Source of the DNA: Bacteroides sp.
GTDB taxonomy: Bacteria > Bacteroidota > Bacteroidia > Bacteroidales > Bacteroidaceae
Direction: 5' to 3'
DNA: 64,000 bases
NCBI GenBank assembly: GCA_023665805.1
Contig: JAMPDJ010000004.1
Span: 62,001 to 126,000, forward strand
Shown here: piece after piece, positions 1 through 64,000 of the stretch
Numbering within the stretch: the stretch's first letter is position 1
Layout of the letters: the number at the start of each line of letters is the position of its first letter
Position numbers and translations under genes: made by a program
Notes under the pieces: generated by a model
What the model was told of the DNA's origin: nothing
What the model saw: the letters and a program-made list of their open reading frames with translations, nothing else
Database searches by the model: none

Positions 1-1
1 A

Positions 2-727
2 TGGATACGCCAGACATACATGGGCATATGCAACGCATATCCCATATATGACTGGAAAACATCAGACATCTGGACAGCCAATGGCAAATTTAACTGGAGC
101 TACAATAGCCTCTACGACCTGTTTTATCAAGCCGGAATACCCATAGGACGCCAAAGGGTTGCAAGCCCGTTTATATCGCAGGCCTTGTCTACGCTATCGG
201 TATATAAAATCATTGATCCTGATACATGGGGCAAGATGGTGAGTCGTGTCAACGGAGTCAATTTTGCCTGCACATACGGAAGCTCATTCGCCATGGGATG
301 GAAATCAATCAAATGTCCTTCAGACTTTTCCTGGAAGCAGTATATGGAGTTTCTTCTCTGTACGCTGCCGGACGAAATTGCGGCAAACTATAGGGAGAAA
401 CTTCGTGTAAGCATACGTTTCTGGCGAGAAAAAGGCGGTTGCCTGTCCGAGGACACAATACGCAGGCTTCAAGACAGGAACATACCAATTTCCGTAGGAC
501 GCGCATCCGCATACCGCACGGACAAACAACCTGTTAGAATGGAATATATCGATGATATAGACATTCCGGAATTCAAGGAAATCCCTACGTATAAGCGTAT
601 GTGCATATGCATATTGAAGAACGACCATGCATGCAAGTATATGGGATTTGCCCTCAACAAGAAAGAGAAATTGTCGAGAGAATCCGTAATGAAGAAGTAC
701 AAGTTGTTGAGTCATGAAAAAATATAA
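2..727 (+). CDS. IbrA-like DUF3440 phosphoadenosine phosphosulfate reductase-family protein (5' truncated by window edge)
   Basis: The reading frame is open from the first complete codon (base 2), so the gene begins outside the window; the first in-frame ATG (20) lies inside the conserved run YPIYDWKTSDIW typical of the C-terminal part of IbrA/DUF3440 proteins. The N-terminal PAPS-reductase (PP-loop) domain must lie upstream. The visible 241 or so residues hold the DUF3440 helical and Lys/Arg-rich part. In E. coli, IbrA with IbrB activates eib genes by an unknown mechanism; the family is frequent on genomic islands. The stop codon overlaps the next gene by 14 bp, the usual ibrA-ibrB arrangement. 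The biochemical role is not known and none should be assumed. Confidence 0.8.
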   Translation, partial: WIRQTYMGICNAYPIYDWKTSDIWTANGKFNWSYNSLYDLFYQAGIPIGRQRVASPFISQALSTLSVYKIIDPDTWGKMVSRVNGVNFACTYGSSFAMGWKSIKCPSDFSWKQYMEFLLCTLPDEIAANYREKLRVSIRFWREKGGCLSEDTIRRLQDRNIPISVGRASAYRTDKQPVRMEYIDDIDIPEFKEIPTYKRMCICILKNDHACKYMGFALNKKEKLSRESVMKKYKLLSHEKI

Positions 728-1238
728 AAGCCCGGTATATAACGTAATAGCAGTTCCTATTGAAAAGGTTGTAGCTAACAACTATAATCCCAATGTGGTG
801 GCTCCACCGGAAATGAAACTGCTTGAATTGTCCATATGGGAAGACGGATACACCATGCCATGTGTCTGTTATTATCAAAAAGAGACCGGCATGTATGAGA
901 TTGTTGATGGTTTTCACAGGTATATGGTGATGAAAACCTCACGCCGGATTTATGAACGCGAACAGGGGTTATTGCCGGTATCGGTTATCGACAAAGATAT
1001 ATCCAACAGGATGACATCGACAATACGCCATAACCGTGCGCGAGGAATGCACAACATAGAACTGATGTGCAATATAGTAGCGGAATTGACACGTTCCGGT
1101 ATGTCTGACAGTTGGATCATGCGTAACATCGGCATGGATAAAGACGAACTATTGCGTCTGAAACAGATTTCCGGACTGGCGGAACTGTTCGCCGACAAAG
1201 ACTTCGGAATGTCTGACGAGTGGAAAGACGAGGACTAA
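714..1238 (+). CDS. IbrB-like ParB/sulfiredoxin-fold protein
   Basis: This 174-residue protein has the ParB/sulfiredoxin N-terminal fold: an early segment with VPIEKVVANNYNPN, then a DGFHR motif (residues 65-69) matching the phosphate-binding ParB box, followed by a helical C-terminal half with an HTH-like stretch around residues 120-160. It starts inside the end of the IbrA-like gene (14-bp overlap), so the two are translationally coupled. The known partner IbrB acts with IbrA in E. coli eib regulation. Both genes look AT-richer than the rest of the window, which hints at acquisition, but this was judged by eye. Family call is good; function unknown. Confidence 0.78.
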   Translation: MKKYKSPVYNVIAVPIEKVVANNYNPNVVAPPEMKLLELSIWEDGYTMPCVCYYQKETGMYEIVDGFHRYMVMKTSRRIYEREQGLLPVSVIDKDISNRMTSTIRHNRARGMHNIELMCNIVAELTRSGMSDSWIMRNIGMDKDELLRLKQISGLAELFADKDFGMSDEWKDED

Positions 1239-1288
1239 TCCCCCCTACGGCAATAGCCGGAGAGAATAAAGCAGGCAGGAAACGTTTG

Positions 1289-2305
1289 TCAATCAAAATC
1301 AAGATAAGGTTCAAGCCTACGGATATCCTCTTCGGTAAAATGTTGTAAACCTTTCAAGATGTCCAGTCCAGTGACCCTGCCGTATATGCGACGGTGGGTG
1401 ACTATGTCCGAAGCGCGATAATATCCCATGTAGGGAGGTTTCATCAATTGGCGCGTAGTAAGATTGTTCACCTTCAGGCGTTTGATTTGCATGCTATCCG
1501 TTACCTCCAGCCATGCAATGGCATCCGCAGGGAAGTTGTCTATCTGAAGCAGCTGTTCCACATCCGCATATCCTCCCAGCCGTCTGCGGTATTCCACAAT
1601 CTTACGTGCAAAATAAGGGCCTATGCCGGGTACGCGACATAACAGCGCACTGTCTGCAAGATTGACGTCCAAAGTCTCGTCACCGGAGAGTTTGCGTGGA
1701 TAATTTCCCTGTACAGTTTTCCCTGCATCCGACACCAAGTCCACCACAGAGGGAACGGAGTCGGATATGGAATCCGTCAAAGATGAGGAAGCTTTTGAGT
1801 GCGACTGTCTGGACCTGACATCATTACGCGACGAAGGTCTCGGACGAACCAAGGCATTACGTTCGTCCGCCGGCGGAACTACAGCCACCAGGCGGTAGCG
1901 GTCGGCTATACGAATCAAAGGTGCCAAATGCTCCCATTGTTCATTGGTAAGGCGATAGACACGGCGGAAATCATCGGGAGCACAGAACCTGCCTCCATTT
2001 GCACGATAGCGATAAATACTGCGAACCTGAAACGGAGCCAGTCCGAGACGCAGCAATTGCGTACTGTCTGCCACATTAGGGTCGAACTCGAAAGACTCTA
2101 TCTGCCTTGGCGGAACAGCATAGTACCCGGATGAAGAATCGTGACGCAGCTGATGCGTGATGCTGTCGAAAGTGGCATGCACGTCCCTGCCGTCCGCACC
2201 ACGGTAACGGGCAAGCAACAAGGAACCTATGACGACAAGGCTTGCATTTGCCACCACCACAAGAAAGACAGCCTGAGGGCGTGTAAACCAACGACGCGAC
2301 TTCAT
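1289..2305 (-). CDS. membrane-anchored helix-hairpin-helix (ComEA-like) protein
   Basis: This is a 338-residue protein with an N-terminal hydrophobic anchor (about residues 11-32) and repeated helix-hairpin-helix modules: one near residues 70-120 (PNVADSTQLLRLGL, then FRRVYRLTNEQW), one near 210-260 (VNLADSALLCRVPGIGPYFARKIVEYR) and one in the last 60 residues. HhH modules bind DNA backbone non-specifically; the second copy best matches the ComEA helix-hairpin-helix. A Ser/Arg-rich low-complexity linker (about 155-205) separates modules. It is the last gene of the minus-strand run, 12 bp after an NSS transporter. A role in DNA uptake is possible by family analogy, but no competence partners are visible. 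Confidence 0.8.
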   Translation of the reverse strand: MKSRRWFTRPQAVFLVVVANASLVVIGSLLLARYRGADGRDVHATFDSITHQLRHDSSSGYYAVPPRQIESFEFDPNVADSTQLLRLGLAPFQVRSIYRYRANGGRFCAPDDFRRVYRLTNEQWEHLAPLIRIADRYRLVAVVPPADERNALVRPRPSSRNDVRSRQSHSKASSSLTDSISDSVPSVVDLVSDAGKTVQGNYPRKLSGDETLDVNLADSALLCRVPGIGPYFARKIVEYRRRLGGYADVEQLLQIDNFPADAIAWLEVTDSMQIKRLKVNNLTTRQLMKPPYMGYYRASDIVTHRRIYGRVTGLDILKGLQHFTEEDIRRLEPYLDFD

Positions 2306-2317
2306 GAGGCAGGGGCC

Positions 2318-3679
2318 TTATAGCATATCAATGATTCCCTGTACGAACACCAGCATGATAGCCAACGGAGCCAACCACTTCAGAAGGAACATAAGAACAG
2401 GGAACATACGCACCGCAGTGGTGCCATGGTTGGTAATCTCATCACGGACCATGGACTTGTCCAAATACCACCCCACGAACAACGAAATCAATACTCCGCC
2501 CACCGGAAGCATTATCTTGGAAGATACAAAATCGAAGAGGTCGAAAAGGTTCATGTCAAAGACCGTCAATCCGCCGAGAACACCGAAGCTGAGGCAACAG
2601 AACACGCCCACCGACATGGCGCAGACGGATACTACCAGCGAAGCACGGCTGCGGCTGAGATTCCAATTCTCATAGACATAGGCCGTAACCGATTCGTGCA
2701 ACGAGATGGCACTGGTGAGAGCGGCGAGGAACAGCAAGACATAAAACAGCCCGCTGAATGCATAGCCCAACAGAGGCACGTTCTCAAAAGCCATATTAAA
2801 TACGTACGGCAGTGTCTGGAACACAAGCCCCGGACCAGCATCGGCCTGTACTCCAGGAACAGAGAATACGGCAGGAAATATGATGAAACCGCTGAGAACG
2901 GCCACAAAAGTATCTATCGTGCTGACACTGACGGCAGAGGACGCCAGACGGGTTTTCGGGCCAAAGTAACTGGCATAGGTGCACAGACAACCCATGGCCA
3001 GGGAAAGCGAATAGAAGGCTTGCCCGACAGCACTGAGTACAGTAGAGACCGTCAGTTTGGAAAAGTCGGGCTTCAGCAAGAAACCGAGTCCCTGATTGAT
3101 GCCAGGCATGCTGAAAGCACACACTACCAGGATAGCGATAATGAGCAAGAGCACGGGCATCATAACCTTGGAACATCTCTCTATGCCACCCACCACACCA
3201 CGGGAAATCACCACATGCACGATGGACATGAACAGGATGGCCGAGAGCAGGCTCAGCCATGGATTGGCAACATAATCCACGAAGAATGCCCCGTAGTCGC
3301 ACTTGGGGTCGGACAAGGCACCGCTGAAACTGCTATAGGCATAATATAACGTCCATCCGCTGACTACCACATAATAACTGAGAATTATGAAGGCCACCGC
3401 AATTCCCAGTATGCCGATGAAACGCCACCACTTTCCCAGTGCCAGGCTACGAAAGGCGTCTATCATGTTGCTCTGAGTATGCCTGCCGATAACAAATTCA
3501 GCCACCATGATGGGAATTCCTACCAGCAAGATGCACAACAGGTACACAAGTATGAAGGCCGCGCCTCCGTTGCTTCCCACTTCCATGGGAAATCGCCACA
3601 CATTGCCAAGCCCTACGGCACTGCCAGCTGCGGCAAATATCGCGCCCATGCGACTGCCGAAATTTACATGTTTCTCCAT
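2318..3679 (-). CDS. sodium-dependent neurotransmitter-symporter (NSS/SNF) family transporter
   Basis: A 453-residue inner-membrane protein with about 11 hydrophobic helices. Helix 1 carries the NSS signature GSAVGLGNVWRFP (about residues 19-31) and helix 6 the unwound-region motif AVGQAFYSLSLAMG followed by TYASYF, both near-identical to LeuT/Tyt1. These segments form the Na+ and amino-acid site in the family. The length matches the 11-helix prokaryotic subgroup (Tyt1, MhsT) rather than the 12-helix type. It lies 117 bp downstream of a paralogue in the same orientation. The substrate is probably a hydrophobic or aromatic amino acid by family analogy; this is inference. Confidence 0.9.
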   Translation of the reverse strand: MEKHVNFGSRMGAIFAAAGSAVGLGNVWRFPMEVGSNGGAAFILVYLLCILLVGIPIMVAEFVIGRHTQSNMIDAFRSLALGKWWRFIGILGIAVAFIILSYYVVVSGWTLYYAYSSFSGALSDPKCDYGAFFVDYVANPWLSLLSAILFMSIVHVVISRGVVGGIERCSKVMMPVLLLIIAILVVCAFSMPGINQGLGFLLKPDFSKLTVSTVLSAVGQAFYSLSLAMGCLCTYASYFGPKTRLASSAVSVSTIDTFVAVLSGFIIFPAVFSVPGVQADAGPGLVFQTLPYVFNMAFENVPLLGYAFSGLFYVLLFLAALTSAISLHESVTAYVYENWNLSRSRASLVVSVCAMSVGVFCCLSFGVLGGLTVFDMNLFDLFDFVSSKIMLPVGGVLISLFVGWYLDKSMVRDEITNHGTTAVRMFPVLMFLLKWLAPLAIMLVFVQGIIDML

Positions 3680-3796
3680 CCGTACTATATTCTATTCTCG
3701 ATTAAACCGGTTGATATGGCAGATTTCCATGGCCATAGGATAGCTTCGACCTCTCCAAGTCCGACTATTATATATAAGGTACAGCCGCACTTGGCA

Positions 3797-5131
3797 TCAA
3801 GCATTCATCAATCCATATATAAACACTACGCCTATGCCCATGGGAGCCACCCAACGAAATAGTACCATCAGCAATGGCAAGGCCTTTGTGTTAAGCTCAT
3901 CGGCCACCAATTTATACCGCATGCCCCAACCAACGAACGTGCATATGAGCAATCCGCCGAGGGGCATAAGGAATTTGGCCGTGAGAAAGTCGAACAGCGA
4001 GAAGAAACCCATTCCCATGACAGTGACATCTTTCCACAATCCAAACGACAAGCTGCATGCCACGCCCAGCAGGAAACAGATGCACGTGACAATGGTTGCT
4101 GCATACTTACGGCTCAGTTTGAATGTTTCATGTATATAGGCCGTGCATATTTCATGCATGGAGATAATACTACTGGTAAGGGCTGCGAGAAGCAGAAGAA
4201 CATAGAAAAGCCCGCTGAAAGCATACATTAGCAGTGGCACACCGGCAAAGGCCTCCCTGAACACATACGGCAAAGTGATGAACACCAGCCCCGGGCCGGA
4301 ATCTGCACTTACACCCACGCTGAACACGGCCGGAAATATGATGAAACCGGAAAATATCGCAACCACGGTGTCTATGGCACATACGCTCAGAGCAGACGAA
4401 AACAATCTGGTCTCCTTGCTGAAGTAACTGGCATAAGTGGCCAACGTGCCTATGCCAACGCTCAATGTGAAGAATGCCTGCCCCATGGCACTGAGAACAA
4501 CGTCCTTGGTGACTTTGGAGAAGTCGGGATGCAGCAGGAATCTTATTCCTTCGGCAGCATTAGGCATTGTCAGGGACACACCCACCAATATCAACATGAT
4601 AAGCAACAGCATAGGCATCATTATCTTGCTGTATCGTTCTATGCCCTTTTCTACTCCTACCGCCACAACAAAATGGGTAAGCATCAAGAAAAGGAACAAG
4701 AACAGCACAGGACGCCAAGGGTCCGAAACGAAATCCGAGAAGAACCGCCCGAAGTCCGACTCGACCATCAGCCCGCACGACAGCGACTCGAAGGTGTAAT
4801 CCAGCGTCCACCCGGCCACTACGCTATAATAAGACAATACCAAGAAACCTGCCAGCACGCCCATAAATCCGGAGACTATCCAAGGCTTGCCAGGTGCCAG
4901 GACCGCATAAGAACCTACGGTGTTCGAACGGCTGGCACGTCCCATAACAAACTCTGCCACCATCACAGGCATGGCCAGCAGGAAGACGCATGCCAGATAC
5001 ACCAGAATAAAGGCCGCGCCTCCATTGCTTCCGCATTCGGTTGGGAAACGCCAGATGTTGCCCAGCCCCACGGCACTGCCTGCCGAAGCAAGCACGGCAC
5101 CTATCTTGCTTCCGAAATTTCCTCTTTCCAT
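3797..5131 (-). CDS. sodium-dependent neurotransmitter-symporter (NSS/SNF) family transporter, paralogue
   Basis: A 444-residue paralogue of the neighbouring NSS transporter, with the same helix-1 signature (GSAVGLGNIWRFP) and helix-6 motif (AMGQAFFTLSVGIG, TYASYF), and again about 11 membrane helices. The two copies share the N-terminal third closely but differ in the C-terminal helices, which suggests an old tandem duplication rather than a recent one. Its start codon lies inside the end of the CYTH-domain gene (31-bp overlap), so translation is probably coupled. Na+-driven amino-acid uptake is the family role; the substrate cannot be read from the sequence. Confidence 0.9.
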   Translation of the reverse strand: MERGNFGSKIGAVLASAGSAVGLGNIWRFPTECGSNGGAAFILVYLACVFLLAMPVMVAEFVMGRASRSNTVGSYAVLAPGKPWIVSGFMGVLAGFLVLSYYSVVAGWTLDYTFESLSCGLMVESDFGRFFSDFVSDPWRPVLFLFLFLMLTHFVVAVGVEKGIERYSKIMMPMLLLIMLILVGVSLTMPNAAEGIRFLLHPDFSKVTKDVVLSAMGQAFFTLSVGIGTLATYASYFSKETRLFSSALSVCAIDTVVAIFSGFIIFPAVFSVGVSADSGPGLVFITLPYVFREAFAGVPLLMYAFSGLFYVLLLLAALTSSIISMHEICTAYIHETFKLSRKYAATIVTCICFLLGVACSLSFGLWKDVTVMGMGFFSLFDFLTAKFLMPLGGLLICTFVGWGMRYKLVADELNTKALPLLMVLFRWVAPMGIGVVFIYGLMNA

Positions 5132-5604
5132 AGTTTATAAGGGTTTGCACGCATGTGGCTGTTATAGAAGCGACGGTCGCCGGTGACCTCACGTCCTATG
5201 AACGAAGGCTTGGTAAAAGGCTCATCCTCGCGTGCCAGTTCCACCTCGGCCAATACCAGCCCCTCGTTGTCACCATAGAATTCGTCAACTTCCCATATGT
5301 GCCTGCCATCTGGAGACTTCACCAAATAGCGTGTCTTGTCTATGATACCGGGTTCACATATCTCCATCAAGTCACGGGCGTCGGACAAGGGAATCTCCGT
5401 GTCGAACTCATATCGCGTCAGCCCGGCCAGACCGCTGGGACCCTTAATGGTCAGATAGCCCTTGTCGCCACGAATGCGCACACGCACGGTGCGCCCGTTC
5501 TGGCTGGAGATGTAGCCCTGCCAGATGTGCGTGGCATTGTAGGACTGCGACTTGTAAGCAGTTCCCACGACCAGGAATTTGCGTTCCGTTTCGTAATGTG
5601 CCAT
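5101..5604 (-). CDS. CYTH-domain protein (triphosphate tunnel metalloenzyme family)
   Basis: A 167-residue CYTH protein. The start at 5604 (MAHYETERKFLV) is chosen because it places the ExExK metal/triphosphate motif (E-T-E-R-K) at residues 5-9, where the family has it; the frame extends 17 codons further upstream without resemblance to the family. Other acidic and basic strand residues typical of the tunnel are visible (TVRVRIRGDKGYLTIKG; IDKTRYLV; WEVDEFYG; LAEVEL). Short bacterial CYTH proteins of this type act as inorganic triphosphatases or have unknown substrates; adenylate cyclase activity should not be assumed. It follows prfB after 37 bp and overlaps the NSS gene after it. Confidence 0.88.
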   Translation of the reverse strand: MAHYETERKFLVVGTAYKSQSYNATHIWQGYISSQNGRTVRVRIRGDKGYLTIKGPSGLAGLTRYEFDTEIPLSDARDLMEICEPGIIDKTRYLVKSPDGRHIWEVDEFYGDNEGLVLAEVELAREDEPFTKPSFIGREVTGDRRFYNSHMRANPYKLWKEEISEAR

Positions 5605-5641
5605 TAGACTTTCTGCATGCCTATTGTTCCGACAAACACCG

Positions 5642-6751
5642 TCACTCTCCGCCAAACTCCATCAGGTACGCCTTGATGAAGGCATCTATCTTGCCATCCA
5701 TCACTCCGCCCACATCCGAAGTCTGGTAATTGGTGCGGTGGTCCTTGACGCGTCGGTCGTCGAAAACATAACTGCGTATCTGGCTGCCCCACTCTATCTT
5801 GCGCTTGCCGGCCTCTATCTTGGCCTGCTCCTCCATACGGTGTTTCAGTTCCTTCTCGTAGAGCATGGAGCGAAGTATGCGCAAGGCGTTTTCCTTGTTC
5901 TTGGGCTGGTCGCGGGTTTCGGTGTTCTCGATGAGGATTTCCTCCTCCTCTCCGGTGTAGGGGTCCTTGTACATATAGCGCAGACGCACGCCTGACTCCA
6001 CCTTGTTGACATTCTGTCCACCGGCTCCGGAACTGCGGAACGTATCCCATGATATGCGCGCCTGTTCGATATTCACCTCTATGGTATCGTCCACCAGCGG
6101 TGTGACGAAGACAGAAGCGAACGAAGTCATGCGCTTGCCCTGCGCATTGTATGGAGAGACACGCACCAGACGGTGCACGCCGTTCTCGCTTTTCAAGTAT
6201 CCGTAGGCAAATTCTCCTTCGATTTCCAAAGTGCAGGACTTGATGCCGGCATCATCGCCCTCCAGAATGTTGGCCACCCTAACCTTGTATCCGTTCTTGT
6301 CGGCCCACTGTATGTACATGCGCATGAGCATCTGTGCCCAGTCCTGGGCCTCGGTGCCTCCGGCTCCGGAATTTATCTTCAGGACGGCATCCATGACATC
6401 CTCCTCCTTGCGTAGCATGTTCTTCAATTCCAGGTCCTCTATGGCAGCGACGGCGCGGGCATAAAGGTCGTCCACTTCGTCCTCGGTAACCAGTTCCTCC
6501 TTGTAAAAGTCAAAGGCCGTGGCCAGTTCCTCGGCCAAAGTGCTTACCTCGGCGTATCCTTTGATCCATTTCTCCAAAGCCTTGACAAGTTTCATCTGCT
6601 CCTCGGCCCGCTTCTGGTCTTCCCAGAACTCAGGTGCCTGGGTACGGATTTGCTCCTCTTCGTAACGAATCTTCTTTGCCGGGATGTCCAGGTAACGGTT
6701 CAACTGTTCAACGCGTTCCTGCACTTCTTTCAATTGGTCTTGTGTAATCAT
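5642..6751 (-). CDS. prfB: peptide chain release factor 2
   Basis: A 369-residue class I release factor acting at UAA/UGA stop codons. The GGQ peptidyl-tRNA hydrolysis motif is at residues 244-246 (SSGAGGQNVNK); the tripeptide that recognises the stop codon reads SPY (199-201) where E. coli RF2 has SPF. The N-terminal coiled region, the domain with INSGAGGTEAQDWAQM (about 127-142), and the basic C-terminus are all present. The programmed +1 frameshift of many prfB genes is absent: the equivalent position (RYLDIPAK, residues 19-26) reads straight through with no in-frame UGA. The start overlaps the stop of the acyl-CoA synthetase gene by 4 bp. Confidence 0.97.
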   Translation of the reverse strand: MITQDQLKEVQERVEQLNRYLDIPAKKIRYEEEQIRTQAPEFWEDQKRAEEQMKLVKALEKWIKGYAEVSTLAEELATAFDFYKEELVTEDEVDDLYARAVAAIEDLELKNMLRKEEDVMDAVLKINSGAGGTEAQDWAQMLMRMYIQWADKNGYKVRVANILEGDDAGIKSCTLEIEGEFAYGYLKSENGVHRLVRVSPYNAQGKRMTSFASVFVTPLVDDTIEVNIEQARISWDTFRSSGAGGQNVNKVESGVRLRYMYKDPYTGEEEEILIENTETRDQPKNKENALRILRSMLYEKELKHRMEEQAKIEAGKRKIEWGSQIRSYVFDDRRVKDHRTNYQTSDVGGVMDGKIDAFIKAYLMEFGGE

Positions 6752-8559
6752 TCTTCTTCGTACATCCTGTCTATTTGCTCCCGATAGTGCTGGTATAGGA
6801 TCCTGCGCTTCACTTTCAGAGTATCGGTCAGTTCCCCTTTGGCCAGACTGAAAGGTTCGGGAAGCAATGTTATTTTCTTTACTTGTTCATATCCTGCGAA
6901 CTCCTGCTGCAGAGTGTCTATGCGGTACATCATGAAACGGACTATGCGCTCGTCGGCGCACAGTTCGTCACGGGTGGCACAGCAAATTCCATGCTCACGT
7001 GCCAGGTCGGCCAACATGTCGTACTGCGGTATCACCAGAGCGGAGACGAATTTACGCTGTTCAGCCACCACCACAATCTGGTCTATGTACTTGTCCACGC
7101 ACAACTTGGATTCTATCAGCTGTGGGGCTATGTATTTGCCGTTGCTGGTCTTGAAGAGGTCCTTTATGCGATCGGTGAGAAACAGTTCCCCATCCCTCAT
7201 GTAACCGGCATCTCCTGTGTGGAACCATCCCTCGGCATCTATGGAAAGCTCTGTCACCTCGGCCTTGCGATAGTACCCCGGGGTTATGGTCTTGCCACGG
7301 AGAAGGACTTCATTGTTCTCCCCGAAACGCAGTTCCACCCCCGGCAGCAACCGTCCCACGCTACCTACGGAAATCGGCTGACCCACGCGGTCCAGACTGA
7401 CCGTTGCCGTGCTCTCAGTGAGACCGTATCCCGCCACCATCATCAGACCTGCGGAATGGACAAAGTCCTCCACCTGCGGAGGGATGGCGGAGCCGGCCGT
7501 CGGGAAGAAGTTGGCACGGTCCAGACCGAGATGCCTCTTTAGCACTGAGATGACAGTACTGTCGTAGAGAGAATACTGCATCCTCAGCCCCAAGGACGGA
7601 CGACGACCCTTCATCTTGTACTCGACATTGTATTCATGTCCCACACGCAAAGCATCCAGAATGATACTTTGCTGCAACGGACTGCTACTGTCAATCTTCT
7701 GCTGCACGGCAGCGTAGACCTTTTCCCAAAAACGGGGTACGGCGCACATGCACGTGGGCTGGATTTCCTTGAGTGAACGCAAGATGTCGGCCGGACGGAG
7801 GTTGACGGCCAAGGTACATCCCGTGGCTATGCACAAATATGCCCAGCCACGTTCAAAGACATGGGTAAAGGGCAGAAAGTCCAATATCACGTCATTGTCC
7901 GTCAGAGGGAATAGCCTCTCATGAGCGGCAATGGCAGCCATATACATCCCGTGAGTGAGCATGACTCCCTTGGACAATCCGGTGGTACCGCTGGTATACA
8001 GTATGTTGGCCAGGTCATTGTCTTGCACGGCAGTCATACGGTGCTCCATCTCGCCAAGATGCACGTCATGGCTTTCATCCTGCAGAAGTTCGTGAAGATA
8101 AACGCTGGTGCTGTCCTCGGGATTGAGACGGACATGTGGGTCAAAGACTACAAGCCTCTCCAATGAAGAACCGTGGGTAAGCACCCGGAAAGCTATGTCG
8201 TACTGCTCCTGCTCCCCTACAAACATGTAACGTATGCCGGCATCGCTTACGATATACTTGACCTGCATCTCGCTGCTGGTGGCATAGAGCGGCACGGTCA
8301 CAGCCCTGACGGCATACGCGGCAAAGTCGGCATAGAGCACCTCGGGCTTGTTCTGCGAGAACACCGCCATGTTCTCCTGCTCCCCCACTCCCCAAGCCAA
8401 CAAGGCACACGACAATCTGCGCACGTTACCGGAGAAGGTCTTCCACGAGATATCCTTCCAGCACCCATCGTCATAGTCCCGATAGCGCAACGCCACTCGC
8501 TCGCCATAGATGCGGGCCTGGTCGTGCACCAATATCGGTAATGGACTGTGGTTCTGCAT
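6748..8559 (-). CDS. AMP-dependent long-chain acyl-CoA synthetase/ligase
   Basis: A 603-residue ANL-superfamily enzyme that activates a fatty acid as acyl-adenylate and transfers it to CoA. Motifs seen: phosphate loop YTSGTTGLSKG (residues 188-198), the GYGLTEST motif, and the hinge TGDAGYMRDGELFLTDRIKDL followed by KTSNGKYIAPQ. Length and order fit the FadD15/FAA-type long-chain ligases common in Bacteroidetes. It is the first gene of a compact minus-strand operon (prfB, CYTH protein, two NSS transporters, HhH protein). A TAtcTTTG -7 box lies 26 bp upstream of the start (8585-8592). Confidence 0.92.
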   Translation of the reverse strand: MQNHSPLPILVHDQARIYGERVALRYRDYDDGCWKDISWKTFSGNVRRLSCALLAWGVGEQENMAVFSQNKPEVLYADFAAYAVRAVTVPLYATSSEMQVKYIVSDAGIRYMFVGEQEQYDIAFRVLTHGSSLERLVVFDPHVRLNPEDSTSVYLHELLQDESHDVHLGEMEHRMTAVQDNDLANILYTSGTTGLSKGVMLTHGMYMAAIAAHERLFPLTDNDVILDFLPFTHVFERGWAYLCIATGCTLAVNLRPADILRSLKEIQPTCMCAVPRFWEKVYAAVQQKIDSSSPLQQSIILDALRVGHEYNVEYKMKGRRPSLGLRMQYSLYDSTVISVLKRHLGLDRANFFPTAGSAIPPQVEDFVHSAGLMMVAGYGLTESTATVSLDRVGQPISVGSVGRLLPGVELRFGENNEVLLRGKTITPGYYRKAEVTELSIDAEGWFHTGDAGYMRDGELFLTDRIKDLFKTSNGKYIAPQLIESKLCVDKYIDQIVVVAEQRKFVSALVIPQYDMLADLAREHGICCATRDELCADERIVRFMMYRIDTLQQEFAGYEQVKKITLLPEPFSLAKGELTDTLKVKRRILYQHYREQIDRMYEEE

Positions 8560-8584
8560 GATGTTCTTCGCCTCTCTTCGTTCA

Positions 8585-8592
8585 CAAAGATA
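8585..8592 (-). promoter_or_regulatory. Bacteroidetes -7 promoter box for the acyl-CoA synthetase operon
   Basis: The minus strand reads TATCTTTG, an exact TAnnTTTG match, 26 bp before the start codon at 8559. No convincing TTG at the -33 spacing is seen. It faces the plus-strand box at 8657-8664. Confidence 0.5.
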
Positions 8593-8656
8593 CTGCTTTC
8601 TTGGCAGATAGGCGGAATAAACAGGTAAATAATTCGCTTATTGTCCCCAAAAAGAG

Positions 8657-8664
8657 TACCTTTG
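8657..8664 (+). promoter_or_regulatory. Bacteroidetes -7 promoter box for the M20 deacylase gene
   Basis: The sequence TACCTTTG is an exact TAnnTTTG match 66 bp upstream of the chosen start at 8731. It falls inside the longer open frame that begins at a TTG at 8641, which argues against that earlier start. The -33 element is not obvious. Confidence 0.55.
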
Positions 8665-8730
8665 CCTGCGAACAGCAAAGCCTTGGTCTGCCGGAGTATG
8701 ACGAGGAGGCCGGCAAACAACAATCAAGTC

Positions 8731-9795
8731 ATGAACATAGACAGCCTTACAGACGATGCGGTGACATTGCTTTGCCGCATGATAGAAATTCCCGGCACCA
8801 GCCGCAACGAAAAGGATGTGGCCGACATGCTGGAGCGGACCCTCCGCCAAGATTACGGCATAGACATGCAGCGCGATGGCAACAACCTGTGGTGCGTGGC
8901 TCCGGAGTATCGTCCGGAACGCCCGACACTGATGCTGAACGCCCACATGGATACGGTGAAACCGTCCGATTCATGGACCCGCCAGCCCTATCGGGCAACC
9001 ATGGAGGATGACAAGATTTATGGCCTGGGAAGCAACGACGACGGAGCATCCGTGGTATCTCTCGTACAAGTCTTCAGGGTGTTGATGCACGTTCCATTGG
9101 CCTACAATCTCATCCTTGCCATCAGTGCCGAGGAGGAAGTCAGCGGCAAGCTGGGCATGGAGCACCTGCTGACGCTCCTGCCAAAGATAGACGTGGCTAT
9201 AGTGGGAGAACCCACCGGCATGCACCCGGCCATAGCGGAAAAAGGACTGATGGTACTGGACCTCACTGCCCACGGAACAGCTGGACATGCGGCCAGGGAT
9301 GAGGGCGACAATGCCATCTACCATGCAATGGAGGACATGGCATGGTTGAAGGATTATCGCTTTGAGCGGGTAAGCCCCATGCTGGGTCCGGTGAAAATGA
9401 CCGTAACCATCGTGAATGCCGGCACACAGCACAACGTGGTGCCAGACAAATGCACATTCACCGTGGATGTGAGGAGCAACGAGCTTTATACCAACGAAGA
9501 AATATATGAAACGGTATGCTCCCACGTGCAAAGCGATGTGAAGGCCCGCAGCTTCCGATTGTCATCCTCGCGCATAGACCCCATGCATCCTCTTGTGCAA
9601 CATGCCGTGGCTCTGGGCAGAGTGCCTTTCGGCAGCCCCACGCTCAGCGACCAGGCATTGATGCGCTTTCCGTCACTGAAAATGGGCCCCGGCAACAGTT
9701 CCCGCAGCCACACGGCCGACGAATACATACTTAGAAGCGAAATCAGCGAGGCAATAGCTATCTACCTATCCATGCTTCGGGATTTAACTTTGTAG
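8731..9795 (+). CDS. M20 family metallo-deacylase/peptidase (ArgE/DapE-like)
   Basis: A 354-residue M20 enzyme with two-metal ligands in order: His72-x-Asp74 (LNAHMDTV), Asp103/Asp104 (GSNDDGAS), Glu134-Glu135 (SAEEE), Glu160 (VGEPTG) and a C-terminal His in SSRSHTADEY. The middle dimerisation domain (HGTAGHAARDEGDNAIYHAM) is present. The start at 8731 (MNIDSLTDD) is preferred because a promoter box lies in the longer frame. In Bacteroidetes, close relatives deacylate N-acetyl- or N-succinyl-ornithine/citrulline in arginine synthesis, but no arg gene adjoins it, so the substrate is open. Its 3' end overlaps the EnvC-like gene on the other strand by 38 bp. Confidence 0.85.
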   Translation: MNIDSLTDDAVTLLCRMIEIPGTSRNEKDVADMLERTLRQDYGIDMQRDGNNLWCVAPEYRPERPTLMLNAHMDTVKPSDSWTRQPYRATMEDDKIYGLGSNDDGASVVSLVQVFRVLMHVPLAYNLILAISAEEEVSGKLGMEHLLTLLPKIDVAIVGEPTGMHPAIAEKGLMVLDLTAHGTAGHAARDEGDNAIYHAMEDMAWLKDYRFERVSPMLGPVKMTVTIVNAGTQHNVVPDKCTFTVDVRSNELYTNEEIYETVCSHVQSDVKARSFRLSSSRIDPMHPLVQHAVALGRVPFGSPTLSDQALMRFPSLKMGPGNSSRSHTADEYILRSEISEAIAIYLSMLRDLTL

Positions 9796-11101
9796 TCTCC
9801 TTGCGCAACTGGAAGTGCAGCACGCTGTTGCCCGAATCATCGGCCATAACGGTACCTATGAGGTCGCGCGCCTTCAACTTCTGGCCCTTCCGGACAATGA
9901 CCGAGGACAGGTTGCAATAGACTGATATGTAGCTGCCATGGCGCACCAGGACGTTCTTGGAACCGCCAAACTGGAACACGGCGGTGACCACGCCGTCAAA
10001 GACACAGCGAGCACGCGCACCCGGCTTTCCGACATAGTTCACACCCTTGTTGTCCAAAGTAACGTTCTTCAGTCCAGAAACGTTGTACATGCCAAAGCGG
10101 CTGCCTATCCTGTACTGCCCGGTAATGGGAACAGGCAGGCGACCACGATTCTGCTGGAAACTGCCGTTCAGTTTCTTGTCATCCGCAGTAAGCCATGAAT
10201 CAGAACCGCCCTTGGCCGGTGCCGAGGGTTTGGCAGCAGGAACCTTGTTCTTGACTCCTGCGGATTGTTTGCCGTTGTTAGCGGCATTGGCCTTGCGACG
10301 CTGGGCTTCAGCCTTGCGACGCGCCTCGGCCTCGGCACGCTTCCTGGCCTGCTCTATCTCATAGGCTATGAGGTCGTCTATCTTCTTGTTGAGCGCCTTC
10401 AGTTCCTTCTCTTGCTTGGCCACTTGGGAACGCAGGCCGTCTTCCTTTGCTTTCAAGTTCTTGACATATTGCTGCTGTCGCACCTGCTTGTCGCTAAGCA
10501 GGCGACGCTGGCGCATCATCTCGTTCAAGGTGGCCGAGGCACGACTTTGCGTGGCAAGAAGCTTGCCCTTGGCATCCAGTAATTGGCTGTGCTCTTTCTG
10601 TATATGCTTGCCAAGGTCATGCTGGTAGACGATGTATTCCTTGGCATATCTGGCACGACGGTACATCTGCGTCAATGTCTTGGCACTGAGGACATAGAGC
10701 AAAGTATTGTCCACCTTTGGAAACCGCCGGGAGTAGTTAAGCACTCGGACATAGCGGGCCTTCTTCTCGGTCAGACGGGCGTCAATCTTGGTGATATCGG
10801 AGCGCAGAACCTCCATCCTTGCCCTCATGCTGTCCATTTCCACCTCCATATGGTGTATGTCCGCGGCATGCTCGTCCAGACGACGATCAATGTTGTGAAG
10901 ATAGCTTCGGGCATCCTTCCCCTCCTTTCCCGTCTTGTCCAAAGCCTGTCGCGATTGCTTGAGGTTCTTCTGCAATTTGGTCTGCTGTGCCTTGAGATTC
11001 TTGACTTTCTTACTATTCTGGGCGCACACTGGCATGAAGCCACCGACACACAGTACCAGCAGCAACATGGACAGATAACGACAAAGTGCGGGTAAGTGCA
11101 T
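9758..11101 (-). CDS. EnvC-like murein hydrolase activator (coiled coil plus degenerate LytM domain)
   Basis: A 447-residue secreted protein: signal peptide (cleavage probably after PVCAQ, about residue 28), a long coiled coil rich in Lys/Glu/Arg (about 35-260), an Ala/Lys/Pro-rich linker, then a LytM/M23 domain (about 325-447). The active-site pattern is degenerate: the first metal His-x3-Asp motif reads NVTLDNKG and the last HLH motif is reduced to VLHFQL. This matches EnvC/NlpD-type activators that switch on amidases rather than cut peptidoglycan. It is the last gene of the dut-TPR-DUF4292 run, 3 bp after the lipoprotein gene. Confidence 0.88.
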   Translation of the reverse strand: MHLPALCRYLSMLLLVLCVGGFMPVCAQNSKKVKNLKAQQTKLQKNLKQSRQALDKTGKEGKDARSYLHNIDRRLDEHAADIHHMEVEMDSMRARMEVLRSDITKIDARLTEKKARYVRVLNYSRRFPKVDNTLLYVLSAKTLTQMYRRARYAKEYIVYQHDLGKHIQKEHSQLLDAKGKLLATQSRASATLNEMMRQRRLLSDKQVRQQQYVKNLKAKEDGLRSQVAKQEKELKALNKKIDDLIAYEIEQARKRAEAEARRKAEAQRRKANAANNGKQSAGVKNKVPAAKPSAPAKGGSDSWLTADDKKLNGSFQQNRGRLPVPITGQYRIGSRFGMYNVSGLKNVTLDNKGVNYVGKPGARARCVFDGVVTAVFQFGGSKNVLVRHGSYISVYCNLSSVIVRKGQKLKARDLIGTVMADDSGNSVLHFQLRKETTKLNPEAWIGR

Positions 11102-11104
11102 ATC

Positions 11105-11767
11105 CTATCCTCTCCCTATTAACATGGCCACCAACTTTCTGATCTGCTCGGGCGACAGTTGTTCGTAGTTGGCAATATTGAACGAACTACGTGTGCTCCA
11201 TCCGGTCTCGTACTTGTGACGACTCAGAGCCAGGGACATCTCCAAGGAAGTGGCTCCATTGGCAAAGGTCATGTCCAACTGCTCCGGCAAACGGCGTTCA
11301 TCCTCCATTTTGGCAAAACTTCCGTACTTCCACTCCACTGACTTGACACGGAACTCCTCGGCTTCTCCCCAAAATATGTCCTGAATGTCCTCGAATGTGA
11401 CATCGCGGCCTATCAATGCTGACAACTCGGGATAAGTCATGCGGATATACTGACGAGTGTAGCGACTGACCACCAGCACGCTATCCCGGGTCAACTCCAT
11501 AGTGCCTATTTGCAGGCCGAAGAGATAGGTGGCATTCAGAATGATGACATCGTCACGCTTCATTTTCAGCGTTCCTCCCACACTCACGCCCTTGCCCTTA
11601 TCCGTACCGATACGGATATTTGCCTTGGCAGTGACACACTCGTCAGCCTTCCATGTGGAGGCTGGAATATCCTTGTAGCCGGAACCTGACGCCTTGCGGC
11701 TGGAGGAACAGGCCGCCATGAAAAGGATGGCAAGCACACAGGCTATATAATAACGTATCCGTTTCAC
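11105..11767 (-). CDS. DUF4292-family lipoprotein
   Basis: A 220-residue lipoprotein with a type II signal peptide: ACVLAILFMAAC, with lipobox MAAC and Cys20. No acidic export signal follows the cysteine, so it probably faces the periplasm. The body is beta-strand rich (VSVGGTLKMKRDDVIILNATYLFGLQIGTMELT), like the LolA/LolB-type barrel fold proposed for DUF4292. In Bacteroidetes this gene commonly sits between a TPR protein and an EnvC-like protein, as here. A role in outer-membrane lipoprotein or lipid handling is inferred from fold and neighbours only. Confidence 0.8.
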   Translation of the reverse strand: MKRIRYYIACVLAILFMAACSSSRKASGSGYKDIPASTWKADECVTAKANIRIGTDKGKGVSVGGTLKMKRDDVIILNATYLFGLQIGTMELTRDSVLVVSRYTRQYIRMTYPELSALIGRDVTFEDIQDIFWGEAEEFRVKSVEWKYGSFAKMEDERRLPEQLDMTFANGATSLEMSLALSRHKYETGWSTRSSFNIANYEQLSPEQIRKLVAMLIGRG

Positions 11768-11847
11768 TTTATAATATACTTTAAGTCAGTATTTCAGATA
11801 TTGTAGGATTTTTTTGGGGAAGACGGGAGGAAAACACCAATGCATGT

Positions 11848-13566
11848 TTACTCTGCCTTATAGTATCTCCTCTTCCTTACTTTCTTCAACAACACGGGCG
11901 ATACGTCCTTGTCCGAACGCTCCACTGCATTCAGCCATAGATACAAGGCCCGGGACCTGTCGCCATTCATCCAGGCAATATCACCGGCATGCTCCAACAA
12001 AACGGCACTCGTGACAGTATCGTTGGCAAGAAACTGCTCAAGGCTGTCCCGAGGCACAATCATGTCCATATACTCGGCAGCCTCGGCATACTTGCCCTTC
12101 ATGAACATTATCCACGCATAGGTGTCCAGGTAAGTAGCGTTACCGGACTCCGCCTTCACTGCACGGTAGCTCATTTCCTCCGCCTTGTCCAGATTCTCAT
12201 TCTTCAGTGACAAGAAGTAGGCGTAGTTATTGAGGCACATGGCATCGTCGGGATTGTAGACCAGTGCAGAGTCGTATTCGGCAAAGGCTTCCTTATCCTT
12301 GCCCATCCGGTATAGGATGTCTCCTGTAGAGGTGAACATAGAGGCGACCATGTCCGGGTTGGCATCGGCCGGCCGCAGACGCAGCCCACGGCGCAAGGCA
12401 TCCAAAGCTCCGGTTTCATCGCCTTGCAGCAGCAAAGACACACCAAGGAAGTAGTGGAACGACAGGTTCTCTGGATGATAGTTGACACCCTTGCGGCAAA
12501 CCTCCTCCAAGGAATTGTAATCGTGTTCGTCACCATAATAGCGCAGGAGCCAGCGGGTAGCCTCCTCGTTATCCGGAGCTATGGCCATAACACGCACCAG
12601 GACATTATGTATGTCCACAGCGGGGCTTTTGGTTCCCTCCAGATACAAGGCATACAGCATCAACAGGTCGGTATTGGTGGAATCTACCTGCAACACATGT
12701 TCGAAGACGCCTGACATCTGTTCCCTTCCAAGCGAGTCGGAGGAAAATGCCATCGACATCTGCTGCAGGATGCGCACTCTTTCCTCGGTGGCAGTCCTGG
12801 GAGCATAGAGGATGGAGTCGCGTGTGGCTTCGTACAGGCTATCCTGTCCTTGCTGCCTGTAATAGTCCATCAGAGCCATCTGCAACGTCATGTTACCCGG
12901 ATCCACACGTCGTACCTCATCGTATATCTTCATGGCTTCCTCGAAATTGCCCAACTGCTGATAACTGTACCCCATACCTATACGGTAGGACATGTCGGCA
13001 GGATACTCGTCGCAAAGGCTCTGCAATTCCTTGAACGCGCTGACGCTGTCGCCCATCTGCATGTACAGCGAGAACTTGTCGCGGCTGATGCTTGGCAATT
13101 TGCCTTCCAGCATTTCCATCTTATCGTACACCTCTATGGAACGGGCATATTCTTCGTTATTGGCATAGATGTTGGCCAACTGATACAGCACGTCCGAACG
13201 TTTGCTTTGCAGCCGGCTCAACCGCTCCAGCAACGGCAGGGCCTCGTCCACTTCAGCCCTGCGTATATACAGGCTTGCCAGAACCTCGAGATAATAGGAA
13301 TTATCGGAATCCAGTTCCACCGCTCTCTCCAGACAATCCATGCCAAGGCTGTCCTCTTTCATGTATATATGTACCAATCCCACCTGGAACAGGGCCTCTG
13401 GCGAATCGGGATCTATCTCAAGACAATGACGATACATTTCCATGGAGGCCGACATGTTGTCCTGCATACGACACTTCGCCGCCTCCATCATAAAATAATC
13501 CAGACGTGCCTGCGCGCCGGCCGCCCGGCACACCAACAGCAGGAGAGCTACAACATACAATCTCAT
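11848..13566 (-). CDS. exported tetratricopeptide-repeat protein
   Basis: A 572-residue protein with a short signal peptide (cleavage near AGAQA, about residue 20) followed by a chain of TPR units across most of its length, for example [42 protein letters not shown], and [27 protein letters not shown] near the C-terminus. TPR arrays act as protein-protein scaffolds. The start overlaps the dut stop by 4 bp, so the two are coupled; the DUF4292 lipoprotein follows after 80 bp. The conserved neighbourhood suggests an envelope assembly role, but no partner can be named from sequence. Confidence 0.87.
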
Positions 13567-14000
13567 AATACACCGCTGTGGCCGAAACCTCCTTCGCCAC
13601 GTTCCGTTTTGTCCAATGTTTCCACGCTCACGAACTCCGCGTGTTCGTATCTTGCTATCACCATCTGTGCTATGCGTTCCCCGTCACGTATGACAAAATC
13701 CTCCTGTCCGAGGTTTATCAGTATCACGCCTATCTCGCCACGATAGTCGGCATCTATTGTCCCCGGGGTATTCAGTACGGTCACACCGTGCTTCAAGGCA
13801 AGTCCGCTACGCGGTCTAACCTGGGCTTCACATCCCTCCGGCAAAGCCATGTACAATCCCGTGGGCACCAATACGCGCTCCATAGGCTTTATCACCAAGG
13901 GGGCGTCTATGCTTGCCCTCAGATCCATTCCCGCACTGCATGGAGTCGAATACTCAGGCAGGGGATGGTGAGATTTGTTCAATATCTTTATATATTCCAT
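13563..14000 (-). CDS. dut: deoxyuridine 5'-triphosphate nucleotidohydrolase (dUTPase)
   Basis: A 145-residue trimeric dUTPase converting dUTP to dUMP and pyrophosphate. All five family motifs are visible: AGMDLRAS (motif 1), [12 protein letters not shown] (2), [19 protein letters not shown] (3), [11 protein letters not shown] (4) and the Gly-rich C-terminal arm [11 protein letters not shown] (5). Length is normal. It lies 46 bp after the dGTPase-like gene, so two dNTP-cleansing enzymes are neighbours, and its stop overlaps the start of the TPR gene by 4 bp. Confidence 0.97.
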
Positions 14001-14046
14001 TCCTGATCAGAAAGAAATGTTGTTCATATTTCCCTCACACGTCGTC

Positions 14047-15402
14047 TCAGAGTGTGGGGATGGACATTCCGTTGATGTTGCGATACATGTCCATGGCATA
14101 AACGTCGGTCATGCCCGATATGTAATCCAGCACGGCCATTATGCGACCGTAGAGTGTCGGAGCCTTGATGTCGTATTGTGCGGAGACGCGGTTGATAAGC
14201 AGTTGCGAAAAGGCCTTGTCGGGATGTATCACGGCCTGCACCATCATATCGGTCAGAGTCGTTATGACCTTGTAGCCGGCTATTTCTATATCCATGACAT
14301 CACGTGTCCTGTAGATACGGGCATAGCTTACTTCCTCGCAACGGCGGTATGCCTGTCGCGGTATCTCGCTGATATGGCCTACGAGGCTACCTTGAAACTC
14401 GCCCGCCAATATGGCATCCTCGTTGTTTACAAAGACCTTCACACATTCCGTCTCAAGGGCATTGATCACACAAGAACGGAGATATACTATCTGTTCGTTG
14501 AGGTCGTCCAAGGTGGACATACGTTCCATTATGTGTTCCCGTTGCTTCTCGTCGAAGTATGCCAGCAGCAGTTCCTTGGTCTCCTCCGTAGTAAGTATCT
14601 TCAGTTTATGGGCATCCTCTATGTCCATTATCTCATAGCAAATATCATCCGCAGCCTCCACGAGATACACCAAAGGGTAACGTGCATAGCGCAATGTCCC
14701 GTCAGGACTGTCGAACCGTCTGATGCCCAGTTCCTCGGCTATACGTTGATAATACTCGATTTCATCGCAGAAGAAGCCGAACTTTCTCTTGCCTCCTGCC
14801 AGATTACTGCTAAAAGGGTACTTGACTATGGAAGCCAGCGTACTGTATGTCATGACGAAACCGCCCTGGCGGCGTCCGTTGAAGTGGTGCGTCAACAGGC
14901 GAAAGGCGTTGGCGTTGCCTTCGAAACAGACGAGGTCCTCCCATTGTGCCGCAGTAAGCGAGTCGCCTGTCTCGTCACAAAAATAATCCTTAAGGAAGCG
15001 GCCGTCTCCCTCACTGAAATACGTCCCGATGGCCTTTTCCCCGCTGTGGCCGAAAGGAGGATTGCCCAAGTCATGCGCAAGGCATGCCGCAGACACTATG
15101 CTGCCCATCTCCATGATGTGCGTGTCGCGCAGATGAGGGTGACGCTGCAGCAGTTCGCGCGCCACATCGTTGCCCAAAGAACGTCCCACGCTGCTCACTT
15201 CCAAAGAGTGCGTCAGCCTGTTGTGGACAAAAATACTGCCAGGCAGAGGAAAGACCTGGGTCTTGTTCTGCAAGCGACGGAAAGGCGCAGAAAAAATCAA
15301 GCGGTCGTAATCGCGCTGAAACTCCGTGCGGTCATCCTTCTTATGAGGTCGCTGTTCCTGTCCCAACCTCTTGTTTGATAACAGTCGTTCCCACTTCATC
15401 AT
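14047..15402 (-). CDS. dgt: deoxyguanosinetriphosphate triphosphohydrolase-like HD protein
   Basis: A 451-residue HD-domain dNTPase. The N-terminus has RDYDRLIFSAPFRRLQNKTQV (family signature), then the metal site THSLEVSSVGRS (His of the HD set) and CLAHDLGNPPFGHSGE (HD pair). The family hydrolyses dGTP, and in some members other dNTPs, to the nucleoside and tripolyphosphate. Its start overlaps the stop of the GNAT acyltransferase gene by 4 bp, and dut follows. Substrate preference cannot be read from the sequence. Confidence 0.93.
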   Translation of the reverse strand: MMKWERLLSNKRLGQEQRPHKKDDRTEFQRDYDRLIFSAPFRRLQNKTQVFPLPGSIFVHNRLTHSLEVSSVGRSLGNDVARELLQRHPHLRDTHIMEMGSIVSAACLAHDLGNPPFGHSGEKAIGTYFSEGDGRFLKDYFCDETGDSLTAAQWEDLVCFEGNANAFRLLTHHFNGRRQGGFVMTYSTLASIVKYPFSSNLAGGKRKFGFFCDEIEYYQRIAEELGIRRFDSPDGTLRYARYPLVYLVEAADDICYEIMDIEDAHKLKILTTEETKELLLAYFDEKQREHIMERMSTLDDLNEQIVYLRSCVINALETECVKVFVNNEDAILAGEFQGSLVGHISEIPRQAYRRCEEVSYARIYRTRDVMDIEIAGYKVITTLTDMMVQAVIHPDKAFSQLLINRVSAQYDIKAPTLYGRIMAVLDYISGMTDVYAMDMYRNINGMSIPTL

Positions 15403-16400
15403 GACTTCGGTGCAGAATCCACGGGATAGAACAGCTTGCTGGCACCAGAGGTAAGTTTCACCAGTTCCGGATGTTCTGCCGCAAAAGTGTCTATGTATCG
15501 CATGCGCTTCTCTTGCAATATCTCGTCCACGGCAATCAGTATGCCCGTCTCCTCCACATTGCCGAAGCCATCATTTATGGCAGTGCCGAAAAGCTTCATC
15601 GTGGGTGACAGCCCCATGTAGGCATTCACCAATGGCGGAATGTTCAGACCTCGTTCACGCACGGCCTTGTTCAGTATCCGGTAATCTTTCTTGAAATCAT
15701 CCTCCACGAACAGCTGCTTGAATCGTGCCGTGTCATGCTCGTAACGCAATGGCACGATGGGTTCTATCAGGCAGTCGGGATCGGGAAAATGCTTGTGCAG
15801 GAAATAAAGTATCATGTCGCGACTGAGACGGTCATAGGAAGGATACATGGTGAACTTTCCGAAAAGGTAACGTACGTCCGGTTCTATCACCGTGACGGCG
15901 CCCAGACCGTCCCACAGGTTGTCCAGGGCAAAAAGGCCCTTTGTGCCCATGCGGCTGCTCTGATATTCAAGCGTGACGAAACTGCGTCCCAGTTCCACGG
16001 TCCATGGCGCATAGTCGCGCATGAAGACATCGGAGAAGCGGAACATGTGGCTGGTGGCCAAGTGCGGCTGGCCGTCAGGCCCAATCATCCAGTCACGTCC
16101 GAGTATGTAGCGATACCCGCCCAGAATCTCCTCTTCCTCAGGGTCCCACACCACCAATTGCTTATAGGGATTGTCGCATATGTCAAACTCGTCCAAGTCC
16201 ATGCTCTTGCCCGAGCCTCCACCGGCCGCCCTGAATGCTATCTCGCGCAACCGGCCTATCTCGCGCAATGTATTAGGCGAGTCCTGCCACGTAACGATGT
16301 AAACGTCATTGCCGCTCTTGTTTGTGTGGCGCAACTTGCGCTCCTCGGTCAATTCGGCCTTTATCAACTCGCGCGGAACCTTTGCGATAATCTCTTCCAT
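15399..16400 (-). CDS. GNAT-fold (hemolysin/OlsB-like) N-acyltransferase
   Basis: A 333-residue protein of the GNAT hemolysin/OlsB group: an N-terminal GNAT core containing EIGRLREIAFRAAGGGSGKSMDLDEFD, then LGGYRYILG and VELGRSFVTLEYQ (acyl-donor core), and a C-terminal extension with NPPLVNAYMGLSP-like sequence. OlsB-type enzymes transfer a 3-hydroxyacyl chain from ACP to the amino group of an amino acid; the Bacteroides member GlsB makes N-acylglycine for glycine lipids. The similarity fits GlsB, but the GlsA acyltransferase partner is not adjacent, so the symbol is withheld. It heads the minus-strand run into dgt and dut. Confidence 0.78.
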   Translation of the reverse strand: MEEIIAKVPRELIKAELTEERKLRHTNKSGNDVYIVTWQDSPNTLREIGRLREIAFRAAGGGSGKSMDLDEFDICDNPYKQLVVWDPEEEEILGGYRYILGRDWMIGPDGQPHLATSHMFRFSDVFMRDYAPWTVELGRSFVTLEYQSSRMGTKGLFALDNLWDGLGAVTVIEPDVRYLFGKFTMYPSYDRLSRDMILYFLHKHFPDPDCLIEPIVPLRYEHDTARFKQLFVEDDFKKDYRILNKAVRERGLNIPPLVNAYMGLSPTMKLFGTAINDGFGNVEETGILIAVDEILQEKRMRYIDTFAAEHPELVKLTSGASKLFYPVDSAPKS

Positions 16401-16510
16401 GATATTCGTATCCCACTGATGACATCCGGCATGCGCTTTCCTGCCTTGAAGCGGGAGGCACGGCCATCCATCCTGTGTATATATGTGTGTATGTGTATGC
16501 TTTTGTCGGT

Positions 16511-16873
16511 CTATTTGATAATCACCAACCGGTTGTTGATGAAGTACCGTCCTTGCGGCAATCCATTCAGCCAGTTGACTCCCTTGTTCAGTCGCATGAA
16601 CAGATAGAAAGCTCCGTTGGCAGTGTACACGGGTAAAATCTGGTTCTCGGGACTTTGCACTCTCACGGCATTCCCTACGACATTCAACTGCACCGGATAT
16701 GCAGACGTGCTCATCTTGCGTCTCGCCTCGCCGTCACCTTCGCGTGGTACCAACTTCACTATAGTATCCTGCTTCTGTTGCACAGGCCTTTGGCGGTATA
16801 CACCAGTCGGTGCCACTGCCGCAATATGCAGCAGAGCACCGATTAGCATAAATATCGTCAATGTCCTTTTCAT
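16511..16873 (-). CDS. small secreted protein of unknown function with a sorting-tail-like C-terminus
   Basis: A 120-residue protein with an N-terminal signal peptide (MKRTLTIFMLIGALLHIAAVA). The mature part contains a short beta-rich stretch (YPVQLNVVGNAVRVQSPE) and ends in NGLPQGRYFINNRLVIIK, which resembles the C-terminal strands of Bacteroidetes small DUF3244-like proteins and of type IX sorting tails (GxYxxxxRLVIxK). No enzymatic motif is visible. It lies 137 bp upstream of nothing obvious on its strand and appears monocistronic. Function unknown. Confidence 0.6.
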   Translation of the reverse strand: MKRTLTIFMLIGALLHIAAVAPTGVYRQRPVQQKQDTIVKLVPREGDGEARRKMSTSAYPVQLNVVGNAVRVQSPENQILPVYTANGAFYLFMRLNKGVNWLNGLPQGRYFINNRLVIIK

Positions 16874-16986
16874 TCATCACATCTCATCCGCCATCATGGC
16901 AGAACCTTTCTCCTATACCTTATAAATATATAATGGCCGGACACGAAGCGGAAGAGTTCTTGTTTTACCAATGCGAGTTTGCCTTC

Positions 16987-18153
16987 TTACTTGATTCTCT
17001 GACCGGCAACGGTGTACTTCTTGCCAGCTTTCAGCACAACCACTTTGCCATTCTCCATCACCTTGCCGGCAACGGCAGCATTCTCGGCATCAATGCCGTC
17101 GATGCCAACGGACACAAGAGAAACAATCTCGTTGTTGTAGTTGAACTCGTAGATATCGCCGAACTTCTTCATCACACCCTTTACAACCACGGAAGAGCCA
17201 ACCTCCAGGTCTTCGATGGAGGTGAACTGCTCACCACCTACGTTCAAGCCGCTGTAGCACATGAACTGCTGTGTAGCCTCGGTACCGTCAGTTGAAATGT
17301 AGTATGTGATTGAACCGTACTTCTCGTTGAAGCTTTCCACCTTGGAAACAATACCCTTGATGTACACGTTGGCGATCAAGCCCTTACCGGCCTCAATGAG
17401 AGCAACGGCCTCCTCAACGGTGTAAGCGGTCTCAGGAGTGTTGGCAATGCTCTTGACGGTAACATCATAGGTCTTGCTGGCTGTCAGACCCTTATAGGTA
17501 GCGGTAACAGTAACCGTCTTTGTGTCCTCGGCAATCACTGCCGGCTCACAGGTCCAAGAGGCCGCATCGGTAACATCCTTGGTGGTCTCGTCCGAGAATA
17601 TGGCTGTAGCCACCAGACCTTCGATGCCAAAGGCATCACCGACATAACACTCGGTCTGGACAGGAGTAGTCTCGGTCAACTTCAAGGCTGTAGCTTCGGG
17701 AGCGTTATCGCCCACGACGTATGTCACCTTGATAGTCTCCATACGCACCTGGTTCAACCCTGCGACAAATGATACGGTTTCAGCGTTGCCGGTCCATGTG
17801 CCAACCTTATCAGCATAGGCGTAATCGCCTGTAGACCATGAATTGTAGCAGCCGGGACCCCACTTTGCATCGTTAGCTTCAGAACAAACAAACTCAATGG
17901 ATGTGATATTGCCCTCAGCCACAGACACGGTGAATGTCTGGCTCTTATAAGCGCGATACTGGCCTACACCGTTGTATGTTCCCAATACACCTTGACCAGT
18001 AGCAATGGTTACCCCCCCCTTGTTGCCGGTCTGCGCACCTGCAGTTGTCGACCACAGATTATCTTCACCGGTGATGGTTACTACCTTCTCCTCGGCAAAC
18101 AGAGAAGCCGTGCCAATAAACATGGCTGCGAATAAAAGTAAAAGTTTTCTCAT
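16987..18153 (-). CDS. secreted Ig-like/OB-fold multidomain protein with C-terminal sorting-like tail
   Basis: A 388-residue exported protein: signal peptide MRKLLLLFAAMFIGTASLFA; a beta-sandwich module (about 21-150); a bacterial Ig-like module about residues 155-235 (VTVTATYKGLTASKTYDVTV); an OB-fold-like module about 240-345 (AYTVEEAVALIEAGKGLIANVYIKGIVSK, then VVVKGVMKKFGDIYEFNYNNEIVSL); and a short tail ending KVVVLKAGKKYTVAGQRIK. The tail resembles Bacteroidetes secretion/sorting tails. A G8 homopolymer (plus-strand C8, 18012-18019) spans codons 45-48, so slippage there would frameshift the protein. A strong promoter lies at 18229-18258. Function unknown. Confidence 0.75.
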   Translation of the reverse strand: MRKLLLLFAAMFIGTASLFAEEKVVTITGEDNLWSTTAGAQTGNKGGVTIATGQGVLGTYNGVGQYRAYKSQTFTVSVAEGNITSIEFVCSEANDAKWGPGCYNSWSTGDYAYADKVGTWTGNAETVSFVAGLNQVRMETIKVTYVVGDNAPEATALKLTETTPVQTECYVGDAFGIEGLVATAIFSDETTKDVTDAASWTCEPAVIAEDTKTVTVTATYKGLTASKTYDVTVKSIANTPETAYTVEEAVALIEAGKGLIANVYIKGIVSKVESFNEKYGSITYYISTDGTEATQQFMCYSGLNVGGEQFTSIEDLEVGSSVVVKGVMKKFGDIYEFNYNNEIVSLVSVGIDGIDAENAAVAGKVMENGKVVVLKAGKKYTVAGQRIK

Positions 18154-18228
18154 AAGCCTTATGCTTTTATGGTTAATAATATGTTACAGAAGCTGACAAA
18201 CGCCATGCCACACTTCCCATTTTACGCA

Positions 18229-18258
18229 CAAAAGTACAAAAAAAGTCGCTTACGCACA
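18229..18258 (-). promoter_or_regulatory. Bacteroidetes promoter (-33 TTG, -7 TActTTTG) for the Ig/OB-fold protein gene
   Basis: On the minus strand TTG (18258-18256) is followed after exactly 19 bp by TACTTTTG (18236-18229), an excellent match to the family-specific sigma consensus. The start codon at 18153 leaves a leader of about 70 nt. Confidence 0.75.
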
Positions 18259-18790
18259 AGCATCATGACAGAAATATATTTCGCACGCGCACGTTTGTGC
18301 ACATTCATACTATACGCAGAGAGCAGAGAAAGCACACACAGGCATGGATATGTGCCGTCACGAGGCCTCCCGTCTCGTGCCTGATGGCACTAACCGGAAA
18401 TGACCTCGGTCCACTAACGGAGATGTCAGATTTTTTGATATGTTTCCACGGCATCCTTAACACGCGGTATCGCCAAACTCAAAAAAAGACAGCCAATGAG
18501 ACGACGACACATCTGCTTCTAACGGTCTTAGGCGCAACCACAAAGAGCCATGCGCGGTTACAAACCCGCACAAAAGCGACATTGGGATTCACATCCGCCC
18601 GAATCACGGATTGGCTGAAGCATTGTCCGGGCCGAGACTACAGTATTGTCGAAACAGCGTCAATAGTATTGTCGGGATCGAAAGAACAGTATTGTCAAGA
18701 TGACGACAATACTATTGTCAAATCGCGGTATCGGGAGAGGGAAAAACGGGATTACGCCATGACATAACCACATATAAGTATTTTTCAACC
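18237..18790. other. 554-bp gene-free interval between the Ig/OB-fold gene and the AraC-type gene
   Basis: No convincing gene is seen here. The frame at 18297-18767 has no start context, no recognisable motif and runs through a 23-bp periodic repeat, which would change reading frame in every unit. The interval holds the promoter of the gene to the left, a pair of imperfect CACTAAC-GGArATG copies (about 18386-18420) and the iteron-like array at 18619-18719. Confidence 0.7.
18619..18719 (+). repeat. array of five short motifs (consensus AGTATTGTC) at exact 23-bp intervals
   Basis: AGTATTGTC occurs exactly at 18642, 18665 and 18688; one-mismatch copies lie at 18619 (AGCATTGTC) and 18711 (ACTATTGTC). 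All five starts are 23 bp apart. Bases just before the motif are partly conserved (CAAT or ACTAC-like), and the last copy completes a perfect palindrome GACAATA-C-TATTGTC (18705-18719). The bases between motifs are not conserved. The regular spacing of about two helical turns and the palindromic core look like stacked protein-binding sites rather than coding sequence. Confidence 0.85.
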
Positions 18791-19927
18791 TCAATCCACC
18801 CGAACCTTTTGCGTCAGAAAGTCGTCCAGCCCGCATCCCTCTATGCGTTCAAAACACAAACGCGCCGTCTTGATGGAACCGAAGCCCACCACCAAGGCAT
18901 CCGCCACGCCACGCACCTCGCCACGGGCAATCAGACGTTTCAACTCCTGCACACGATATGCGGTAATGTATTCGTGCACATTGTTGTGTCCCTGGCTGCG
19001 CAGACACTGCAACATCAGCTGGCGGTTGATGCCGGTCTCTTCACACAGGCGGTCGCGGGTAAAACCGTTGCTCGTCCACTTGTCACGATTACGCTGCATC
19101 CACACCTGCACCTGCAAATAACGGCGCTGGTTCGCCTCATTGAAGTCAACCTGCTTCTGCTCGTCCTCCCGGCTGTCCTCGGCCGCACTTTCCGCAAGTT
19201 CCGCTTGCCCGTCCACGCCAAGGCTGATATCCGGATGCGGCATCTTGATGACAAGCATCTCCATGGAATGGCACACCCAGAAAAAGTTGACCAAAGTGAA
19301 CAAGACCATGTATGCACAGAGCAAGAGGGAATGATAGTCGAGAGCCGTATACAGATACAGTATCACGGACAGGAACAACAAAACCACATATGCAATAAGA
19401 GACACCGGGAACACAGCCTTGAAAGCCAGGCGATGAGGCAGCACAAGGATATTCAGCACATAATAGACACCCAGGAGCAGAGCCAGAATCCTCAGTACGA
19501 AGTCAAGAGAAAATATGTTGTCGAACAGCTCGGCGGCCGAATAGACCTTGGTCAGCTGGGCGTAAGGGTACATGGCCACGACATACGCAATGCCCAGGAC
19601 AAATATGGGAGAGGCATATCTGACCATACGCCCCCACTGCAAGTATCCGGGCATCATGATGCCCAAAGAGTAGATGCTCTGCAAATAAGTTCCCACCACA
19701 AGCATGAGCAACATGTAAGGATTGAGCAAACCGGGATTGCCGTGCGCCACGTTCTCGCCATACATGGCGACGATAGCGATCACGCAAAAAAAGATTGCCA
19801 ACATGGCCACCAGACTAAGATATTGCACACGGTGACGCGCCAATATGCCTGTTATGCACATTCCCACGAAATGCGCGGTCGCGCAACAGGCAAAAGTCAA
19901 AGTGATTATGGTACCTTCCCAGCTCAT
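18791..19927 (-). CDS. membrane-anchored AraC-type transcriptional regulator
   Basis: A 378-residue protein with an N-terminal membrane part of six to seven helices (about residues 5-225), a linker, and a C-terminal AraC-type DNA-binding domain (about 265-378, with DRLCEETGINRQLMLQCLRSQG as the first HTH and DALVVGFGSIKTARLCFERIEG as the second). The start at 19927 (MSWEGTIIT) is chosen because a strong promoter (TTTG-N20-TAccTTTG) covers 19936-19967, inside the frame used by the alternative start at 19957. This leaves a leader of only a few bases. The ligand sensed by the membrane domain is unknown. Confidence 0.78.
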   Translation of the reverse strand: MSWEGTIITLTFACCATAHFVGMCITGILARHRVQYLSLVAMLAIFFCVIAIVAMYGENVAHGNPGLLNPYMLLMLVVGTYLQSIYSLGIMMPGYLQWGRMVRYASPIFVLGIAYVVAMYPYAQLTKVYSAAELFDNIFSLDFVLRILALLLGVYYVLNILVLPHRLAFKAVFPVSLIAYVVLLFLSVILYLYTALDYHSLLLCAYMVLFTLVNFFWVCHSMEMLVIKMPHPDISLGVDGQAELAESAAEDSREDEQKQVDFNEANQRRYLQVQVWMQRNRDKWTSNGFTRDRLCEETGINRQLMLQCLRSQGHNNVHEYITAYRVQELKRLIARGEVRGVADALVVGFGSIKTARLCFERIEGCGLDDFLTQKVRVD

Positions 19928-19935
19928 TGTCGCAG

Positions 19936-19967
19936 CAAAGGTAGAGAAAAATTCCATAACCGACAAA
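19936..19967 (-). promoter_or_regulatory. Bacteroidetes promoter directly before the AraC-type regulator
   Basis: On the minus strand TTTG (19967-19964) is followed after 20 bp by TACCTTTG (19943-19936). Only 8 bp separate the box from the ATG at 19927, so the mRNA would be nearly leaderless. Confidence 0.7.
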
Positions 19968-19996
19968 CATTCACCCGTCAGAATATCGCACCTAAA

Positions 19997-20734
19997 TCAC
20001 TTTTGGGCGGCCACGGCCTCACGGCTTCTACTTTCCACAGTGGCACGTATGACGACCACATCCTCCAAGGGACGGTCGCTGGCATCAGTTGTCACTGCCT
20101 GTATGGCCTCCACCACGTCCAAGCCCTCAATGACATGACCGAAAACAGTATAAGAACCGTCCAAATGGGGCGTACCTCCATACATCTGATAATCATTGAG
20201 CATAAACCTGTTCAGTTCTATTCCTTTTTCCGCCAAATAGGACATGGCCTTACGCAACGGAGCCGGCTGCATGCGCTTGCCCCAAACGATATAGAACTGC
20301 GACCCGCTGCTACGAAATTCCGGATTGACATCATCACCCTCTCTGGCGGCCGCCACACTGCCACGCACATGATAGAGTTCCGGAAACACTATCTCGGCCG
20401 GCAAGGTATAGCCAGGACCGCCTTCGCCCAAAAGGCTGTCGCGCGGGGCCTCACGGCTGGAAGGGTCTCCGGCCTGTATCATGAAGCCCTTTATGACGCG
20501 GTGGAAAAGCAGCCCGTCATAAAAGCCCTCCTCCGCGAGACGCAGGAAATTGTCGCGATGCAACGGCGTGAGATCGGACAGGGCAATCCTGATCACGCCG
20601 GCACTGGTCTCCAGACGCACTACGCTGCGACGCTCCTTCTTGTGTTTCTTCCCCGCCCGGGCTCCGAAACAAATCATCACCGCGAGAAAAAGCAGTAAGA
20701 CCCTGACTGCAAAATTGGCTCTGCCGAGTTTCAT
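19997..20734 (-). CDS. exported cyclophilin-type peptidyl-prolyl cis-trans isomerase
   Basis: A 245-residue protein with an N-terminal signal peptide (MKLGRANF then a hydrophobic stretch to ARAG) and a cyclophilin domain: GLLFHRVIKGFMIQAGDPSS, then GSVAAAREGDDVNPEFRSSGSQFYIVWG and YTVFGHVIEGLDVV. The Arg in FHRVI and the Gln/Phe of the active site (SSGSQFYI) are present. The start at 20734 is preferred since GGAAG lies 5 bp upstream of it; an ATG at 20755 is the alternative. It catalyses proline isomerisation in the cell envelope by family role. Its promoter (20783-20813) faces the dcw promoter. Confidence 0.9.
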   Translation of the reverse strand: MKLGRANFAVRVLLLFLAVMICFGARAGKKHKKERRSVVRLETSAGVIRIALSDLTPLHRDNFLRLAEEGFYDGLLFHRVIKGFMIQAGDPSSREAPRDSLLGEGGPGYTLPAEIVFPELYHVRGSVAAAREGDDVNPEFRSSGSQFYIVWGKRMQPAPLRKAMSYLAEKGIELNRFMLNDYQMYGGTPHLDGSYTVFGHVIEGLDVVEAIQAVTTDASDRPLEDVVVIRATVESRSREAVAAQK

Positions 20735-20782
20735 GTCGCTTCCGTAATTGTACATTCGTTAGTTTTTCTTGATATAACGGGG

Positions 20783-20813
20783 CAAAGATACAAATTATCC
20801 CCCACCCTTACAA
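20783..20813 (-). promoter_or_regulatory. Bacteroidetes promoter for the cyclophilin gene
   Basis: The minus strand reads TTG (20813-20811), 20 bp, TATCTTTG (20790-20783), a good match to the consensus. It is divergent from the mraZ promoter about 200 bp away. Confidence 0.7.
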
Positions 20814-20968
20814 GTTTTCGCCCCACCCATCAGTCCAAGGAACAGCTTTTTTACCACATCAATGCAATAATCCACGCTTTCATCGGCATAATTGAATTCA
20901 CGCATTGCCAAGCATTTAATGAGCGAGAAAAAACTTCTGTCCCCAATCGAAATTATTCGCGGAAACAA

Positions 20969-20988
20969 GTGGGGAATTGTGGGGAATT
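20969..20988 (+). promoter_or_regulatory. putative MraZ operator: two tandem copies of GTGGGGAATT
   Basis: GTGGGGAATT occurs at 20969-20978 and again, identically and without a gap, at 20979-20988. This gives TGGGG boxes on a 10-bp period, matching the TGGGN-N5-TGGGN direct repeats that MraZ binds in the dcw promoters of E. coli and other bacteria. The boxes end 3 bp before the -7 element (20992-20999), so bound MraZ would block RNA polymerase. mraZ itself is the first gene, 44 bp downstream. Confidence 0.82.
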
Positions 20989-20991
20989 CAC

Positions 20992-20999
20992 TATCTTTG
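20992..20999 (+). promoter_or_regulatory. -7 promoter box of the dcw cluster
   Basis: TATCTTTG is an exact TAnnTTTG match 32 bp before the mraZ start. A TTG at the usual -33 distance is not seen; the GTGGGGAATT repeats occupy that space. Confidence 0.7.
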
Positions 21000-21031
21000 T
21001 GGCAGAATAATCCTTTATAAGGTACGTACGC

Positions 21032-21484
21032 ATGAGATTCACCGGCAACATAGACGCAAGAACGGACGAAAAAGGACGCGTGTTCATTCCCGCGACTTTC
21101 CGAAAAATCCTGCAACAGGCCGGACTGGACGCACTAATCCTGAGACGGGACATATTCCAGAAATGTCTGGTCCTGTATCCCGAAAACGTATGGAACGACA
21201 TGGTGGATGCCATTGTGCAGCGTACCAATCCGTTCGACAGTCGCGGACGCTCTGTCCTGCGTGGTTTCGTAGCCGGAGCAGAGCGCATAGGCATTGACGG
21301 GAACGGACGCATACTCATACCACGCCGTTACATGGAGGCCGCCGAAATAACCGGCGACGTCAGATTCATAGGCATGGATGATTCCATAGAGATATGGAAC
21401 CGGCAAAAAGCCGAAGAGACACTGGACAACGACGAAGACCTGGCAGGAAGCCTGGAAGACATAATGAACCACACTGCACAATGA
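21032..21484 (+). CDS. mraZ: MraZ, SpoVT/AbrB-fold regulator of the dcw cluster
   Basis: A 150-residue protein with two tandem SpoVT/AbrB half-barrels: NIDARTDEKGRVFIPATFRK near the N-terminus and IGIDGNGRILIPRRYMEAAEI near residue 90, each with the D-x-K/N-G-R core. MraZ oligomers bind TGGGN direct repeats and regulate the division and cell-wall cluster; matching repeats lie at 20969-20988. The start has AAGG about 8 bp upstream. The stop overlaps the rsmH start (ATGA at 21481-21484). Confidence 0.95.
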   Translation: MRFTGNIDARTDEKGRVFIPATFRKILQQAGLDALILRRDIFQKCLVLYPENVWNDMVDAIVQRTNPFDSRGRSVLRGFVAGAERIGIDGNGRILIPRRYMEAAEITGDVRFIGMDDSIEIWNRQKAEETLDNDEDLAGSLEDIMNHTAQ

Positions 21485-22398
21485 ACCCGGATTGTTACCA
21501 CATACCTGTCATGCTGAACGAATGCATGGCCGGACTGGACATACGCCCGAACGGGGTGTACGTCGATCTGACCTACGGAGGAGGAGGCCACAGCAAGGAA
21601 ATACTGCAACATCTCTCGGCAGAGGGGCGCCTCTATGGTTTCGACCAGGACCTGGATGCCATGCGAGGAGCCTTGGAGGACGACAGATTCACCTTTGTCC
21701 GCAGCAACTTCCGCTTTGTCAAGAACTGGATGCGGTACTACGGAATAGAACATGTAGACGGAGTACTGGCCGACCTTGGCGTAAGCAGCCATCATCTGGA
21801 CGCGAGGGAACGAGGCTTCTCCTTCAGGTACGATGCACCGCTGGACATGAGGATGAATCAAACGGCCGGAATGTCGGCCAGGCAACTGGTGGCGCAGTAC
21901 ACAGAAGAGCAGTTGGCAGACGTACTCTACCTCTATGGCGAATTGCGGCAGAGCCGACGCATAGCCGCCGCCATAACGAAAGCCAGAGGCAGAGGCGAAA
22001 TCTCCACGACAGGGCAGCTGGCCGAGGTGGTGTCGCCGCTCCTGGGCCGCGACCGCGAGAAGAAAGACCTTGCACGCGTATTTCAAGCCCTGCGCATAGA
22101 AGTGAACGGAGAAATGAAAGCCTTGAAGCAGATGCTGGACGGAGCGACGGAATTGCTGGCCCCCGGAGGACGTCTGGTGGTGATGACATACCACAGCCTT
22201 GAGGACAGGATAGTGAAAACCCACATCAAGGAAGGCAGCACAAACAATGACGGACAGGACACTCTGGCGCTAATCTACGGCAAAAGCCGGACCGTATTGA
22301 AACCGGTGAACAAAGGAGTGACCACGGCCTCGGCCGAAGAACTGGCCGCAAACCCGCGAAGCAGATCGGCCAAACTAAGAATAGCAGAAAAGACATGA
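21481..22398 (+). CDS. rsmH: 16S rRNA (cytosine(1402)-N(4))-methyltransferase
   Basis: A 305-residue SAM-dependent methyltransferase (formerly MraW) that modifies C1402 in the ribosomal P site. The start at 21481 (MNPDCYHIPVML) gives the normal family N-terminus HIPVMLNE; a longer frame from 21394 lies within mraZ and is rejected. The SAM-binding motif YVDLTYGGGGHSKEIL, the conserved FSFRYDAPLDMRMN and the C-terminal MTYHSLEDRIVK are all present. ATGA overlaps couple it to mraZ upstream and to the ftsL-like gene downstream. Confidence 0.97.
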   Translation: MNPDCYHIPVMLNECMAGLDIRPNGVYVDLTYGGGGHSKEILQHLSAEGRLYGFDQDLDAMRGALEDDRFTFVRSNFRFVKNWMRYYGIEHVDGVLADLGVSSHHLDARERGFSFRYDAPLDMRMNQTAGMSARQLVAQYTEEQLADVLYLYGELRQSRRIAAAITKARGRGEISTTGQLAEVVSPLLGRDREKKDLARVFQALRIEVNGEMKALKQMLDGATELLAPGGRLVVMTYHSLEDRIVKTHIKEGSTNNDGQDTLALIYGKSRTVLKPVNKGVTTASAEELAANPRSRSAKLRIAEKT

Positions 22399-22874
22399 GG
22401 GAGACAACAATGACACAGGAAGAGACGACATCCGAAAAGAAAGCGACCGAACCCAAGAAGAAGAACACGGCATCCCGTCGGGACACGAAGCCCCGGAACG
22501 GCTTTTTCGCACTCATATTCCGTCTGCTGCATAGCGACGGCGAGGACGAGAACGCGCTGAAACAATGGAAAAGCGTTCGCCAACAGCTGAGTATCGACGG
22601 CCAGTGGTTCAAGAAACAGATAGGGGTGCTGGTGCTGGCCGTATTGGGCACAATATGCTACATCACATGCAGGTTCCAGGCACAGCAGGAACTCATACTC
22701 ATAGAGCAACTGAAGAAAGAACGCACGGATTGGGCCTACCGCAGCCTGACACGCAGCAGCGAACTGACACTGAAGACCAGGCAGAGCCTGATAGAGAAAG
22801 CACTCAAGAACTTTGGCGACAGCACTCTGAAAGCAAGCGTGCAGCCGCCCATTATCACAACCGTGAACAAATAA
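22395..22874 (+). CDS. ftsL: FtsL-like cell division protein (Bacteroidetes type)
   Basis: A 159-residue bitopic membrane protein: a charged Lys/Thr/Glu-rich cytoplasmic N-terminus (about 1-78), one transmembrane helix (about residues 79-96, IGVLVLAVLGTICYITCR) and a periplasmic helix-forming segment (QAQQELILIEQLKKERTDWAYRSL). It matches the FtsL-like proteins found between rsmH and ftsI in Bacteroidetes rather than E. coli FtsL in sequence, so the call rests on topology and position. It would form the FtsQLB-type divisome complex. It overlaps rsmH by 4 bp; ftsI follows after 16 bp. Confidence 0.85.
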   Translation: MRETTMTQEETTSEKKATEPKKKNTASRRDTKPRNGFFALIFRLLHSDGEDENALKQWKSVRQQLSIDGQWFKKQIGVLVLAVLGTICYITCRFQAQQELILIEQLKKERTDWAYRSLTRSSELTLKTRQSLIEKALKNFGDSTLKASVQPPIITTVNK

Positions 22875-22890
22875 AACCACAGCCTACATC

Positions 22891-24933
22891 ATGACACCGG
22901 ACAAAAACAATAGCACGACACGCTTTTTCATACTATTCCTAATCATGTGCGCCGTCGGCGGATATATCCTTAGCACGGCAGTACACACCATGTTGACAAG
23001 GCGTGACTATTGGACAGCCGTGAGCAAGCGGTTTGGCAAGGAGAACATACCCCTGCCCACCACACGCGGCAACATCTACGACTGCAAGGGCCGCCTGATG
23101 GCCGGTTCCGTACCCGAGTACAGGCTGTACATAGACTACGAGGTGCTGAACAGGAACATACCAGACTCGCTTTTCTACTCCAAACTGGATACCATAGCCG
23201 AGGGGCTGGCCGATATATTCCCCAAGCACAAGCCCACACGCAAGGAGAACATCAACTATTTCCGCAATATACTGAAACTGGGGAAGAAAACCAGAGACAG
23301 GTCATGGAGAATATATCCACATAACGCCACATACATACAATACAAGCAATGCGTAGAGCTGCCTCTGCTCAATCTGCACAAGTACAAGGGCGGCTTCTAC
23401 GGAGAGAGAATCATGTACCGCAAGCACCCATACGGTTCCCTGGCGGAAAGAACCATAGGCAGTCTGCAGTCCAGCGACGGCAAGCCCAAGAACGGACTGG
23501 AACTGAGCTTCGACAGTATCCTAGCAGGCAAGCCCGGCGTGGCGCACAGCACGAAAATGAGAAACAAGTACGTGCAGGTCACCGACCTGGAACCTGTTCC
23601 CGGGAACGACCTGCTCACTACCATAGACGTAGACATACAGGACATGGCAGAAAAGGCATTGGTCTCCAAACTGAAGGAGGAGACGGTGAACGGCATTCTG
23701 GGCATGGCGGTAGTCATGGAGGTGGCTACCGGGGAGGTGAAGGCAATAGTAAACATGCATCGCGGAAACGACGGCAACTATTATGAACTGAAGAACAGCG
23801 TAGTAAGCGACCTGATGGAACCCGGTTCCACATTCAAGACGGCCAGCATGATGCTTGCGATGGACGAAGGCAAGGCCACGCTGAACACTACAGTGGACTG
23901 TGCCGGGGGCATGTTTCCGATGCATGGACGCGTCATGAAAGACCACAACTGGCACAGGGGAGGATACGGCGTGCTGACATTCTCGCAGATTCTGGAGAAC
24001 AGCAGCAACATAGGCGTGAGCCGCATAATAGACGATGCCTACAGAAATAATCCGCAGGCATATGTAGACGGATTGCGGCGCATGGGAGTAGGCCTGCCGC
24101 TGAACCTGCCATTCGTGGGCAAGGGCGAGCCGCTGATACCTCAGCCCAATAGCAAAAAAAGATACTGGAGCAAGTCTGATCTGCCATGGATGAGCATAGG
24201 ATACGTCTCGCAGCAACCGGTAATCAGCACCTTGACATTCTACAATGCCATAGCCAATGGAGGCAAAATGGTGAAACCTAAGTTCGTGAAAGCCGAGTTG
24301 AAGGATGGAAAGACTGTGAGAGAATTCCCTACCGAGGTGATAAAGGAACAAATATGCAAACCCTCTACACTGAAAGACATACAGTTCTGTCTGAACAACG
24401 TAGTGAGAATAGGGTTGGGCAAGCGTGCCGGCAACGGCGGCAAGTTGTTCCAAGTGAGCGGAAAGACAGGCACGGCACAGGTGGCCAGCGGCAAGGACGG
24501 TTATCACAGCGGCACAAGGAGATATATGGTCAGTTTCTGCGGATATTTCCCGTCCGAGGATCCCAAGTACAGTTGCATAGTATGCATCGTGAAGGACGGC
24601 CTGCCGGCCTCTGGCGGCGGACAATGCGGTCCGGTATTCAGTCAGATATCACAATATGTGATGGCCCAGGGAGCCACACGCAGAGCTTCGGAATTGGCAG
24701 ACAGCACTTCGGTATTCACTCCTTCATACAAGGATACGCGTGACAAGGCAAGTGATTGCAGTCCGGACCAAGTACCGGATGTCATAGGCATGGGTGCCAA
24801 GGATGCGGTGTTTGTACTTAAGAGACGCGGGATGAAAGTATCGCTCCATGGTACCGGTAGCGTGAAAGAACAAAGTGTGAAACCCGGAACAAAGATAACA
24901 AAAGGAATGAGCGTGAAGCTGACGTTGGAATAA
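22891..24933 (+). CDS. ftsI: division-specific penicillin-binding protein (PBP3/FtsI) with PASTA domain
   Basis: A 680-residue class B PBP that crosslinks septal peptidoglycan. One N-terminal membrane helix (about 12-30), a dimerisation domain starting LPTTRGNIYDCKGRLMA, and a transpeptidase domain with the three active-site motifs: STFK (in EPGSTFKTAS), SSN (ENSSNIGV) and KTG (SGKTGTAQV). A single PASTA domain forms the last 65 or so residues (VPDVIGMGAKDAVFVLKRRG). This architecture is normal for Bacteroidetes. It lies between the ftsL-like gene and murE in the dcw cluster. Confidence 0.96.
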   Translation: MTPDKNNSTTRFFILFLIMCAVGGYILSTAVHTMLTRRDYWTAVSKRFGKENIPLPTTRGNIYDCKGRLMAGSVPEYRLYIDYEVLNRNIPDSLFYSKLDTIAEGLADIFPKHKPTRKENINYFRNILKLGKKTRDRSWRIYPHNATYIQYKQCVELPLLNLHKYKGGFYGERIMYRKHPYGSLAERTIGSLQSSDGKPKNGLELSFDSILAGKPGVAHSTKMRNKYVQVTDLEPVPGNDLLTTIDVDIQDMAEKALVSKLKEETVNGILGMAVVMEVATGEVKAIVNMHRGNDGNYYELKNSVVSDLMEPGSTFKTASMMLAMDEGKATLNTTVDCAGGMFPMHGRVMKDHNWHRGGYGVLTFSQILENSSNIGVSRIIDDAYRNNPQAYVDGLRRMGVGLPLNLPFVGKGEPLIPQPNSKKRYWSKSDLPWMSIGYVSQQPVISTLTFYNAIANGGKMVKPKFVKAELKDGKTVREFPTEVIKEQICKPSTLKDIQFCLNNVVRIGLGKRAGNGGKLFQVSGKTGTAQVASGKDGYHSGTRRYMVSFCGYFPSEDPKYSCIVCIVKDGLPASGGGQCGPVFSQISQYVMAQGATRRASELADSTSVFTPSYKDTRDKASDCSPDQVPDVIGMGAKDAVFVLKRRGMKVSLHGTGSVKEQSVKPGTKITKGMSVKLTLE

Positions 24934-25019
24934 TATCATGGTGTCGGATGGAGAACCGCCTTAGCACCGTATTTAATATCCTCGCGCATACACGTACATA
25001 TATATAATATATCAAGTAT

Positions 25020-26477
25020 ATGACTTTATCAGAACTGACCTTACATTGCAAACCCGTCGGGATATACGGAAACCCTGATACGGACATCAACAGCATAGAA
25101 ATAGATTCCAGGAAGTGTGTAACGGGTACAGCCTTCGTGGCCATGCGAGGTACACAGACAGACGGACACGAATATATAGACAAGGCCATAGCCTCGGGGG
25201 CCACCTGCGTCATTTGCGAGACATTGCCGGAGACACTGGTCCCCGGGGTGGCATATGCCGTGTATGAGAACACCGGGGATGTGGTTGGCCCTTTGGCCAC
25301 CACCTTCTACGGCAATCCCACCAAGCGCATGAAATTGATAGGCGTGACAGGAACTAACGGAAAGACCACAATCGCTACCACGTTGTACAATGTAGTACGC
25401 CGCATGGGCAAAAAGGCAGGACTGTGCAGCACAGTATGCAACTACATAGACGGGGAAGCGTTCCCTACAGAATGCACTACTCCGGACCCGATAACACTGA
25501 ACCGTCTGCTTGGACAGATGGCTGAACGAGGATGCGAGTATGCCTTCATGGAAGTGAGCAGTCATGCAGTGGACCAGAAGAGGATAGCCGGACTGACATT
25601 TGCCGGCGGTGTCTTTACCAACCTTACACGCGACCATTTGGACTATCACAAAACGTTCGAGAACTACCGCGATGCCAAGAAAGGATTCTTTGACATACTG
25701 CCCAAGGATGCTTTTGCAGTCACCAATGCGGACGACCGCAACGGTATGGTGATGGTCCAGAGCACAAAGGCCAAGGTGAAAACCTACTCGCTTCGAGGCC
25801 CTGCGGACTTCAGGACCAAGGTACTGGAGGAGAGCTTCGAGGGCATGAATCTGGAACTTAACGGCACGGAAGTGTTCGTGCAGTTCGTTGGCAGGTTCAA
25901 CGTACAGAACATTCTGGCCATATACGGTAGCCTGTGCATGATGGGAATGGAGCCTCAAGAGGCTCTTATACAGTTGAGTGCCATGAAACCTGTAAACGGG
26001 CGATTTGAGACTTTCCGCTCTCCCAAGGGAGTCACTGCCATCATAGACTATGCACATACGCCGGATGCTCTGAACAACGTACTCGGCACCATAAGAGAGG
26101 TGATGGGAGGAAAAGGCGAATGCTGGACAGTGTGCGGCGCCGGAGGCAACAGGGACAAGGGCAAACGACCACTGATGGCACAGGAGGCAGCAAGGCAAAG
26201 CGACCATGTGATAATAACCAGCGACAATCCACGCAACGAGGAACCGCAGGACATCATAAACGATATGCTGGCCGGTCTCACTCCTGAGGACATGAAGAAA
26301 ACCATCTGCATAGCAGACCGACGGGAAGCCATACGCACGGCGTGCATGATGGCAGGGAAAGGAGATGCTATCCTGATAGCCGGCAAGGGGCATGAGGATT
26401 ACCAGATAATAAAAGGCGTGAAGTATCACTTTGACGACCACGAGGTGGTGCGCGAGGCCTTTGGAATGGAGAATTGA
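25020..26477 (+). CDS. murE: UDP-N-acetylmuramoyl-L-alanyl-D-glutamate-2,6-diaminopimelate ligase
   Basis: A 485-residue Mur ligase adding the third peptide residue to the peptidoglycan precursor. The ATP loop is [15 protein letters not shown] (about residues 107-121), and the C-terminal DNPRNEEP motif is the one used by enzymes specific for meso-diaminopimelate rather than lysine. The start has no Shine-Dalgarno; it is preceded by a run of TATATA. An 86-bp gap separates it from ftsI, the widest in the cluster, but no promoter box is evident in it. Confidence 0.97.
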
Positions 26478-26514
26478 ACATTAGACAAACGGAAAGCAGA
26501 CATAAACGTAAGAG

Positions 26515-27780
26515 ATGCTGTATTATTTATTCAGGTATTTGGAGCAGTTCGGTATAAGCGGTGCCGGAATGTGGCAGTATATTTCCTTCAGGGGACTGCT
26601 GACCTTGGTACTGAGCCTGCTTATATCCATGTGGTTCGGGCAGTACTTTATCAAATGGATGAGGGCACGCAACATCAACGAGGCTCAGCGCGATGCAAGC
26701 ATAGATCCGTACGGCGTGGAGAAGAAAGGCGTTCCCACTATGGGCGGAATCATCATACTGGTATCAGTCATCGTACCTTGCGTATTGCTGGGACGGCTGC
26801 GCAACATATACATGATTCTGATGCTGGTGACCACCGTATGGCTTGGATTCCTCGGTTTCATGGACGACTACATCAAGCTGAGGAAAAACAAGGACGGTAT
26901 GAAGCCTGTCTACAAACTGGTCGGCCAGGCTGTACTTGGCCTTGTTATAGGCCTGACGCTATGGCAAAGTCCCGACGCGGTAATCCGAGAGAATATTACC
27001 ATTTCACGCACAGGTGGAATAGAGACCGTAACACACAAGAGCGAACCGGTGAAAAGCACTGTCACCACCATACCGTTTGTGAAGAACAACAACCTCAATT
27101 ACAGTAACCTGTTTGCTTTCATGGGCAAATACCGCACGGCTGCCGGTTGGGTGTTCTTCGTGTTCATGGTGACTTTTGTAGTGATGGCGGTAAGCAACGG
27201 TTCCAACCTGAATGACGGCATGGACGGGATGTGCGCCGGGAACTCGGCCATCATGGGCATAGCCTTGGCCATCCTGGCATATGTGTCCAGTCATATAGCC
27301 TTGGCGGGATATCTTAATATAATGTTCGTCCCCGGATCGGAGGAGTTGGTAATCTTCCTGCTCGCATTCGTGGGCGCACTGATTGGCTTCCTGTGGTACA
27401 ACGCATACCCCGCACAAGTGTTCATGGGAGACACGGGAAGCCTGACCATCGGCGGAATAATAGCCGTAACAGCCATAATCATACACAAGGAACTGCTGAT
27501 ACCCCTGATATGCTTCGTATTCCTGGTGGAAAGCATCAGCGTATTGTTGCAGACCAACGTGGCCCGCATGGGCAACAAACGTGGAAAGAAATGGAGAGTA
27601 TTCAAACGGGCTCCAATCCACGACACTTTCCGCATAAAGCCCGGACAACTGGCAAACGATTTACAAATTTTCTTCAACTGGCCAAACGGGTGTTGGCTGG
27701 AAAGCAAGATAACGACGAGATTCTGGATCATCACCATACTGATGGCTTCACTGGCCATCGTGACACTAAAAATCAGATAA
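26515..27780 (+). CDS. mraY: phospho-N-acetylmuramoyl-pentapeptide-transferase
   Basis: A 421-residue integral membrane enzyme that transfers phospho-MurNAc-pentapeptide to undecaprenyl phosphate, making lipid I. The catalytic motifs are visible: GFMDDYIKLRKNKDG, SNLNDGMDGMCAGNS and the MGDTGSL loop. Compared with the 360-residue E. coli enzyme it carries an insertion of about 50 residues (around 160-210, with TVTHKSEPVKSTVT) seen in Bacteroidetes MraY. Genes murE and murD flank it at 37 and 7 bp. Confidence 0.97.
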   Translation: MLYYLFRYLEQFGISGAGMWQYISFRGLLTLVLSLLISMWFGQYFIKWMRARNINEAQRDASIDPYGVEKKGVPTMGGIIILVSVIVPCVLLGRLRNIYMILMLVTTVWLGFLGFMDDYIKLRKNKDGMKPVYKLVGQAVLGLVIGLTLWQSPDAVIRENITISRTGGIETVTHKSEPVKSTVTTIPFVKNNNLNYSNLFAFMGKYRTAAGWVFFVFMVTFVVMAVSNGSNLNDGMDGMCAGNSAIMGIALAILAYVSSHIALAGYLNIMFVPGSEELVIFLLAFVGALIGFLWYNAYPAQVFMGDTGSLTIGGIIAVTAIIIHKELLIPLICFVFLVESISVLLQTNVARMGNKRGKKWRVFKRAPIHDTFRIKPGQLANDLQIFFNWPNGCWLESKITTRFWIITILMASLAIVTLKIR

Positions 27781-27787
27781 TACCGAA

Positions 27788-29122
27788 ATGGATAAGATAG
27801 CAGTACTGGGAGCAGCGGAAAGCGGTGTTGGAGCAGCGGTCCTGGCCTTGAAGAAAGGCTATGACGTGTTCGTGAGCGACATGGGTCGTATCAAAGACCA
27901 CTACAAAGAGATGTTGGACACATACGGCATCGCATGGGAAGAGGGCAAGCACACCCAAGAGAAAATCCTGGATGCCAAGGAGATTGTCAAAAGTCCAGGC
28001 ATACCAGACAACGCTCCCATCGTGTCAAAGGCCATAGAGAAAGGAATACACATAATCAGCGAAATAGAGTTTGCAGGCAGATATACCGATGCGAAGATGA
28101 TATGCATAACGGGTAGCAACGGCAAAACCACTACGACCAGCCTCATCTATCATATTCTGAAGAATGCCGGATACAACGTCGGGCTGGCCGGGAACATAGG
28201 ACGCTCATTGGCATTGCAGATAGCAGAAGAGTGCGGATATGACTATTATGTGATAGAATTGAGCAGCTTCCAGTTGGACAACATGTACGACTTCCATGCC
28301 AACATAGCTGTATTGCTGAACATCACGCCTGACCATTTGGACCGCTACGACAACGACATGCACAAGTATTCCGCATCCAAGATGAGGATAATACAAAATC
28401 TGGAACCGGACGACTCCTTTATCTATTGGGCAGACGACCCTATAATAAAGGAGGAAATAGCCAAATATGGCATAAAGGCACAACAGTGTCCGTTCTCCAT
28501 ATTAAGCAAGAATGGCATGATAGGATATATAGAAAAAGGCACATATACCATAGAGAGGCCCACGCCGTTCAACATGGAACAGGAATCATTGTCACTGCAT
28601 GGAAAGCACAACATGTACAATTCCCTGGCTGCCGGCATAGCCACACGTCTGGCCGGCGTGAGTGACAAGAACCTGAGAGAAAGCCTTGCAGACTTTGAAG
28701 GCGTGGAGCATAGACTGGAAAAGGTAGCCACCGTTGGCGGGGTAGAATATATCAACGACTCGAAGGCGACCAACGTGGATGCCTGCTGGTATGCATTGGA
28801 AAGCATGACTACGCCAACAGTGCTGATTATCGGAGGCAAGGACAAGGGCAATGACTATGAAGCCATCAGGGAACTGGTGAAGCAGAAGTGTGCCGCATTG
28901 GTATATCTTGGAGCGGACAACACCAAGCTGCATGACTTCTTTGATCCTCTCGGCATACCGACATTCGACACACACAACATGAAGGACTGTATAGATGCAT
29001 GTGTGAAAGTGGCCAAACCCGGATATACCGTCCTGCTGAGCCCATGCTGCGCAAGCTTCGACCTGTTCAAGAACATGGAAGACCGTGGCGAACAGTTCAA
29101 GACTCTGGTAAGGAACCTGTAA
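27788..29122 (+). CDS. murD: UDP-N-acetylmuramoylalanine-D-glutamate ligase
   Basis: A 444-residue Mur ligase that adds D-glutamate to UDP-MurNAc-L-Ala in the cytoplasm. The N-terminal Rossmann region (VLGAAESGVGAAVLALKKG), ATP loop ITGSNGKTTTTSLIYH (about residues 109-124), the central HxxE-type region and the C-terminal YINDSKATNVDACWYALES motif are all present. Length matches the family. It begins 7 bp after mraY. Confidence 0.97.
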   Translation: MDKIAVLGAAESGVGAAVLALKKGYDVFVSDMGRIKDHYKEMLDTYGIAWEEGKHTQEKILDAKEIVKSPGIPDNAPIVSKAIEKGIHIISEIEFAGRYTDAKMICITGSNGKTTTTSLIYHILKNAGYNVGLAGNIGRSLALQIAEECGYDYYVIELSSFQLDNMYDFHANIAVLLNITPDHLDRYDNDMHKYSASKMRIIQNLEPDDSFIYWADDPIIKEEIAKYGIKAQQCPFSILSKNGMIGYIEKGTYTIERPTPFNMEQESLSLHGKHNMYNSLAAGIATRLAGVSDKNLRESLADFEGVEHRLEKVATVGGVEYINDSKATNVDACWYALESMTTPTVLIIGGKDKGNDYEAIRELVKQKCAALVYLGADNTKLHDFFDPLGIPTFDTHNMKDCIDACVKVAKPGYTVLLSPCCASFDLFKNMEDRGEQFKTLVRNL

Positions 29123-29170
29123 TACGCATACTGCTTTGACACCCCGCCATATTATATACATGACATAGCT

Positions 29171-30421
29171 ATGAAGAACTGGAGTAAAAAGAACTTTAAG
29201 CAGAATGGCCTGCTACAGGGAGACGGTGCCTTGTGGATGGTGCTGGTGGTTCTGTGCTGTATTTCCATTGTCACTGTATACAGCGCATCCAGCCGCATGA
29301 CATTCGGTTCAGGCAAGTACTGGGCACCGGTCATAAAGCACGCCGAACTCATGCTGGCCGGCATAGGCTTCGCATGGGTACTGCACATGTTACCGTGCAA
29401 GCTATATAAACTGGTCGGACTTGTTCTCACCGTATTCTACTATATAGCCCTCGGTTTGGCCTTTCTTACGGGACAGATAAACGGAGCCTCAAGATGGGCC
29501 GATGTGGGCGATGTCAGATTCCAACCCAGCGAATTCGCAAAATTGGGTCTGGTGATGACCACTGCCTTCATATTCAGTGTCTTCCGCGACAAGAACGGAG
29601 TAAGCGCGTTTGGATTCAAGTTAGCCTTCGCCAATGCAATCCTCACCATGGGGCTTATCGTCACGGAAAACCTCAGCACGGCAATAATCATAGGCGTAGT
29701 GATGCTATGCATGGCCTTCTACTCCCAAGTGCCGACAAAAATACTGGCCACCTTGGTAACCATATGTGTAGCTTTGGGATTGGGAGGGTATCTTACATTA
29801 GTGAGCATACCACAAAGCACGCTGGACAAATGGTACAACGACAAGGAATGCGTAATGCACCGTGTCCCCGTATGGGTAGACCGGCTAAAGGAGACAAATG
29901 AACTGCCGCCAGACCCTAACGACTACGACATCCACGACAACGAACAGGTAACGCATGCGCAAATAGCAGTTGCAACCTGCGGTCTAAAACCACGAGGCCC
30001 GGGCAACTCCGTAGAGCGCGACTACCTGCCACATGCCGACTCCGACTTCATCTATGCCATCCTCATAGAGGAGTGGAGCATATTTGGCGGTGCATTCGTC
30101 ATGTTCATGTACATATTGCTGCTATACCGTGCATACAAGATTTCCAAGAAGTGCAAGTCGCTGTATCCGGCATACTTGATCATGGGACTATCTCTATTGC
30201 TTGTGACGCAGGCGATGGTCAACATGGCAGTGGCCGTGGGTGCGATTCCCGTAACCGGACAGACCCTGCCGCTTGTAAGCCGCGGAGGCACCAGTGCGTT
30301 CGCAAACTGTGCCATTCTGGGAATAATGCTTAGTGTAAGCCGTTCGGCAAAGCGTATTGAGGAGAAAAACGAAGAAACAGAAACAAACACAGAAGCATGC
30401 AACAGCCAAGAATCATTATAA
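29171..30421 (+). CDS. ftsW: FtsW, SEDS-family septal peptidoglycan polymerase
   Basis: A 416-residue polytopic SEDS protein that polymerises lipid II with FtsI. It has about ten membrane helices, the motif GASRWADVGDVRFQPSEFAKLGLV, a large periplasmic loop (about residues 210-285) with the conserved DFIYAILIEEWS region, and PLVSRGGTSAFANCAILG near the end. The C-terminal tail is a short acidic stretch. The end overlaps murG by 25 bp, so the two are coupled. Confidence 0.96.
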   Translation: MKNWSKKNFKQNGLLQGDGALWMVLVVLCCISIVTVYSASSRMTFGSGKYWAPVIKHAELMLAGIGFAWVLHMLPCKLYKLVGLVLTVFYYIALGLAFLTGQINGASRWADVGDVRFQPSEFAKLGLVMTTAFIFSVFRDKNGVSAFGFKLAFANAILTMGLIVTENLSTAIIIGVVMLCMAFYSQVPTKILATLVTICVALGLGGYLTLVSIPQSTLDKWYNDKECVMHRVPVWVDRLKETNELPPDPNDYDIHDNEQVTHAQIAVATCGLKPRGPGNSVERDYLPHADSDFIYAILIEEWSIFGGAFVMFMYILLLYRAYKISKKCKSLYPAYLIMGLSLLLVTQAMVNMAVAVGAIPVTGQTLPLVSRGGTSAFANCAILGIMLSVSRSAKRIEEKNEETETNTEACNSQESL

Positions 30422-31506
30422 GCGGAGGCGGAACCGGAGGACACATATTCCCGGCCATAAGCATAGCCAATGCCCTGAAGAAGTTGGTACCAGAGGCTGA
30501 GATTCTGTTCGTGGGAGCCGACAACCGCATGGAAATGCAACGTGTGCCACAGGCAGGTTACGAAATAGTCGGACTTCCCGTGCGCGGATTGATACGTCCG
30601 TTGTGGAGCCCACGCAATGTAGGTATTCTATGGGACTACCTCAGGAGCAAGAGAATGGTGAAAAAGATTCTGAAGACATTTGCCCCCGATGTGGCAGTAG
30701 GTGTGGGCGGATATGCCAGCGCAGCCACATTGAATGCAGCCTACGACATGGGCATCCCTTGCCTAATCCAAGAGCAGAACAGCTTTGCAGGCCTGACCAA
30801 CAAGACCTTGGCCACAAAGGCAAGCAAAATCTGCGTGGCATATGAAGGAATGGAGAAATTCTTTCCTGCCGACAGGATACTGCTGACCGGGAACCCTGTC
30901 CGCCAGAATCTACAGAATCCCGCCCTGAGCAAGGAGGAGGCCGCAAAGGAATTCGGATTCTCTGCCGACCGCCCCATAATACTGGTTATAGGCGGCAGCC
31001 TGGGAGCACGCACACTGAACAACAGCGTACTGAAACATGTGGAACAGATACGCAATGCAAGTGTGAGGATAATCTGGCAAACCGGCGGATACTACAAGGA
31101 ACATATCGCCCAAGAACTGGAAAGGCTCGGCAAGCCATCCAATCTCTATGTAACCGACTTCATCCAGTCCATGGACAAGGCCTATAAGGCCGCAGACCTC
31201 GTAATCAGCCGTGCAGGAGCAAGCAGCATCAGCGAATTATGTCTTCTGGGCAAGCCCAGCATCCTGGTCCCCAGTCCCAATGTGGCCGAAGATCATCAGA
31301 CACACAATGCAATGGCACTGGTAAACAAAGGAGCCGCACTCATCGTAAAGGATGCCGAGGCAGAAGAAAAACTCTTGCCTTTAGCCTTGGGCACGGCCAT
31401 CGACCATGAGGCCTTGCTTGACCTTGGACATAACGCCCGCGCAATGGCCATGCAGGACTCAGACACCGTCATAGCTCAGGAAGTTCTCAAGTTAATAAAA
31501 AGATAA
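30397..31506 (+). CDS. murG: UDP-N-acetylglucosamine-N-acetylmuramyl-(pentapeptide) pyrophosphoryl-undecaprenol GlcNAc transferase
   Basis: A 369-residue GT28 glycosyltransferase that makes lipid II from lipid I on the inner membrane face. The N-terminal glycine-rich loop IISGGGTGGHIFPAIS, the second G-loop VIGGSLGARTLNN, and the donor-site region DLVISRAGASSISELCLLGKPSILVP are present. The start lies inside the end of ftsW (25 bp overlap). Confidence 0.97.
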   Translation: MQQPRIIISGGGTGGHIFPAISIANALKKLVPEAEILFVGADNRMEMQRVPQAGYEIVGLPVRGLIRPLWSPRNVGILWDYLRSKRMVKKILKTFAPDVAVGVGGYASAATLNAAYDMGIPCLIQEQNSFAGLTNKTLATKASKICVAYEGMEKFFPADRILLTGNPVRQNLQNPALSKEEAAKEFGFSADRPIILVIGGSLGARTLNNSVLKHVEQIRNASVRIIWQTGGYYKEHIAQELERLGKPSNLYVTDFIQSMDKAYKAADLVISRAGASSISELCLLGKPSILVPSPNVAEDHQTHNAMALVNKGAALIVKDAEAEEKLLPLALGTAIDHEALLDLGHNARAMAMQDSDTVIAQEVLKLIKR

Positions 31507-31532
31507 CACACCACACACCATATAATATATAT

Positions 31533-32891
31533 ATGAAAGCAGTATATTTCATAGGCATAGGCGGCATAGGCATGAGTGCCATCGCCCGCTATTTCCTAAA
31601 TACAGGCATCTTCGTAGGCGGATACGACAGGACACCCACGCCGTTGACACATGTCTTGGAGAAAGAGGGTGCCAAGATACATTACAAGGATAACACGGAC
31701 ATGATACCCGAGGAATGCAAAAGCAAGAAAGACTGCCTGGTCGTGTACACGCCCGCCATTCCCTCCACACACAGCGAATTGTCATTCTTCAAGGCCAACG
31801 GCTTCAACATGCAAAAGCGCGCGCAGATACTGGGCACCCTTACCAGAACCCTTAAGGGATTGTGCGTGGCCGGCACTCACGGCAAGACCACCACGTCAGC
31901 AATGGCCGCACACATCCTGCACCAGAGCCATGTGGACTGCAATGCATTCCTGGGCGGCATCACCAAGAACTACGGCACCAATTACATCCTTTCCACGGAA
32001 AGTCCATATGTGGTGATTGAAGCCGACGAATTTGACCGATCCTTCCATTGGCTTACACCGTGGGCTACGGTCATCACTTCAACAGATGCCGATCACCTCG
32101 ACATCTACGGCACCGAAGAGGCTTATCTGGAATCTTTCTCGCATTACACCGGCCTCATCCAGCCGGGCGGCTATCTGATTATGCACAAAGGCCTAAAGAT
32201 GATTCCGCACACACAAGATGGCGTCACCACATATTATTATAGTAGGGACGAGGGCGATTTTCATGCCGAAAACATTCGCATAGCCAACGGCAGCATAGTT
32301 TTCGACTTCCAATCTCCCATCGAAAACATCACAGACATAGAGCTTGGGGTACCCGTGGCCATAAATATAGACAACGGCATCGCGGCCATGGCCATGGCAC
32401 AGTTGGCCGGTGCCCGAGCAGAGGAAATACGCATGGCCATGAAGAGCTATGGCGGTGTGGACAGGCGTTTCGACTTCCATGTCCGCAGGGAGGACGTGGC
32501 TTACATCTCGGACTACGCACACCATCCCGCCGAAATACGACAAAGCATTCTAAGCATCAAGCAATTGTATGCCGGCAAACGCATAAGGGCAATCTTCCAG
32601 CCTCACCTGTATACACGCACAAGGGACTTCTACAGGGACTTTGCCGACGCGCTCTCGCTCCTGGACGACGTGGTGATAATGGACATCTACCCTGCCCGAG
32701 AGGAACCCATCCCCGGAATCACATCCCGGCTGATATACGACCACCTGCGTCCTGGCATCAACAAACGTCTGTGCACCAAGGCCGACCTCATGTCGTTTGT
32801 CACCTCGCGCGACTACGACGTGCTCATCACTTTGGGTGCGGGAGACATAGAGAACTTTGCAGGAGAAATAACGGACGCATTAACTAAATAA
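31533..32891 (+). CDS. murC: UDP-N-acetylmuramate-L-alanine ligase
   Basis: A 452-residue Mur ligase performing the first amino-acid addition to UDP-MurNAc. It has the N-terminal nucleotide loop FIGIGGIGMSAIARYF, the ATP loop VAGTHGKTTTSAMAAH (about residues 112-127), the EADEFDRSFHWLTP segment and the C-terminal FQPHLYTRTRDF motif. The start is preceded by a pure ATATATAT leader rather than a Shine-Dalgarno. It lies between murG and ftsQ. Confidence 0.97.
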   Translation: MKAVYFIGIGGIGMSAIARYFLNTGIFVGGYDRTPTPLTHVLEKEGAKIHYKDNTDMIPEECKSKKDCLVVYTPAIPSTHSELSFFKANGFNMQKRAQILGTLTRTLKGLCVAGTHGKTTTSAMAAHILHQSHVDCNAFLGGITKNYGTNYILSTESPYVVIEADEFDRSFHWLTPWATVITSTDADHLDIYGTEEAYLESFSHYTGLIQPGGYLIMHKGLKMIPHTQDGVTTYYYSRDEGDFHAENIRIANGSIVFDFQSPIENITDIELGVPVAINIDNGIAAMAMAQLAGARAEEIRMAMKSYGGVDRRFDFHVRREDVAYISDYAHHPAEIRQSILSIKQLYAGKRIRAIFQPHLYTRTRDFYRDFADALSLLDDVVIMDIYPAREEPIPGITSRLIYDHLRPGINKRLCTKADLMSFVTSRDYDVLITLGAGDIENFAGEITDALTK

Positions 32892-32897
32892 TACGGC

Positions 32898-33635
32898 ATG
32901 AAGATTGCAATCAAGATAGTCATGTTGTTAGGGGTTGTCGGATATCTGACATTCGCCATAGCCAAGATGTCCGGCAACTACAACCAACGGATATGCAAAG
33001 ACACAAGAATATGCCTGGAGGATTCCATGAACCATGATTTCGTGGACTCGCAGTTCGTGGCCGGCCTTCTGTCTGCGGGAAACACACAGATACAGGGTCA
33101 GCCCATACGCGACATCGACATCAAAGGCATCGAGGAGACATTACGGAAGTGCCCGTATATCGACTCGGTAATCTGCTACTACACCCCGGAAGACCTGATG
33201 TGCATAATGGTGATGCCATGCAGGCCCGTACTGCATGTCATGGCAGACAACGGAGAAGATTTCTACATGGACGACAAAGGCAACGACATGCCCACAGGGC
33301 ACTTCACCCTGGACCTCTGCCTGGCCACCGGCAACATAACCAAACAGTTTGCCAAGGAACACCTTCTGGACATAGCCGGCTTCATCAACACACATGCCCC
33401 GTGGAACAAGAACATACAGCAAATACACGTCAGGTCTCCCAAGCACATAGAACTTATCCCTTCAGTCGAAGGACAAACCATCATCCTTGGCGAGCCTGTC
33501 GACATAGAAGACAAGATGAAACGGCTTGCGGCATTCTATGACGAATGCCTCAGCAAAGCCGGATGGAACAAATACGGCATCATCAATCTGAACTATGCGG
33601 ACCAAGTCGTCTGCACCAAGAAACACAGGAAATAA
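32898..33635 (+). CDS. ftsQ: cell division protein FtsQ
   Basis: A 245-residue bitopic protein with one N-terminal membrane helix (about residues 5-22) and a periplasmic part containing a POTRA-like segment (GQPIRDIDIKGIEETLRKCPYIDSVICYYTPEDLMCIMVM, about 70-110) and a following beta domain. It is weakly conserved, as usual for FtsQ; position between murC and ftsA and the topology support the call. It scaffolds FtsL/FtsB in the divisome. It starts 6 bp after murC and ends 17 bp before the ftsA start. Confidence 0.9.
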   Translation: MKIAIKIVMLLGVVGYLTFAIAKMSGNYNQRICKDTRICLEDSMNHDFVDSQFVAGLLSAGNTQIQGQPIRDIDIKGIEETLRKCPYIDSVICYYTPEDLMCIMVMPCRPVLHVMADNGEDFYMDDKGNDMPTGHFTLDLCLATGNITKQFAKEHLLDIAGFINTHAPWNKNIQQIHVRSPKHIELIPSVEGQTIILGEPVDIEDKMKRLAAFYDECLSKAGWNKYGIINLNYADQVVCTKKHRK

Positions 33636-33652
33636 AGACACTATACACACCT

Positions 33653-35005
33653 ATGGCAGCAGAAAAGGACATTATCGTAGCATTGGAGTTGGCAACTACC
33701 TCCATACGTGCCATTGCCGGACAGCGCATGTCCGACGGCACCATGCAAGTACTGGCATTCGCAGAAGAAAACTCTTCTCATTGCATACGTAAGGGAATCA
33801 TCGACAACATCGACAAGACCACGCAGGCCATATCGCGTGTCTTGGGGCAGATAGGATTGCAGTTGGGCCAAACCATCTCACGCATCTACGTGGGACTGGG
33901 CGGACAATCGCTGCATTCCAGACAAAACCACATACAACGCTCGTTCGACGAAAGGACCCAGATTGCCAATTCGCTCATAGACCAGTTGATGGACACCAAC
34001 CGCGGCATGGTGTATACCGACTCGGAAATACTGGAGGTCGTTCCGCAGGAATACCGCGTGGGCAACCGTACCATCTCTGATATCGTAGGCATGCAGGCCG
34101 AACAAATCGAAGCTCATTTCCTGAACATCATTGCCCGCAGCTCGCTTGCCGGAAACATAGAAAAATGCATCAACGGTGGCGGAGCGGACATCGCGGAACT
34201 CCTCATCACGCCCATGGCCTTGGGCGATTCCATCCTCAATGCAAGTGAAAAGCGTTCCGGTTGCGCCCTTGTGGACTTGGGAGCAGACACCACCACCGTA
34301 AGCATATACACCAACAATATCCTGCGCAAGCTGGTGGTCCTGCCACTTGGCAGCAACAATGCCACCATGGACATTGCCAACTGTCTCACCACCGAGGCCG
34401 ACGAGGCCGAGAGCCTGAAGTTGAAATACGGGCGCGCCATCATAGAGACTCCCGATGCCTTGCAGAACAATACAATCAAGATTTCCCACGGCCGGGAGAT
34501 AAGCGAGGCCAAGTTATGCGAAATCATAGAGGCCAGGTACGAAGAGATACTGCGCAACGTGTGGGCACAAATCGAAGACGAAAGCGAGAAACTGACCTCC
34601 GGCATTATCTTCACCGGAGGCGGAGCACAGATACGTTCCTTAGTGGAGGCTTTCCAGAATATCATGACATGCGACAGGCAAATACGTGTTGCCAAGGGAA
34701 TGCCGGCGGACATCAGCCTGTGCCCGGGCATATTCGTTCCCGACAACGGCCGTACCAACAATATCCTGTCCCTGCTGCTGCATGGCGAACAGAACTGCAT
34801 AACACGTACAGCCAATCCCACTGACGAACAACCGGCCGACAAAACAACAGAAGAGACCGGCACACCGCTACCTGCCGACAACGAAGCGGACAATACCGAC
34901 AACGAACAGAATGCAGACGGACAGACAGAACAGAAAAAGAAGCAACCGTTCAAGAAATTCTTCACCATACTCACGAAGGCCCTCATAGAGGACGACGGCG
35001 AATAA
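33653..35005 (+). CDS. ftsA: cell division protein FtsA
   Basis: A 450-residue actin-like ATPase that tethers FtsZ to the membrane. The start at 33653 (MAAEKDIIVALELATTSIRA) is chosen since it gives the normal N-terminus; the longer frame lies in ftsQ. Actin-fold motifs include VALELATTSIRAIAG (phosphate 1), CALVDLGADTTTVSIY (phosphate 2) and GIIFTGGGAQI (adenosine). The C-terminal region is Glu/Thr/Asp-rich, followed by a Lys/Phe-rich amphipathic end (KKKQPFKKFFTILTKAL) fitting the membrane-targeting helix. Confidence 0.96.
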   Translation: MAAEKDIIVALELATTSIRAIAGQRMSDGTMQVLAFAEENSSHCIRKGIIDNIDKTTQAISRVLGQIGLQLGQTISRIYVGLGGQSLHSRQNHIQRSFDERTQIANSLIDQLMDTNRGMVYTDSEILEVVPQEYRVGNRTISDIVGMQAEQIEAHFLNIIARSSLAGNIEKCINGGGADIAELLITPMALGDSILNASEKRSGCALVDLGADTTTVSIYTNNILRKLVVLPLGSNNATMDIANCLTTEADEAESLKLKYGRAIIETPDALQNNTIKISHGREISEAKLCEIIEARYEEILRNVWAQIEDESEKLTSGIIFTGGGAQIRSLVEAFQNIMTCDRQIRVAKGMPADISLCPGIFVPDNGRTNNILSLLLHGEQNCITRTANPTDEQPADKTTEETGTPLPADNEADNTDNEQNADGQTEQKKKQPFKKFFTILTKALIEDDGE

Positions 35006-35038
35006 CCATCACATAACAGTCATAAATACAGTCAGGCT

Positions 35039-36298
35039 ATGAGCAATCAAGATAACAACTTCGACATGGGGCTGCCCATTACCGGAATTCCGCAGACCAA
35101 CAACTGTTTCATCAAGGTCATCGGCGTAGGCGGGGGCGGAGGCAACGCCGTGAACCACATGTACCGCGAGGGCATACACGATGTGTCCTATATCGTGTGC
35201 AATACAGACAAGAAGGCCCTGGAGGATGCCGCCGTACCCAACCATCTGCAACTTGGCAACGACGGCCTGGGAGCGGGCAACCGTCCCGAGAAAGCACGCC
35301 AGGCCGCCGAAAGCAGCATAGATGCCATCAAACAGATGCTTAACGACGGTACCCGCATGGTTTTCATCACCGCCGGCATGGGCGGAGGCACGGGCACGGG
35401 CGCAGCACCCATCATTGCCAAATGTGCCAAGGATTCGGGAATACTCACAGTGGGCATCGTCACCATCCCGTTCAAGTTCGAAGGCACGAAGAAGATAAAC
35501 CAGGCCCTGGATGGCGTGGAGGAGATTTCCAAGCACGTGGATGCATTATTGGTAATAAACAATGAAAGACTGAGAGAGATATACACCGACCTGGGCGTGC
35601 TCAACGCCTTTGCCAAGGCCGACGACACTCTTACCATTGCAGCCAAGAGCATAGCAGAAATCATCACCATGCACGGCATCATCAATCTGGACTTCGAGGA
35701 CGTGACCACCGTCCTCAAGGATGGAGGCGTGGCCATCATGAGTACCGGATACGGAGAGGGCGAAAACCGTGTGACCAAGGCTTTGAAGGAAGCCATCACG
35801 TCTCCTTTGCTGAACCACAACGACATATTCAACTCCAAGAAAGTGCTCCTCAACATCAACTTCTGCGACGACGACGACCACAGCGAGCTGATGATGGAGG
35901 AAATGAACGAGATACACGAGTTCATGGGCAAGTTCCGCAACGATGTGGAAACCAAGTGGGGACTGGCCACCGATTCCAGCCTGGGCAACAAGGTGAAGAT
36001 CACCCTGCTGGCCACCGGCTTCGGCCTGCAGAGCATCAGCGGGATGAATGCCCACATGGAGGAAAAGAAAGAGAAGCTCAGCGACGAGGAACGCGAAAGA
36101 CAGGAAGCACGAGACGAGCTTATCAACACCTATTACCAGGACGGCAACAAGTCTTGCAAACTTCGTCACAACAACATCTTCATATACTCCGAAGACAACA
36201 TGGACAACGACGACATCATATCACGCGTGGATGCCACGCCCACATGCCGCCGTACCAAGGACGAACTGAACAGACTGAAAAGCGACAGTCTGGCATAA
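35039..36298 (+). CDS. ftsZ: cell division protein FtsZ
   Basis: A 419-residue tubulin-like GTPase forming the Z ring. The N-terminal GVGGGGGNAVNHM, the tubulin signature GGGTGTGAAP and the following domain (GVEEISKHVDALLVINNERL; synergy-loop region DFEDVTTVLKDGGVAIMSTG) are intact. After the globular core (about residue 335) the tail is short and charged and ends ATPTCRRTKDELNRLKSDSLA, so the conserved C-terminal peptide is diverged from E. coli. It is the last gene of the dcw run; a 19-bp hairpin follows at 36349-36394. Confidence 0.97.
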   Translation: MSNQDNNFDMGLPITGIPQTNNCFIKVIGVGGGGGNAVNHMYREGIHDVSYIVCNTDKKALEDAAVPNHLQLGNDGLGAGNRPEKARQAAESSIDAIKQMLNDGTRMVFITAGMGGGTGTGAAPIIAKCAKDSGILTVGIVTIPFKFEGTKKINQALDGVEEISKHVDALLVINNERLREIYTDLGVLNAFAKADDTLTIAAKSIAEIITMHGIINLDFEDVTTVLKDGGVAIMSTGYGEGENRVTKALKEAITSPLLNHNDIFNSKKVLLNINFCDDDDHSELMMEEMNEIHEFMGKFRNDVETKWGLATDSSLGNKVKITLLATGFGLQSISGMNAHMEEKKEKLSDEERERQEARDELINTYYQDGNKSCKLRHNNIFIYSEDNMDNDDIISRVDATPTCRRTKDELNRLKSDSLA

Positions 36299-36348
36299 GC
36301 TATCATAAATCACCCTTACGCGACATACGCGATACCCCGTCCATACTC

Positions 36349-36394
36349 TGAAGTGCCCCCAAAAGTTAGACACAAAACTTTTGGGGGCACTTCA
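36349..36394. terminator. perfect 19-bp inverted repeat after ftsZ, terminator with IS-end-like sequence
   Basis: The arms 36349-36367 and 36376-36394 are perfectly complementary (TGAAGTGCCCCCAAAAGTT and its reverse complement) around an 8-base loop AGACACAA. A T-run follows at 36404-36409. It sits between the converging ftsZ and recO and could stop transcription both ways. The arm plus loop (…CCCCAAAAGTTAGACAC) resembles the terminal repeats of IS3/IS150-type elements, as though two element ends were joined; no transposase is present. Confidence 0.72.
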
Positions 36395-36509
36395 TTCTGG
36401 CCGTTTTTTCTTACCGGCATATCCAGCCTTTTCCGAACTACGATGCCGCTCCGGTCCGGCATGCCGCTTCATAGTATGTCACTCCGAAAAAGCCAGTCCT
36501 CCACGCGGT

Positions 36510-37232
36510 CTAAGCAAACACCTCTCTCAAGACATCCAGGCTCTGCAACTCGCCAAATGCAGGCACGTGCAGGCGGTAATACAGCAGTATCACCTCCATC
36601 ATGCGCCGGCGGCCGGCAGTTGTCATCTTCAATTTCCGCATACGTCCGTAATCCACCCTCAGCAATAGCGGAATCCATCTCGCCTCGTCAGCCGCCAGAT
36701 ACTGGCCGTGCCCCGGCATCAAGGTCGCATAGCACGCCCCTCTCAAATCATAGACCTTGTGGCGTGCATAGCCGTCCACCCCCGGTAAGATGCCAAGAAA
36801 ACGGGTCAGCCTCAACATGAGCTGCAGATGGAAGTCCGCAATGCCCTCGTCCGCCTCGTCGAACCAACGTAACGAGTTCTCCAAAAAGGCAAACAGCGCG
36901 ACATTCTCGCCCTCTCCTCTAAGACTGTGAAAAAGAAAATCTCCAATAAACATGGATATGGCCGCCTTCATCGGATGATAAGGCAAGCCTTGCCAAGGAC
37001 AAGACAGAGAAGCCTCCTTTATCGTCTGCATGTCCCGGGACGGACGGCATTCCATTGTCACGTCCACCAGATTCAGCATCTGCCACAATGCAGTCCTGCC
37101 ACCTGACTTGCGCCCACGTGCCACCCTGACCATACAGGTGACCATGCCGCGGCTCTCGGTAAACAACGAGACCACCAGCCTGTTGTCGCCATAGTGTATA
37201 ATTCTCAATACCAAAGCCCGGGTCGTGCACAT
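36510..37232 (-). CDS. recO: DNA repair protein RecO
   Basis: A 240-residue RecO: N-terminal OB-fold (TRALVLRIIHYGDNRLVVSLFTESRGMVTCMVRVARG) and a helical C-terminal domain. The Cys4 zinc site found in some RecO proteins is missing, which is common in Bacteroidetes. RecO anneals SSB-coated DNA and loads RecA with RecR. It is convergent with ftsZ and divergent from the tRNA-Glu/rpsT unit. A near-consensus -7 box (TATATTCG on the minus strand, 37263-37256) lies 24 bp upstream. Confidence 0.92.
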   Translation of the reverse strand: MCTTRALVLRIIHYGDNRLVVSLFTESRGMVTCMVRVARGRKSGGRTALWQMLNLVDVTMECRPSRDMQTIKEASLSCPWQGLPYHPMKAAISMFIGDFLFHSLRGEGENVALFAFLENSLRWFDEADEGIADFHLQLMLRLTRFLGILPGVDGYARHKVYDLRGACYATLMPGHGQYLAADEARWIPLLLRVDYGRMRKLKMTTAGRRRMMEVILLYYRLHVPAFGELQSLDVLREVFA

Positions 37233-37335
37233 GTCTTTACATCAAAAAAACGATGCGAATATAGAAGATTTACCACAAAACATGCCGATTATTAGCAAAA
37301 AAGACATGCCGATATGATTTTTTCCTCTAAATTGT

Positions 37336-37366
37336 TTTGTCAATTCAAAGAAACAGCGTACCTTTG
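37336..37366 (+). promoter_or_regulatory. Bacteroidetes promoter for tRNA-Glu and rpsT
   Basis: TTTG (37336-37339), 19 bp, TACCTTTG (37359-37366): a complete match to the -33/-7 consensus. It lies about 60 bp before the tRNA; no other promoter is seen before rpsT. Confidence 0.82.
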
Positions 37367-37403
37367 CATCCGCGAAAACGACACAACGCCGTCTAATCGC
37401 ACA

Positions 37404-37420
37404 GGAGCACACAGTGCTCC
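37404..37420 (+). other. hairpin in the leader just before tRNA-Glu
   Basis: GGAGCAC (37404-37410), loop ACA, GTGCTCC (37414-37420) form a perfect 7-bp stem, ending 7 bases before the tRNA 5' end. It could guide 5' processing or act in the leader; no T-run follows, so it is not a terminator. Confidence 0.6.
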
Positions 37421-37427
37421 GAGGCAA

Positions 37428-37499
37428 GGTCCCTTCGTCTATCGGTTAGGACGAGAGATTTTCATTCTCTAAAGAGGAGTTCGACTCTCCTAGGGACTA
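37428..37499 (+). tRNA. tRNA-Glu (anticodon TTC)
   Basis: A 72-nt cloverleaf without encoded CCA. Acceptor GGTCCCT pairs with AGGGACT (one G-U at the first pair), the anticodon stem AGAGA/TCTCT closes loop TTTTCAT with anticodon TTC at 37461-37463, and the T arm is GAGGA-GTTCGAC-like. It lies 29 bp before rpsT, with no terminator between. Confidence 0.95.
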
Positions 37500-37528
37500 C
37501 ATAATCACAAGAAACAGACTAAATCGAC

Positions 37529-39959
<2,431 letters not shown>

Positions 39960-40003
39960 AGAGCTACCCTACAGGACAAACATCCCACAACATTAAGACA
40001 AAT

Positions 40004-40051
40004 GCCACGGTGGGCAGGAAAGTCACATTTCGCTTTCCTGCCCACCGTGGC
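40004..40051. terminator. 19-bp perfect hairpin terminator between gyrB and the DUF5009-type gene
   Basis: Arms 40004-40022 and 40033-40051 are perfectly complementary (GCCACGGTGGGCAGGAAAG and its complement) with a 10-base loop. It lies between two converging genes and probably serves both. T-runs are weak (GTTATT on the plus side). Confidence 0.75.
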
Positions 40052-40095
40052 CGTTATTGCATGGAAACACAGGCAACGCCAATGCGCCCCTGTGC

Positions 40096-41241
40096 CTATA
40101 CCTTAAGGAAAATACGTTTTTTATACAAAAAATACAGGAATAGCCATCCCATGCCGACATAGGCCACCCAGTAACCAAGAGCATGCAGGTTTTCCGGCAA
40201 AAGGCCGACAGCACCTCCAAAGACATTGGACGTAAGCTTATGAAAGTCCACAAACTCCTGTGCCATGTATATGGTAATGGAATTCATCCCCACAACCCGG
40301 AAGAACAGTGTCCAACGGCGCCATTGCAACACGTCCACCACCCAGTAGAGTACGGCGAACAGCATCATGGACAACCCGCCTGCCACGCACACGAAAGTGC
40401 TGCTCCACAGGCTTTTATTCACAGGCAGCACACCATTGCAAGACCATCCCAAAGCAAACAGGGCCATTCCGCACACTAACATCGCACCGGCCTTGTAATG
40501 TCCGCCCATGCGGGACGCACGGACAAAATCGCCTGTGAATATGCCCGACATGGCAGTGACAATGGCAGGAAGAACGGACAACAACCCTTCGGGGTCAAAG
40601 ATGCCCTGGTGCAACCTGCCTGGCATAACCATACGATCCACATATCCGACTATATTGCCCTGCATGGACAAGGATGCTGCCTCGGGATAGTCAGGTGCCG
40701 ATGTCCACAACAGCAATGCCCCGTAGCCCAGCAGTATGCCTGCGGCCACGGATATGCAATATCTGCGCGGTACCCATATATACAGCAGGGAGGCTAACAT
40801 CCACGCCGAACCTATACGTCCCAGCACGCTGAGATACCTAACATTGGCCCAGTCCAAAGACAACAAGCCATTGTAAACGGCACCCAGCAAAATGAGCAGC
40901 AGGCCACGACGCACCACCTTCAGCGAGATGTCCCTCCGGTCCGCCCCGCGAGACAGGCTCTTGGCCATGGAAAAAGGAAAGGAGATGCCAGCTATGAAGA
41001 GAAAAAGCGGGAAGATGAGGTCGTACAAGGCAAAACCGTCCCATGGCACATGATGCATCTCTCCGGCAAAGGTTTCAAACGGAGTGTCCGGAAACAATCG
41101 CCCAAGGCATACGAATATCATCTCAGCACCCATTATAAACAGCATGTCCATGCCTCGCAAAGTGTCCAGCGACAACAAACGCCCATTGGCAGGTACAGGG
41201 GCATTAACGCATGCGCCTGTGGAAGAAATAGATGTGTTCAT
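40096..41241 (-). CDS. heparan-alpha-glucosaminide N-acetyltransferase-like membrane protein (DUF5009/NagX family)
   Basis: A 381-residue protein with about ten membrane helices. The N-terminal motif LLSLDTLRGMDMLFIMGAEMI and DLIFPLFLFIAGISFPFSM are the family signature of the HGSNAT/DUF5009/NagX group, transmembrane acetyltransferases (YeiB-like superfamily). In bacteria they are often linked to glucosamine or glycan acetylation. The next gene on the other strand is a soluble sugar O-acetyltransferase with a divergent promoter, which hints at a shared theme. Acceptor not known. A minus-strand TATCTTTG box lies at 41246-41253, almost touching the start. Confidence 0.85.
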   Translation of the reverse strand: MNTSISSTGACVNAPVPANGRLLSLDTLRGMDMLFIMGAEMIFVCLGRLFPDTPFETFAGEMHHVPWDGFALYDLIFPLFLFIAGISFPFSMAKSLSRGADRRDISLKVVRRGLLLILLGAVYNGLLSLDWANVRYLSVLGRIGSAWMLASLLYIWVPRRYCISVAAGILLGYGALLLWTSAPDYPEAASLSMQGNIVGYVDRMVMPGRLHQGIFDPEGLLSVLPAIVTAMSGIFTGDFVRASRMGGHYKAGAMLVCGMALFALGWSCNGVLPVNKSLWSSTFVCVAGGLSMMLFAVLYWVVDVLQWRRWTLFFRVVGMNSITIYMAQEFVDFHKLTSNVFGGAVGLLPENLHALGYWVAYVGMGWLFLYFLYKKRIFLKV

Positions 41242-41245
41242 GCCT

Positions 41246-41253
41246 CAAAGATA
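41246..41253 (-). promoter_or_regulatory. -7 promoter box abutting the DUF5009-type gene
   Basis: The minus strand reads TATCTTTG, 4 bp before the ATG at 41241; a TTG lies 23 bp further upstream (41279-41277), a little far. The mRNA would be leaderless or nearly so. Confidence 0.5.
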
Positions 41254-41294
41254 CTGATAATTGAGCAGTGGACATGCAATTAGGCAGCATTTTC

Positions 41295-41325
41295 TTGCCA
41301 TGGACATGAAAAAAAGTTACCTTTG
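41295..41325 (+). promoter_or_regulatory. Bacteroidetes promoter for the sugar O-acetyltransferase gene
   Basis: TTG (41295-41297), 20 bp, TACCTTTG (41318-41325), a good consensus match. The ATG at 41399 leaves a leader of about 70 nt. Confidence 0.75.
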
Positions 41326-41398
41326 CACATGCATACCTCTTCACATCCGAAATACGGACAGGGATATGCCAACGAAAACTCCATACACACCATAAAAC

Positions 41399-41977
41399 AT
41401 GAACCATCCCCCCATCCTCTCCGAGGAGTATGACAAAATGCTACACGGCGAAATCTACCAGGCCACGGAAAAGAACCTGTGCAATGAACTCAACCGAATG
41501 AAGGATCTCTGCTGGGAATACAACCGGCTGCGCCCCACAGACTTCGAGGCACGCCGCCGGATGTTGCGCGACATCCTGGGCGAATGCCACGACGACACTT
41601 TCATAGTACAACCGTTTCTGTGCGACTACGGACGTCATATCCGTGTGGGCAAGGGTTTCTTTGCCAATTTCAACCTCGTTGTGCTGGACGAGGCCCCCGT
41701 CACCTTTGGCAATGACTGTTTCGTAGGACCGAACGTAGGCATCTACACTGCATGCCACAGCACCATTCCGGCCGAACGCAACACACGCCAGGAGTGGTCC
41801 AGACCTGTTACCATAGGCGACAATTGCTGGATTGGCGGCGGAGTGACCATACTGCCGGGAGTAACCATAGGCAACAACTGCACCATAGGTGCGGGCAGCG
41901 TTGTGGTGAAGAACATACCGGACAACAGCATTGCAGCAGGCAATCCATGCCGGGTAGTGAAGACGCTGGAGGTATAG
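41399..41977 (+). CDS. sugar O-acetyltransferase (maltose/galactoside acetyltransferase type)
   Basis: A 192-residue left-handed beta-helix enzyme of the Maa/LacA/NodL group. An N-terminal Maa domain (EYDKMLHGEIYQATEKNLCNELNR...LCWEYNRLRP) precedes hexapeptide repeats (VTIGDNCWIGGGVTILPGVTIGNNCTIGAGSVV). The catalytic His lies in GIYTACHSTIP. It moves acetyl from acetyl-CoA to a sugar hydroxyl; the acceptor is open. A YjbR-like gene follows after 40 bp on the same strand. Confidence 0.93.
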   Translation: MNHPPILSEEYDKMLHGEIYQATEKNLCNELNRMKDLCWEYNRLRPTDFEARRRMLRDILGECHDDTFIVQPFLCDYGRHIRVGKGFFANFNLVVLDEAPVTFGNDCFVGPNVGIYTACHSTIPAERNTRQEWSRPVTIGDNCWIGGGVTILPGVTIGNNCTIGAGSVVVKNIPDNSIAAGNPCRVVKTLEV

Positions 41978-42017
41978 GCTGCATGGTATTTACGGACATT
42001 CCTTATTCTATATATAC

Positions 42018-42413
42018 ATGGACATCGAATCAATCAGAGAACACTGCCTGTCCCTTCCACTGGTCACCGAGGACTTTCCTTTTGACGAGGAGGTGCTGGC
42101 ATTCCGTGTGGGCGGCAAGATCTTTGCCATGCTCAATCTGGCTAATACCGAATGGTTTGTACTCAAATGCGACCCGGACATGGCCTTGGAACTGCGCGAA
42201 CGATACACCGAGATTACTCCGGCATGGCACATGAACAAAAGGCACTGGAACCAAATCAACCTCTACGGCACACTGCCCCAAGGCCTGATATATGATCTCG
42301 TGGCACACAGCTATTCCCTCGTTGCAGCCAAGTTGCCCAAAGCCTTCCGCATGGAAAATCCACAGACAACGGAAGTACTGCCAGAAGAAGGCTTTCTCTA
42401 TATCAACCAATAG
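42018..42413 (+). CDS. MmcQ/YjbR family protein
   Basis: A 131-residue protein with the MmcQ/YjbR CyaY-like fold. Family features: N-terminal REHCLSLPLVTEDFPFDEEVLAFRVGGKIFAML, then FVLKCDPDMALELRERY, WHMNKRHWNQINLYG and YDLVAHSYSLVAAKLPKAFR. Members have been proposed as DNA-binding proteins but no function is established. The start is preceded by CTATATATAC rather than a Shine-Dalgarno. It lies between the sugar acetyltransferase and the esterase. Confidence 0.92.
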   Translation: MDIESIREHCLSLPLVTEDFPFDEEVLAFRVGGKIFAMLNLANTEWFVLKCDPDMALELRERYTEITPAWHMNKRHWNQINLYGTLPQGLIYDLVAHSYSLVAAKLPKAFRMENPQTTEVLPEEGFLYINQ

Positions 42414-42493
42414 CGGCAAGTAACGACAAGCCGGCGATAAAACCGCGTCAAGCATTGACATTCAAACAAATCCAAACCACAAGCATAACGACA

Positions 42494-44575
42494 ATGAACA
42501 AAATTACCAGGATTTTCCTTTTGCTGTGCGTATTGGCGATGTACGGCATTGCAGGATTCGCCCAAAAGAAGGTACGCGTAGCCTGCGTTGGAAACAGCAT
42601 CACCTACGGGTATCTGCTGCCAGACAGGGAAACCAACGCCTACCCTTTCAGACTGCAGAAAATGCTGGGCGACGGATATGAGGTGGGCAACTTCGGCAAG
42701 TCCGGAGCCACGCTGCTCAACCACGGTCACCGTCCCTACACGCAGCAGCAGGAGTATCGCGATGCCTTGGAATTTGCCGGAGACATCGTAGTCATCCACT
42801 TGGGCATAAACGACACCGACCCCCGCAACTGGCCCAATTACCAAGACGAGTTCATAGGAGATTATCGTGCACTGATACAGTCTTTCCGCAAGGCAAACCC
42901 GGCGGCACGCATTATCATCGCACGCATGACTCCCCTATCCCACAGGCATCCGCGATTCGAATCCGGCACACGCGACTGGCACGACCAGATACAGGAGGCC
43001 ATAAGTCATGTTGCACGTGCCGAGGGCGTGCAACTGATAAACTTCTACGAGCCGTTGCTACCCTACCCCTATCTTCTGCACGATGCCATACATCCCGACA
43101 CGGAGGGAGCCGAGATGCTGGCATCCATCGTCTACCGTGGCATCACAGGCGACTATGGCGGACTGAAGATGTCGCCTCTCTACACCGACAACATGGTGCT
43201 GCAGCACGGACGCGAACTGCAAATCCAAGGCATGGCGGATGCCGGCCAACGAGTGACGCTGTCCATTGCCGGACAGAAGCGCAAGGCCATAGCCGACGGT
43301 GACGGTCACTGGCATGTGACACTTCGCCCGCTGAAAGCCGGAGGGCCCTATACCATGACGGTGGCAACGGACAAGCGCGAACTGACGTATCGCAACGTCA
43401 TGGCCGGCGAGGTGTGGCTATGCTCAGGGCAGTCCAACATGGAATTCAGACTCAGTCAGGCCGCCACTGCTGGGAGGGACATCCCTAAGGCAGGATGCAG
43501 CGACATCCGCCTGTTCGACATGAAAGCGCGCTGGCGCACGGATGCGGTGGAATGGGCGGAAACGACTCTTGACTCTCTCAATCATCTGCAGTATTTCCGT
43601 GAAACAGCATGGCAGGAGTGCACTCCTGCCACGGCTCAGCACTTTTCTGCCGTGGCATACTACTTCGGCCGCATGCTGCAAGACAGTCTGCACGTGCCCG
43701 TAGGACTGATATGCAATGCCGTGGGCGGATCTCCTGCCGAATCGTGGATACCGCGCCGCACACTGGAACACGACTTCCCGGCCATTCTGAGGAACTGGAC
43801 TGCCAACGACTTCATACAGCCTTGGGTACGCGAACGTGCAGCCCAAAACGTACGCAAGTCCAGCAACAAGTTCCAGCGCCACCCCTACGAACCATGCTAC
43901 CTCTTCGAGTCCGGCATCCTGCCATTGCAACACTTCCCAATACGTGGCGTGATATGGTATCAGGGCGAGTCCAATGCACACAACATAGAGGCTCACGAAC
44001 GCCTTTTCACACTCCTTGTCCAAGGATGGAGGCAATACTGGAACGATGACACGCTGCCGTTCTACTACGTACAGCTTTCCAGCCTCAATCGTCCGTCCTG
44101 GCCTCTGTTCCGCGACAGCCAGCGTCGTCTTCTTTCATCAATCCAGGCCACAGGAATGGCGGTAAGTTCCGATGTGGGCAATCCGTCGGACGTACATCCA
44201 ACACACAAAGAGGAGGTGGGAAAACGCCTGGCGCGCCTTGCCCTCCACGGCACATACGGCATGGAACATGTCGTGCCATCCGGTCCGCTTTTCCGCACTG
44301 CGGACTTCCGCAACGGTTCGGCCTATGTACGATTCGATCACGCCGAAGGCCTGCGTCCGGCAAGCACAGGGGATTCACTCCTCACTTTCGAACTTGCCGG
44401 CGAGGACCACATATTTTACCCCGCGCAAGCCGAAATACAAGGCCAGACCGTCAAGGTACATTCTACACGAGTCCCCCTCCCATGTATCGTCCGCTATGGA
44501 TGGCAACCCTATACCCGCGCCAATCTCGTGAACGGCGAGGGACTGCCGGCCTCCACCTTCCGTTCGGATTATTGA
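42494..44575 (+). CDS. exported two-domain esterase: SGNH/GDSL hydrolase plus sialate O-acetylesterase
   Basis: A 693-residue protein with a signal peptide (MNKITRIFLLLCVLAMYGIAGFAQ) and two hydrolase modules. Residues about 28-225 form an SGNH/GDSL domain: nucleophile block VACVGNSITYG (Ser35), GINDTD and the late DAIHPDTEG (Asp/His). From about 235 a sialate 9-O-acetylesterase domain has GEVWLCSGQSNMEF (Ser nucleophile), GVIWYQGESNAHN and SDVHPTHKEEVGKRLA. The start at 42494 is chosen because the signal peptide begins there. Likely role: removing acetyl groups from host or dietary glycans in the periplasm. Confidence 0.88.
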   Translation: MNKITRIFLLLCVLAMYGIAGFAQKKVRVACVGNSITYGYLLPDRETNAYPFRLQKMLGDGYEVGNFGKSGATLLNHGHRPYTQQQEYRDALEFAGDIVVIHLGINDTDPRNWPNYQDEFIGDYRALIQSFRKANPAARIIIARMTPLSHRHPRFESGTRDWHDQIQEAISHVARAEGVQLINFYEPLLPYPYLLHDAIHPDTEGAEMLASIVYRGITGDYGGLKMSPLYTDNMVLQHGRELQIQGMADAGQRVTLSIAGQKRKAIADGDGHWHVTLRPLKAGGPYTMTVATDKRELTYRNVMAGEVWLCSGQSNMEFRLSQAATAGRDIPKAGCSDIRLFDMKARWRTDAVEWAETTLDSLNHLQYFRETAWQECTPATAQHFSAVAYYFGRMLQDSLHVPVGLICNAVGGSPAESWIPRRTLEHDFPAILRNWTANDFIQPWVRERAAQNVRKSSNKFQRHPYEPCYLFESGILPLQHFPIRGVIWYQGESNAHNIEAHERLFTLLVQGWRQYWNDDTLPFYYVQLSSLNRPSWPLFRDSQRRLLSSIQATGMAVSSDVGNPSDVHPTHKEEVGKRLARLALHGTYGMEHVVPSGPLFRTADFRNGSAYVRFDHAEGLRPASTGDSLLTFELAGEDHIFYPAQAEIQGQTVKVHSTRVPLPCIVRYGWQPYTRANLVNGEGLPASTFRSDY

Positions 44576-44590
44576 GCCTGAACGCAAAAA

Positions 44591-44629
44591 GAGCCGTATC
44601 GTTACTCTAACTCAGAGTAGATACGGCTC
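44591..44629. terminator. bidirectional hairpin terminator between the esterase and the nucleotide-sugar enzyme gene
   Basis: GAGCCGTATC (44591-44600) pairs with GATACGGCTC (44620-44629), with an inner TACTCT/AGAGTA stem. AAAAA precedes it and TTATATTT follows, so either strand could terminate here. Confidence 0.8.
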
Positions 44630-44764
44630 CTTATATTTATGATGCGCGGTAAAACATAGTGTCCGACAACCCTCTGGCTCCTAAGAATACCTATTTGCCA
44701 TCAAGCAGGCAAACATGATCAGACCGAAACATGTACCGCACTGCAGGCGTACGAATACGGCTGC

Positions 44765-46687
44765 TTATTTGTCCAACACCTCGTACTTGCTATGCTTTGA
44801 CTTGAACTCAGGCACAATATCCTTCATCTTCTTGACGATAGCCATGTCGTCATGTCCGTAGGAGAGTTCCAGAAGTTCATCCTCGTTGCGCTTGGCTGTC
44901 TCGTAATCGTTTTCGCGTACACTGGCAATCATTATCTTCGGGTGATGCGTGGGCTTGGTACCTTCGGCATCATTGAGAACCTCCTCGTAGAGTTTCTCTC
45001 CATCACGCAATCCGGTGAACTTGATCTCGACGTTCTTGACTCCTGACAGCGAAATCATGCGTCTGGCCAAATCCACTATCTTCACCGGCTTGCCCATGTC
45101 AAAGACGAAAATCTCACCGCCATGGCCCATAGTGCCGGCCTCGAGAACAAGCTTGCATGCCTCGGGAATGAGCATGAAGAAGCGTATGATGTCGGGATGA
45201 GTGACAGTGATTGGACCGCCCTTTTTTATTTGTTCCTTGAAAAGCGGAATGACGGAACCGTTGGAACCTAAGACGTTGCCGAAACGTGTAGTCACGAACT
45301 GAGTATTGCCCTTGACCTTGCCCTCCACGATTGCCTTGTTCAACGACTGACAATATATCTCGCAGATGCGCTTGCTGCAGCCCATGACATTGGTGGGATT
45401 TACAGCCTTGTCGGTGGAAATCATCACAAACTTCATGGTGCCGTACTTCACGGCCAAGTCGGCAATGACGCGTGTACCGTTGATATTGTTGCGGACAGCC
45501 TGCGCGGGATTGTCCTCCATCATAGGCACATGCTTGTAGGCAGCTGCATGGAAGACATACTCGGGACGATGCTCGGAAAAAAGTTTCTCCATATGTACCT
45601 TGTCGGTGATGCTGGTCACCACGGTCACATTCTTCACATCGGGGAACGATCTGAGCATCATCAGGCGAATGTCGTGCATAGGCGTTTCCGCCTGGTCTAT
45701 GAGAACCATCTCTGCCGGCTTGTAGAGAGCAATCTGACGCACCATCTCCGAACCTATGGAGCCAGCCGCACCCGTTACCAACACACGTTTGCCTGTAAGC
45801 ATGGCTCCGATAACGTCCATGTTGACCTCAATCTTCTCGCGAGGAAGGAGGTCTTCGATTTCAACCTCGCGCAGTTGTTGATGGGACAATTCACTCTTGC
45901 CATCCCATTCCTCGGCACCAATGGGGAACATCATAATCTTGATATTGGCCGCAATCAAGGCGTCTATCAACGTGGTACGTGTCACGAAATGTTCCGTCTG
46001 CAACGGCGAGACCAGCAGGGTGGTCACCCTATACTTCTTCATGACATTCACCACCGAGTCATCATCGTAATGCACCTGCTCGCCCAAAAGCCAGGAGCCC
46101 TTGAGTGACTTGTCCGTGGAGATGAAACCGCGCAGACGGTAGCGTTGCGGCACTTCGTTGCGGATACTCTTGGCCAGAGACATGCCTCCGCTCATGCATC
46201 CATAGATAAACACCTTCTGGATGCTGCTGTCGCCACGATAGCAGTCGTGCATGGACTTGACCACCACGCGTAGGCACCACATAGCCATTGTGGCAACAAT
46301 AAAGAGCAGTATGACGCTTTCAAAACGCAGGATATGCATATAAGGAAGCAATCCGGTGTGTACCTGCACCTGATGCAGGATGCAGACGCCCATGCTGGCA
46401 GCTGCTGTGGAATAGGCCACATAATGGAGGTCTACGAAACTTGAATAGCGTATCACGCCATGGAAAGTGTGAAACACCATGAAAGAGAGCACATACACCG
46501 CAAGACACATGAGCAAGCCGAGTGACACTCTGCCAAGGTTCTGTGTCAATTCCGCCCCGCCATGGAGGAGGTAATAGACAAAAAATCCCGAAGCGAATAC
46601 AATCGCGCTGTCCATAACCAGTATGCACCAATACGGTAACGCCTTGCGGGAAAAATACCAATTACTGACTTTTTGTAGAATGTTCAT
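44765..46687 (-). CDS. membrane nucleotide-sugar dehydratase/epimerase (CapD/WbpM/FlaA1 family)
   Basis: A 640-residue protein: four or five N-terminal membrane helices (about residues 15-130), a CoA-binding-like Rossmann region (VFIYGCMSGGMSLAKSI), then an SDR domain with VTGAAGSIGSEMVRQI (about 300-315), VFHAAAYKHVPMMEDNP and MISTDKAVNPTNVMG in the catalytic region. Family members are UDP-GlcNAc 4,6-dehydratases used for capsule and O-antigen sugars. No other glycan genes adjoin, so the product is not defined. A promoter box lies 113 bp upstream (46801-46808). Confidence 0.92.
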   Translation of the reverse strand: MNILQKVSNWYFSRKALPYWCILVMDSAIVFASGFFVYYLLHGGAELTQNLGRVSLGLLMCLAVYVLSFMVFHTFHGVIRYSSFVDLHYVAYSTAAASMGVCILHQVQVHTGLLPYMHILRFESVILLFIVATMAMWCLRVVVKSMHDCYRGDSSIQKVFIYGCMSGGMSLAKSIRNEVPQRYRLRGFISTDKSLKGSWLLGEQVHYDDDSVVNVMKKYRVTTLLVSPLQTEHFVTRTTLIDALIAANIKIMMFPIGAEEWDGKSELSHQQLREVEIEDLLPREKIEVNMDVIGAMLTGKRVLVTGAAGSIGSEMVRQIALYKPAEMVLIDQAETPMHDIRLMMLRSFPDVKNVTVVTSITDKVHMEKLFSEHRPEYVFHAAAYKHVPMMEDNPAQAVRNNINGTRVIADLAVKYGTMKFVMISTDKAVNPTNVMGCSKRICEIYCQSLNKAIVEGKVKGNTQFVTTRFGNVLGSNGSVIPLFKEQIKKGGPITVTHPDIIRFFMLIPEACKLVLEAGTMGHGGEIFVFDMGKPVKIVDLARRMISLSGVKNVEIKFTGLRDGEKLYEEVLNDAEGTKPTHHPKIMIASVRENDYETAKRNEDELLELSYGHDDMAIVKKMKDIVPEFKSKHSKYEVLDK

Positions 46688-46800
46688 ATCTTATTTTGAT
46701 GTATAAATGAGACAAATATATCTGTCAATGCATAGTTTGGAATTGCCACGCCACATATCATAGCTACACACGCATAATGCCATAAGCAATATGGCAAGTG

Positions 46801-46833
46801 CAAAGATAGCAATTATTTATTAAACATTAGCAA
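46801..46833 (-). promoter_or_regulatory. candidate promoter for the nucleotide-sugar enzyme gene
   Basis: The minus strand reads TTG (46833-46831), 22 bp, TATCTTTG (46808-46801). A second, less supported TATATTTG box lies at 46713-46720, nearer the start at 46687. Confidence 0.5.
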
Positions 46834-46925
46834 CATATTCAATTTTATTGAGAAATGGGAAAAGGACCAGCCACAACACATAACATTCTCATTGACAATA
46901 GCTTACCTCTACACTACAGCAAATA

Positions 46926-46935
46926 GGGGGGGGGG
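46926..46935 (+). repeat. G10 homopolymer tract
   Basis: Ten consecutive G residues lie in an AT-rich intergenic stretch about 240 bp upstream of the nucleotide-sugar enzyme start. Such tracts vary in length by slippage; here it would alter promoter spacing, not a reading frame, if it matters at all. Confidence 0.9.
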
Positions 46936-47260
46936 TATGTATCGTGCTGATATTCAACTAATTGCGTATTCAGTATATAAATAACCGCATCCGCTTCCAC
47001 AAGGCATTTCACAAGGACTCCATGCCTTGTATACATGATAATTATTTGTTATTTCCCTATCAACAACATTCCAAGACACGCCCCCACCATATCTTCTGCA
47101 CGAACTTGAAAAGGTTCGGGAACACACCTAAATATATATAACAGACACCATGCTTAGACATGGAGAAAGCCGTATAGATTCAAAATCAATTGAGACTGTC
47201 ATCATAGAGACGAGTAAGTATCTCTATCTTCATGCGAAGTTCAAATCTTTTGTTTAATAA

Positions 47261-47300
47261 CAAAAATCAGCGACTTACATTCGTCCGTAAATCGCTGATT
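47261..47300 (-). terminator. rho-independent terminator of tRNA-Met
   Basis: On the minus strand AATCAGCGA and TCGCTGATT arms (47300-47292 with 47273-47265), extended by a TTAC/GTAA inner stem, are followed by TTTTTG. It lies 8 bp past the tRNA 3' end. Confidence 0.85.
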
Positions 47301-47307
47301 AGTAATG

Positions 47308-47381
47308 TGGACCAGATAGGGCTTGAACCTATGACCTCCAGATTATGAGTCTGTTGCTCTAACCAACTGAGCTACAAGTCC
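47308..47381 (-). tRNA. tRNA-Met (anticodon CAT)
   Basis: A 74-nt cloverleaf on the minus strand without encoded CCA: D arm GTAGCTCAGTTGGTTAGAGC, anticodon loop CTCATAA (CAT), T arm ATAGG-TTCAAGC-CCTAT. The D arm looks like elongator tRNA-Met, although a tRNA-Ile with modified CAT cannot be excluded. Two non-pairs are seen: position 6:67 of the acceptor (T-T) and 27:43 of the anticodon stem (A-G). Promoter (47439-47468) and terminator are both excellent, so it is likely active. Confidence 0.88.
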
Positions 47382-47438
47382 GATGAAGAGATATGCCAAG
47401 ATGCCAATCAGGTGACCACCTTGACGCTCTTGCGAGTG

Positions 47439-47468
47439 CAAAGGTATAACATTTTTTCGATACCGCAA
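47439..47468 (-). promoter_or_regulatory. Bacteroidetes promoter for tRNA-Met
   Basis: On the minus strand TTG (47468-47466), 19 bp, TACCTTTG (47446-47439), a full consensus match about 58 bp before the tRNA 5' end. It is divergent from the ribF promoter. Confidence 0.8.
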
Positions 47469-47489
47469 GCATTATTAGGGATTTTTTTG

Positions 47490-47497
47490 TACCTTCG
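47490..47497 (+). promoter_or_regulatory. near-consensus -7 box abutting ribF
   Basis: TACCTTCG differs from TAnnTTTG at one base and ends 4 bp before the ribF ATG (47502), which would place the transcript start at or next to the start codon. The -33 element is not evident. No FMN riboswitch leader fits in this space. Confidence 0.5.
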
Positions 47498-47501
47498 CAT
47501 T

Positions 47502-48380
47502 ATGTTTGTAGCAACTATAGGTTTCTTTGACGGAGTACACTGCGGACACAGGTACCTGATTTCACAAGTCATAGCAGAGGCTGGCAAAGCCGGACTATGC
47601 TCTATGGTCGTTACCATGGACTGCCATCCCAAGAAAGTGGTGAACACTGATTATATACCACAACTGCTAACCACCACCGAGGAAAGAATCGCACTGCTGC
47701 GCGAAACGGGCGTGGACCGGGTGGAGGTAATACACTTCGACAGGCAGATGTCCATGATGAGCGCACGGGACTTTATGCGGAAGGTTCTTAGAGACCGCTA
47801 TCATGTTTCCACCCTGGTAATGGGATATGACCACAGGTTCGGACATGGAGGCGGCAAAAGAGAGGACTATGTCCGGTGGGGACTGGAGTGCGGGATAAAG
47901 GTGGTGACGGCTCCGCAGTTCACAGGCACGTATGCCAGCAGCAGTGCCATACGCAAGATGCTACAGGACGGAAAAGTAGGCGACGCCGCACTGTTGTTGG
48001 GACATCCGTACATTCTTACAGGCACAGTGGAGAACGGACGCAAAGTCGGACGCACGCTGGGATTTCCTACGGCCAACCTGCATATTTCAGAAGAGAAACT
48101 GATTCCAGCCAACGGGGTGTATGCCGTGGAAACCACCCTTGGACGAGGGATAATGAACATAGGCCGCCGCCCCACATTGGACAACGGAACCGACCTTTCC
48201 ATCGAAGTGCACATCCTGAACTATGCTGGAGACCTGTACGGACAGACAGTCCAACTGCAGTTCATAGGGCACATCCGCGAAGAAAAAAGGTTCGGTTCAC
48301 TGGAAGAACTGAAAAAACACATCCGCATGGACATCGACACGGCCCTAAGCATGTTTGCTGCAACGGACAAGGGCGCGTGA
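47502..48380 (+). CDS. ribF: bifunctional riboflavin kinase/FAD synthetase
   Basis: A 292-residue enzyme making FMN from riboflavin and FAD from FMN. The N-terminal nucleotidyltransferase domain has TIGFFDGVHCGHRYLI at residues 5-20 and SSSAIRKML; the C-terminal flavokinase domain has GRTLGFPTANL and NIGRRPTLDNG. The start at 47502 (MFVATIGFF) is where the family begins; the frame stays open upstream through the tRNA promoter region, which is not coding. The 3' end overlaps the methyltransferase gene on the other strand by 36 bp. Confidence 0.95.
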   Translation: MFVATIGFFDGVHCGHRYLISQVIAEAGKAGLCSMVVTMDCHPKKVVNTDYIPQLLTTTEERIALLRETGVDRVEVIHFDRQMSMMSARDFMRKVLRDRYHVSTLVMGYDHRFGHGGGKREDYVRWGLECGIKVVTAPQFTGTYASSSAIRKMLQDGKVGDAALLLGHPYILTGTVENGRKVGRTLGFPTANLHISEEKLIPANGVYAVETTLGRGIMNIGRRPTLDNGTDLSIEVHILNYAGDLYGQTVQLQFIGHIREEKRFGSLEELKKHIRMDIDTALSMFAATDKGA

Positions 48381-49550
48381 ACCGTCCTCCATTGTGGTGG
48401 CAAACAGATAAACGTCACCACCCTCGCGCAGGTGCAATTTCTTTCTCAGTTCGGCCACAGTGGCAGGAAAATTGCGAACCGTAAGATTGGCGCACGAAAC
48501 ATCACCGAGCATGGCACGCAGTTCTTTTTTAGCAAAGCCGCAACAACCCGTCACGACAAAGCCACGTCCCGGGAAACCGTCCACAGCCACCGCGGAGGTA
48601 AAAAGATTGCTCATGGGATGCAACTTGGCCACTCCGTATCTTTGGCACAAAGTATCCTGCAATCCGGCTTTCAATATCCCTGCATGCGGTTCATAGAGAA
48701 ACTTGCCAACGACATCGTTCCCGCAATTTCCCGAAAGAACAGGACGCGCAGCCAACTTTTCCTCATACGTACACGTATATTCAAGGATTTCCGTTCCCGT
48801 CAGGTTCGCAACGTGATACACCGGCATGCCTTCATAAACGGACTTTTGCACCAACAGCAGTTCCTTGCACTCGCCTTTCACACAAACGACATGCACTTCG
48901 CACACGTTCCGCAACCTGGCCATGGCGGCACTGATGTCCAGCATGGGCGACAGCTTCGTGACGACATACTCGCTCGCAGCCAGCAAATCGCCCTGCAGCA
49001 TGCACACGTCCGGCGTGCAATCCTCCATGGCAACCGTTTTACGTCCTGCCGTATCGCGGCGGGCCGGATCAAGATAGACAAGATCATAAGCCTTTGACCT
49101 CGCATACAAAAAGCCGATGGAATCGGAGCAAACGATGTTTATACCACGTAATCCGAGAGCAGAGAAATTGTGCTCTGCTATCCGGCACAGCTCGGCATTT
49201 CTCTCTATGTAATCAGACGCGGAGAACAAGGGAGCAATGTAACTGAAGTCTATCCCGTACCCGCCCGTGAGGTCGGCAAAGGCAGCGCGCGAGGTCTCAG
49301 GAAGCAATCTCTCCACAACGGCCCTCTTGTAGGAAGCAGCCAGTTCACTTGAACACTGTTCCATGGACAACGAGGGAGGATACCACAGCCCTTCGGTCTG
49401 CGCCCATGCCGGAAGCTTGTCCACGGCCTTCTGCCACCCCTCTATCTGTTGCAGGCACCATTTGGCATCCACCCCGGCACCAGCACCGCGCAAGGCCAAG
49501 GTACGCACATCATCGCGCAGATGCAAGCGTATAAATTCCTCATTGGTCAT
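48345..49550 (-). CDS. SAM-dependent methyltransferase with THUMP-like C-terminal domain
   Basis: A 401-residue class I methyltransferase. The SAM motif FADLTGGYGIDFSYIAPLF (about residues 90-108) and the later YDLVYLDPARRD are diagnostic; the DPAR motif replaces the DPPY of N6-adenine enzymes. The C-terminal part (KLHPMSNLFTS, then FAKKELRAMLGDVSCANLTVRNFPATVAELRKKLHL) matches the THUMP-like domain seen with this family. RNA or tRNA is the probable target. The ATG at 49550 is preferred over a TTG 9 bp earlier. Confidence 0.85.
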   Translation of the reverse strand: MTNEEFIRLHLRDDVRTLALRGAGAGVDAKWCLQQIEGWQKAVDKLPAWAQTEGLWYPPSLSMEQCSSELAASYKRAVVERLLPETSRAAFADLTGGYGIDFSYIAPLFSASDYIERNAELCRIAEHNFSALGLRGINIVCSDSIGFLYARSKAYDLVYLDPARRDTAGRKTVAMEDCTPDVCMLQGDLLAASEYVVTKLSPMLDISAAMARLRNVCEVHVVCVKGECKELLLVQKSVYEGMPVYHVANLTGTEILEYTCTYEEKLAARPVLSGNCGNDVVGKFLYEPHAGILKAGLQDTLCQRYGVAKLHPMSNLFTSAVAVDGFPGRGFVVTGCCGFAKKELRAMLGDVSCANLTVRNFPATVAELRKKLHLREGGDVYLFATTMEDGSRALVRCSKHA

Positions 49551-49680
49551 AATATACAAAAACGCCTTTCGTTGTCATTCACTGTGGAGATAGCGGAAAC
49601 GCCCGGCCTGTCACAGGTACGGTCAAGGTGCCAGCCTTCCGCGATGGCTGGCCGAGGCCTCAGTGAAAGCTCTGTCGAAC

Positions 49681-49734
49681 ATTCGCGAATCCGCGCCTGT
49701 ATATTCGTGAATTCTCACAAGCACATACGCGAAT
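49681..49734. repeat. three palindrome-like 10-mers at exact 22-bp intervals (ATTCGCGAAT type)
   Basis: ATTCGCGAAT (49681, a perfect palindrome), ATTCGTGAAT (49703) and ATACGCGAAT (49725) each begin 22 bp after the previous one, with unrelated bases between. A weaker match (CTCAGTGAAA, 49659) lies one more period upstream. The layout of a short symmetric core on a two-helical-turn spacing parallels the array at 18619-18719, though the motif differs. Confidence 0.78.
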
Positions 49735-49848
49735 ATGCAAGGCCATCCTCACCGAAGCCCATGCATGACATGCCCGACAGCGACTTCCGACAACACAAAT
49801 ATACGCATAAACACCCGACCACAGGTTCCCGTACAGGCAATATCAGTC

Positions 49849-49874
49849 AAAAAGCGTCCTCGTGCACGCTTTTT
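49849..49874. other. 9-bp hairpin upstream of the ruvB promoter
   Basis: AAAAAGCGT (49849-49857) pairs with ACGCTTTTT (49866-49874) around CCTCGTGC. It resembles an intrinsic terminator with its A and T runs in the stem, yet lies between two divergent genes, where no known transcript needs ending. Confidence 0.5.
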
Positions 49875-49909
49875 ACCGAAGCCGTGCCCCGAAAGTGTTA
49901 TTAAATCAC

Positions 49910-49917
49910 TATATTTG
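49910..49917 (+). promoter_or_regulatory. -7 promoter box just before ruvB
   Basis: TATATTTG is an exact TAnnTTTG match, 9 bp before the ruvB ATG (49927), implying a very short leader. No clear -33 element is seen. Confidence 0.55.
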
Positions 49918-49926
49918 CAATCTATT

Positions 49927-50958
49927 ATGGAAGATTTTGACATAAGGCAAGAGGGACAGCTGCGAGAGAAGGACTATGAGAATGCACTACGTCCGTTGAA
50001 GTTCAGCGACTTCAGCGGACAGATGAAAGTGGTAGAGAACCTCAGCGTCTTCGTGGAAGCAGCCAAGTACAGGGGCGAACCCCTCGACCACACATTGCTC
50101 CACGGCCCCCCGGGACTGGGCAAGACCACTCTGAGCAACATCATAGCCAATGAACTGGGTGTGGGATTCAAGCTCACGTCTGGTCCGGTATTGGACAAGC
50201 CGGGAGACTTGGCCGGAATACTGACATCACTGGAGCAGAACGACGTGCTGTTCATCGACGAGATACACCGCCTCAGCCCTGTGGTGGAGGAATACCTCTA
50301 TTCCGCCATGGAGGACTACCGCATAGACATCATGATAGACAAGGGCCCGTCGGCCCGCTCCATCCAGATAGACCTTGCCCCGTTCACCCTGGTGGGAGCC
50401 ACCACGCGCAGCGGTCTGTTGACGGCTCCCTTGCGTGCACGCTTCGGCATCAACCTCCATCTGGAATACTACGACAACCTCACGCTGCAAAAGATCATCA
50501 TGCGCAGCGCCGGCATCATGGGCGTGCCCATCGAGACCAAGGCCGCCGGCGAAATTGCCGGCCGCAGCCGTGGCACTCCACGTATAGCCAACGCCCTGTT
50601 GCGCCGTGTTCGCGACTTCGCACAGGTCAAAGGCAACGGTTCCATCGACCTTTCCATAGCACGATACGCCCTGGAGGCCTTGAACATAGACCGCTATGGC
50701 CTGGACGAGATAGACAACAAGATTCTGCTCACCATCATAGACAAGTTCAAGGGAGGCCCCGTGGGCATCAACACCATTGCCACTGCCATAGGCGAGGACG
50801 GGGGCACGGTGGAAGAAGTCTATGAACCGTTCCTCATCAAGGAAGGCTTCATCAAACGCACGCCGCGAGGACGAGAAGTGACGGAACTGGCCTACGAGCA
50901 TCTGGGACGCACCCCGGCGTGCGGCAATGGCGGCCAGCAAGGCCTATTTGATTTCTAA
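49927..50958 (+). CDS. ruvB: Holliday junction branch migration DNA helicase RuvB
   Basis: A 343-residue AAA+ motor that drives branch migration with RuvA. Walker [17 protein letters not shown] (about residues 57-72), Walker [14 protein letters not shown], sensor [17 protein letters not shown], arginine-finger region and winged-helix end ([26 protein letters not shown]) are present. The start at 49927 ([10 protein letters not shown]) gives the normal length; the frame is open further upstream without similarity. The spmAB fusion gene follows after 24 bp. Confidence 0.97.
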
Positions 50959-50982
50959 ACACATACAAGACATATCTTTAGC

Positions 50983-52272
50983 GTGGTTCTAAATTACATC
51001 TGGATAGCATTCTTCCTCACGGCATTCTGCATAGCGCTGTTCCGCCTCCTGTTCATGGGCGACACAACGGTGTTCCCGGCCATAATGGACAGTACGTTCG
51101 CTTCGGCCAAGACAGCCTTCGAGATTTCCCTCGGTCTGACCGGCGTATTATCCCTATGGATGGGCATAATGCAGATAGCGGAAAAAGGCGGATTGGTAAA
51201 CGCGCTCAGCCGTGTACTGTCGCCATTGTTTTGCCGCCTGTTCCCTGATTTGCCCAAGAACCATCCTGCATACGGGCACATCTTCATGAACATCAGTGCC
51301 AACATGCTCAATCTGGACAACGCCGCCACCCCATTGGGGCTGAAGGCCATGGAATCCATGCAGGAAGAAAACGTACGGGCCAACGAGCGCAAGCAAAAGG
51401 AACTGGGACTGACACAGGAAGAGACCGACCGCCTCAATGCCACCGCCTCCAATCCCATGATCATGTTTCTGGTCCTTAACACTTCAGGCCTCACACTCAT
51501 TCCGGTCAGCATCATGGTCTACCGCGCACAAATGGGAGCGGCCCAACCCACCGACATCTTCATCCCCCTCCTCCTCTCCACCACCATAGCCACACTGGGG
51601 GGCATCGTCGTCACTTCGCTGTATCAGAGAATCAACCTGTTCAATCGCACCGTCATGGGCACGCTGCTGGGAATGTGTCTCCTGGTCAGCGGCATAGTGT
51701 GGACAAGCACGAAAATCGACCGCGAAACCATGAACCTGTGGAGCACAACGGTATCCAACGTGCTGTTGTTCTCCATAATCATCGGTTTCATCGTCTCCGG
51801 CATACGTGCCCGCATCAACGTCTACGAGGCCTTTATCACCGGTGCGAAGGGAGGTTTCGACACGGCCATACGCATCGTCCCCTATCTGGTGGCCATGCTG
51901 GTGGCCATAGGCGTGTTCCGTGCCTCCGGAGCGATGGACGTGATTATCTCCACCGTGGAATGGACCGTACGCGGCATGGGAATGGATGCCGAATTTGTGG
52001 CAGCGCTGCCAACAGCCATCATGAAACCCCTCAGCGGCTCGGGTGCCCGGGGCATGATGGTGGATGCCATGAGCACCTACGGAGCAGACAGTTTCGTGGG
52101 ACGACTGAGCAGCATTTTCCAAGGAGCCACCGACACCACCTTTTATATATTGGCCGTATACTTCGGCAGCGTGGGAGTGCGACATACACGACATGCCGTG
52201 ACGGCAGGCCTCATCACCGACCTGATAGGCGTAGCGGCGTCCATCTGCATAGCATACGCATTCTTCGCATAA
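50983..52272 (+). CDS. SpmA-SpmB fusion (nucleoside-recognition/Gate domain) membrane protein
   Basis: A 429-residue polytopic membrane protein fusing the two spore maturation homologues: SpmA-like half (about 1-210, with NISANMLNLDNAATPLGLKAMESMQ) and SpmB-like half (about 225-429, with PYLVAMLVAIGVFRASGAMD and ALPTAIMKPLSGSGARGMM). The start is GTG. Such fused genes are common in non-sporulating Bacteroidetes and Proteobacteria; the function outside sporulation is unknown, perhaps transport or peptidoglycan related. It lies between ruvB and the deoxynucleoside kinase pair. Confidence 0.88.
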   Translation: MVLNYIWIAFFLTAFCIALFRLLFMGDTTVFPAIMDSTFASAKTAFEISLGLTGVLSLWMGIMQIAEKGGLVNALSRVLSPLFCRLFPDLPKNHPAYGHIFMNISANMLNLDNAATPLGLKAMESMQEENVRANERKQKELGLTQEETDRLNATASNPMIMFLVLNTSGLTLIPVSIMVYRAQMGAAQPTDIFIPLLLSTTIATLGGIVVTSLYQRINLFNRTVMGTLLGMCLLVSGIVWTSTKIDRETMNLWSTTVSNVLLFSIIIGFIVSGIRARINVYEAFITGAKGGFDTAIRIVPYLVAMLVAIGVFRASGAMDVIISTVEWTVRGMGMDAEFVAALPTAIMKPLSGSGARGMMVDAMSTYGADSFVGRLSSIFQGATDTTFYILAVYFGSVGVRHTRHAVTAGLITDLIGVAASICIAYAFFA

Positions 52273-52302
52273 AAACAAAAACAGCACTAATATCAATACA
52301 CC

Positions 52303-52935
52303 GTGTTCATAGTAGTAGCAGGAAACATAGGAGCAGGCAAGACCACACTGACAGAACTTCTGGCCAAACATTATGGCTGGGAGCCCAAACTGGAGGCCGT
52401 GACACGAAACCCATACATGGACGATTACTACAAGGACTTGCACCGTTGGAGCTTCTGCTTCGAGGTGTTTTTCCTGAAGGAGCGTTTCCGCGACCTCCTG
52501 AGTATCTCGGAAACAGACAGGGATGTCATCCAGGACCGAAGCATCTTCGAGGGCGTGCATGTCTTTGCCGCCAACAATCAGGCAATGGGCAACATGGAGC
52601 AACGCGACTACGACACTTTCATCGAACTTTTCCACCAGATGACCAGCGTGGCACGCATGCCGGACCTCATGATATACCTGCGCGCCTCCATACCGCACCT
52701 CGTGGCCAACATACAGAAACGCGGACGGGAATACGAACAGGCCATCCCCATAGAGTATCTGCAGAACCTCAACGACCGTTACGAGGACTTCATCCGGAAC
52801 AAGTATCCTGGCCGGGTACTGGCCATAGACGTGGACAACCTTGACTTTCTGCACAGCAACGATGACTTCCGCCTCATCACCGACAAGATAGACCGTATCT
52901 TCTACAGTCTCTTCCCAGAAGACACCAACGAATAA
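52303..52935 (+). CDS. deoxynucleoside kinase (first of a tandem pair)
   Basis: A 210-residue dNK-family enzyme phosphorylating deoxynucleosides for salvage. P-loop VAGNIGAGKTTLTELLAKHYGW (residues 4-25), the acceptor-site residues in ETDRDVIQDRSIFEG (DRS motif), and the LID region IQKRGREYEQAI are present. The start is GTG (52303), giving the normal N-terminus directly before the P-loop. A paralogue follows after 42 bp. Base specificity cannot be assigned from sequence alone. Confidence 0.92.
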   Translation: MFIVVAGNIGAGKTTLTELLAKHYGWEPKLEAVTRNPYMDDYYKDLHRWSFCFEVFFLKERFRDLLSISETDRDVIQDRSIFEGVHVFAANNQAMGNMEQRDYDTFIELFHQMTSVARMPDLMIYLRASIPHLVANIQKRGREYEQAIPIEYLQNLNDRYEDFIRNKYPGRVLAIDVDNLDFLHSNDDFRLITDKIDRIFYSLFPEDTNE

Positions 52936-52977
52936 TCATCCAAAACAACAGACAAACATACTCACTAAACCAAAGAT

Positions 52978-53592
52978 ATGCATATAGCAATAGCAGGCAA
53001 CATAGGCAGCGGCAAGACCACACTGACCAACATGCTGGCCAAAAGATACGGCTGGGAACCACGTTTCGAACCCGTGGACATCAATCCATATCTGGAAGAC
53101 TTCTACAAGGACATGTCCCGATGGAGCTTCAACCTACAGATCTACTTCCTCAACAAGCGATTCAAGGACGTGGTGGAGATAAGCCGCATACAGGACCACA
53201 CCGTCATTCAAGACCGTACCATATTCGAGGATGCACGCATCTTTGCCCCCAACCTGCACGAGCAGGGATATATGTCGGACCGCGACTTTGCCAACTACAC
53301 CGACCTCTTCGACCTGATGATGTCCCTCGTCGGACTGCCGGACCTCATGATATACATACGCAGTTCCATACCCAATCTCATTGCCCAGATCAGCAAGCGC
53401 GGTCGCGACTACGAGCAGAGCATCCGCATAGACTACCTCAAAGGATTGAGCGACCGATACGAGGAGTGGATCAAGAACTATACAGGCCAATTGCTGATCA
53501 TAGACGGAGACACATGCAAGTTCGGAGACAATCCCGATGATTTCCGCTCCGTTACCGAGGAAATTGACCAAAGGTTATTCGGACTGTTCTAA
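52978..53592 (+). CDS. deoxynucleoside kinase (second of a tandem pair)
   Basis: A 204-residue paralogue of the preceding kinase, with P-loop IAGNIGSGKTTLTNMLAKRYGW, the DRT variant of the acceptor motif (VIQDRTIFEDA) and ISKRGRDYEQSIR in the LID. The two kinases share this layout throughout but differ at DRS/DRT and in the substrate pocket (RFEPVDINPYLEDFY versus KLEAVTRNPYMDDYY), which suggests different nucleoside preferences, perhaps dA/dC versus dG as known for paired dNKs in other bacteria. The pair points to duplication and specialisation. Confidence 0.92.
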   Translation: MHIAIAGNIGSGKTTLTNMLAKRYGWEPRFEPVDINPYLEDFYKDMSRWSFNLQIYFLNKRFKDVVEISRIQDHTVIQDRTIFEDARIFAPNLHEQGYMSDRDFANYTDLFDLMMSLVGLPDLMIYIRSSIPNLIAQISKRGRDYEQSIRIDYLKGLSDRYEEWIKNYTGQLLIIDGDTCKFGDNPDDFRSVTEEIDQRLFGLF

Positions 53593-53607
53593 CCTCTCTC
53601 CTACCTT

Positions 53608-55053
53608 ATGGCCAGCCTCAAGTCTCTTGCAAAGGACACCGCACTCTACGGCCTGTCCAGCATCGTGGGCAGGTTTCTCAACTACCTGCTGGTGCCCTTA
53701 TACACTCATGTAATCAGCGCGACCAACGGTGGTTACGGCATAGTCACCAATCTCTATGCCTATGTGGCCCTGCTGATGGTACTTCTCACTTTCGGCATGG
53801 AAACATCCTTCTTCCGGTTTGCCAACAAGGAGGGTGAAGACCCCGATGCTGTTTTCACTGCTTCCATGATGGTCGTGGGCACGCTCGTGGCACTATTTCT
53901 CTGTGGCATATTCGGCTTCATCACGCCAATCAGCAATCTCCTGGGCTACGAACGACATCCCGAATACATCCTCATCATGGCATCAGTGGTGGCACTGGAC
54001 GCCATGCAGGCCATACCGTTCGGCTATCTGCGATACAGGTCGCAGGCCGTGAAGTTCGTCTCGCTCAAGTTGCTGTTCATCGTAATGAACATAGGGCTGA
54101 ACCTATTCTATTACGTCTACCTGGGACAGACTGATGTACTGTACGTCTTCCTGCTCAATCTCGTCTGCACGGGAGTAATAACATTCTTCTTCCTGCCGGA
54201 ACTGATGCGGATACACTGGCACACCAACCGCCGCCTGCTCCGCGACATGCTCGCCTACTCATGGCCTGTACTCATACTTGGCATAGCCGGAATACTCAAC
54301 CAGGCCGCGGACAAGATGATATTCCCTCTCATCTATCCCGACCGCGAACAGGGAGTGGTGGAACTGGGCATATACGGTGCTTGCGTGAAGGTGGCCATGA
54401 TCATGGCCATGATAACACAGGCCTTCCGTTATGCCTACGAACCGTTCGTCTTCTCGCAAAGCCGCGACAGGGACAAGAACCATACCTATGCCATTGGGAT
54501 GAAGTATTTCCTCATATTCACGCTGCTGGCTTTCCTCTGCGTCATGGCCTACATGCCCCTGCTGCAATACCTGGTTGGCAGCGACTATCGCGAGGGGCTT
54601 GGCGTGGTACCCATAGTCATGGCGGCCGAGATAATGATGGGGATATACTTCAATCTCTCCTTCTGGTACAAGCTCATCGACCGTACCATCTACGGTGCTT
54701 GGTTCTCGTTGGCGGGATGTGCCGTGCTGTTTACCGTGGATATCATCTTCATTCCGCAATACGGCTACACGGCCTGTGCCTGGGGCGGCTTTGCCGGCTA
54801 CGGCACCGCCATGATACTGAGTTATGTAGTTGGCCAAAAGAAGAATCCCGTAGACTATCCCTTGAAAAGCATGGCCGTGTACGTCGGCATCACACTGCTG
54901 TTCTTCTTTGTCATGCAAAGCCTTCCGCAGGAATGGCCGCCAGTTCTGCGCATGGGAATAAACACAGTACTCGTCATTGCCTTTGTGGGACATATCCTGT
55001 ATCACGACCTGCCACTGCGCTCACTTCCAGTCATAGGCAGGTATTTCCGATGA
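53608..55053 (+). CDS. polysaccharide/oligosaccharide flippase (MATE/MOP superfamily)
   Basis: A 481-residue membrane protein with about 12-14 hydrophobic helices. The N-terminus (LAKDTALYGLSSIVGRFLNYLLVPLYTHVISATNGGYG) and the PEYILIMASVVALDAMQAIPFGYLRYRSQAV segment match the Wzx/MurJ-like polysaccharide biosynthesis protein group of Bacteroidetes. Family members flip lipid-linked sugars across the inner membrane. Its substrate is unknown. It lies 15 bp after the second kinase, possibly as part of one transcript from ruvB. Confidence 0.88.
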   Translation: MASLKSLAKDTALYGLSSIVGRFLNYLLVPLYTHVISATNGGYGIVTNLYAYVALLMVLLTFGMETSFFRFANKEGEDPDAVFTASMMVVGTLVALFLCGIFGFITPISNLLGYERHPEYILIMASVVALDAMQAIPFGYLRYRSQAVKFVSLKLLFIVMNIGLNLFYYVYLGQTDVLYVFLLNLVCTGVITFFFLPELMRIHWHTNRRLLRDMLAYSWPVLILGIAGILNQAADKMIFPLIYPDREQGVVELGIYGACVKVAMIMAMITQAFRYAYEPFVFSQSRDRDKNHTYAIGMKYFLIFTLLAFLCVMAYMPLLQYLVGSDYREGLGVVPIVMAAEIMMGIYFNLSFWYKLIDRTIYGAWFSLAGCAVLFTVDIIFIPQYGYTACAWGGFAGYGTAMILSYVVGQKKNPVDYPLKSMAVYVGITLLFFFVMQSLPQEWPPVLRMGINTVLVIAFVGHILYHDLPLRSLPVIGRYFR

Positions 55054-55093
55054 CGAAGAGCCGTCAAACACACGGTATGTTCACTTTTTTTCA

Positions 55094-55101
55094 TATCTTT
55101 G
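55094..55101 (+). promoter_or_regulatory. -7 promoter box abutting the Rid/chorismatase-like gene
   Basis: TATCTTTG, an exact TAnnTTTG match, ends 4 bp before the ATG at 55106. The mRNA would be leaderless or nearly so; no -33 TTG is seen. Confidence 0.5.
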
Positions 55102-55105
55102 TGAC

Positions 55106-56260
55106 ATGAAATACACACGATTAGACATTCGGGAACTGGCAGCCCAAGTGCAAATCTCAGCTTTCTCTCCCGCAGAAGGTACACGCGAATGGCACGCCAT
55201 CCTGCACATAGAACCACGCGAGGACACCTTCACGGACCAATACGCACGCCTGTGCCAGGCAGAAGCCGCACTGATGGCCATGCCCGAGCTGAAGGGGGCA
55301 AAGACTGTCCTGAAACGATATTTTCTGTCCGACAGCACCAACCAGCGTCCTTTCATGCAATCCGCAGCCTCGCCACATTGTGCCACCTGTTACATACAGC
55401 AACCGCCGTTGGACGGCAGCAAAGTGGCGTTGTGGCTGTACCTGCAAGAAGGCACCGACATAGAATACGAGGCCGACGCCAGAGACTCCACCATAGTACG
55501 CCACAATGGTTACCGCCATATCTGGACCATGGGCATGACAGAGGCAGACGGCAACAGTTACGGACAGACCGACAGCCTGCTGAAACAATACGACGGCCTG
55601 CTGACCGGCCATAGGGCCACAATGGCAGAGCATTGCCTGCGTACATGGTTCTTCGTCCGCGATGTGGATACCCAGTACATTGGGATGGTGGAGGCAAGAC
55701 GAAAGTACTTCGACAGCATAGGTCTCACCGCATCCACACATTACATCTCCTCCACCGGCATAGGCGGCAATCCTGCCGAAACCAAGGCTCTGGTACAATT
55801 GGACGCATACGCCGTGACAGGGTTCCAGACAGAGCAGCAGCAATACCTCTATGCTCCCACGCACCTTAACCGCACAAGCGACTACGGAGTAACTTTCGAG
55901 CGCGGCACCCTTATGATATACGGAGATCGCAGACATGCCTACATTTCTGGCACGGCCAGCATTGACAACCGCGGCGAGGTAATGCATGTTGGCGACATAC
56001 GCCGCCAGACTCTGCGAATGTGGGAGAACGTGGAACAGCTCCTTGCCGAGGCGGACATGACCATGGAACACTGCGCACACATCATCGTATATCTGCGCGA
56101 CACTGCGGACCGTGCTGTCGTGAAAAAGATGTTCGCCGAGCGTTTTCCATCCATCCCCACCGTCATCACCCTTGCACCTGTATGTCGCCCGACATGGCTT
56201 ATAGAAATGGAATGCATAGCCATACGCGAGGACAGGAACTCGGCCTATAGGGCGTTCTAA
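55106..56260 (+). CDS. Rid/YjgF-fold chorismatase-like protein (FkbO/Hyg5/XanB2 group)
   Basis: A 384-residue protein. An N-terminal half of about 150 residues is followed by a YjgF/Rid-type half (FFVRDVDTQYIGMVEARRKYFDSIGLTASTHYISSTGIGG; YISGTASIDNRGEVMHVGDIRRQTLRMWENVEQLLAEADM; HIIVYLRD). It ends with VCRPTWLIEMECIA, like the late Cys...Leu-x-Glu-x-Glu pattern of chorismatases. Such enzymes hydrolyse chorismate to dihydroxycyclohexadiene carboxylate or hydroxybenzoate. The group fits, but no pigment or aryl-polyene genes are next to it, so the reaction is only a proposal. A GH20 gene follows. Confidence 0.7.
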   Translation: MKYTRLDIRELAAQVQISAFSPAEGTREWHAILHIEPREDTFTDQYARLCQAEAALMAMPELKGAKTVLKRYFLSDSTNQRPFMQSAASPHCATCYIQQPPLDGSKVALWLYLQEGTDIEYEADARDSTIVRHNGYRHIWTMGMTEADGNSYGQTDSLLKQYDGLLTGHRATMAEHCLRTWFFVRDVDTQYIGMVEARRKYFDSIGLTASTHYISSTGIGGNPAETKALVQLDAYAVTGFQTEQQQYLYAPTHLNRTSDYGVTFERGTLMIYGDRRHAYISGTASIDNRGEVMHVGDIRRQTLRMWENVEQLLAEADMTMEHCAHIIVYLRDTADRAVVKKMFAERFPSIPTVITLAPVCRPTWLIEMECIAIREDRNSAYRAF

Positions 56261-56384
56261 GCTCCCTTGCACGCGAAGGATGCCACTGGAGCAAACACGC
56301 ATACACAATATAATATACATATATTATTTACCCGGCCGTCCATTCCCTCAGGCACCGGCGGCCGCCTTAACAACCATATTACCC

Positions 56385-58595
56385 ATGAACAAAAGTCGTT
56401 CTTTACTGAAAAGGCTGATTATTTCCGGACTGCTGGCATGCAACGTGTGCGTCGCCTCGGCCGAGGACATCGACTTGATTCCGCGTCCATTGCATGTGGA
56501 ACAGGCATTCGGCACCTTTACGCTTACCTCCAAGACCACCATCGGTCATGATGCCTCATGCAAGGCCCAGGCCGAATACCTGCGTGATGTCATCTACCAA
56601 TCCACCGGTTGGGACCTGCAACTGAAAGAGAACGCCCGCAAGGCCACCATCCTACTTGCCACGGACTCCGCCTCCATAGGCAAGGCCGAGGGATACCGGC
56701 TGGAAGTGGCCCCGGGCAAGGTCACCATCTGCGGCGCCGACCAAGGTGGCGTGTTCTATGGCATACAAAGTCTGCTGCAATTGTTCCCGTCACAGATATA
56801 TAGCGACCGTCCCCAACGCGGGGTGGAATGGACAGCCAAGGCCGTCTCTATCTACGATGCACCTGAACGCCCTTGGCGCGGCATGATGCTGGACGTGGCC
56901 CGATACTTCCACGACAAGGAGTTCGTGAAGAAGTACATAGACATGATGGCCATGTACAAGCTCAACAAATTGCAGTTCCATTTCATCGACGACTCGGGAT
57001 GGCGTCTGGAAATAAAGAAGTATCCGCGCCTGACCGAAGTGGGCGCATGGGCAGGCCCGGACCACAACCGGCTCGGAGGTTACTATACTCAGGACGACAT
57101 AAGCGAGATTATAGCCTACGGACAAGTGCGCAACGTGGAGATAATCCCCGAGATAGAGTTCCCGGCACATATCCTTTCGGCCGTGGTGGCCTACCCGTGG
57201 CTCTGCTGCACAGGACTGCAACACGAGATGCCCGTGCAGCACTTCATCAGCCGAGACTTGCTGTGCGTAGGCAAGGAATCCTCCTTGCAATTCCTGCGCG
57301 ACGTGCTGGAGGAGACAGTCGAACTGTTCCCATCGCGCTATATCAACATAGGTGGCGACGAGGCCGTGTACACCCGTTGGGAACAATGTCCCGACTGCCA
57401 GGCTCTGATGAAACGCGAAGGATTGTCCAAGGCATCGGAACTGCAGGGATACCTGACCAACTATGTGGCCGAGTTCCTGAAGAAGAAGGAGCGCACCGTC
57501 ATCGGATGGGAGGAAATCATAATGCGTGGCAAGGTGAACACGCCTGTAGTCAGCCTCATTTGGCACAATGTCAACGATAGCATCCATGCCACACAAACAG
57601 GGCACAAGGCCATCCTCACACCGGCCGTGCAAATGTACCTGGACTTCCCCGAGGGCAACACTCCGGGCGAGGTGAAGGCCGCCACATGGTGCCCTCCAAT
57701 CTCCATTGAGAAGTGCTACACCATGGAAGTCAACGACTATTCCGACAAGTCAACCGTAATCGGAGTGCAGGGGTGCCTGTGGAGCGACCAGTTCATACAC
57801 GGTACCGTATTGCAGGAGATACCCTACCTCAACGAGAACCGTTCCGAGAACTATGTCGAATATCTTACTTTCCCGCGCCTGCTGGCCGTATCAGAGGTGG
57901 CATGGTCTCCACGCGCAAAGCGTGATTACAACGACTTCAGCCAACGCCTCATACGCCACTACTCACGCCTGGACCACAAAGGATGCAACTACCGTGTTCC
58001 CGAGCCACGTATCGAATCCATGGAGGAGACTGCCGACGGCAAGCTGAAATTCACCCTGGCTCCAGCCGTGGCAGGTGCAGACATACTTTACACGACCAAC
58101 GGCTCATACCCCACCATCCATTCACCCAAGTACACGGGTCCGGTAACCGTGGACAGGAAGAGCGACTTCCATGCCATAACCGTAGTCAATCCCCGCCACT
58201 ACTCGCTGCCAATATACTTTGCTCCAGATTATTCGGCCTACAAGCAATACGGAACCTTCACATCCGAATGGAAGCCACTGACCGTACAGCCTCGCATGGA
58301 GCCTTGGCGCTTCGAGTGCACAGGCAAAATTTCCGGCAACGGACAATACGAAATCACATTCGTCCACACCAAGGGTCAGAACGCGTTCCGCACCGGCACC
58401 CTCAAATTATTCAAGCGCGACGAGCTGCTGACCGAAGTGAAGCAGTCGGCCACATTAAGCTCAGCCTCTCCCATAGCCACCTATCGTTTCCAGGTGGATG
58501 CCTTTGAGGCAGGCACACCGTTCTTCATTCAGGTCGAAGCATGCGGTGATGGCGGCAACGACACAGCAGGTCTTGTCTTCATCAACAAGAAGTAA
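56385..58595 (+). CDS. secreted beta-N-acetylhexosaminidase, glycoside hydrolase family 20
   Basis: A 736-residue enzyme with a signal peptide (hydrophobic LIISGLLACNVCVASA; start at 56385 chosen for this reason). An N-terminal GH20b domain (IPRPLHVEQAFGTFTL) precedes the catalytic barrel, with HFIDDSGWRLEIKKYPRLTEVGAW and the catalytic Asp325-Glu326 in INIGGDEAVYTRWEQC. A chitobiase-like C-terminal module (about 560-625) contains ILYTTNGSYPTIHSPKYTGP, and a further beta module follows. It removes terminal GlcNAc/GalNAc from glycans using the acetamido group, likely in the periplasm or at the surface. Confidence 0.93.
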   Translation: MNKSRSLLKRLIISGLLACNVCVASAEDIDLIPRPLHVEQAFGTFTLTSKTTIGHDASCKAQAEYLRDVIYQSTGWDLQLKENARKATILLATDSASIGKAEGYRLEVAPGKVTICGADQGGVFYGIQSLLQLFPSQIYSDRPQRGVEWTAKAVSIYDAPERPWRGMMLDVARYFHDKEFVKKYIDMMAMYKLNKLQFHFIDDSGWRLEIKKYPRLTEVGAWAGPDHNRLGGYYTQDDISEIIAYGQVRNVEIIPEIEFPAHILSAVVAYPWLCCTGLQHEMPVQHFISRDLLCVGKESSLQFLRDVLEETVELFPSRYINIGGDEAVYTRWEQCPDCQALMKREGLSKASELQGYLTNYVAEFLKKKERTVIGWEEIIMRGKVNTPVVSLIWHNVNDSIHATQTGHKAILTPAVQMYLDFPEGNTPGEVKAATWCPPISIEKCYTMEVNDYSDKSTVIGVQGCLWSDQFIHGTVLQEIPYLNENRSENYVEYLTFPRLLAVSEVAWSPRAKRDYNDFSQRLIRHYSRLDHKGCNYRVPEPRIESMEETADGKLKFTLAPAVAGADILYTTNGSYPTIHSPKYTGPVTVDRKSDFHAITVVNPRHYSLPIYFAPDYSAYKQYGTFTSEWKPLTVQPRMEPWRFECTGKISGNGQYEITFVHTKGQNAFRTGTLKLFKRDELLTEVKQSATLSSASPIATYRFQVDAFEAGTPFFIQVEACGDGGNDTAGLVFINKK

Positions 58596-58630
58596 CCACA
58601 ACGGCCGACATCAAGGTTGGCCATATAAAA

Positions 58631-58668
58631 AGACGGCCGGGCATCTATCTACAGGTGCCCGGCTGTCT
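58631..58668. terminator. bidirectional hairpin terminator between the GH20 and Bax-inhibitor genes
   Basis: A 13-bp stem (58631-58643 with 58656-58668, one G-U pair) and 12-base loop, with AAAAA before and TTATTT after, lies between two converging genes. Confidence 0.85.
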
Positions 58669-58691
58669 TATTTCGATATGTTTCCGCATTC

Positions 58692-59417
58692 CTACTTTCT
58701 GTTTCCGAACAGGCGCAGGATGTACAAGAAAAGATTGACGAAGTCCAGATAGAGGGTAAGACTGCCCATGAGAGCAAGTTTGTTGGTGTCGTCATTGACT
58801 CCGAACTGCTGTGCCTGTGCGAGCATCTGCTTTATCTTCTGAGTATCGTAGGCAGTGAGAGCCACGAAAACAATAACGCCAAGATAGTTGAGAACAGATG
58901 CAAAGAGGCTGTTCTGCCAGAAGATGTTCACCACGGTGGCGATAATCAGTCCTATGAGTGCCATAATCATTACCCTGCCAATAGCGGAAAGGTCCTTCTT
59001 GACAAAGAAGCCCACCAGTGACATGGCACCGAAGGTCCCGGCCGTGACGAAGAATGCCTGCGCTATGCTTTCGGCAGTATATATGGCCATGATAAAGGAC
59101 AACGTGGCACCGTTCAGTATTGCATAGGCCGCAAACATGATGCCCGCCGTGGCAAAGGACATCTTGTGTATGCGGGCAGAAAGGAATATCACCAGCACCA
59201 CCTCGGCAATAAGCAATCCCCAATACATGCCACTGGTGGCAAGGGCATAAAGCCAGTTTTCGTTACGACCTACTATCATGGCCGTCAGAGCGGTCATCAT
59301 GAGACCACAGGTCATCCACGTGTAGACGTTGCGCATAAGCACGGCAAACACACTCGTTTCACTCGCTACGCTGCTCGGAGCATAGGAATTGTTCTTTTCC
59401 ATTTTGTCGTATCCCAT
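58692..59417 (-). CDS. Bax inhibitor-1/YccA family membrane protein
   Basis: A 241-residue protein with seven membrane helices and the BI-1 features: VFAVLMRNVYTWMTCGLMMTALTAM near the N-terminus, GATLSFIMAIYTAESIAQAFFVTAG in the middle, and the C-terminal FVALTAYDTQKIKQML with the conserved Asp. Bacterial members (YbhL, YccA, BsYetJ) are pH-sensitive calcium channels or protease modulators. An alternative start lies five codons in (59402). A TACCTTTG box (59472-59465) is 47 bp upstream on the minus strand. Confidence 0.92.
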   Translation of the reverse strand: MGYDKMEKNNSYAPSSVASETSVFAVLMRNVYTWMTCGLMMTALTAMIVGRNENWLYALATSGMYWGLLIAEVVLVIFLSARIHKMSFATAGIMFAAYAILNGATLSFIMAIYTAESIAQAFFVTAGTFGAMSLVGFFVKKDLSAIGRVMIMALIGLIIATVVNIFWQNSLFASVLNYLGVIVFVALTAYDTQKIKQMLAQAQQFGVNDDTNKLALMGSLTLYLDFVNLFLYILRLFGNRK

Positions 59418-59464
59418 AGCTGTATATAAATTAGGTTTAAGTTACATTCATCGGAGACAGGAGG

Positions 59465-59472
59465 CAAAGGTA
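59465..59472 (-). promoter_or_regulatory. -7 promoter box for the Bax inhibitor-1 family gene
   Basis: The minus strand reads TACCTTTG, an exact TAnnTTTG match 47 bp before the start at 59417. No -33 TTG is visible at the normal spacing. Confidence 0.6.
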
Positions 59473-59635
59473 CAGAAAATATGTGGGAAACCCTAATGAA
59501 ACAGCCACAAAAGCATGTTCATCCCGAACAGCTCCTCACCCCGATGCAACGGGAAGGGACAATGAAATCTCCAAACATCGCAAGGAGCAGGCTCCAGGAC
59601 GACCCATTGCTCCTACCGGAAATATCCGTTTGCCG

Positions 59636-59651
59636 GCATGCAGCTGCATGC
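59636..59651. repeat. 16-bp perfect palindrome
   Basis: GCATGCAGCTGCATGC equals its own reverse complement. It lies 340 bp before the first lipoprotein gene and 219 bp upstream of the Bax inhibitor gene start; it could be an operator or chance. Confidence 0.8.
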
Positions 59652-59818
59652 GACACGTGCATCCTAAAGGGTGGTTATTTGCCAGGCAATATCGGCAGAC
59701 ACGGAGTGTTTGTACCGAAATTCCATCGTTTGATTCTTCGTCGTAAACCAAAAGAAAACACGATGGAATGGGCACAAATCTCGTCTTTTTCGGTAAAAAA
59801 GGCAGTTTATACCAAAAT

Positions 59819-59852
59819 TTTGATATTATTAACAGTAAAAGCCCTAATTTTG
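59819..59852 (+). promoter_or_regulatory. Bacteroidetes promoter for the DUF4493/PCMD lipoprotein operon
   Basis: TTTG (59819-59822), 22 bp, TAATTTTG (59845-59852). The box is an exact TAnnTTTG match; the spacing is slightly long. The leader to the ATG at 59977 would be about 120 nt. Confidence 0.6.
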
Positions 59853-59976
59853 CAACCAGTTTAATGGGCAAATCGCCTCTCGGCTTATACCATTGTATAT
59901 ATAGGAAAAAAGATTCCGGCATAGGGCATAAGTGCGACCTTACCAACAAAACAGATTACATCATTATATATATCTT

Positions 59977-60792
59977 ATGAAGAAAACAACATGGATGTTG
60001 GGAGCTATGGCAATTATGGGATTGACCTTCGCTTCATGTAGCCAGGATTCCGCAGAGGGTCCCGGAGTGGACGGCAAGCATGGCGTGCTGATGCTGAACC
60101 TGAACGGAAAGACAAACTTCGTGCAGACACGTGCGCTGAACGAATCCGACTACAACAATGTGGACAACTACACTGTGGTGGTGACCGACAAGGACGGTCG
60201 CGAACAGTTGAATTGCAAAGGCAGCGAACTTCCCTACAAGATGCCTTTGACAATGAGTCTTGGCGGCTACTCCGTTAAGGCATTCTATGGCAAGGAATCA
60301 GCAGCATCGCGCAACGATTTCTATGTGGAGGGAACCAAGACAGGCACAATCAAGGCAGACCAGAAGGAAAGCATAGAGGTGACATGTACCCCCACGTGCG
60401 GACGCATCATGGTGAACTTCAACACCGAGATGGCAACCTATTTCAGCGATTACAACGTGAGTTTTTCAGGTACCGAGGCACTCGGTACCGAGAAGTTGGC
60501 ATGGTTGAAGGACGATGTGGAACCTTGGTACGTGAAACTGAACGAAGACGGAGAAACCATCAGTTTCACCATCACCACAATCACCAAGGAAGAATATGTC
60601 AACGGCAGCAACAAGGAGCAGACGGCCACCAAAACCGGCACCTTCAGACTGGAGCGCAACAAGGGTTACAAGATGAACATCAATCCCTCCTACACCCCCA
60701 CCGACAAGGGTAGCGTGGACATCACCATCACCATTGACGAGAGCACCAACGACAAGCCCGTGGACATAGAGGTACCCGTGGATTGGATTTAA
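59977..60792 (+). CDS. DUF4493-type surface lipoprotein (first of three)
   Basis: A 271-residue lipoprotein with type II signal peptide (MKKTTWMLGAMAIMGLTFASC; lipobox FASC, Cys21). SQDSAEG follows the Cys, an acidic sequence like the Bacteroides lipoprotein export signal, so the protein is probably displayed on the cell surface. The body matches DUF4493 (HGVLMLNLNGKTNFV, then LPYKMPLTMSLGGYSVKAFYG and ESIEVTCTPTCGRIMVNF). The function of DUF4493 is unknown; it resembles the N-terminal part of the two following proteins. The start at 59977 is chosen for the signal peptide. Confidence 0.82.
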   Translation: MKKTTWMLGAMAIMGLTFASCSQDSAEGPGVDGKHGVLMLNLNGKTNFVQTRALNESDYNNVDNYTVVVTDKDGREQLNCKGSELPYKMPLTMSLGGYSVKAFYGKESAASRNDFYVEGTKTGTIKADQKESIEVTCTPTCGRIMVNFNTEMATYFSDYNVSFSGTEALGTEKLAWLKDDVEPWYVKLNEDGETISFTITTITKEEYVNGSNKEQTATKTGTFRLERNKGYKMNINPSYTPTDKGSVDITITIDESTNDKPVDIEVPVDWI

Positions 60793-60850
60793 TGTCATGG
60801 CAGACTAAGGACAATACATTATAATATATATTACAAGACAGACAACCGTT

Positions 60851-62125
60851 ATGAATATTTCCAAGATATTATTGACAGGAGCCTTCATCGGCATGAGCCT
60901 GGCATCATGCACGAATGAGAACGATTACCTCAAAGGCACCGACCGTGGTACCATGTCACTGGGAGTGGAAAAACTGATGCCCAAACCCAAGAATGCCGCC
61001 ACGGAGACACGTGCCGTGGAGACCGAGGACTTCCCCGTGACCATATACAGCCTGACCGACAACAAGGAGTTCGTCTCTTACGACAAGGCCACACTCGTGC
61101 CCAACAGGCTGACAATGCCAGTGGGCCAGTATTATGCCACGGCCCACACGCCTGGTAACCTGGAGAAGATAATGGCTGCTCCTTACTATTTCGGACGCGA
61201 GGAGTTCGAGATAATGAAGGCGGTCAACACCGAGGCCACCGTCACCTGCCGCATGGCCAACGGCAGCTTCACCGTCCGCTTCAGCGCAGACTTCGCACAA
61301 GTGTTCAGCAGCTGGACCGTATCCATTGACGACGGATCCGCATTGGCCATCATCTACACATCCGACTTGGATGGCCTCAATCCCGCGACAAAGTACATGC
61401 GCTTCGAAGAGAACGTGGCATCGCTGAAGGTAAACTTCGTGGGCACAACAGTCACAGGCAACCGCATAGTCACCAACAACATACTCACCAAGAAGAATGC
61501 CAGCGAGATATATGACAGCGACAACGAGTTCTTCTCCGGAGGCGATGCCATAGTCATCCACTTCAGTCCCGTGGAGAGCACAGAGGGAGACATCACAGGC
61601 ATCACTCTGAAGGCAAATATCAGCTTCGAGGAGACGGAGGAGAACTTCGACATGGAAGTGGAGGATGCCGACAATGGCGGTACCACCCCCGACAATCCAG
61701 ATAATCCAGACAATCCGAATGCCATCACGCTGAACCTGCCTGCCAACATGACAGTGGACATGTTCACCGACCCGTCATTGGGAGATACCTACATTGCTTC
61801 GGAGAACGGCCTAAAGAGCATACAGGTGAAGATGGCCTCCACCAGCGAGGACATGATCAGCTCTCTGGCCGACCTGAAAACGAACTACGGCGTAGACTTC
61901 GTCGAAGGTACCGAAGTGGTAGACAATGATGTCTTGGTGAGACTCTTCTCCGACCTCGGACAGACACTGTCAGTTCCGGCGGAAGGCGACAAGGAATACG
62001 TTTTCCCCATCGGCAACTTCTTCATACTGCTGTCTGTACTGCCTGGCGACCATACCTTCGACCTGGTAGTCACCGACATGGATGGCAACACAAAGAGCGG
62101 ACGTGTGGTATTGACTGTGGAATAA
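60851..62125 (+). CDS. DUF4493-type surface lipoprotein (second of three)
   Basis: A 424-residue lipoprotein: signal peptide with lipobox LASC (Cys21), then TNENDYLKG, again acidic after the Cys. The N-terminal half is DUF4493-like (RGTMSLGVEKLM; LTMPVGQYYATAHTPGNLE; NTEATVTCRMANGSFTVRFSADF). A DNPDNPDNP linker (about residues 285-295) leads to a second beta domain. It starts 58 bp after the first lipoprotein, behind a TATATATTA-rich leader with no Shine-Dalgarno. No enzymatic motif is seen. Confidence 0.8.
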   Translation: MNISKILLTGAFIGMSLASCTNENDYLKGTDRGTMSLGVEKLMPKPKNAATETRAVETEDFPVTIYSLTDNKEFVSYDKATLVPNRLTMPVGQYYATAHTPGNLEKIMAAPYYFGREEFEIMKAVNTEATVTCRMANGSFTVRFSADFAQVFSSWTVSIDDGSALAIIYTSDLDGLNPATKYMRFEENVASLKVNFVGTTVTGNRIVTNNILTKKNASEIYDSDNEFFSGGDAIVIHFSPVESTEGDITGITLKANISFEETEENFDMEVEDADNGGTTPDNPDNPDNPNAITLNLPANMTVDMFTDPSLGDTYIASENGLKSIQVKMASTSEDMISSLADLKTNYGVDFVEGTEVVDNDVLVRLFSDLGQTLSVPAEGDKEYVFPIGNFFILLSVLPGDHTFDLVVTDMDGNTKSGRVVLTVE

Positions 62126-62179
62126 GCAGTCCATGGTTTGTTTGATAACAATGAATAACGCAGATACACAGTAAACACT

Positions 62180-63982
62180 ATGAAAAAGATTCAGTATATA
62201 TTCTCCATCATGATCATGGCCGCAGCTATGGTTTCATGCAGCCAGGACCTTGATGTCGAGGGCAACCAGGGCTATGTAGCCTTGAGGATACAGTCCTTCG
62301 TATCCACCAACACTCCGGATGCCGGTACCCGCTCAGCCGTACCCGAGGACTACGATGCCAAGCAACTGAGCGTGGAAATCAAGAACCAAAGCGGCAATGT
62401 GGTGATGAGCACCGAAGACTTCGACAACGATGCAGCCTTTCAGGGCAAGATAGCTTTGACAGCCGGCACATACACCATAGAGGCACACTCTGCCAACTGG
62501 GACGGTAGCGACAGCGGTTTCGACTCCCCCTATTACTATGGTTCCACCACTGTTAACGTGCAGCCCCGCAGCCTTCAGACCGCCAGCATCACCTGTACCC
62601 AGGCCAATGTCAAGCTGACTGTCACTTACGACCAGAGTTTCGTGAAGAACTTCAAGAGTGCCTCCACCACCATAACTTCCTCCCTCAGCGACGTAGCCCC
62701 CTTGTCTTTCGTGATGAACGAGACATCCAAATCTGGCTATATCCCCGCCGGTAACTTCGAGGCCAAGCTGGATGTGGTGAACCACAGTAATGTAGAGCAC
62801 TCACTGACCCGTGCATTTACCGACGTACAGCCTCGCGACCACTATATCCTCAACTTCAAGCTGGCCGACGAAGGCATTTTGGGCGGTGGCGACAAGCCCG
62901 GCATCACCGTGGACGTGGACGAAAGCACCAATACCTACACCTATACTTTCGAGGTACCAAGAAAAAGTGCCATAGCCTTGGTAGCACGACAGGCCAACGC
63001 GTGGAGCAGCTTTGCCATACTCAACGCCGCTGTTACCGCAAAAACCGCTACCTTTGACCGGAACAACCTCGCTATCCAGTGGAGACAAAGCGGAACAGAG
63101 GCATGGAATGAACTGACCGCCAACGAACTGACCGTGGATGCCGATGACAATGTCACGACCACCATCAAGGGCTTGACACCTAACACCACATACGAATACC
63201 GTCTGTACTATGCCGATGGTGAAACAGACGTGGCTTCCGACCCATCGACCTTCACTACCGAAGAGCAGGTTGCCCTTTACAACGGCGGCTTCGAGAACTG
63301 GTGGATGGACGGCAGGGTTGCCTACGCCACCGAAGAGGGCGTTTCGTTCTGGGATACCAGCAACAAGGGTGCGGCTTCATTTGCAGGCAGCAACACAATC
63401 GAGACAACAAGCATTGTACACGGTGGTGCCAAGGCTGCAGAACTGGAATCCAAATATATTGTAATCAAGTTTGCCGCAGCCAGCCTGTACACAGGCCAGT
63501 TCATCAAATTGAACGGCACTAAGGGTGCTGCGCTTGATTGGGGAGTACCATTCACCTCACGTCCCACGGCACTGCGAGGCTTCATGCAGTATGCTCCGGC
63601 CAATATCGACCGCGTGGGCAGCAACCTGCCGGCAGATGCTCCAGCCAAGGGCGAAGCAGACCAGTGCGGCATGTACTGTGCCCTGCTCACCGAAGTTCTG
63701 CATGTCGACAACACCGACATGAGCACTTTCCCCGACTGGCAGAACGACCCGCGTGTCATAGCCTACGGCGCCCTGCCGACAGAGCAGAACGTACACAGCA
63801 ATGGAGAATGGAAAGAAGTGAACATACCGCTGGTATACCACGACCTGACAAAGAAACCCGCATATCTGTTGATTGTGTTCTCTTCAAGCAAGTACGGAGA
63901 CTACTTCCATGGCGGCACAGGCAGCAAGTTGTATCTGGACGACTTCTCCTTGGAATATGGCGACACACCGGCAGTCAAATAA
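62180..63982 (+). CDS. DUF4493 plus PCMD-domain surface lipoprotein (third of three)
   Basis: A 600-residue lipoprotein: signal peptide ending MVSC (Cys20) followed by SQDLDVEG, an acidic export-type signal. Residues about 27-230 are DUF4493-like (QGYVALRIQSF; ALTAGTYTIEAHSANWDG). A fibronectin-like stretch (ITVDVDESTNTYTYTFEVPR to TYEYRLYYADGETDVASDPSTFTTEE, about 240-360) follows, then a PCMD (putative carbohydrate metabolism) domain from about 365 to the end (NGGFENWWMD; HGGAKAAELESKY; GSKLYLDDFSLEYG). The PCMD fold is jelly-roll-like; glycan binding is inferred. It ends 18 bp before the window edge. Confidence 0.85.
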   Translation: MKKIQYIFSIMIMAAAMVSCSQDLDVEGNQGYVALRIQSFVSTNTPDAGTRSAVPEDYDAKQLSVEIKNQSGNVVMSTEDFDNDAAFQGKIALTAGTYTIEAHSANWDGSDSGFDSPYYYGSTTVNVQPRSLQTASITCTQANVKLTVTYDQSFVKNFKSASTTITSSLSDVAPLSFVMNETSKSGYIPAGNFEAKLDVVNHSNVEHSLTRAFTDVQPRDHYILNFKLADEGILGGGDKPGITVDVDESTNTYTYTFEVPRKSAIALVARQANAWSSFAILNAAVTAKTATFDRNNLAIQWRQSGTEAWNELTANELTVDADDNVTTTIKGLTPNTTYEYRLYYADGETDVASDPSTFTTEEQVALYNGGFENWWMDGRVAYATEEGVSFWDTSNKGAASFAGSNTIETTSIVHGGAKAAELESKYIVIKFAAASLYTGQFIKLNGTKGAALDWGVPFTSRPTALRGFMQYAPANIDRVGSNLPADAPAKGEADQCGMYCALLTEVLHVDNTDMSTFPDWQNDPRVIAYGALPTEQNVHSNGEWKEVNIPLVYHDLTKKPAYLLIVFSSSKYGDYFHGGTGSKLYLDDFSLEYGDTPAVK

Positions 63983-64000
63983 TAATACACAAAAACATCC

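What the first reader, a model, noticed from the sequence alone, without database searches (positions are those of the whole stretch)
18619..18719. Iteron-like array: AGTATTGTC every 23 bp, five times
Three exact and two single-mismatch copies of a 9-mer start at 18619, 18642, 18665, 18688 and 18711, exactly 23 bp apart, with unconserved bases between. The last copy completes a perfect palindrome, GACAATA-C-TATTGTC. A 23-bp period cannot be a protein repeat and is near two helical turns, so cooperative binding of a dimeric protein is a plausible reading. No regulator or replication gene for such sites is obvious nearby other than the AraC-type protein next to it.
Basis: partly seen in the sequence, partly recalled or inferred. 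Interest (0 to 1): 0.72.

Follow-up and report, generated by a model that had tools for sequence, protein, structure and literature searches.

The report
Species-specific phased palindrome arrays between genes
This relative of Prevotella carries about 50 short arrays of one palindrome spaced exactly 23 bases apart, between genes in all 49 examined, while its closest relative found carries another palindrome spaced 22 bases apart, in five of 29 sampled cases in the same gap between genes; each array is likely a docking platform for a still unknown DNA-binding protein, predicted to mark where genes end.

Summary
The window array is one of about 50 intergenic arrays in this genome, each of 2-6 (mostly 3-4) copies of a 15-bp near-palindrome, GACNATAGTATTGTC, centred exactly 23 bp apart: 158 sites in phase, 10 off phase, background predicting 10.4. 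They avoid gene starts and favour gene ends. The closest relative found has another palindrome, ATAAACCGGTTTAT, at 22 bp; 26 of 29 sampled arrays there have exactly four sites, and no such pair occurs in this genome. Five of the 29 lie in the same orthologous gap as an array here. In random genus samples 22 bp is the commonest non-coding tandem-repeat period (21 of 50 events), with differing units. So geometry, and partly position, persist while sequence is replaced. Covariation and wobble tests give no sign of RNA structure. The neighbouring AraC-type protein and ParB are unlikely binders: both are nearly unchanged where the motif is wholly different. Best reading: phased docking arrays for an unidentified dimeric DNA-binding protein, predicted to act at transcription-unit ends. 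Closest described relative: BrickBuilt of Porphyromonas gingivalis.

The parts
18613..18627 (+). site 1, degenerate (9 of 14 consensus positions): left half 3 of 7, right (inward) half 6 of 7, so in effect an inward half-site at the array's end
18636..18650 (+). palindromic site 2, GACTACAGTATTGTC (12 of 14)
18659..18673 (+). palindromic site 3, GTCAATAGTATTGTC (13 of 14)
18682..18696 (+). palindromic site 4, AAGAACAGTATTGTC (11 of 14)
18705..18719 (+). palindromic site 5, GACAATACTATTGTC (perfect palindrome, 14 of 14)
18613..18719 (.). whole array: five site centres at 18620, 18643, 18666, 18689, 18712 (23-bp period) separated by variable 8-bp spacers 18628-18635, 18651-18658, 18674-18681, 18697-18704
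   Evidence: the only tandem event that the scan found in the window
18791..19966 (-). gene with membrane-type N-terminal part (read from the sequence) and weak AraC-type HTH (PF12833, E 2.1e-5, below gathering cut-off); the array lies 71 bp past its 3' end; matches at E<=1e-20 in 110 of 139 genus genomes
16987..18153 (-). neighbouring gene, start read as 18123 or 18153, 459-489 bp from the array; weak OB-fold and Big_3 matches, both below cut-off

Best explanation
The window array is one of about 50 arrays of a 15-bp palindrome spaced exactly 23 bp in this genome, each likely a docking platform on which dimers of a still unidentified DNA-binding protein would line up on one face of the helix, predicted to mark the ends of transcription units. 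Shown: exact phase, intergenic location, bias to gene 3' ends, absence of covariation, a different palindrome at 22-bp period in the closest relative found, partial conservation of position. Inferred: that a protein binds, that it is dimeric and cooperative, that the two-turn spacing puts the dimers on one face, and that the platform acts as a boundary (roadblock, topological insulator or nucleoid anchor) rather than on a promoter. The constants appear to be half-sites of about 7 bp and an 8-bp spacer, so that a 14-bp palindrome gives period 22 and a 15-bp one gives 23; this rule was read from G000 and G061 only.
For: Two-copy pattern 41 times in G000, reversed control 0; 89 exact ATAGTATTGTC, control 3, all 89 inside 48 fetched loci. 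In those 48 loci 158 palindrome-like sites in phase and 10 off phase, 10.4 expected from background. 0 of 49 arrays lie in a predicted gene, though L068 overlaps the end of a weakly predicted ORF by 25 bp; the nearest gene start is 121 bp away and 17 of 21 tandem gaps have the array nearer the upstream gene's stop; in G061 0 of 29 lie in a gene and 14 of 14 tandem gaps are nearer the stop. No compensatory covariation about either dyad; GU 24 against AC 20 in transcript orientation. G061: 191 forward and 188 reverse hits of a palindrome pair at 22 bp with up to 2 mismatches, controls 2 and 2; 0 in G000; 26 of 29 arrays with exactly four sites, no off-phase site at 11 of 14 within 200 bp. Genus samples, 712,606 bp from 24 genomes: of 50 non-coding tandem events 21 have period 22, 3 period 21, 1 period 23, next commonest period 7 with 8; of 16 coding events none has period 21-23. 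Consensus palindromicity at least 8 of 11 pairs in 22 of 50 arrays against 2.8% of shuffles. Arrays of period 22 or 23 past the AraC-type gene in 12 of the 28 callable loci nearest to G000's protein, against 22 of 407 gene 3' ends by a similar but not identical criterion (11 of 27 without G000, p 5e-7, relatedness not corrected).
Against: No binder identified; the two candidates tested look excluded. No expression or binding data. Position is less clearly kept further out: 3 of 20 loci that I chose from more distant genus members have an array past the gene (p 0.10). Arrays do not replace detectable intrinsic terminators: 3 of 27 gene ends with an array and 4 of 46 without have a terminator-like site. 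Some genomes carry more than one array motif (G016, G075, G094), which one binder would not explain. 28 of 50 array consensuses score 7 or less of 11, within the range of shuffles. The window array itself has no inward half-site on its right side and its spacers do not show the mirror polarity. Gene calls are from my own codon-usage predictor and the genomes are drafts.
Confidence: 0.5

Rival explanations
1. A selfish, non-autonomous repeat (REP/MITE-like or BrickBuilt-like) spread by an unknown transposition or copying machinery, with no service to the host; species differ because different families amplified.
For: Dispersed, intergenic, species-specific, near-identical units in G025 suggesting recent spread; arrays avoid gene starts; some genomes carry several motifs; BrickBuilt in P. 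gingivalis is described as a MITE-borne 23-nt minisatellite (PMC4596501).
Against: In G000 no conserved flanks beyond about 30 bp past the last full site, so no sign of shared terminal segments; no Y1 transposase (PF01797) match in G000; 47 of 48 loci keep at least two in-phase sites and off-phase sites do not exceed background although spacers have diverged; four sites in 26 of 29 G061 arrays; five orthologous gaps occupied in both species with different motifs.
Confidence: 0.25
2. RNA-level 3'-end elements: tandem stem-loops (TATTGTC-N8-GACAATA, 7-bp stem, 8-nt loop) that end or protect transcripts.
For: 3'-end location; many arrays end in inward-facing half-sites, as complete stem-loops would.
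Against: No compensatory covariation within arrays (spacer-centred 653 observed against 654.4 permuted, with end modules 989 against 987.2; 53 arrays mostly of other genomes 1018 against 1034.7); G-U 24 against A-C 20, no clear excess.
Confidence: 0.1
3. Operators of a gene regulator (a regulon of about 50 operons).
For: Palindromes of operator size; cooperative phasing is typical of repressor arrays (recalled).
Against: Nearest gene start 121 bp away in G000; 9 of 40 gaps in G000 and 8 of 26 in G061 are convergent; flanking genes include unrelated housekeeping genes (groEL, eno, glyA, argS, clp).
Confidence: 0.1
4. Neutral minisatellites from replication slippage with a preferred step near two helical turns.
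For: Period 22-23 favoured whatever the sequence; units near-identical in some arrays of G094 and G154.
Against: Slippage does not by itself give the same unit at about 50 loci of one genome, palindromic units, mirror-polar spacers in the G000 set or four sites in 26 of 29 arrays.
Confidence: 0.05

Closest known systems
BrickBuilt minisatellite/MITE of Porphyromonas gingivalis (PMC4596501; abstract, 12 passages and section 5 read)
   Same: Same order (Bacteroidales, recalled), 23-nt period, no spacers between repeats, always intergenic, 19 dispersed loci, part of the unit variable; the paper also mentions 22-nt repeats. Four of the 38 genes it lists beside BrickBuilt (argS, methylmalonyl-CoA mutase, DUF2149, L-PSP) have namesakes among the 89 proteins beside G000 arrays, on the same side in all four; the overlap alone has p about 0.065 with an assumed 2200 genes.
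   Different: BrickBuilt has leader and tail segments with IS5-type inverted repeats and 1 to 22.8 repeats; here flank conservation ends about 30 bp past the last full site, G061 has four sites in 26 of 29 arrays, and the unit differs between species while period and partly position persist.
REP/BIME repetitive extragenic palindromes (only listing abstracts of PMC3733652, PMC2817692, PMC1525189 seen)
   Same: Dispersed, extragenic, palindromic, species-specific; location at gene ends is recalled for REPs.
   Different: Fixed helical phase, two to six sites per array, no Y1/RAYT match in G000, no sign of hairpin selection.
Iterons of replication origins and ParR/ParB centromere arrays (recalled)
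   Same: Direct repeats about two helical turns apart, cooperative binding.
   Different: About 50 loci instead of one; ParB is 95% identical between G000 and G061 although motifs differ.
Noc-binding sites and nucleoid occlusion (PMC7383237, PMC8429893, PMC4331003: listing abstracts only)
   Same: Many short sites scattered over a chromosome; ParB/Noc specificity is reported to have switched.
   Different: Here sites come in phased arrays; only one ParB-type HTH match per genome in 13 of 14 genomes, so no Noc-like paralog found in those.

Membership tests
BrickBuilt | 23-nt tandem unit without spacers between units, intergenic, dispersed | tested here: met
   period 23, 0 of 49 in genes, about 50 loci
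BrickBuilt | leader and tail segments with IS5-type terminal inverted repeats | tested here: not met
   information falls to background about 30 bp past the last full site, 96 array ends pooled, scanned to 109 bp
BrickBuilt | same unit sequence | not tested
   unit letters were not in the text I read; no comparison made
BrickBuilt | widely variable repeat number (1 to 22.8) | tested here: not met
   2-6 sites in G000, 38 of 49 with 3 or 4; exactly four in 26 of 29 G061 arrays; other genomes reach more, e.g. about 7 copies in G094
REP/BIME | associated RAYT (Y1 transposase) | tested here: not met
   PF01797 no match at E<=0.001 in G000, a draft of about 90% completeness
REP/BIME | extragenic location | tested here: met
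REP/BIME | hairpin-forming palindrome under structural selection | tested here: not met
   no compensatory changes
REP/BIME | tag at one end of the repeat (GTAG or CGTC super-families) | not tested
   not scanned for
Replication iterons | array at one origin beside an initiator gene | tested here: not met
   about 50 dispersed loci; no initiator recognised by eye among the 89 flanking proteins printed; origin not located
AraC-type operator of the adjacent gene | motif follows the HTH of the neighbouring AraC-type protein | tested here: not met
   C-terminal 105 residues 86% identical between G000 and G061, motif and period different; G160 and G011 alike, 85%
parS/ParB | site follows the ParB HTH | tested here: not met
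   ParB 95% identical over 296 residues between G000 and G061; one match per genome in 13 of 14
Protein-docking DNA platform | a protein that binds the array | not testable with these tools
   needs pull-down or ChIP

The most novel reading that the evidence does not exclude
A genome-wide chromosome-marking system of Bacteroidales: fixed-geometry arrays of 14/15-bp palindromes at transcription-unit ends, read by a dedicated, fast-evolving dimeric protein, whose sites are rewritten genome-wide between closely related species while position and helical phase are kept, a bacterial counterpart of satellite/centromere-protein or PRDM9-type turnover. BrickBuilt would be one member of this class.
Probability: 0.35. 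Interest if true: 0.92.

Novelty: new variant of a known kind. Interest (0 to 1): 0.75.

Why it matters
If true, Bacteroidales genomes carry an unrecognised layer of chromosome organisation defined by geometry, not sequence, so homology searches miss it. It predicts a sequence-specific DNA-binding protein that changes specificity between closely related species together with dozens of sites, and it offers a ready fragment for pull-down. It would also recast the P. gingivalis BrickBuilt minisatellite as one case of a wider class.

Tried and rejected
AraC-type neighbour as binder: rejected, HTH nearly unchanged while motif differs. ParB/Noc-like binder: ParB 95% identical between G000 and G061 (in that alignment the G072 row is a wrong reading frame and was not used), one match per genome in 13 of 14, G095 having a second weak one. 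RAYT/REP: no Y1 transposase in G000. RNA hairpins: no covariation, no clear wobble bias; the site threshold biases the palindrome-centred test downward. Enriched flanking 9-mers turned out to be a separate MITE-like repeat of about 195 bp near some arrays. Terminator replacement: no difference. Rfam: two weak snoRNA matches far below gathering score. Viral contigs: 10 stretches, taken as chance and not analysed. Plasmids: no match to 241 bp. Phylum sample: 1 of 60 genomes with the exact pattern, G000 itself. Literature searches; the closest hit was BrickBuilt; in those searches I found no paper on 22/23-bp arrays of changing sequence across Bacteroidales. The count used a faulty projection and was replaced; the '7 of 29' printed there includes two that I drop (L393, hits in a repeat; L404, weak hits), leaving 5 including the locus found through AraC.

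Full report
WHAT IS THERE. The five 9-mers are at the stated coordinates and exactly 23 bp apart. The real unit is a 15-bp near-palindrome, GACNATAGTATTGTC, followed by an 8-bp variable spacer; the window has five such sites with centres at 18620, 18643, 18666, 18689 and 18712. The window is part of a 2,663,135-bp draft genome (G000). In G000 the two-copy pattern occurs 41 times against 0 for the reversed control, and ATAGTATTGTC 89 times against 3. I examined 49 loci (window plus 48 fetched). L014 and L057 share a 35-bp contig-end overlap and may be one array; two further arrays seen (C14:23798, C22:107498) were not fetched. So: about 50 arrays, one per about 53 kb. Site counts per array are 2 to 6: 22 arrays with 4, 16 with 3, 5 with 5, 5 with 2, 1 with 6 (threshold 9 of 14).

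SPACING IS LOCKED. In 48 loci (L051 has no exact seed), sites matching at least 10 of 14 palindrome positions within 200 bp of the seeds number 158 in phase and 10 off phase; the density elsewhere in the loci predicts 10.4. One locus (L048) has a single site at that score. Plus- and minus-strand hits share the same 23-bp register, so the palindrome centre is what is spaced. Of 177 in-register sites 104 keep a perfect GTATTGTC on at least one side.

ARRAYS HAVE ENDS AND, AS A SET, SYMMETRY. Past the last site often comes an inward-facing half-site: at the 3' side the left half scores at least 5 of 7 in 20 of 48 arrays and the outward half in 0 of 48; at the 5' side 10 of 48 inward and 2 of 48 outward. 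Conservation ends about 30 bp past the last full site. The 8-bp spacers are weakly polar and tend to point away from the array middle: of inner spacers not used for training, 32 of 46 left of the middle and 38 of 46 right of it have the expected sign (70 of 92, p 5e-7). The window array is not a good example: its spacers all have the same sign and its right end has no half-site.

WHERE. No array of 49 lies in a predicted gene; L068 overlaps the end of a weakly predicted ORF by 25 bp (my own codon-usage predictor). Of 40 with both neighbours called, 21 lie in tandem, 10 in divergent and 9 in convergent gaps; the nearest gene start is 121 bp away, and 17 of 21 tandem arrays are nearer the upstream gene's stop. 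Neighbours include groEL, eno, glyA, argS and clp. In G061, 0 of 29 lie in a gene and 14 of 14 tandem arrays are nearer the stop, with 8 convergent and 4 divergent. In the genus samples the bias is weaker: 7 of 11 tandem arrays nearer the stop, nearest start 74 bp. Convergent gaps are moderately over-represented: 9 of 40 against 10 of 98 background gaps in G000 (p 0.10), 15 of 62 against 32 of 295 with the genus samples (p 0.012).

THE SEQUENCE CHANGES, THE GEOMETRY STAYS. The exact motif is in 3 of 61 genomes searched (G000, G025, G016). With a looser pattern 16 of 139 genus genomes match (G000 included), some with other units at 23 bp (G094, G106, G109) and some with hits that I regard as unrelated repeats. 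G061 has the AraC-type protein closest to G000's (82% identity). It has 191 forward and 188 reverse hits of a two-palindrome pattern at 22 bp with up to 2 mismatches (controls 2 and 2); the site is palindromic, so both counts are mostly the same places. G000, G094, G095 and G075 have 0. Its unit is ATAAACCGGTTTAT plus an 8-bp spacer. Of 29 distinct G061 arrays examined (the list of places was cut), 26 have exactly four sites; one with two is cut by a contig end; no off-phase site at 11 of 14 was seen. A second, weaker dyad of CCRYGG type lies 22 and 44 bp outside the four sites. A 14-bp palindrome plus 8 gives 22, a 15-bp palindrome plus 8 gives 23; this rule rests on these two species.

GENUS-WIDE. 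In 40 sampled stretches of the genus (712,606 bp, 24 genomes; four of these genomes had given me the idea), 50 non-coding tandem events were called: period 22 in 21, 21 in 3, 23 in 1; the next commonest was 7 (8 cases). Of 16 coding events none had period 21-23. In 20 stretches from other families of the order (235,809 bp) 3 of 5 non-coding events had period 22 or 23, from two genomes, and one 22-bp array was in a genome outside the order but in the class (L350). Consensus units of 50 arrays are more palindromic than shuffles: at least 8 of 11 pairs in 22 of 50 against 2.8%, at least 9 in 10 of 50 against 0.3%; the other 28 score 7 or less.

POSITION IS PARTLY KEPT. The AraC-type gene is matched in 110 of 139 genus genomes. 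I looked at 50 of these loci: the 30 returned, nearest to G000's protein, and 20 that I chose, several from genomes already known to carry arrays. Two (L237, L238) lacked 3' sequence; L233 has a run of N there. Arrays of period 22 or 23 within 400 bp past the gene: 12 of 28 in the first set (G000 included) and 3 of 20 in the second; before the gene 4 of 50; inside the gene none (one event of lag 30). The baseline for gene 3' ends in the genus samples, by a similar but not identical criterion, is 22 of 407. Against it the first set without G000 gives p 5e-7 and the second p 0.10, neither corrected for relatedness. At glyA 5 of 30 loci have an array of period 21-23 past the gene and none before it (p 0.03 for 5 of 29); at eno 1 of 7. 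Comparing G061 with G000 directly, five of 29 G061 arrays lie in the same orthologous gap as a G000 array, with different motif and period: the window (projected midpoint offset 1 bp; found through AraC), L408/L045 (-10), L414/L056 (-10), L389/L054 (44), L386/L053 (-55). Three with orthologous neighbourhoods do not coincide (L379, L387, L412); 18 have no similarity to the G000 array loci and three only weak or repeat hits. The intergenic flanks are too diverged to align base by base.

NOT RNA. Permuting arms within arrays shows no excess of complementary pairs: spacer-centred 653 observed, 654.4 permuted; palindrome-centred 915 against 929.7; 53 arrays mostly of other genomes 1018 against 1034.7. 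In transcript orientation G-U mismatches (24) hardly exceed A-C (20). No terminator-like site was found around the window array, and arrays do not replace such sites in general: 3 of 27 against 4 of 46.

WHO BINDS. Unknown. The AraC-type neighbour is unlikely: its last 105 residues are 86% identical between G000 and G061, with 36 consecutive HTH-region residues identical, although the arrays differ completely; G160 and G011 give the same picture (85%). ParB is 95% identical between G000 and G061, with one match per genome in 13 of 14.

MECHANISM. I commit to a protein-docking platform: dimers of one DNA-binding protein fill the palindromes two turns apart and form a short block past gene ends, which would act as a transcription-unit or topological boundary. 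DNA-level recognition is the better supported part (my estimate 0.75); the boundary role is inference from location. The change of motif with kept position suggests co-evolution of protein and sites, or repeated take-over by new families; the data do not decide.

KNOWN RELATIVES. BrickBuilt of P. gingivalis (PMC4596501; abstract, passages and section 5 read) is a 23-nt intergenic minisatellite at 19 loci. It shares period and niche but has leader, tail, IS5-like ends and 1 to 22.8 repeats. Four of the 38 genes it lists (argS, methylmalonyl-CoA mutase, DUF2149, L-PSP) have namesakes among the 89 proteins beside G000 arrays, on the same side in all four; the overlap alone has p about 0.065 with an assumed 2200 genes, so this is a lead only. 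REP/BIME elements share the niche but not the geometry.

Noticed in passing
L010, L013, L014, L030, L039, L041, L047, L049, L058, L062, L067: A MITE-like repeat of about 195 bp with inverted ends CCCGAATCGGTCATTAGA lies near at least 11 of 49 arrays, at variable distance and orientation; it seems independent of the arrays.
   Followed up: partly
G000 and 60 genus genomes: Enolase was found in only 7 of 61 genus genomes at E<=1e-60, although glyA was found in 58 of 61; a missing or very different enolase in most of the genus is odd.
   Followed up: no
L395-L414, 22 and 44 bp outside the four central sites: In G061 the four central AACCGGTT palindromes are flanked on each side by weaker CCRYGG dyads in the same 22-bp register, so the full array may be a composite of two motifs.
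   Followed up: partly
L018-L028: G025 arrays use hybrid sites (AACCTTA joined to GTATTGTC) and many end in GTCGAT-type caps at 22-bp spacing, as if several half-site types can be combined.
   Followed up: no
G000 contig ends of C5, C7, C9, C23, C28, C34 and several in G025: Several contigs end within 1 kb of an array; assembly breaks may coincide with the arrays.
   Followed up: no
random genus samples: Heptanucleotide tandem repeats are the second commonest non-coding tandem repeats (8 of 50 events).
   Followed up: no
L131, L158, L199 (Prevotella sp. P5-50): A named strain genome carries 23-bp runs with units like GTATTGTCCAACGTTTGGCAAGA on three contigs, a possible test organism.
   Followed up: no
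L195 (record labelled Ruminococcus sp.), L183 (uncultured Bacteroidales): Both show three or more in-register copies of a GTATTGTC-bearing 23-bp unit; the first would lie outside Bacteroidota unless the contig is misbinned.
   Followed up: no
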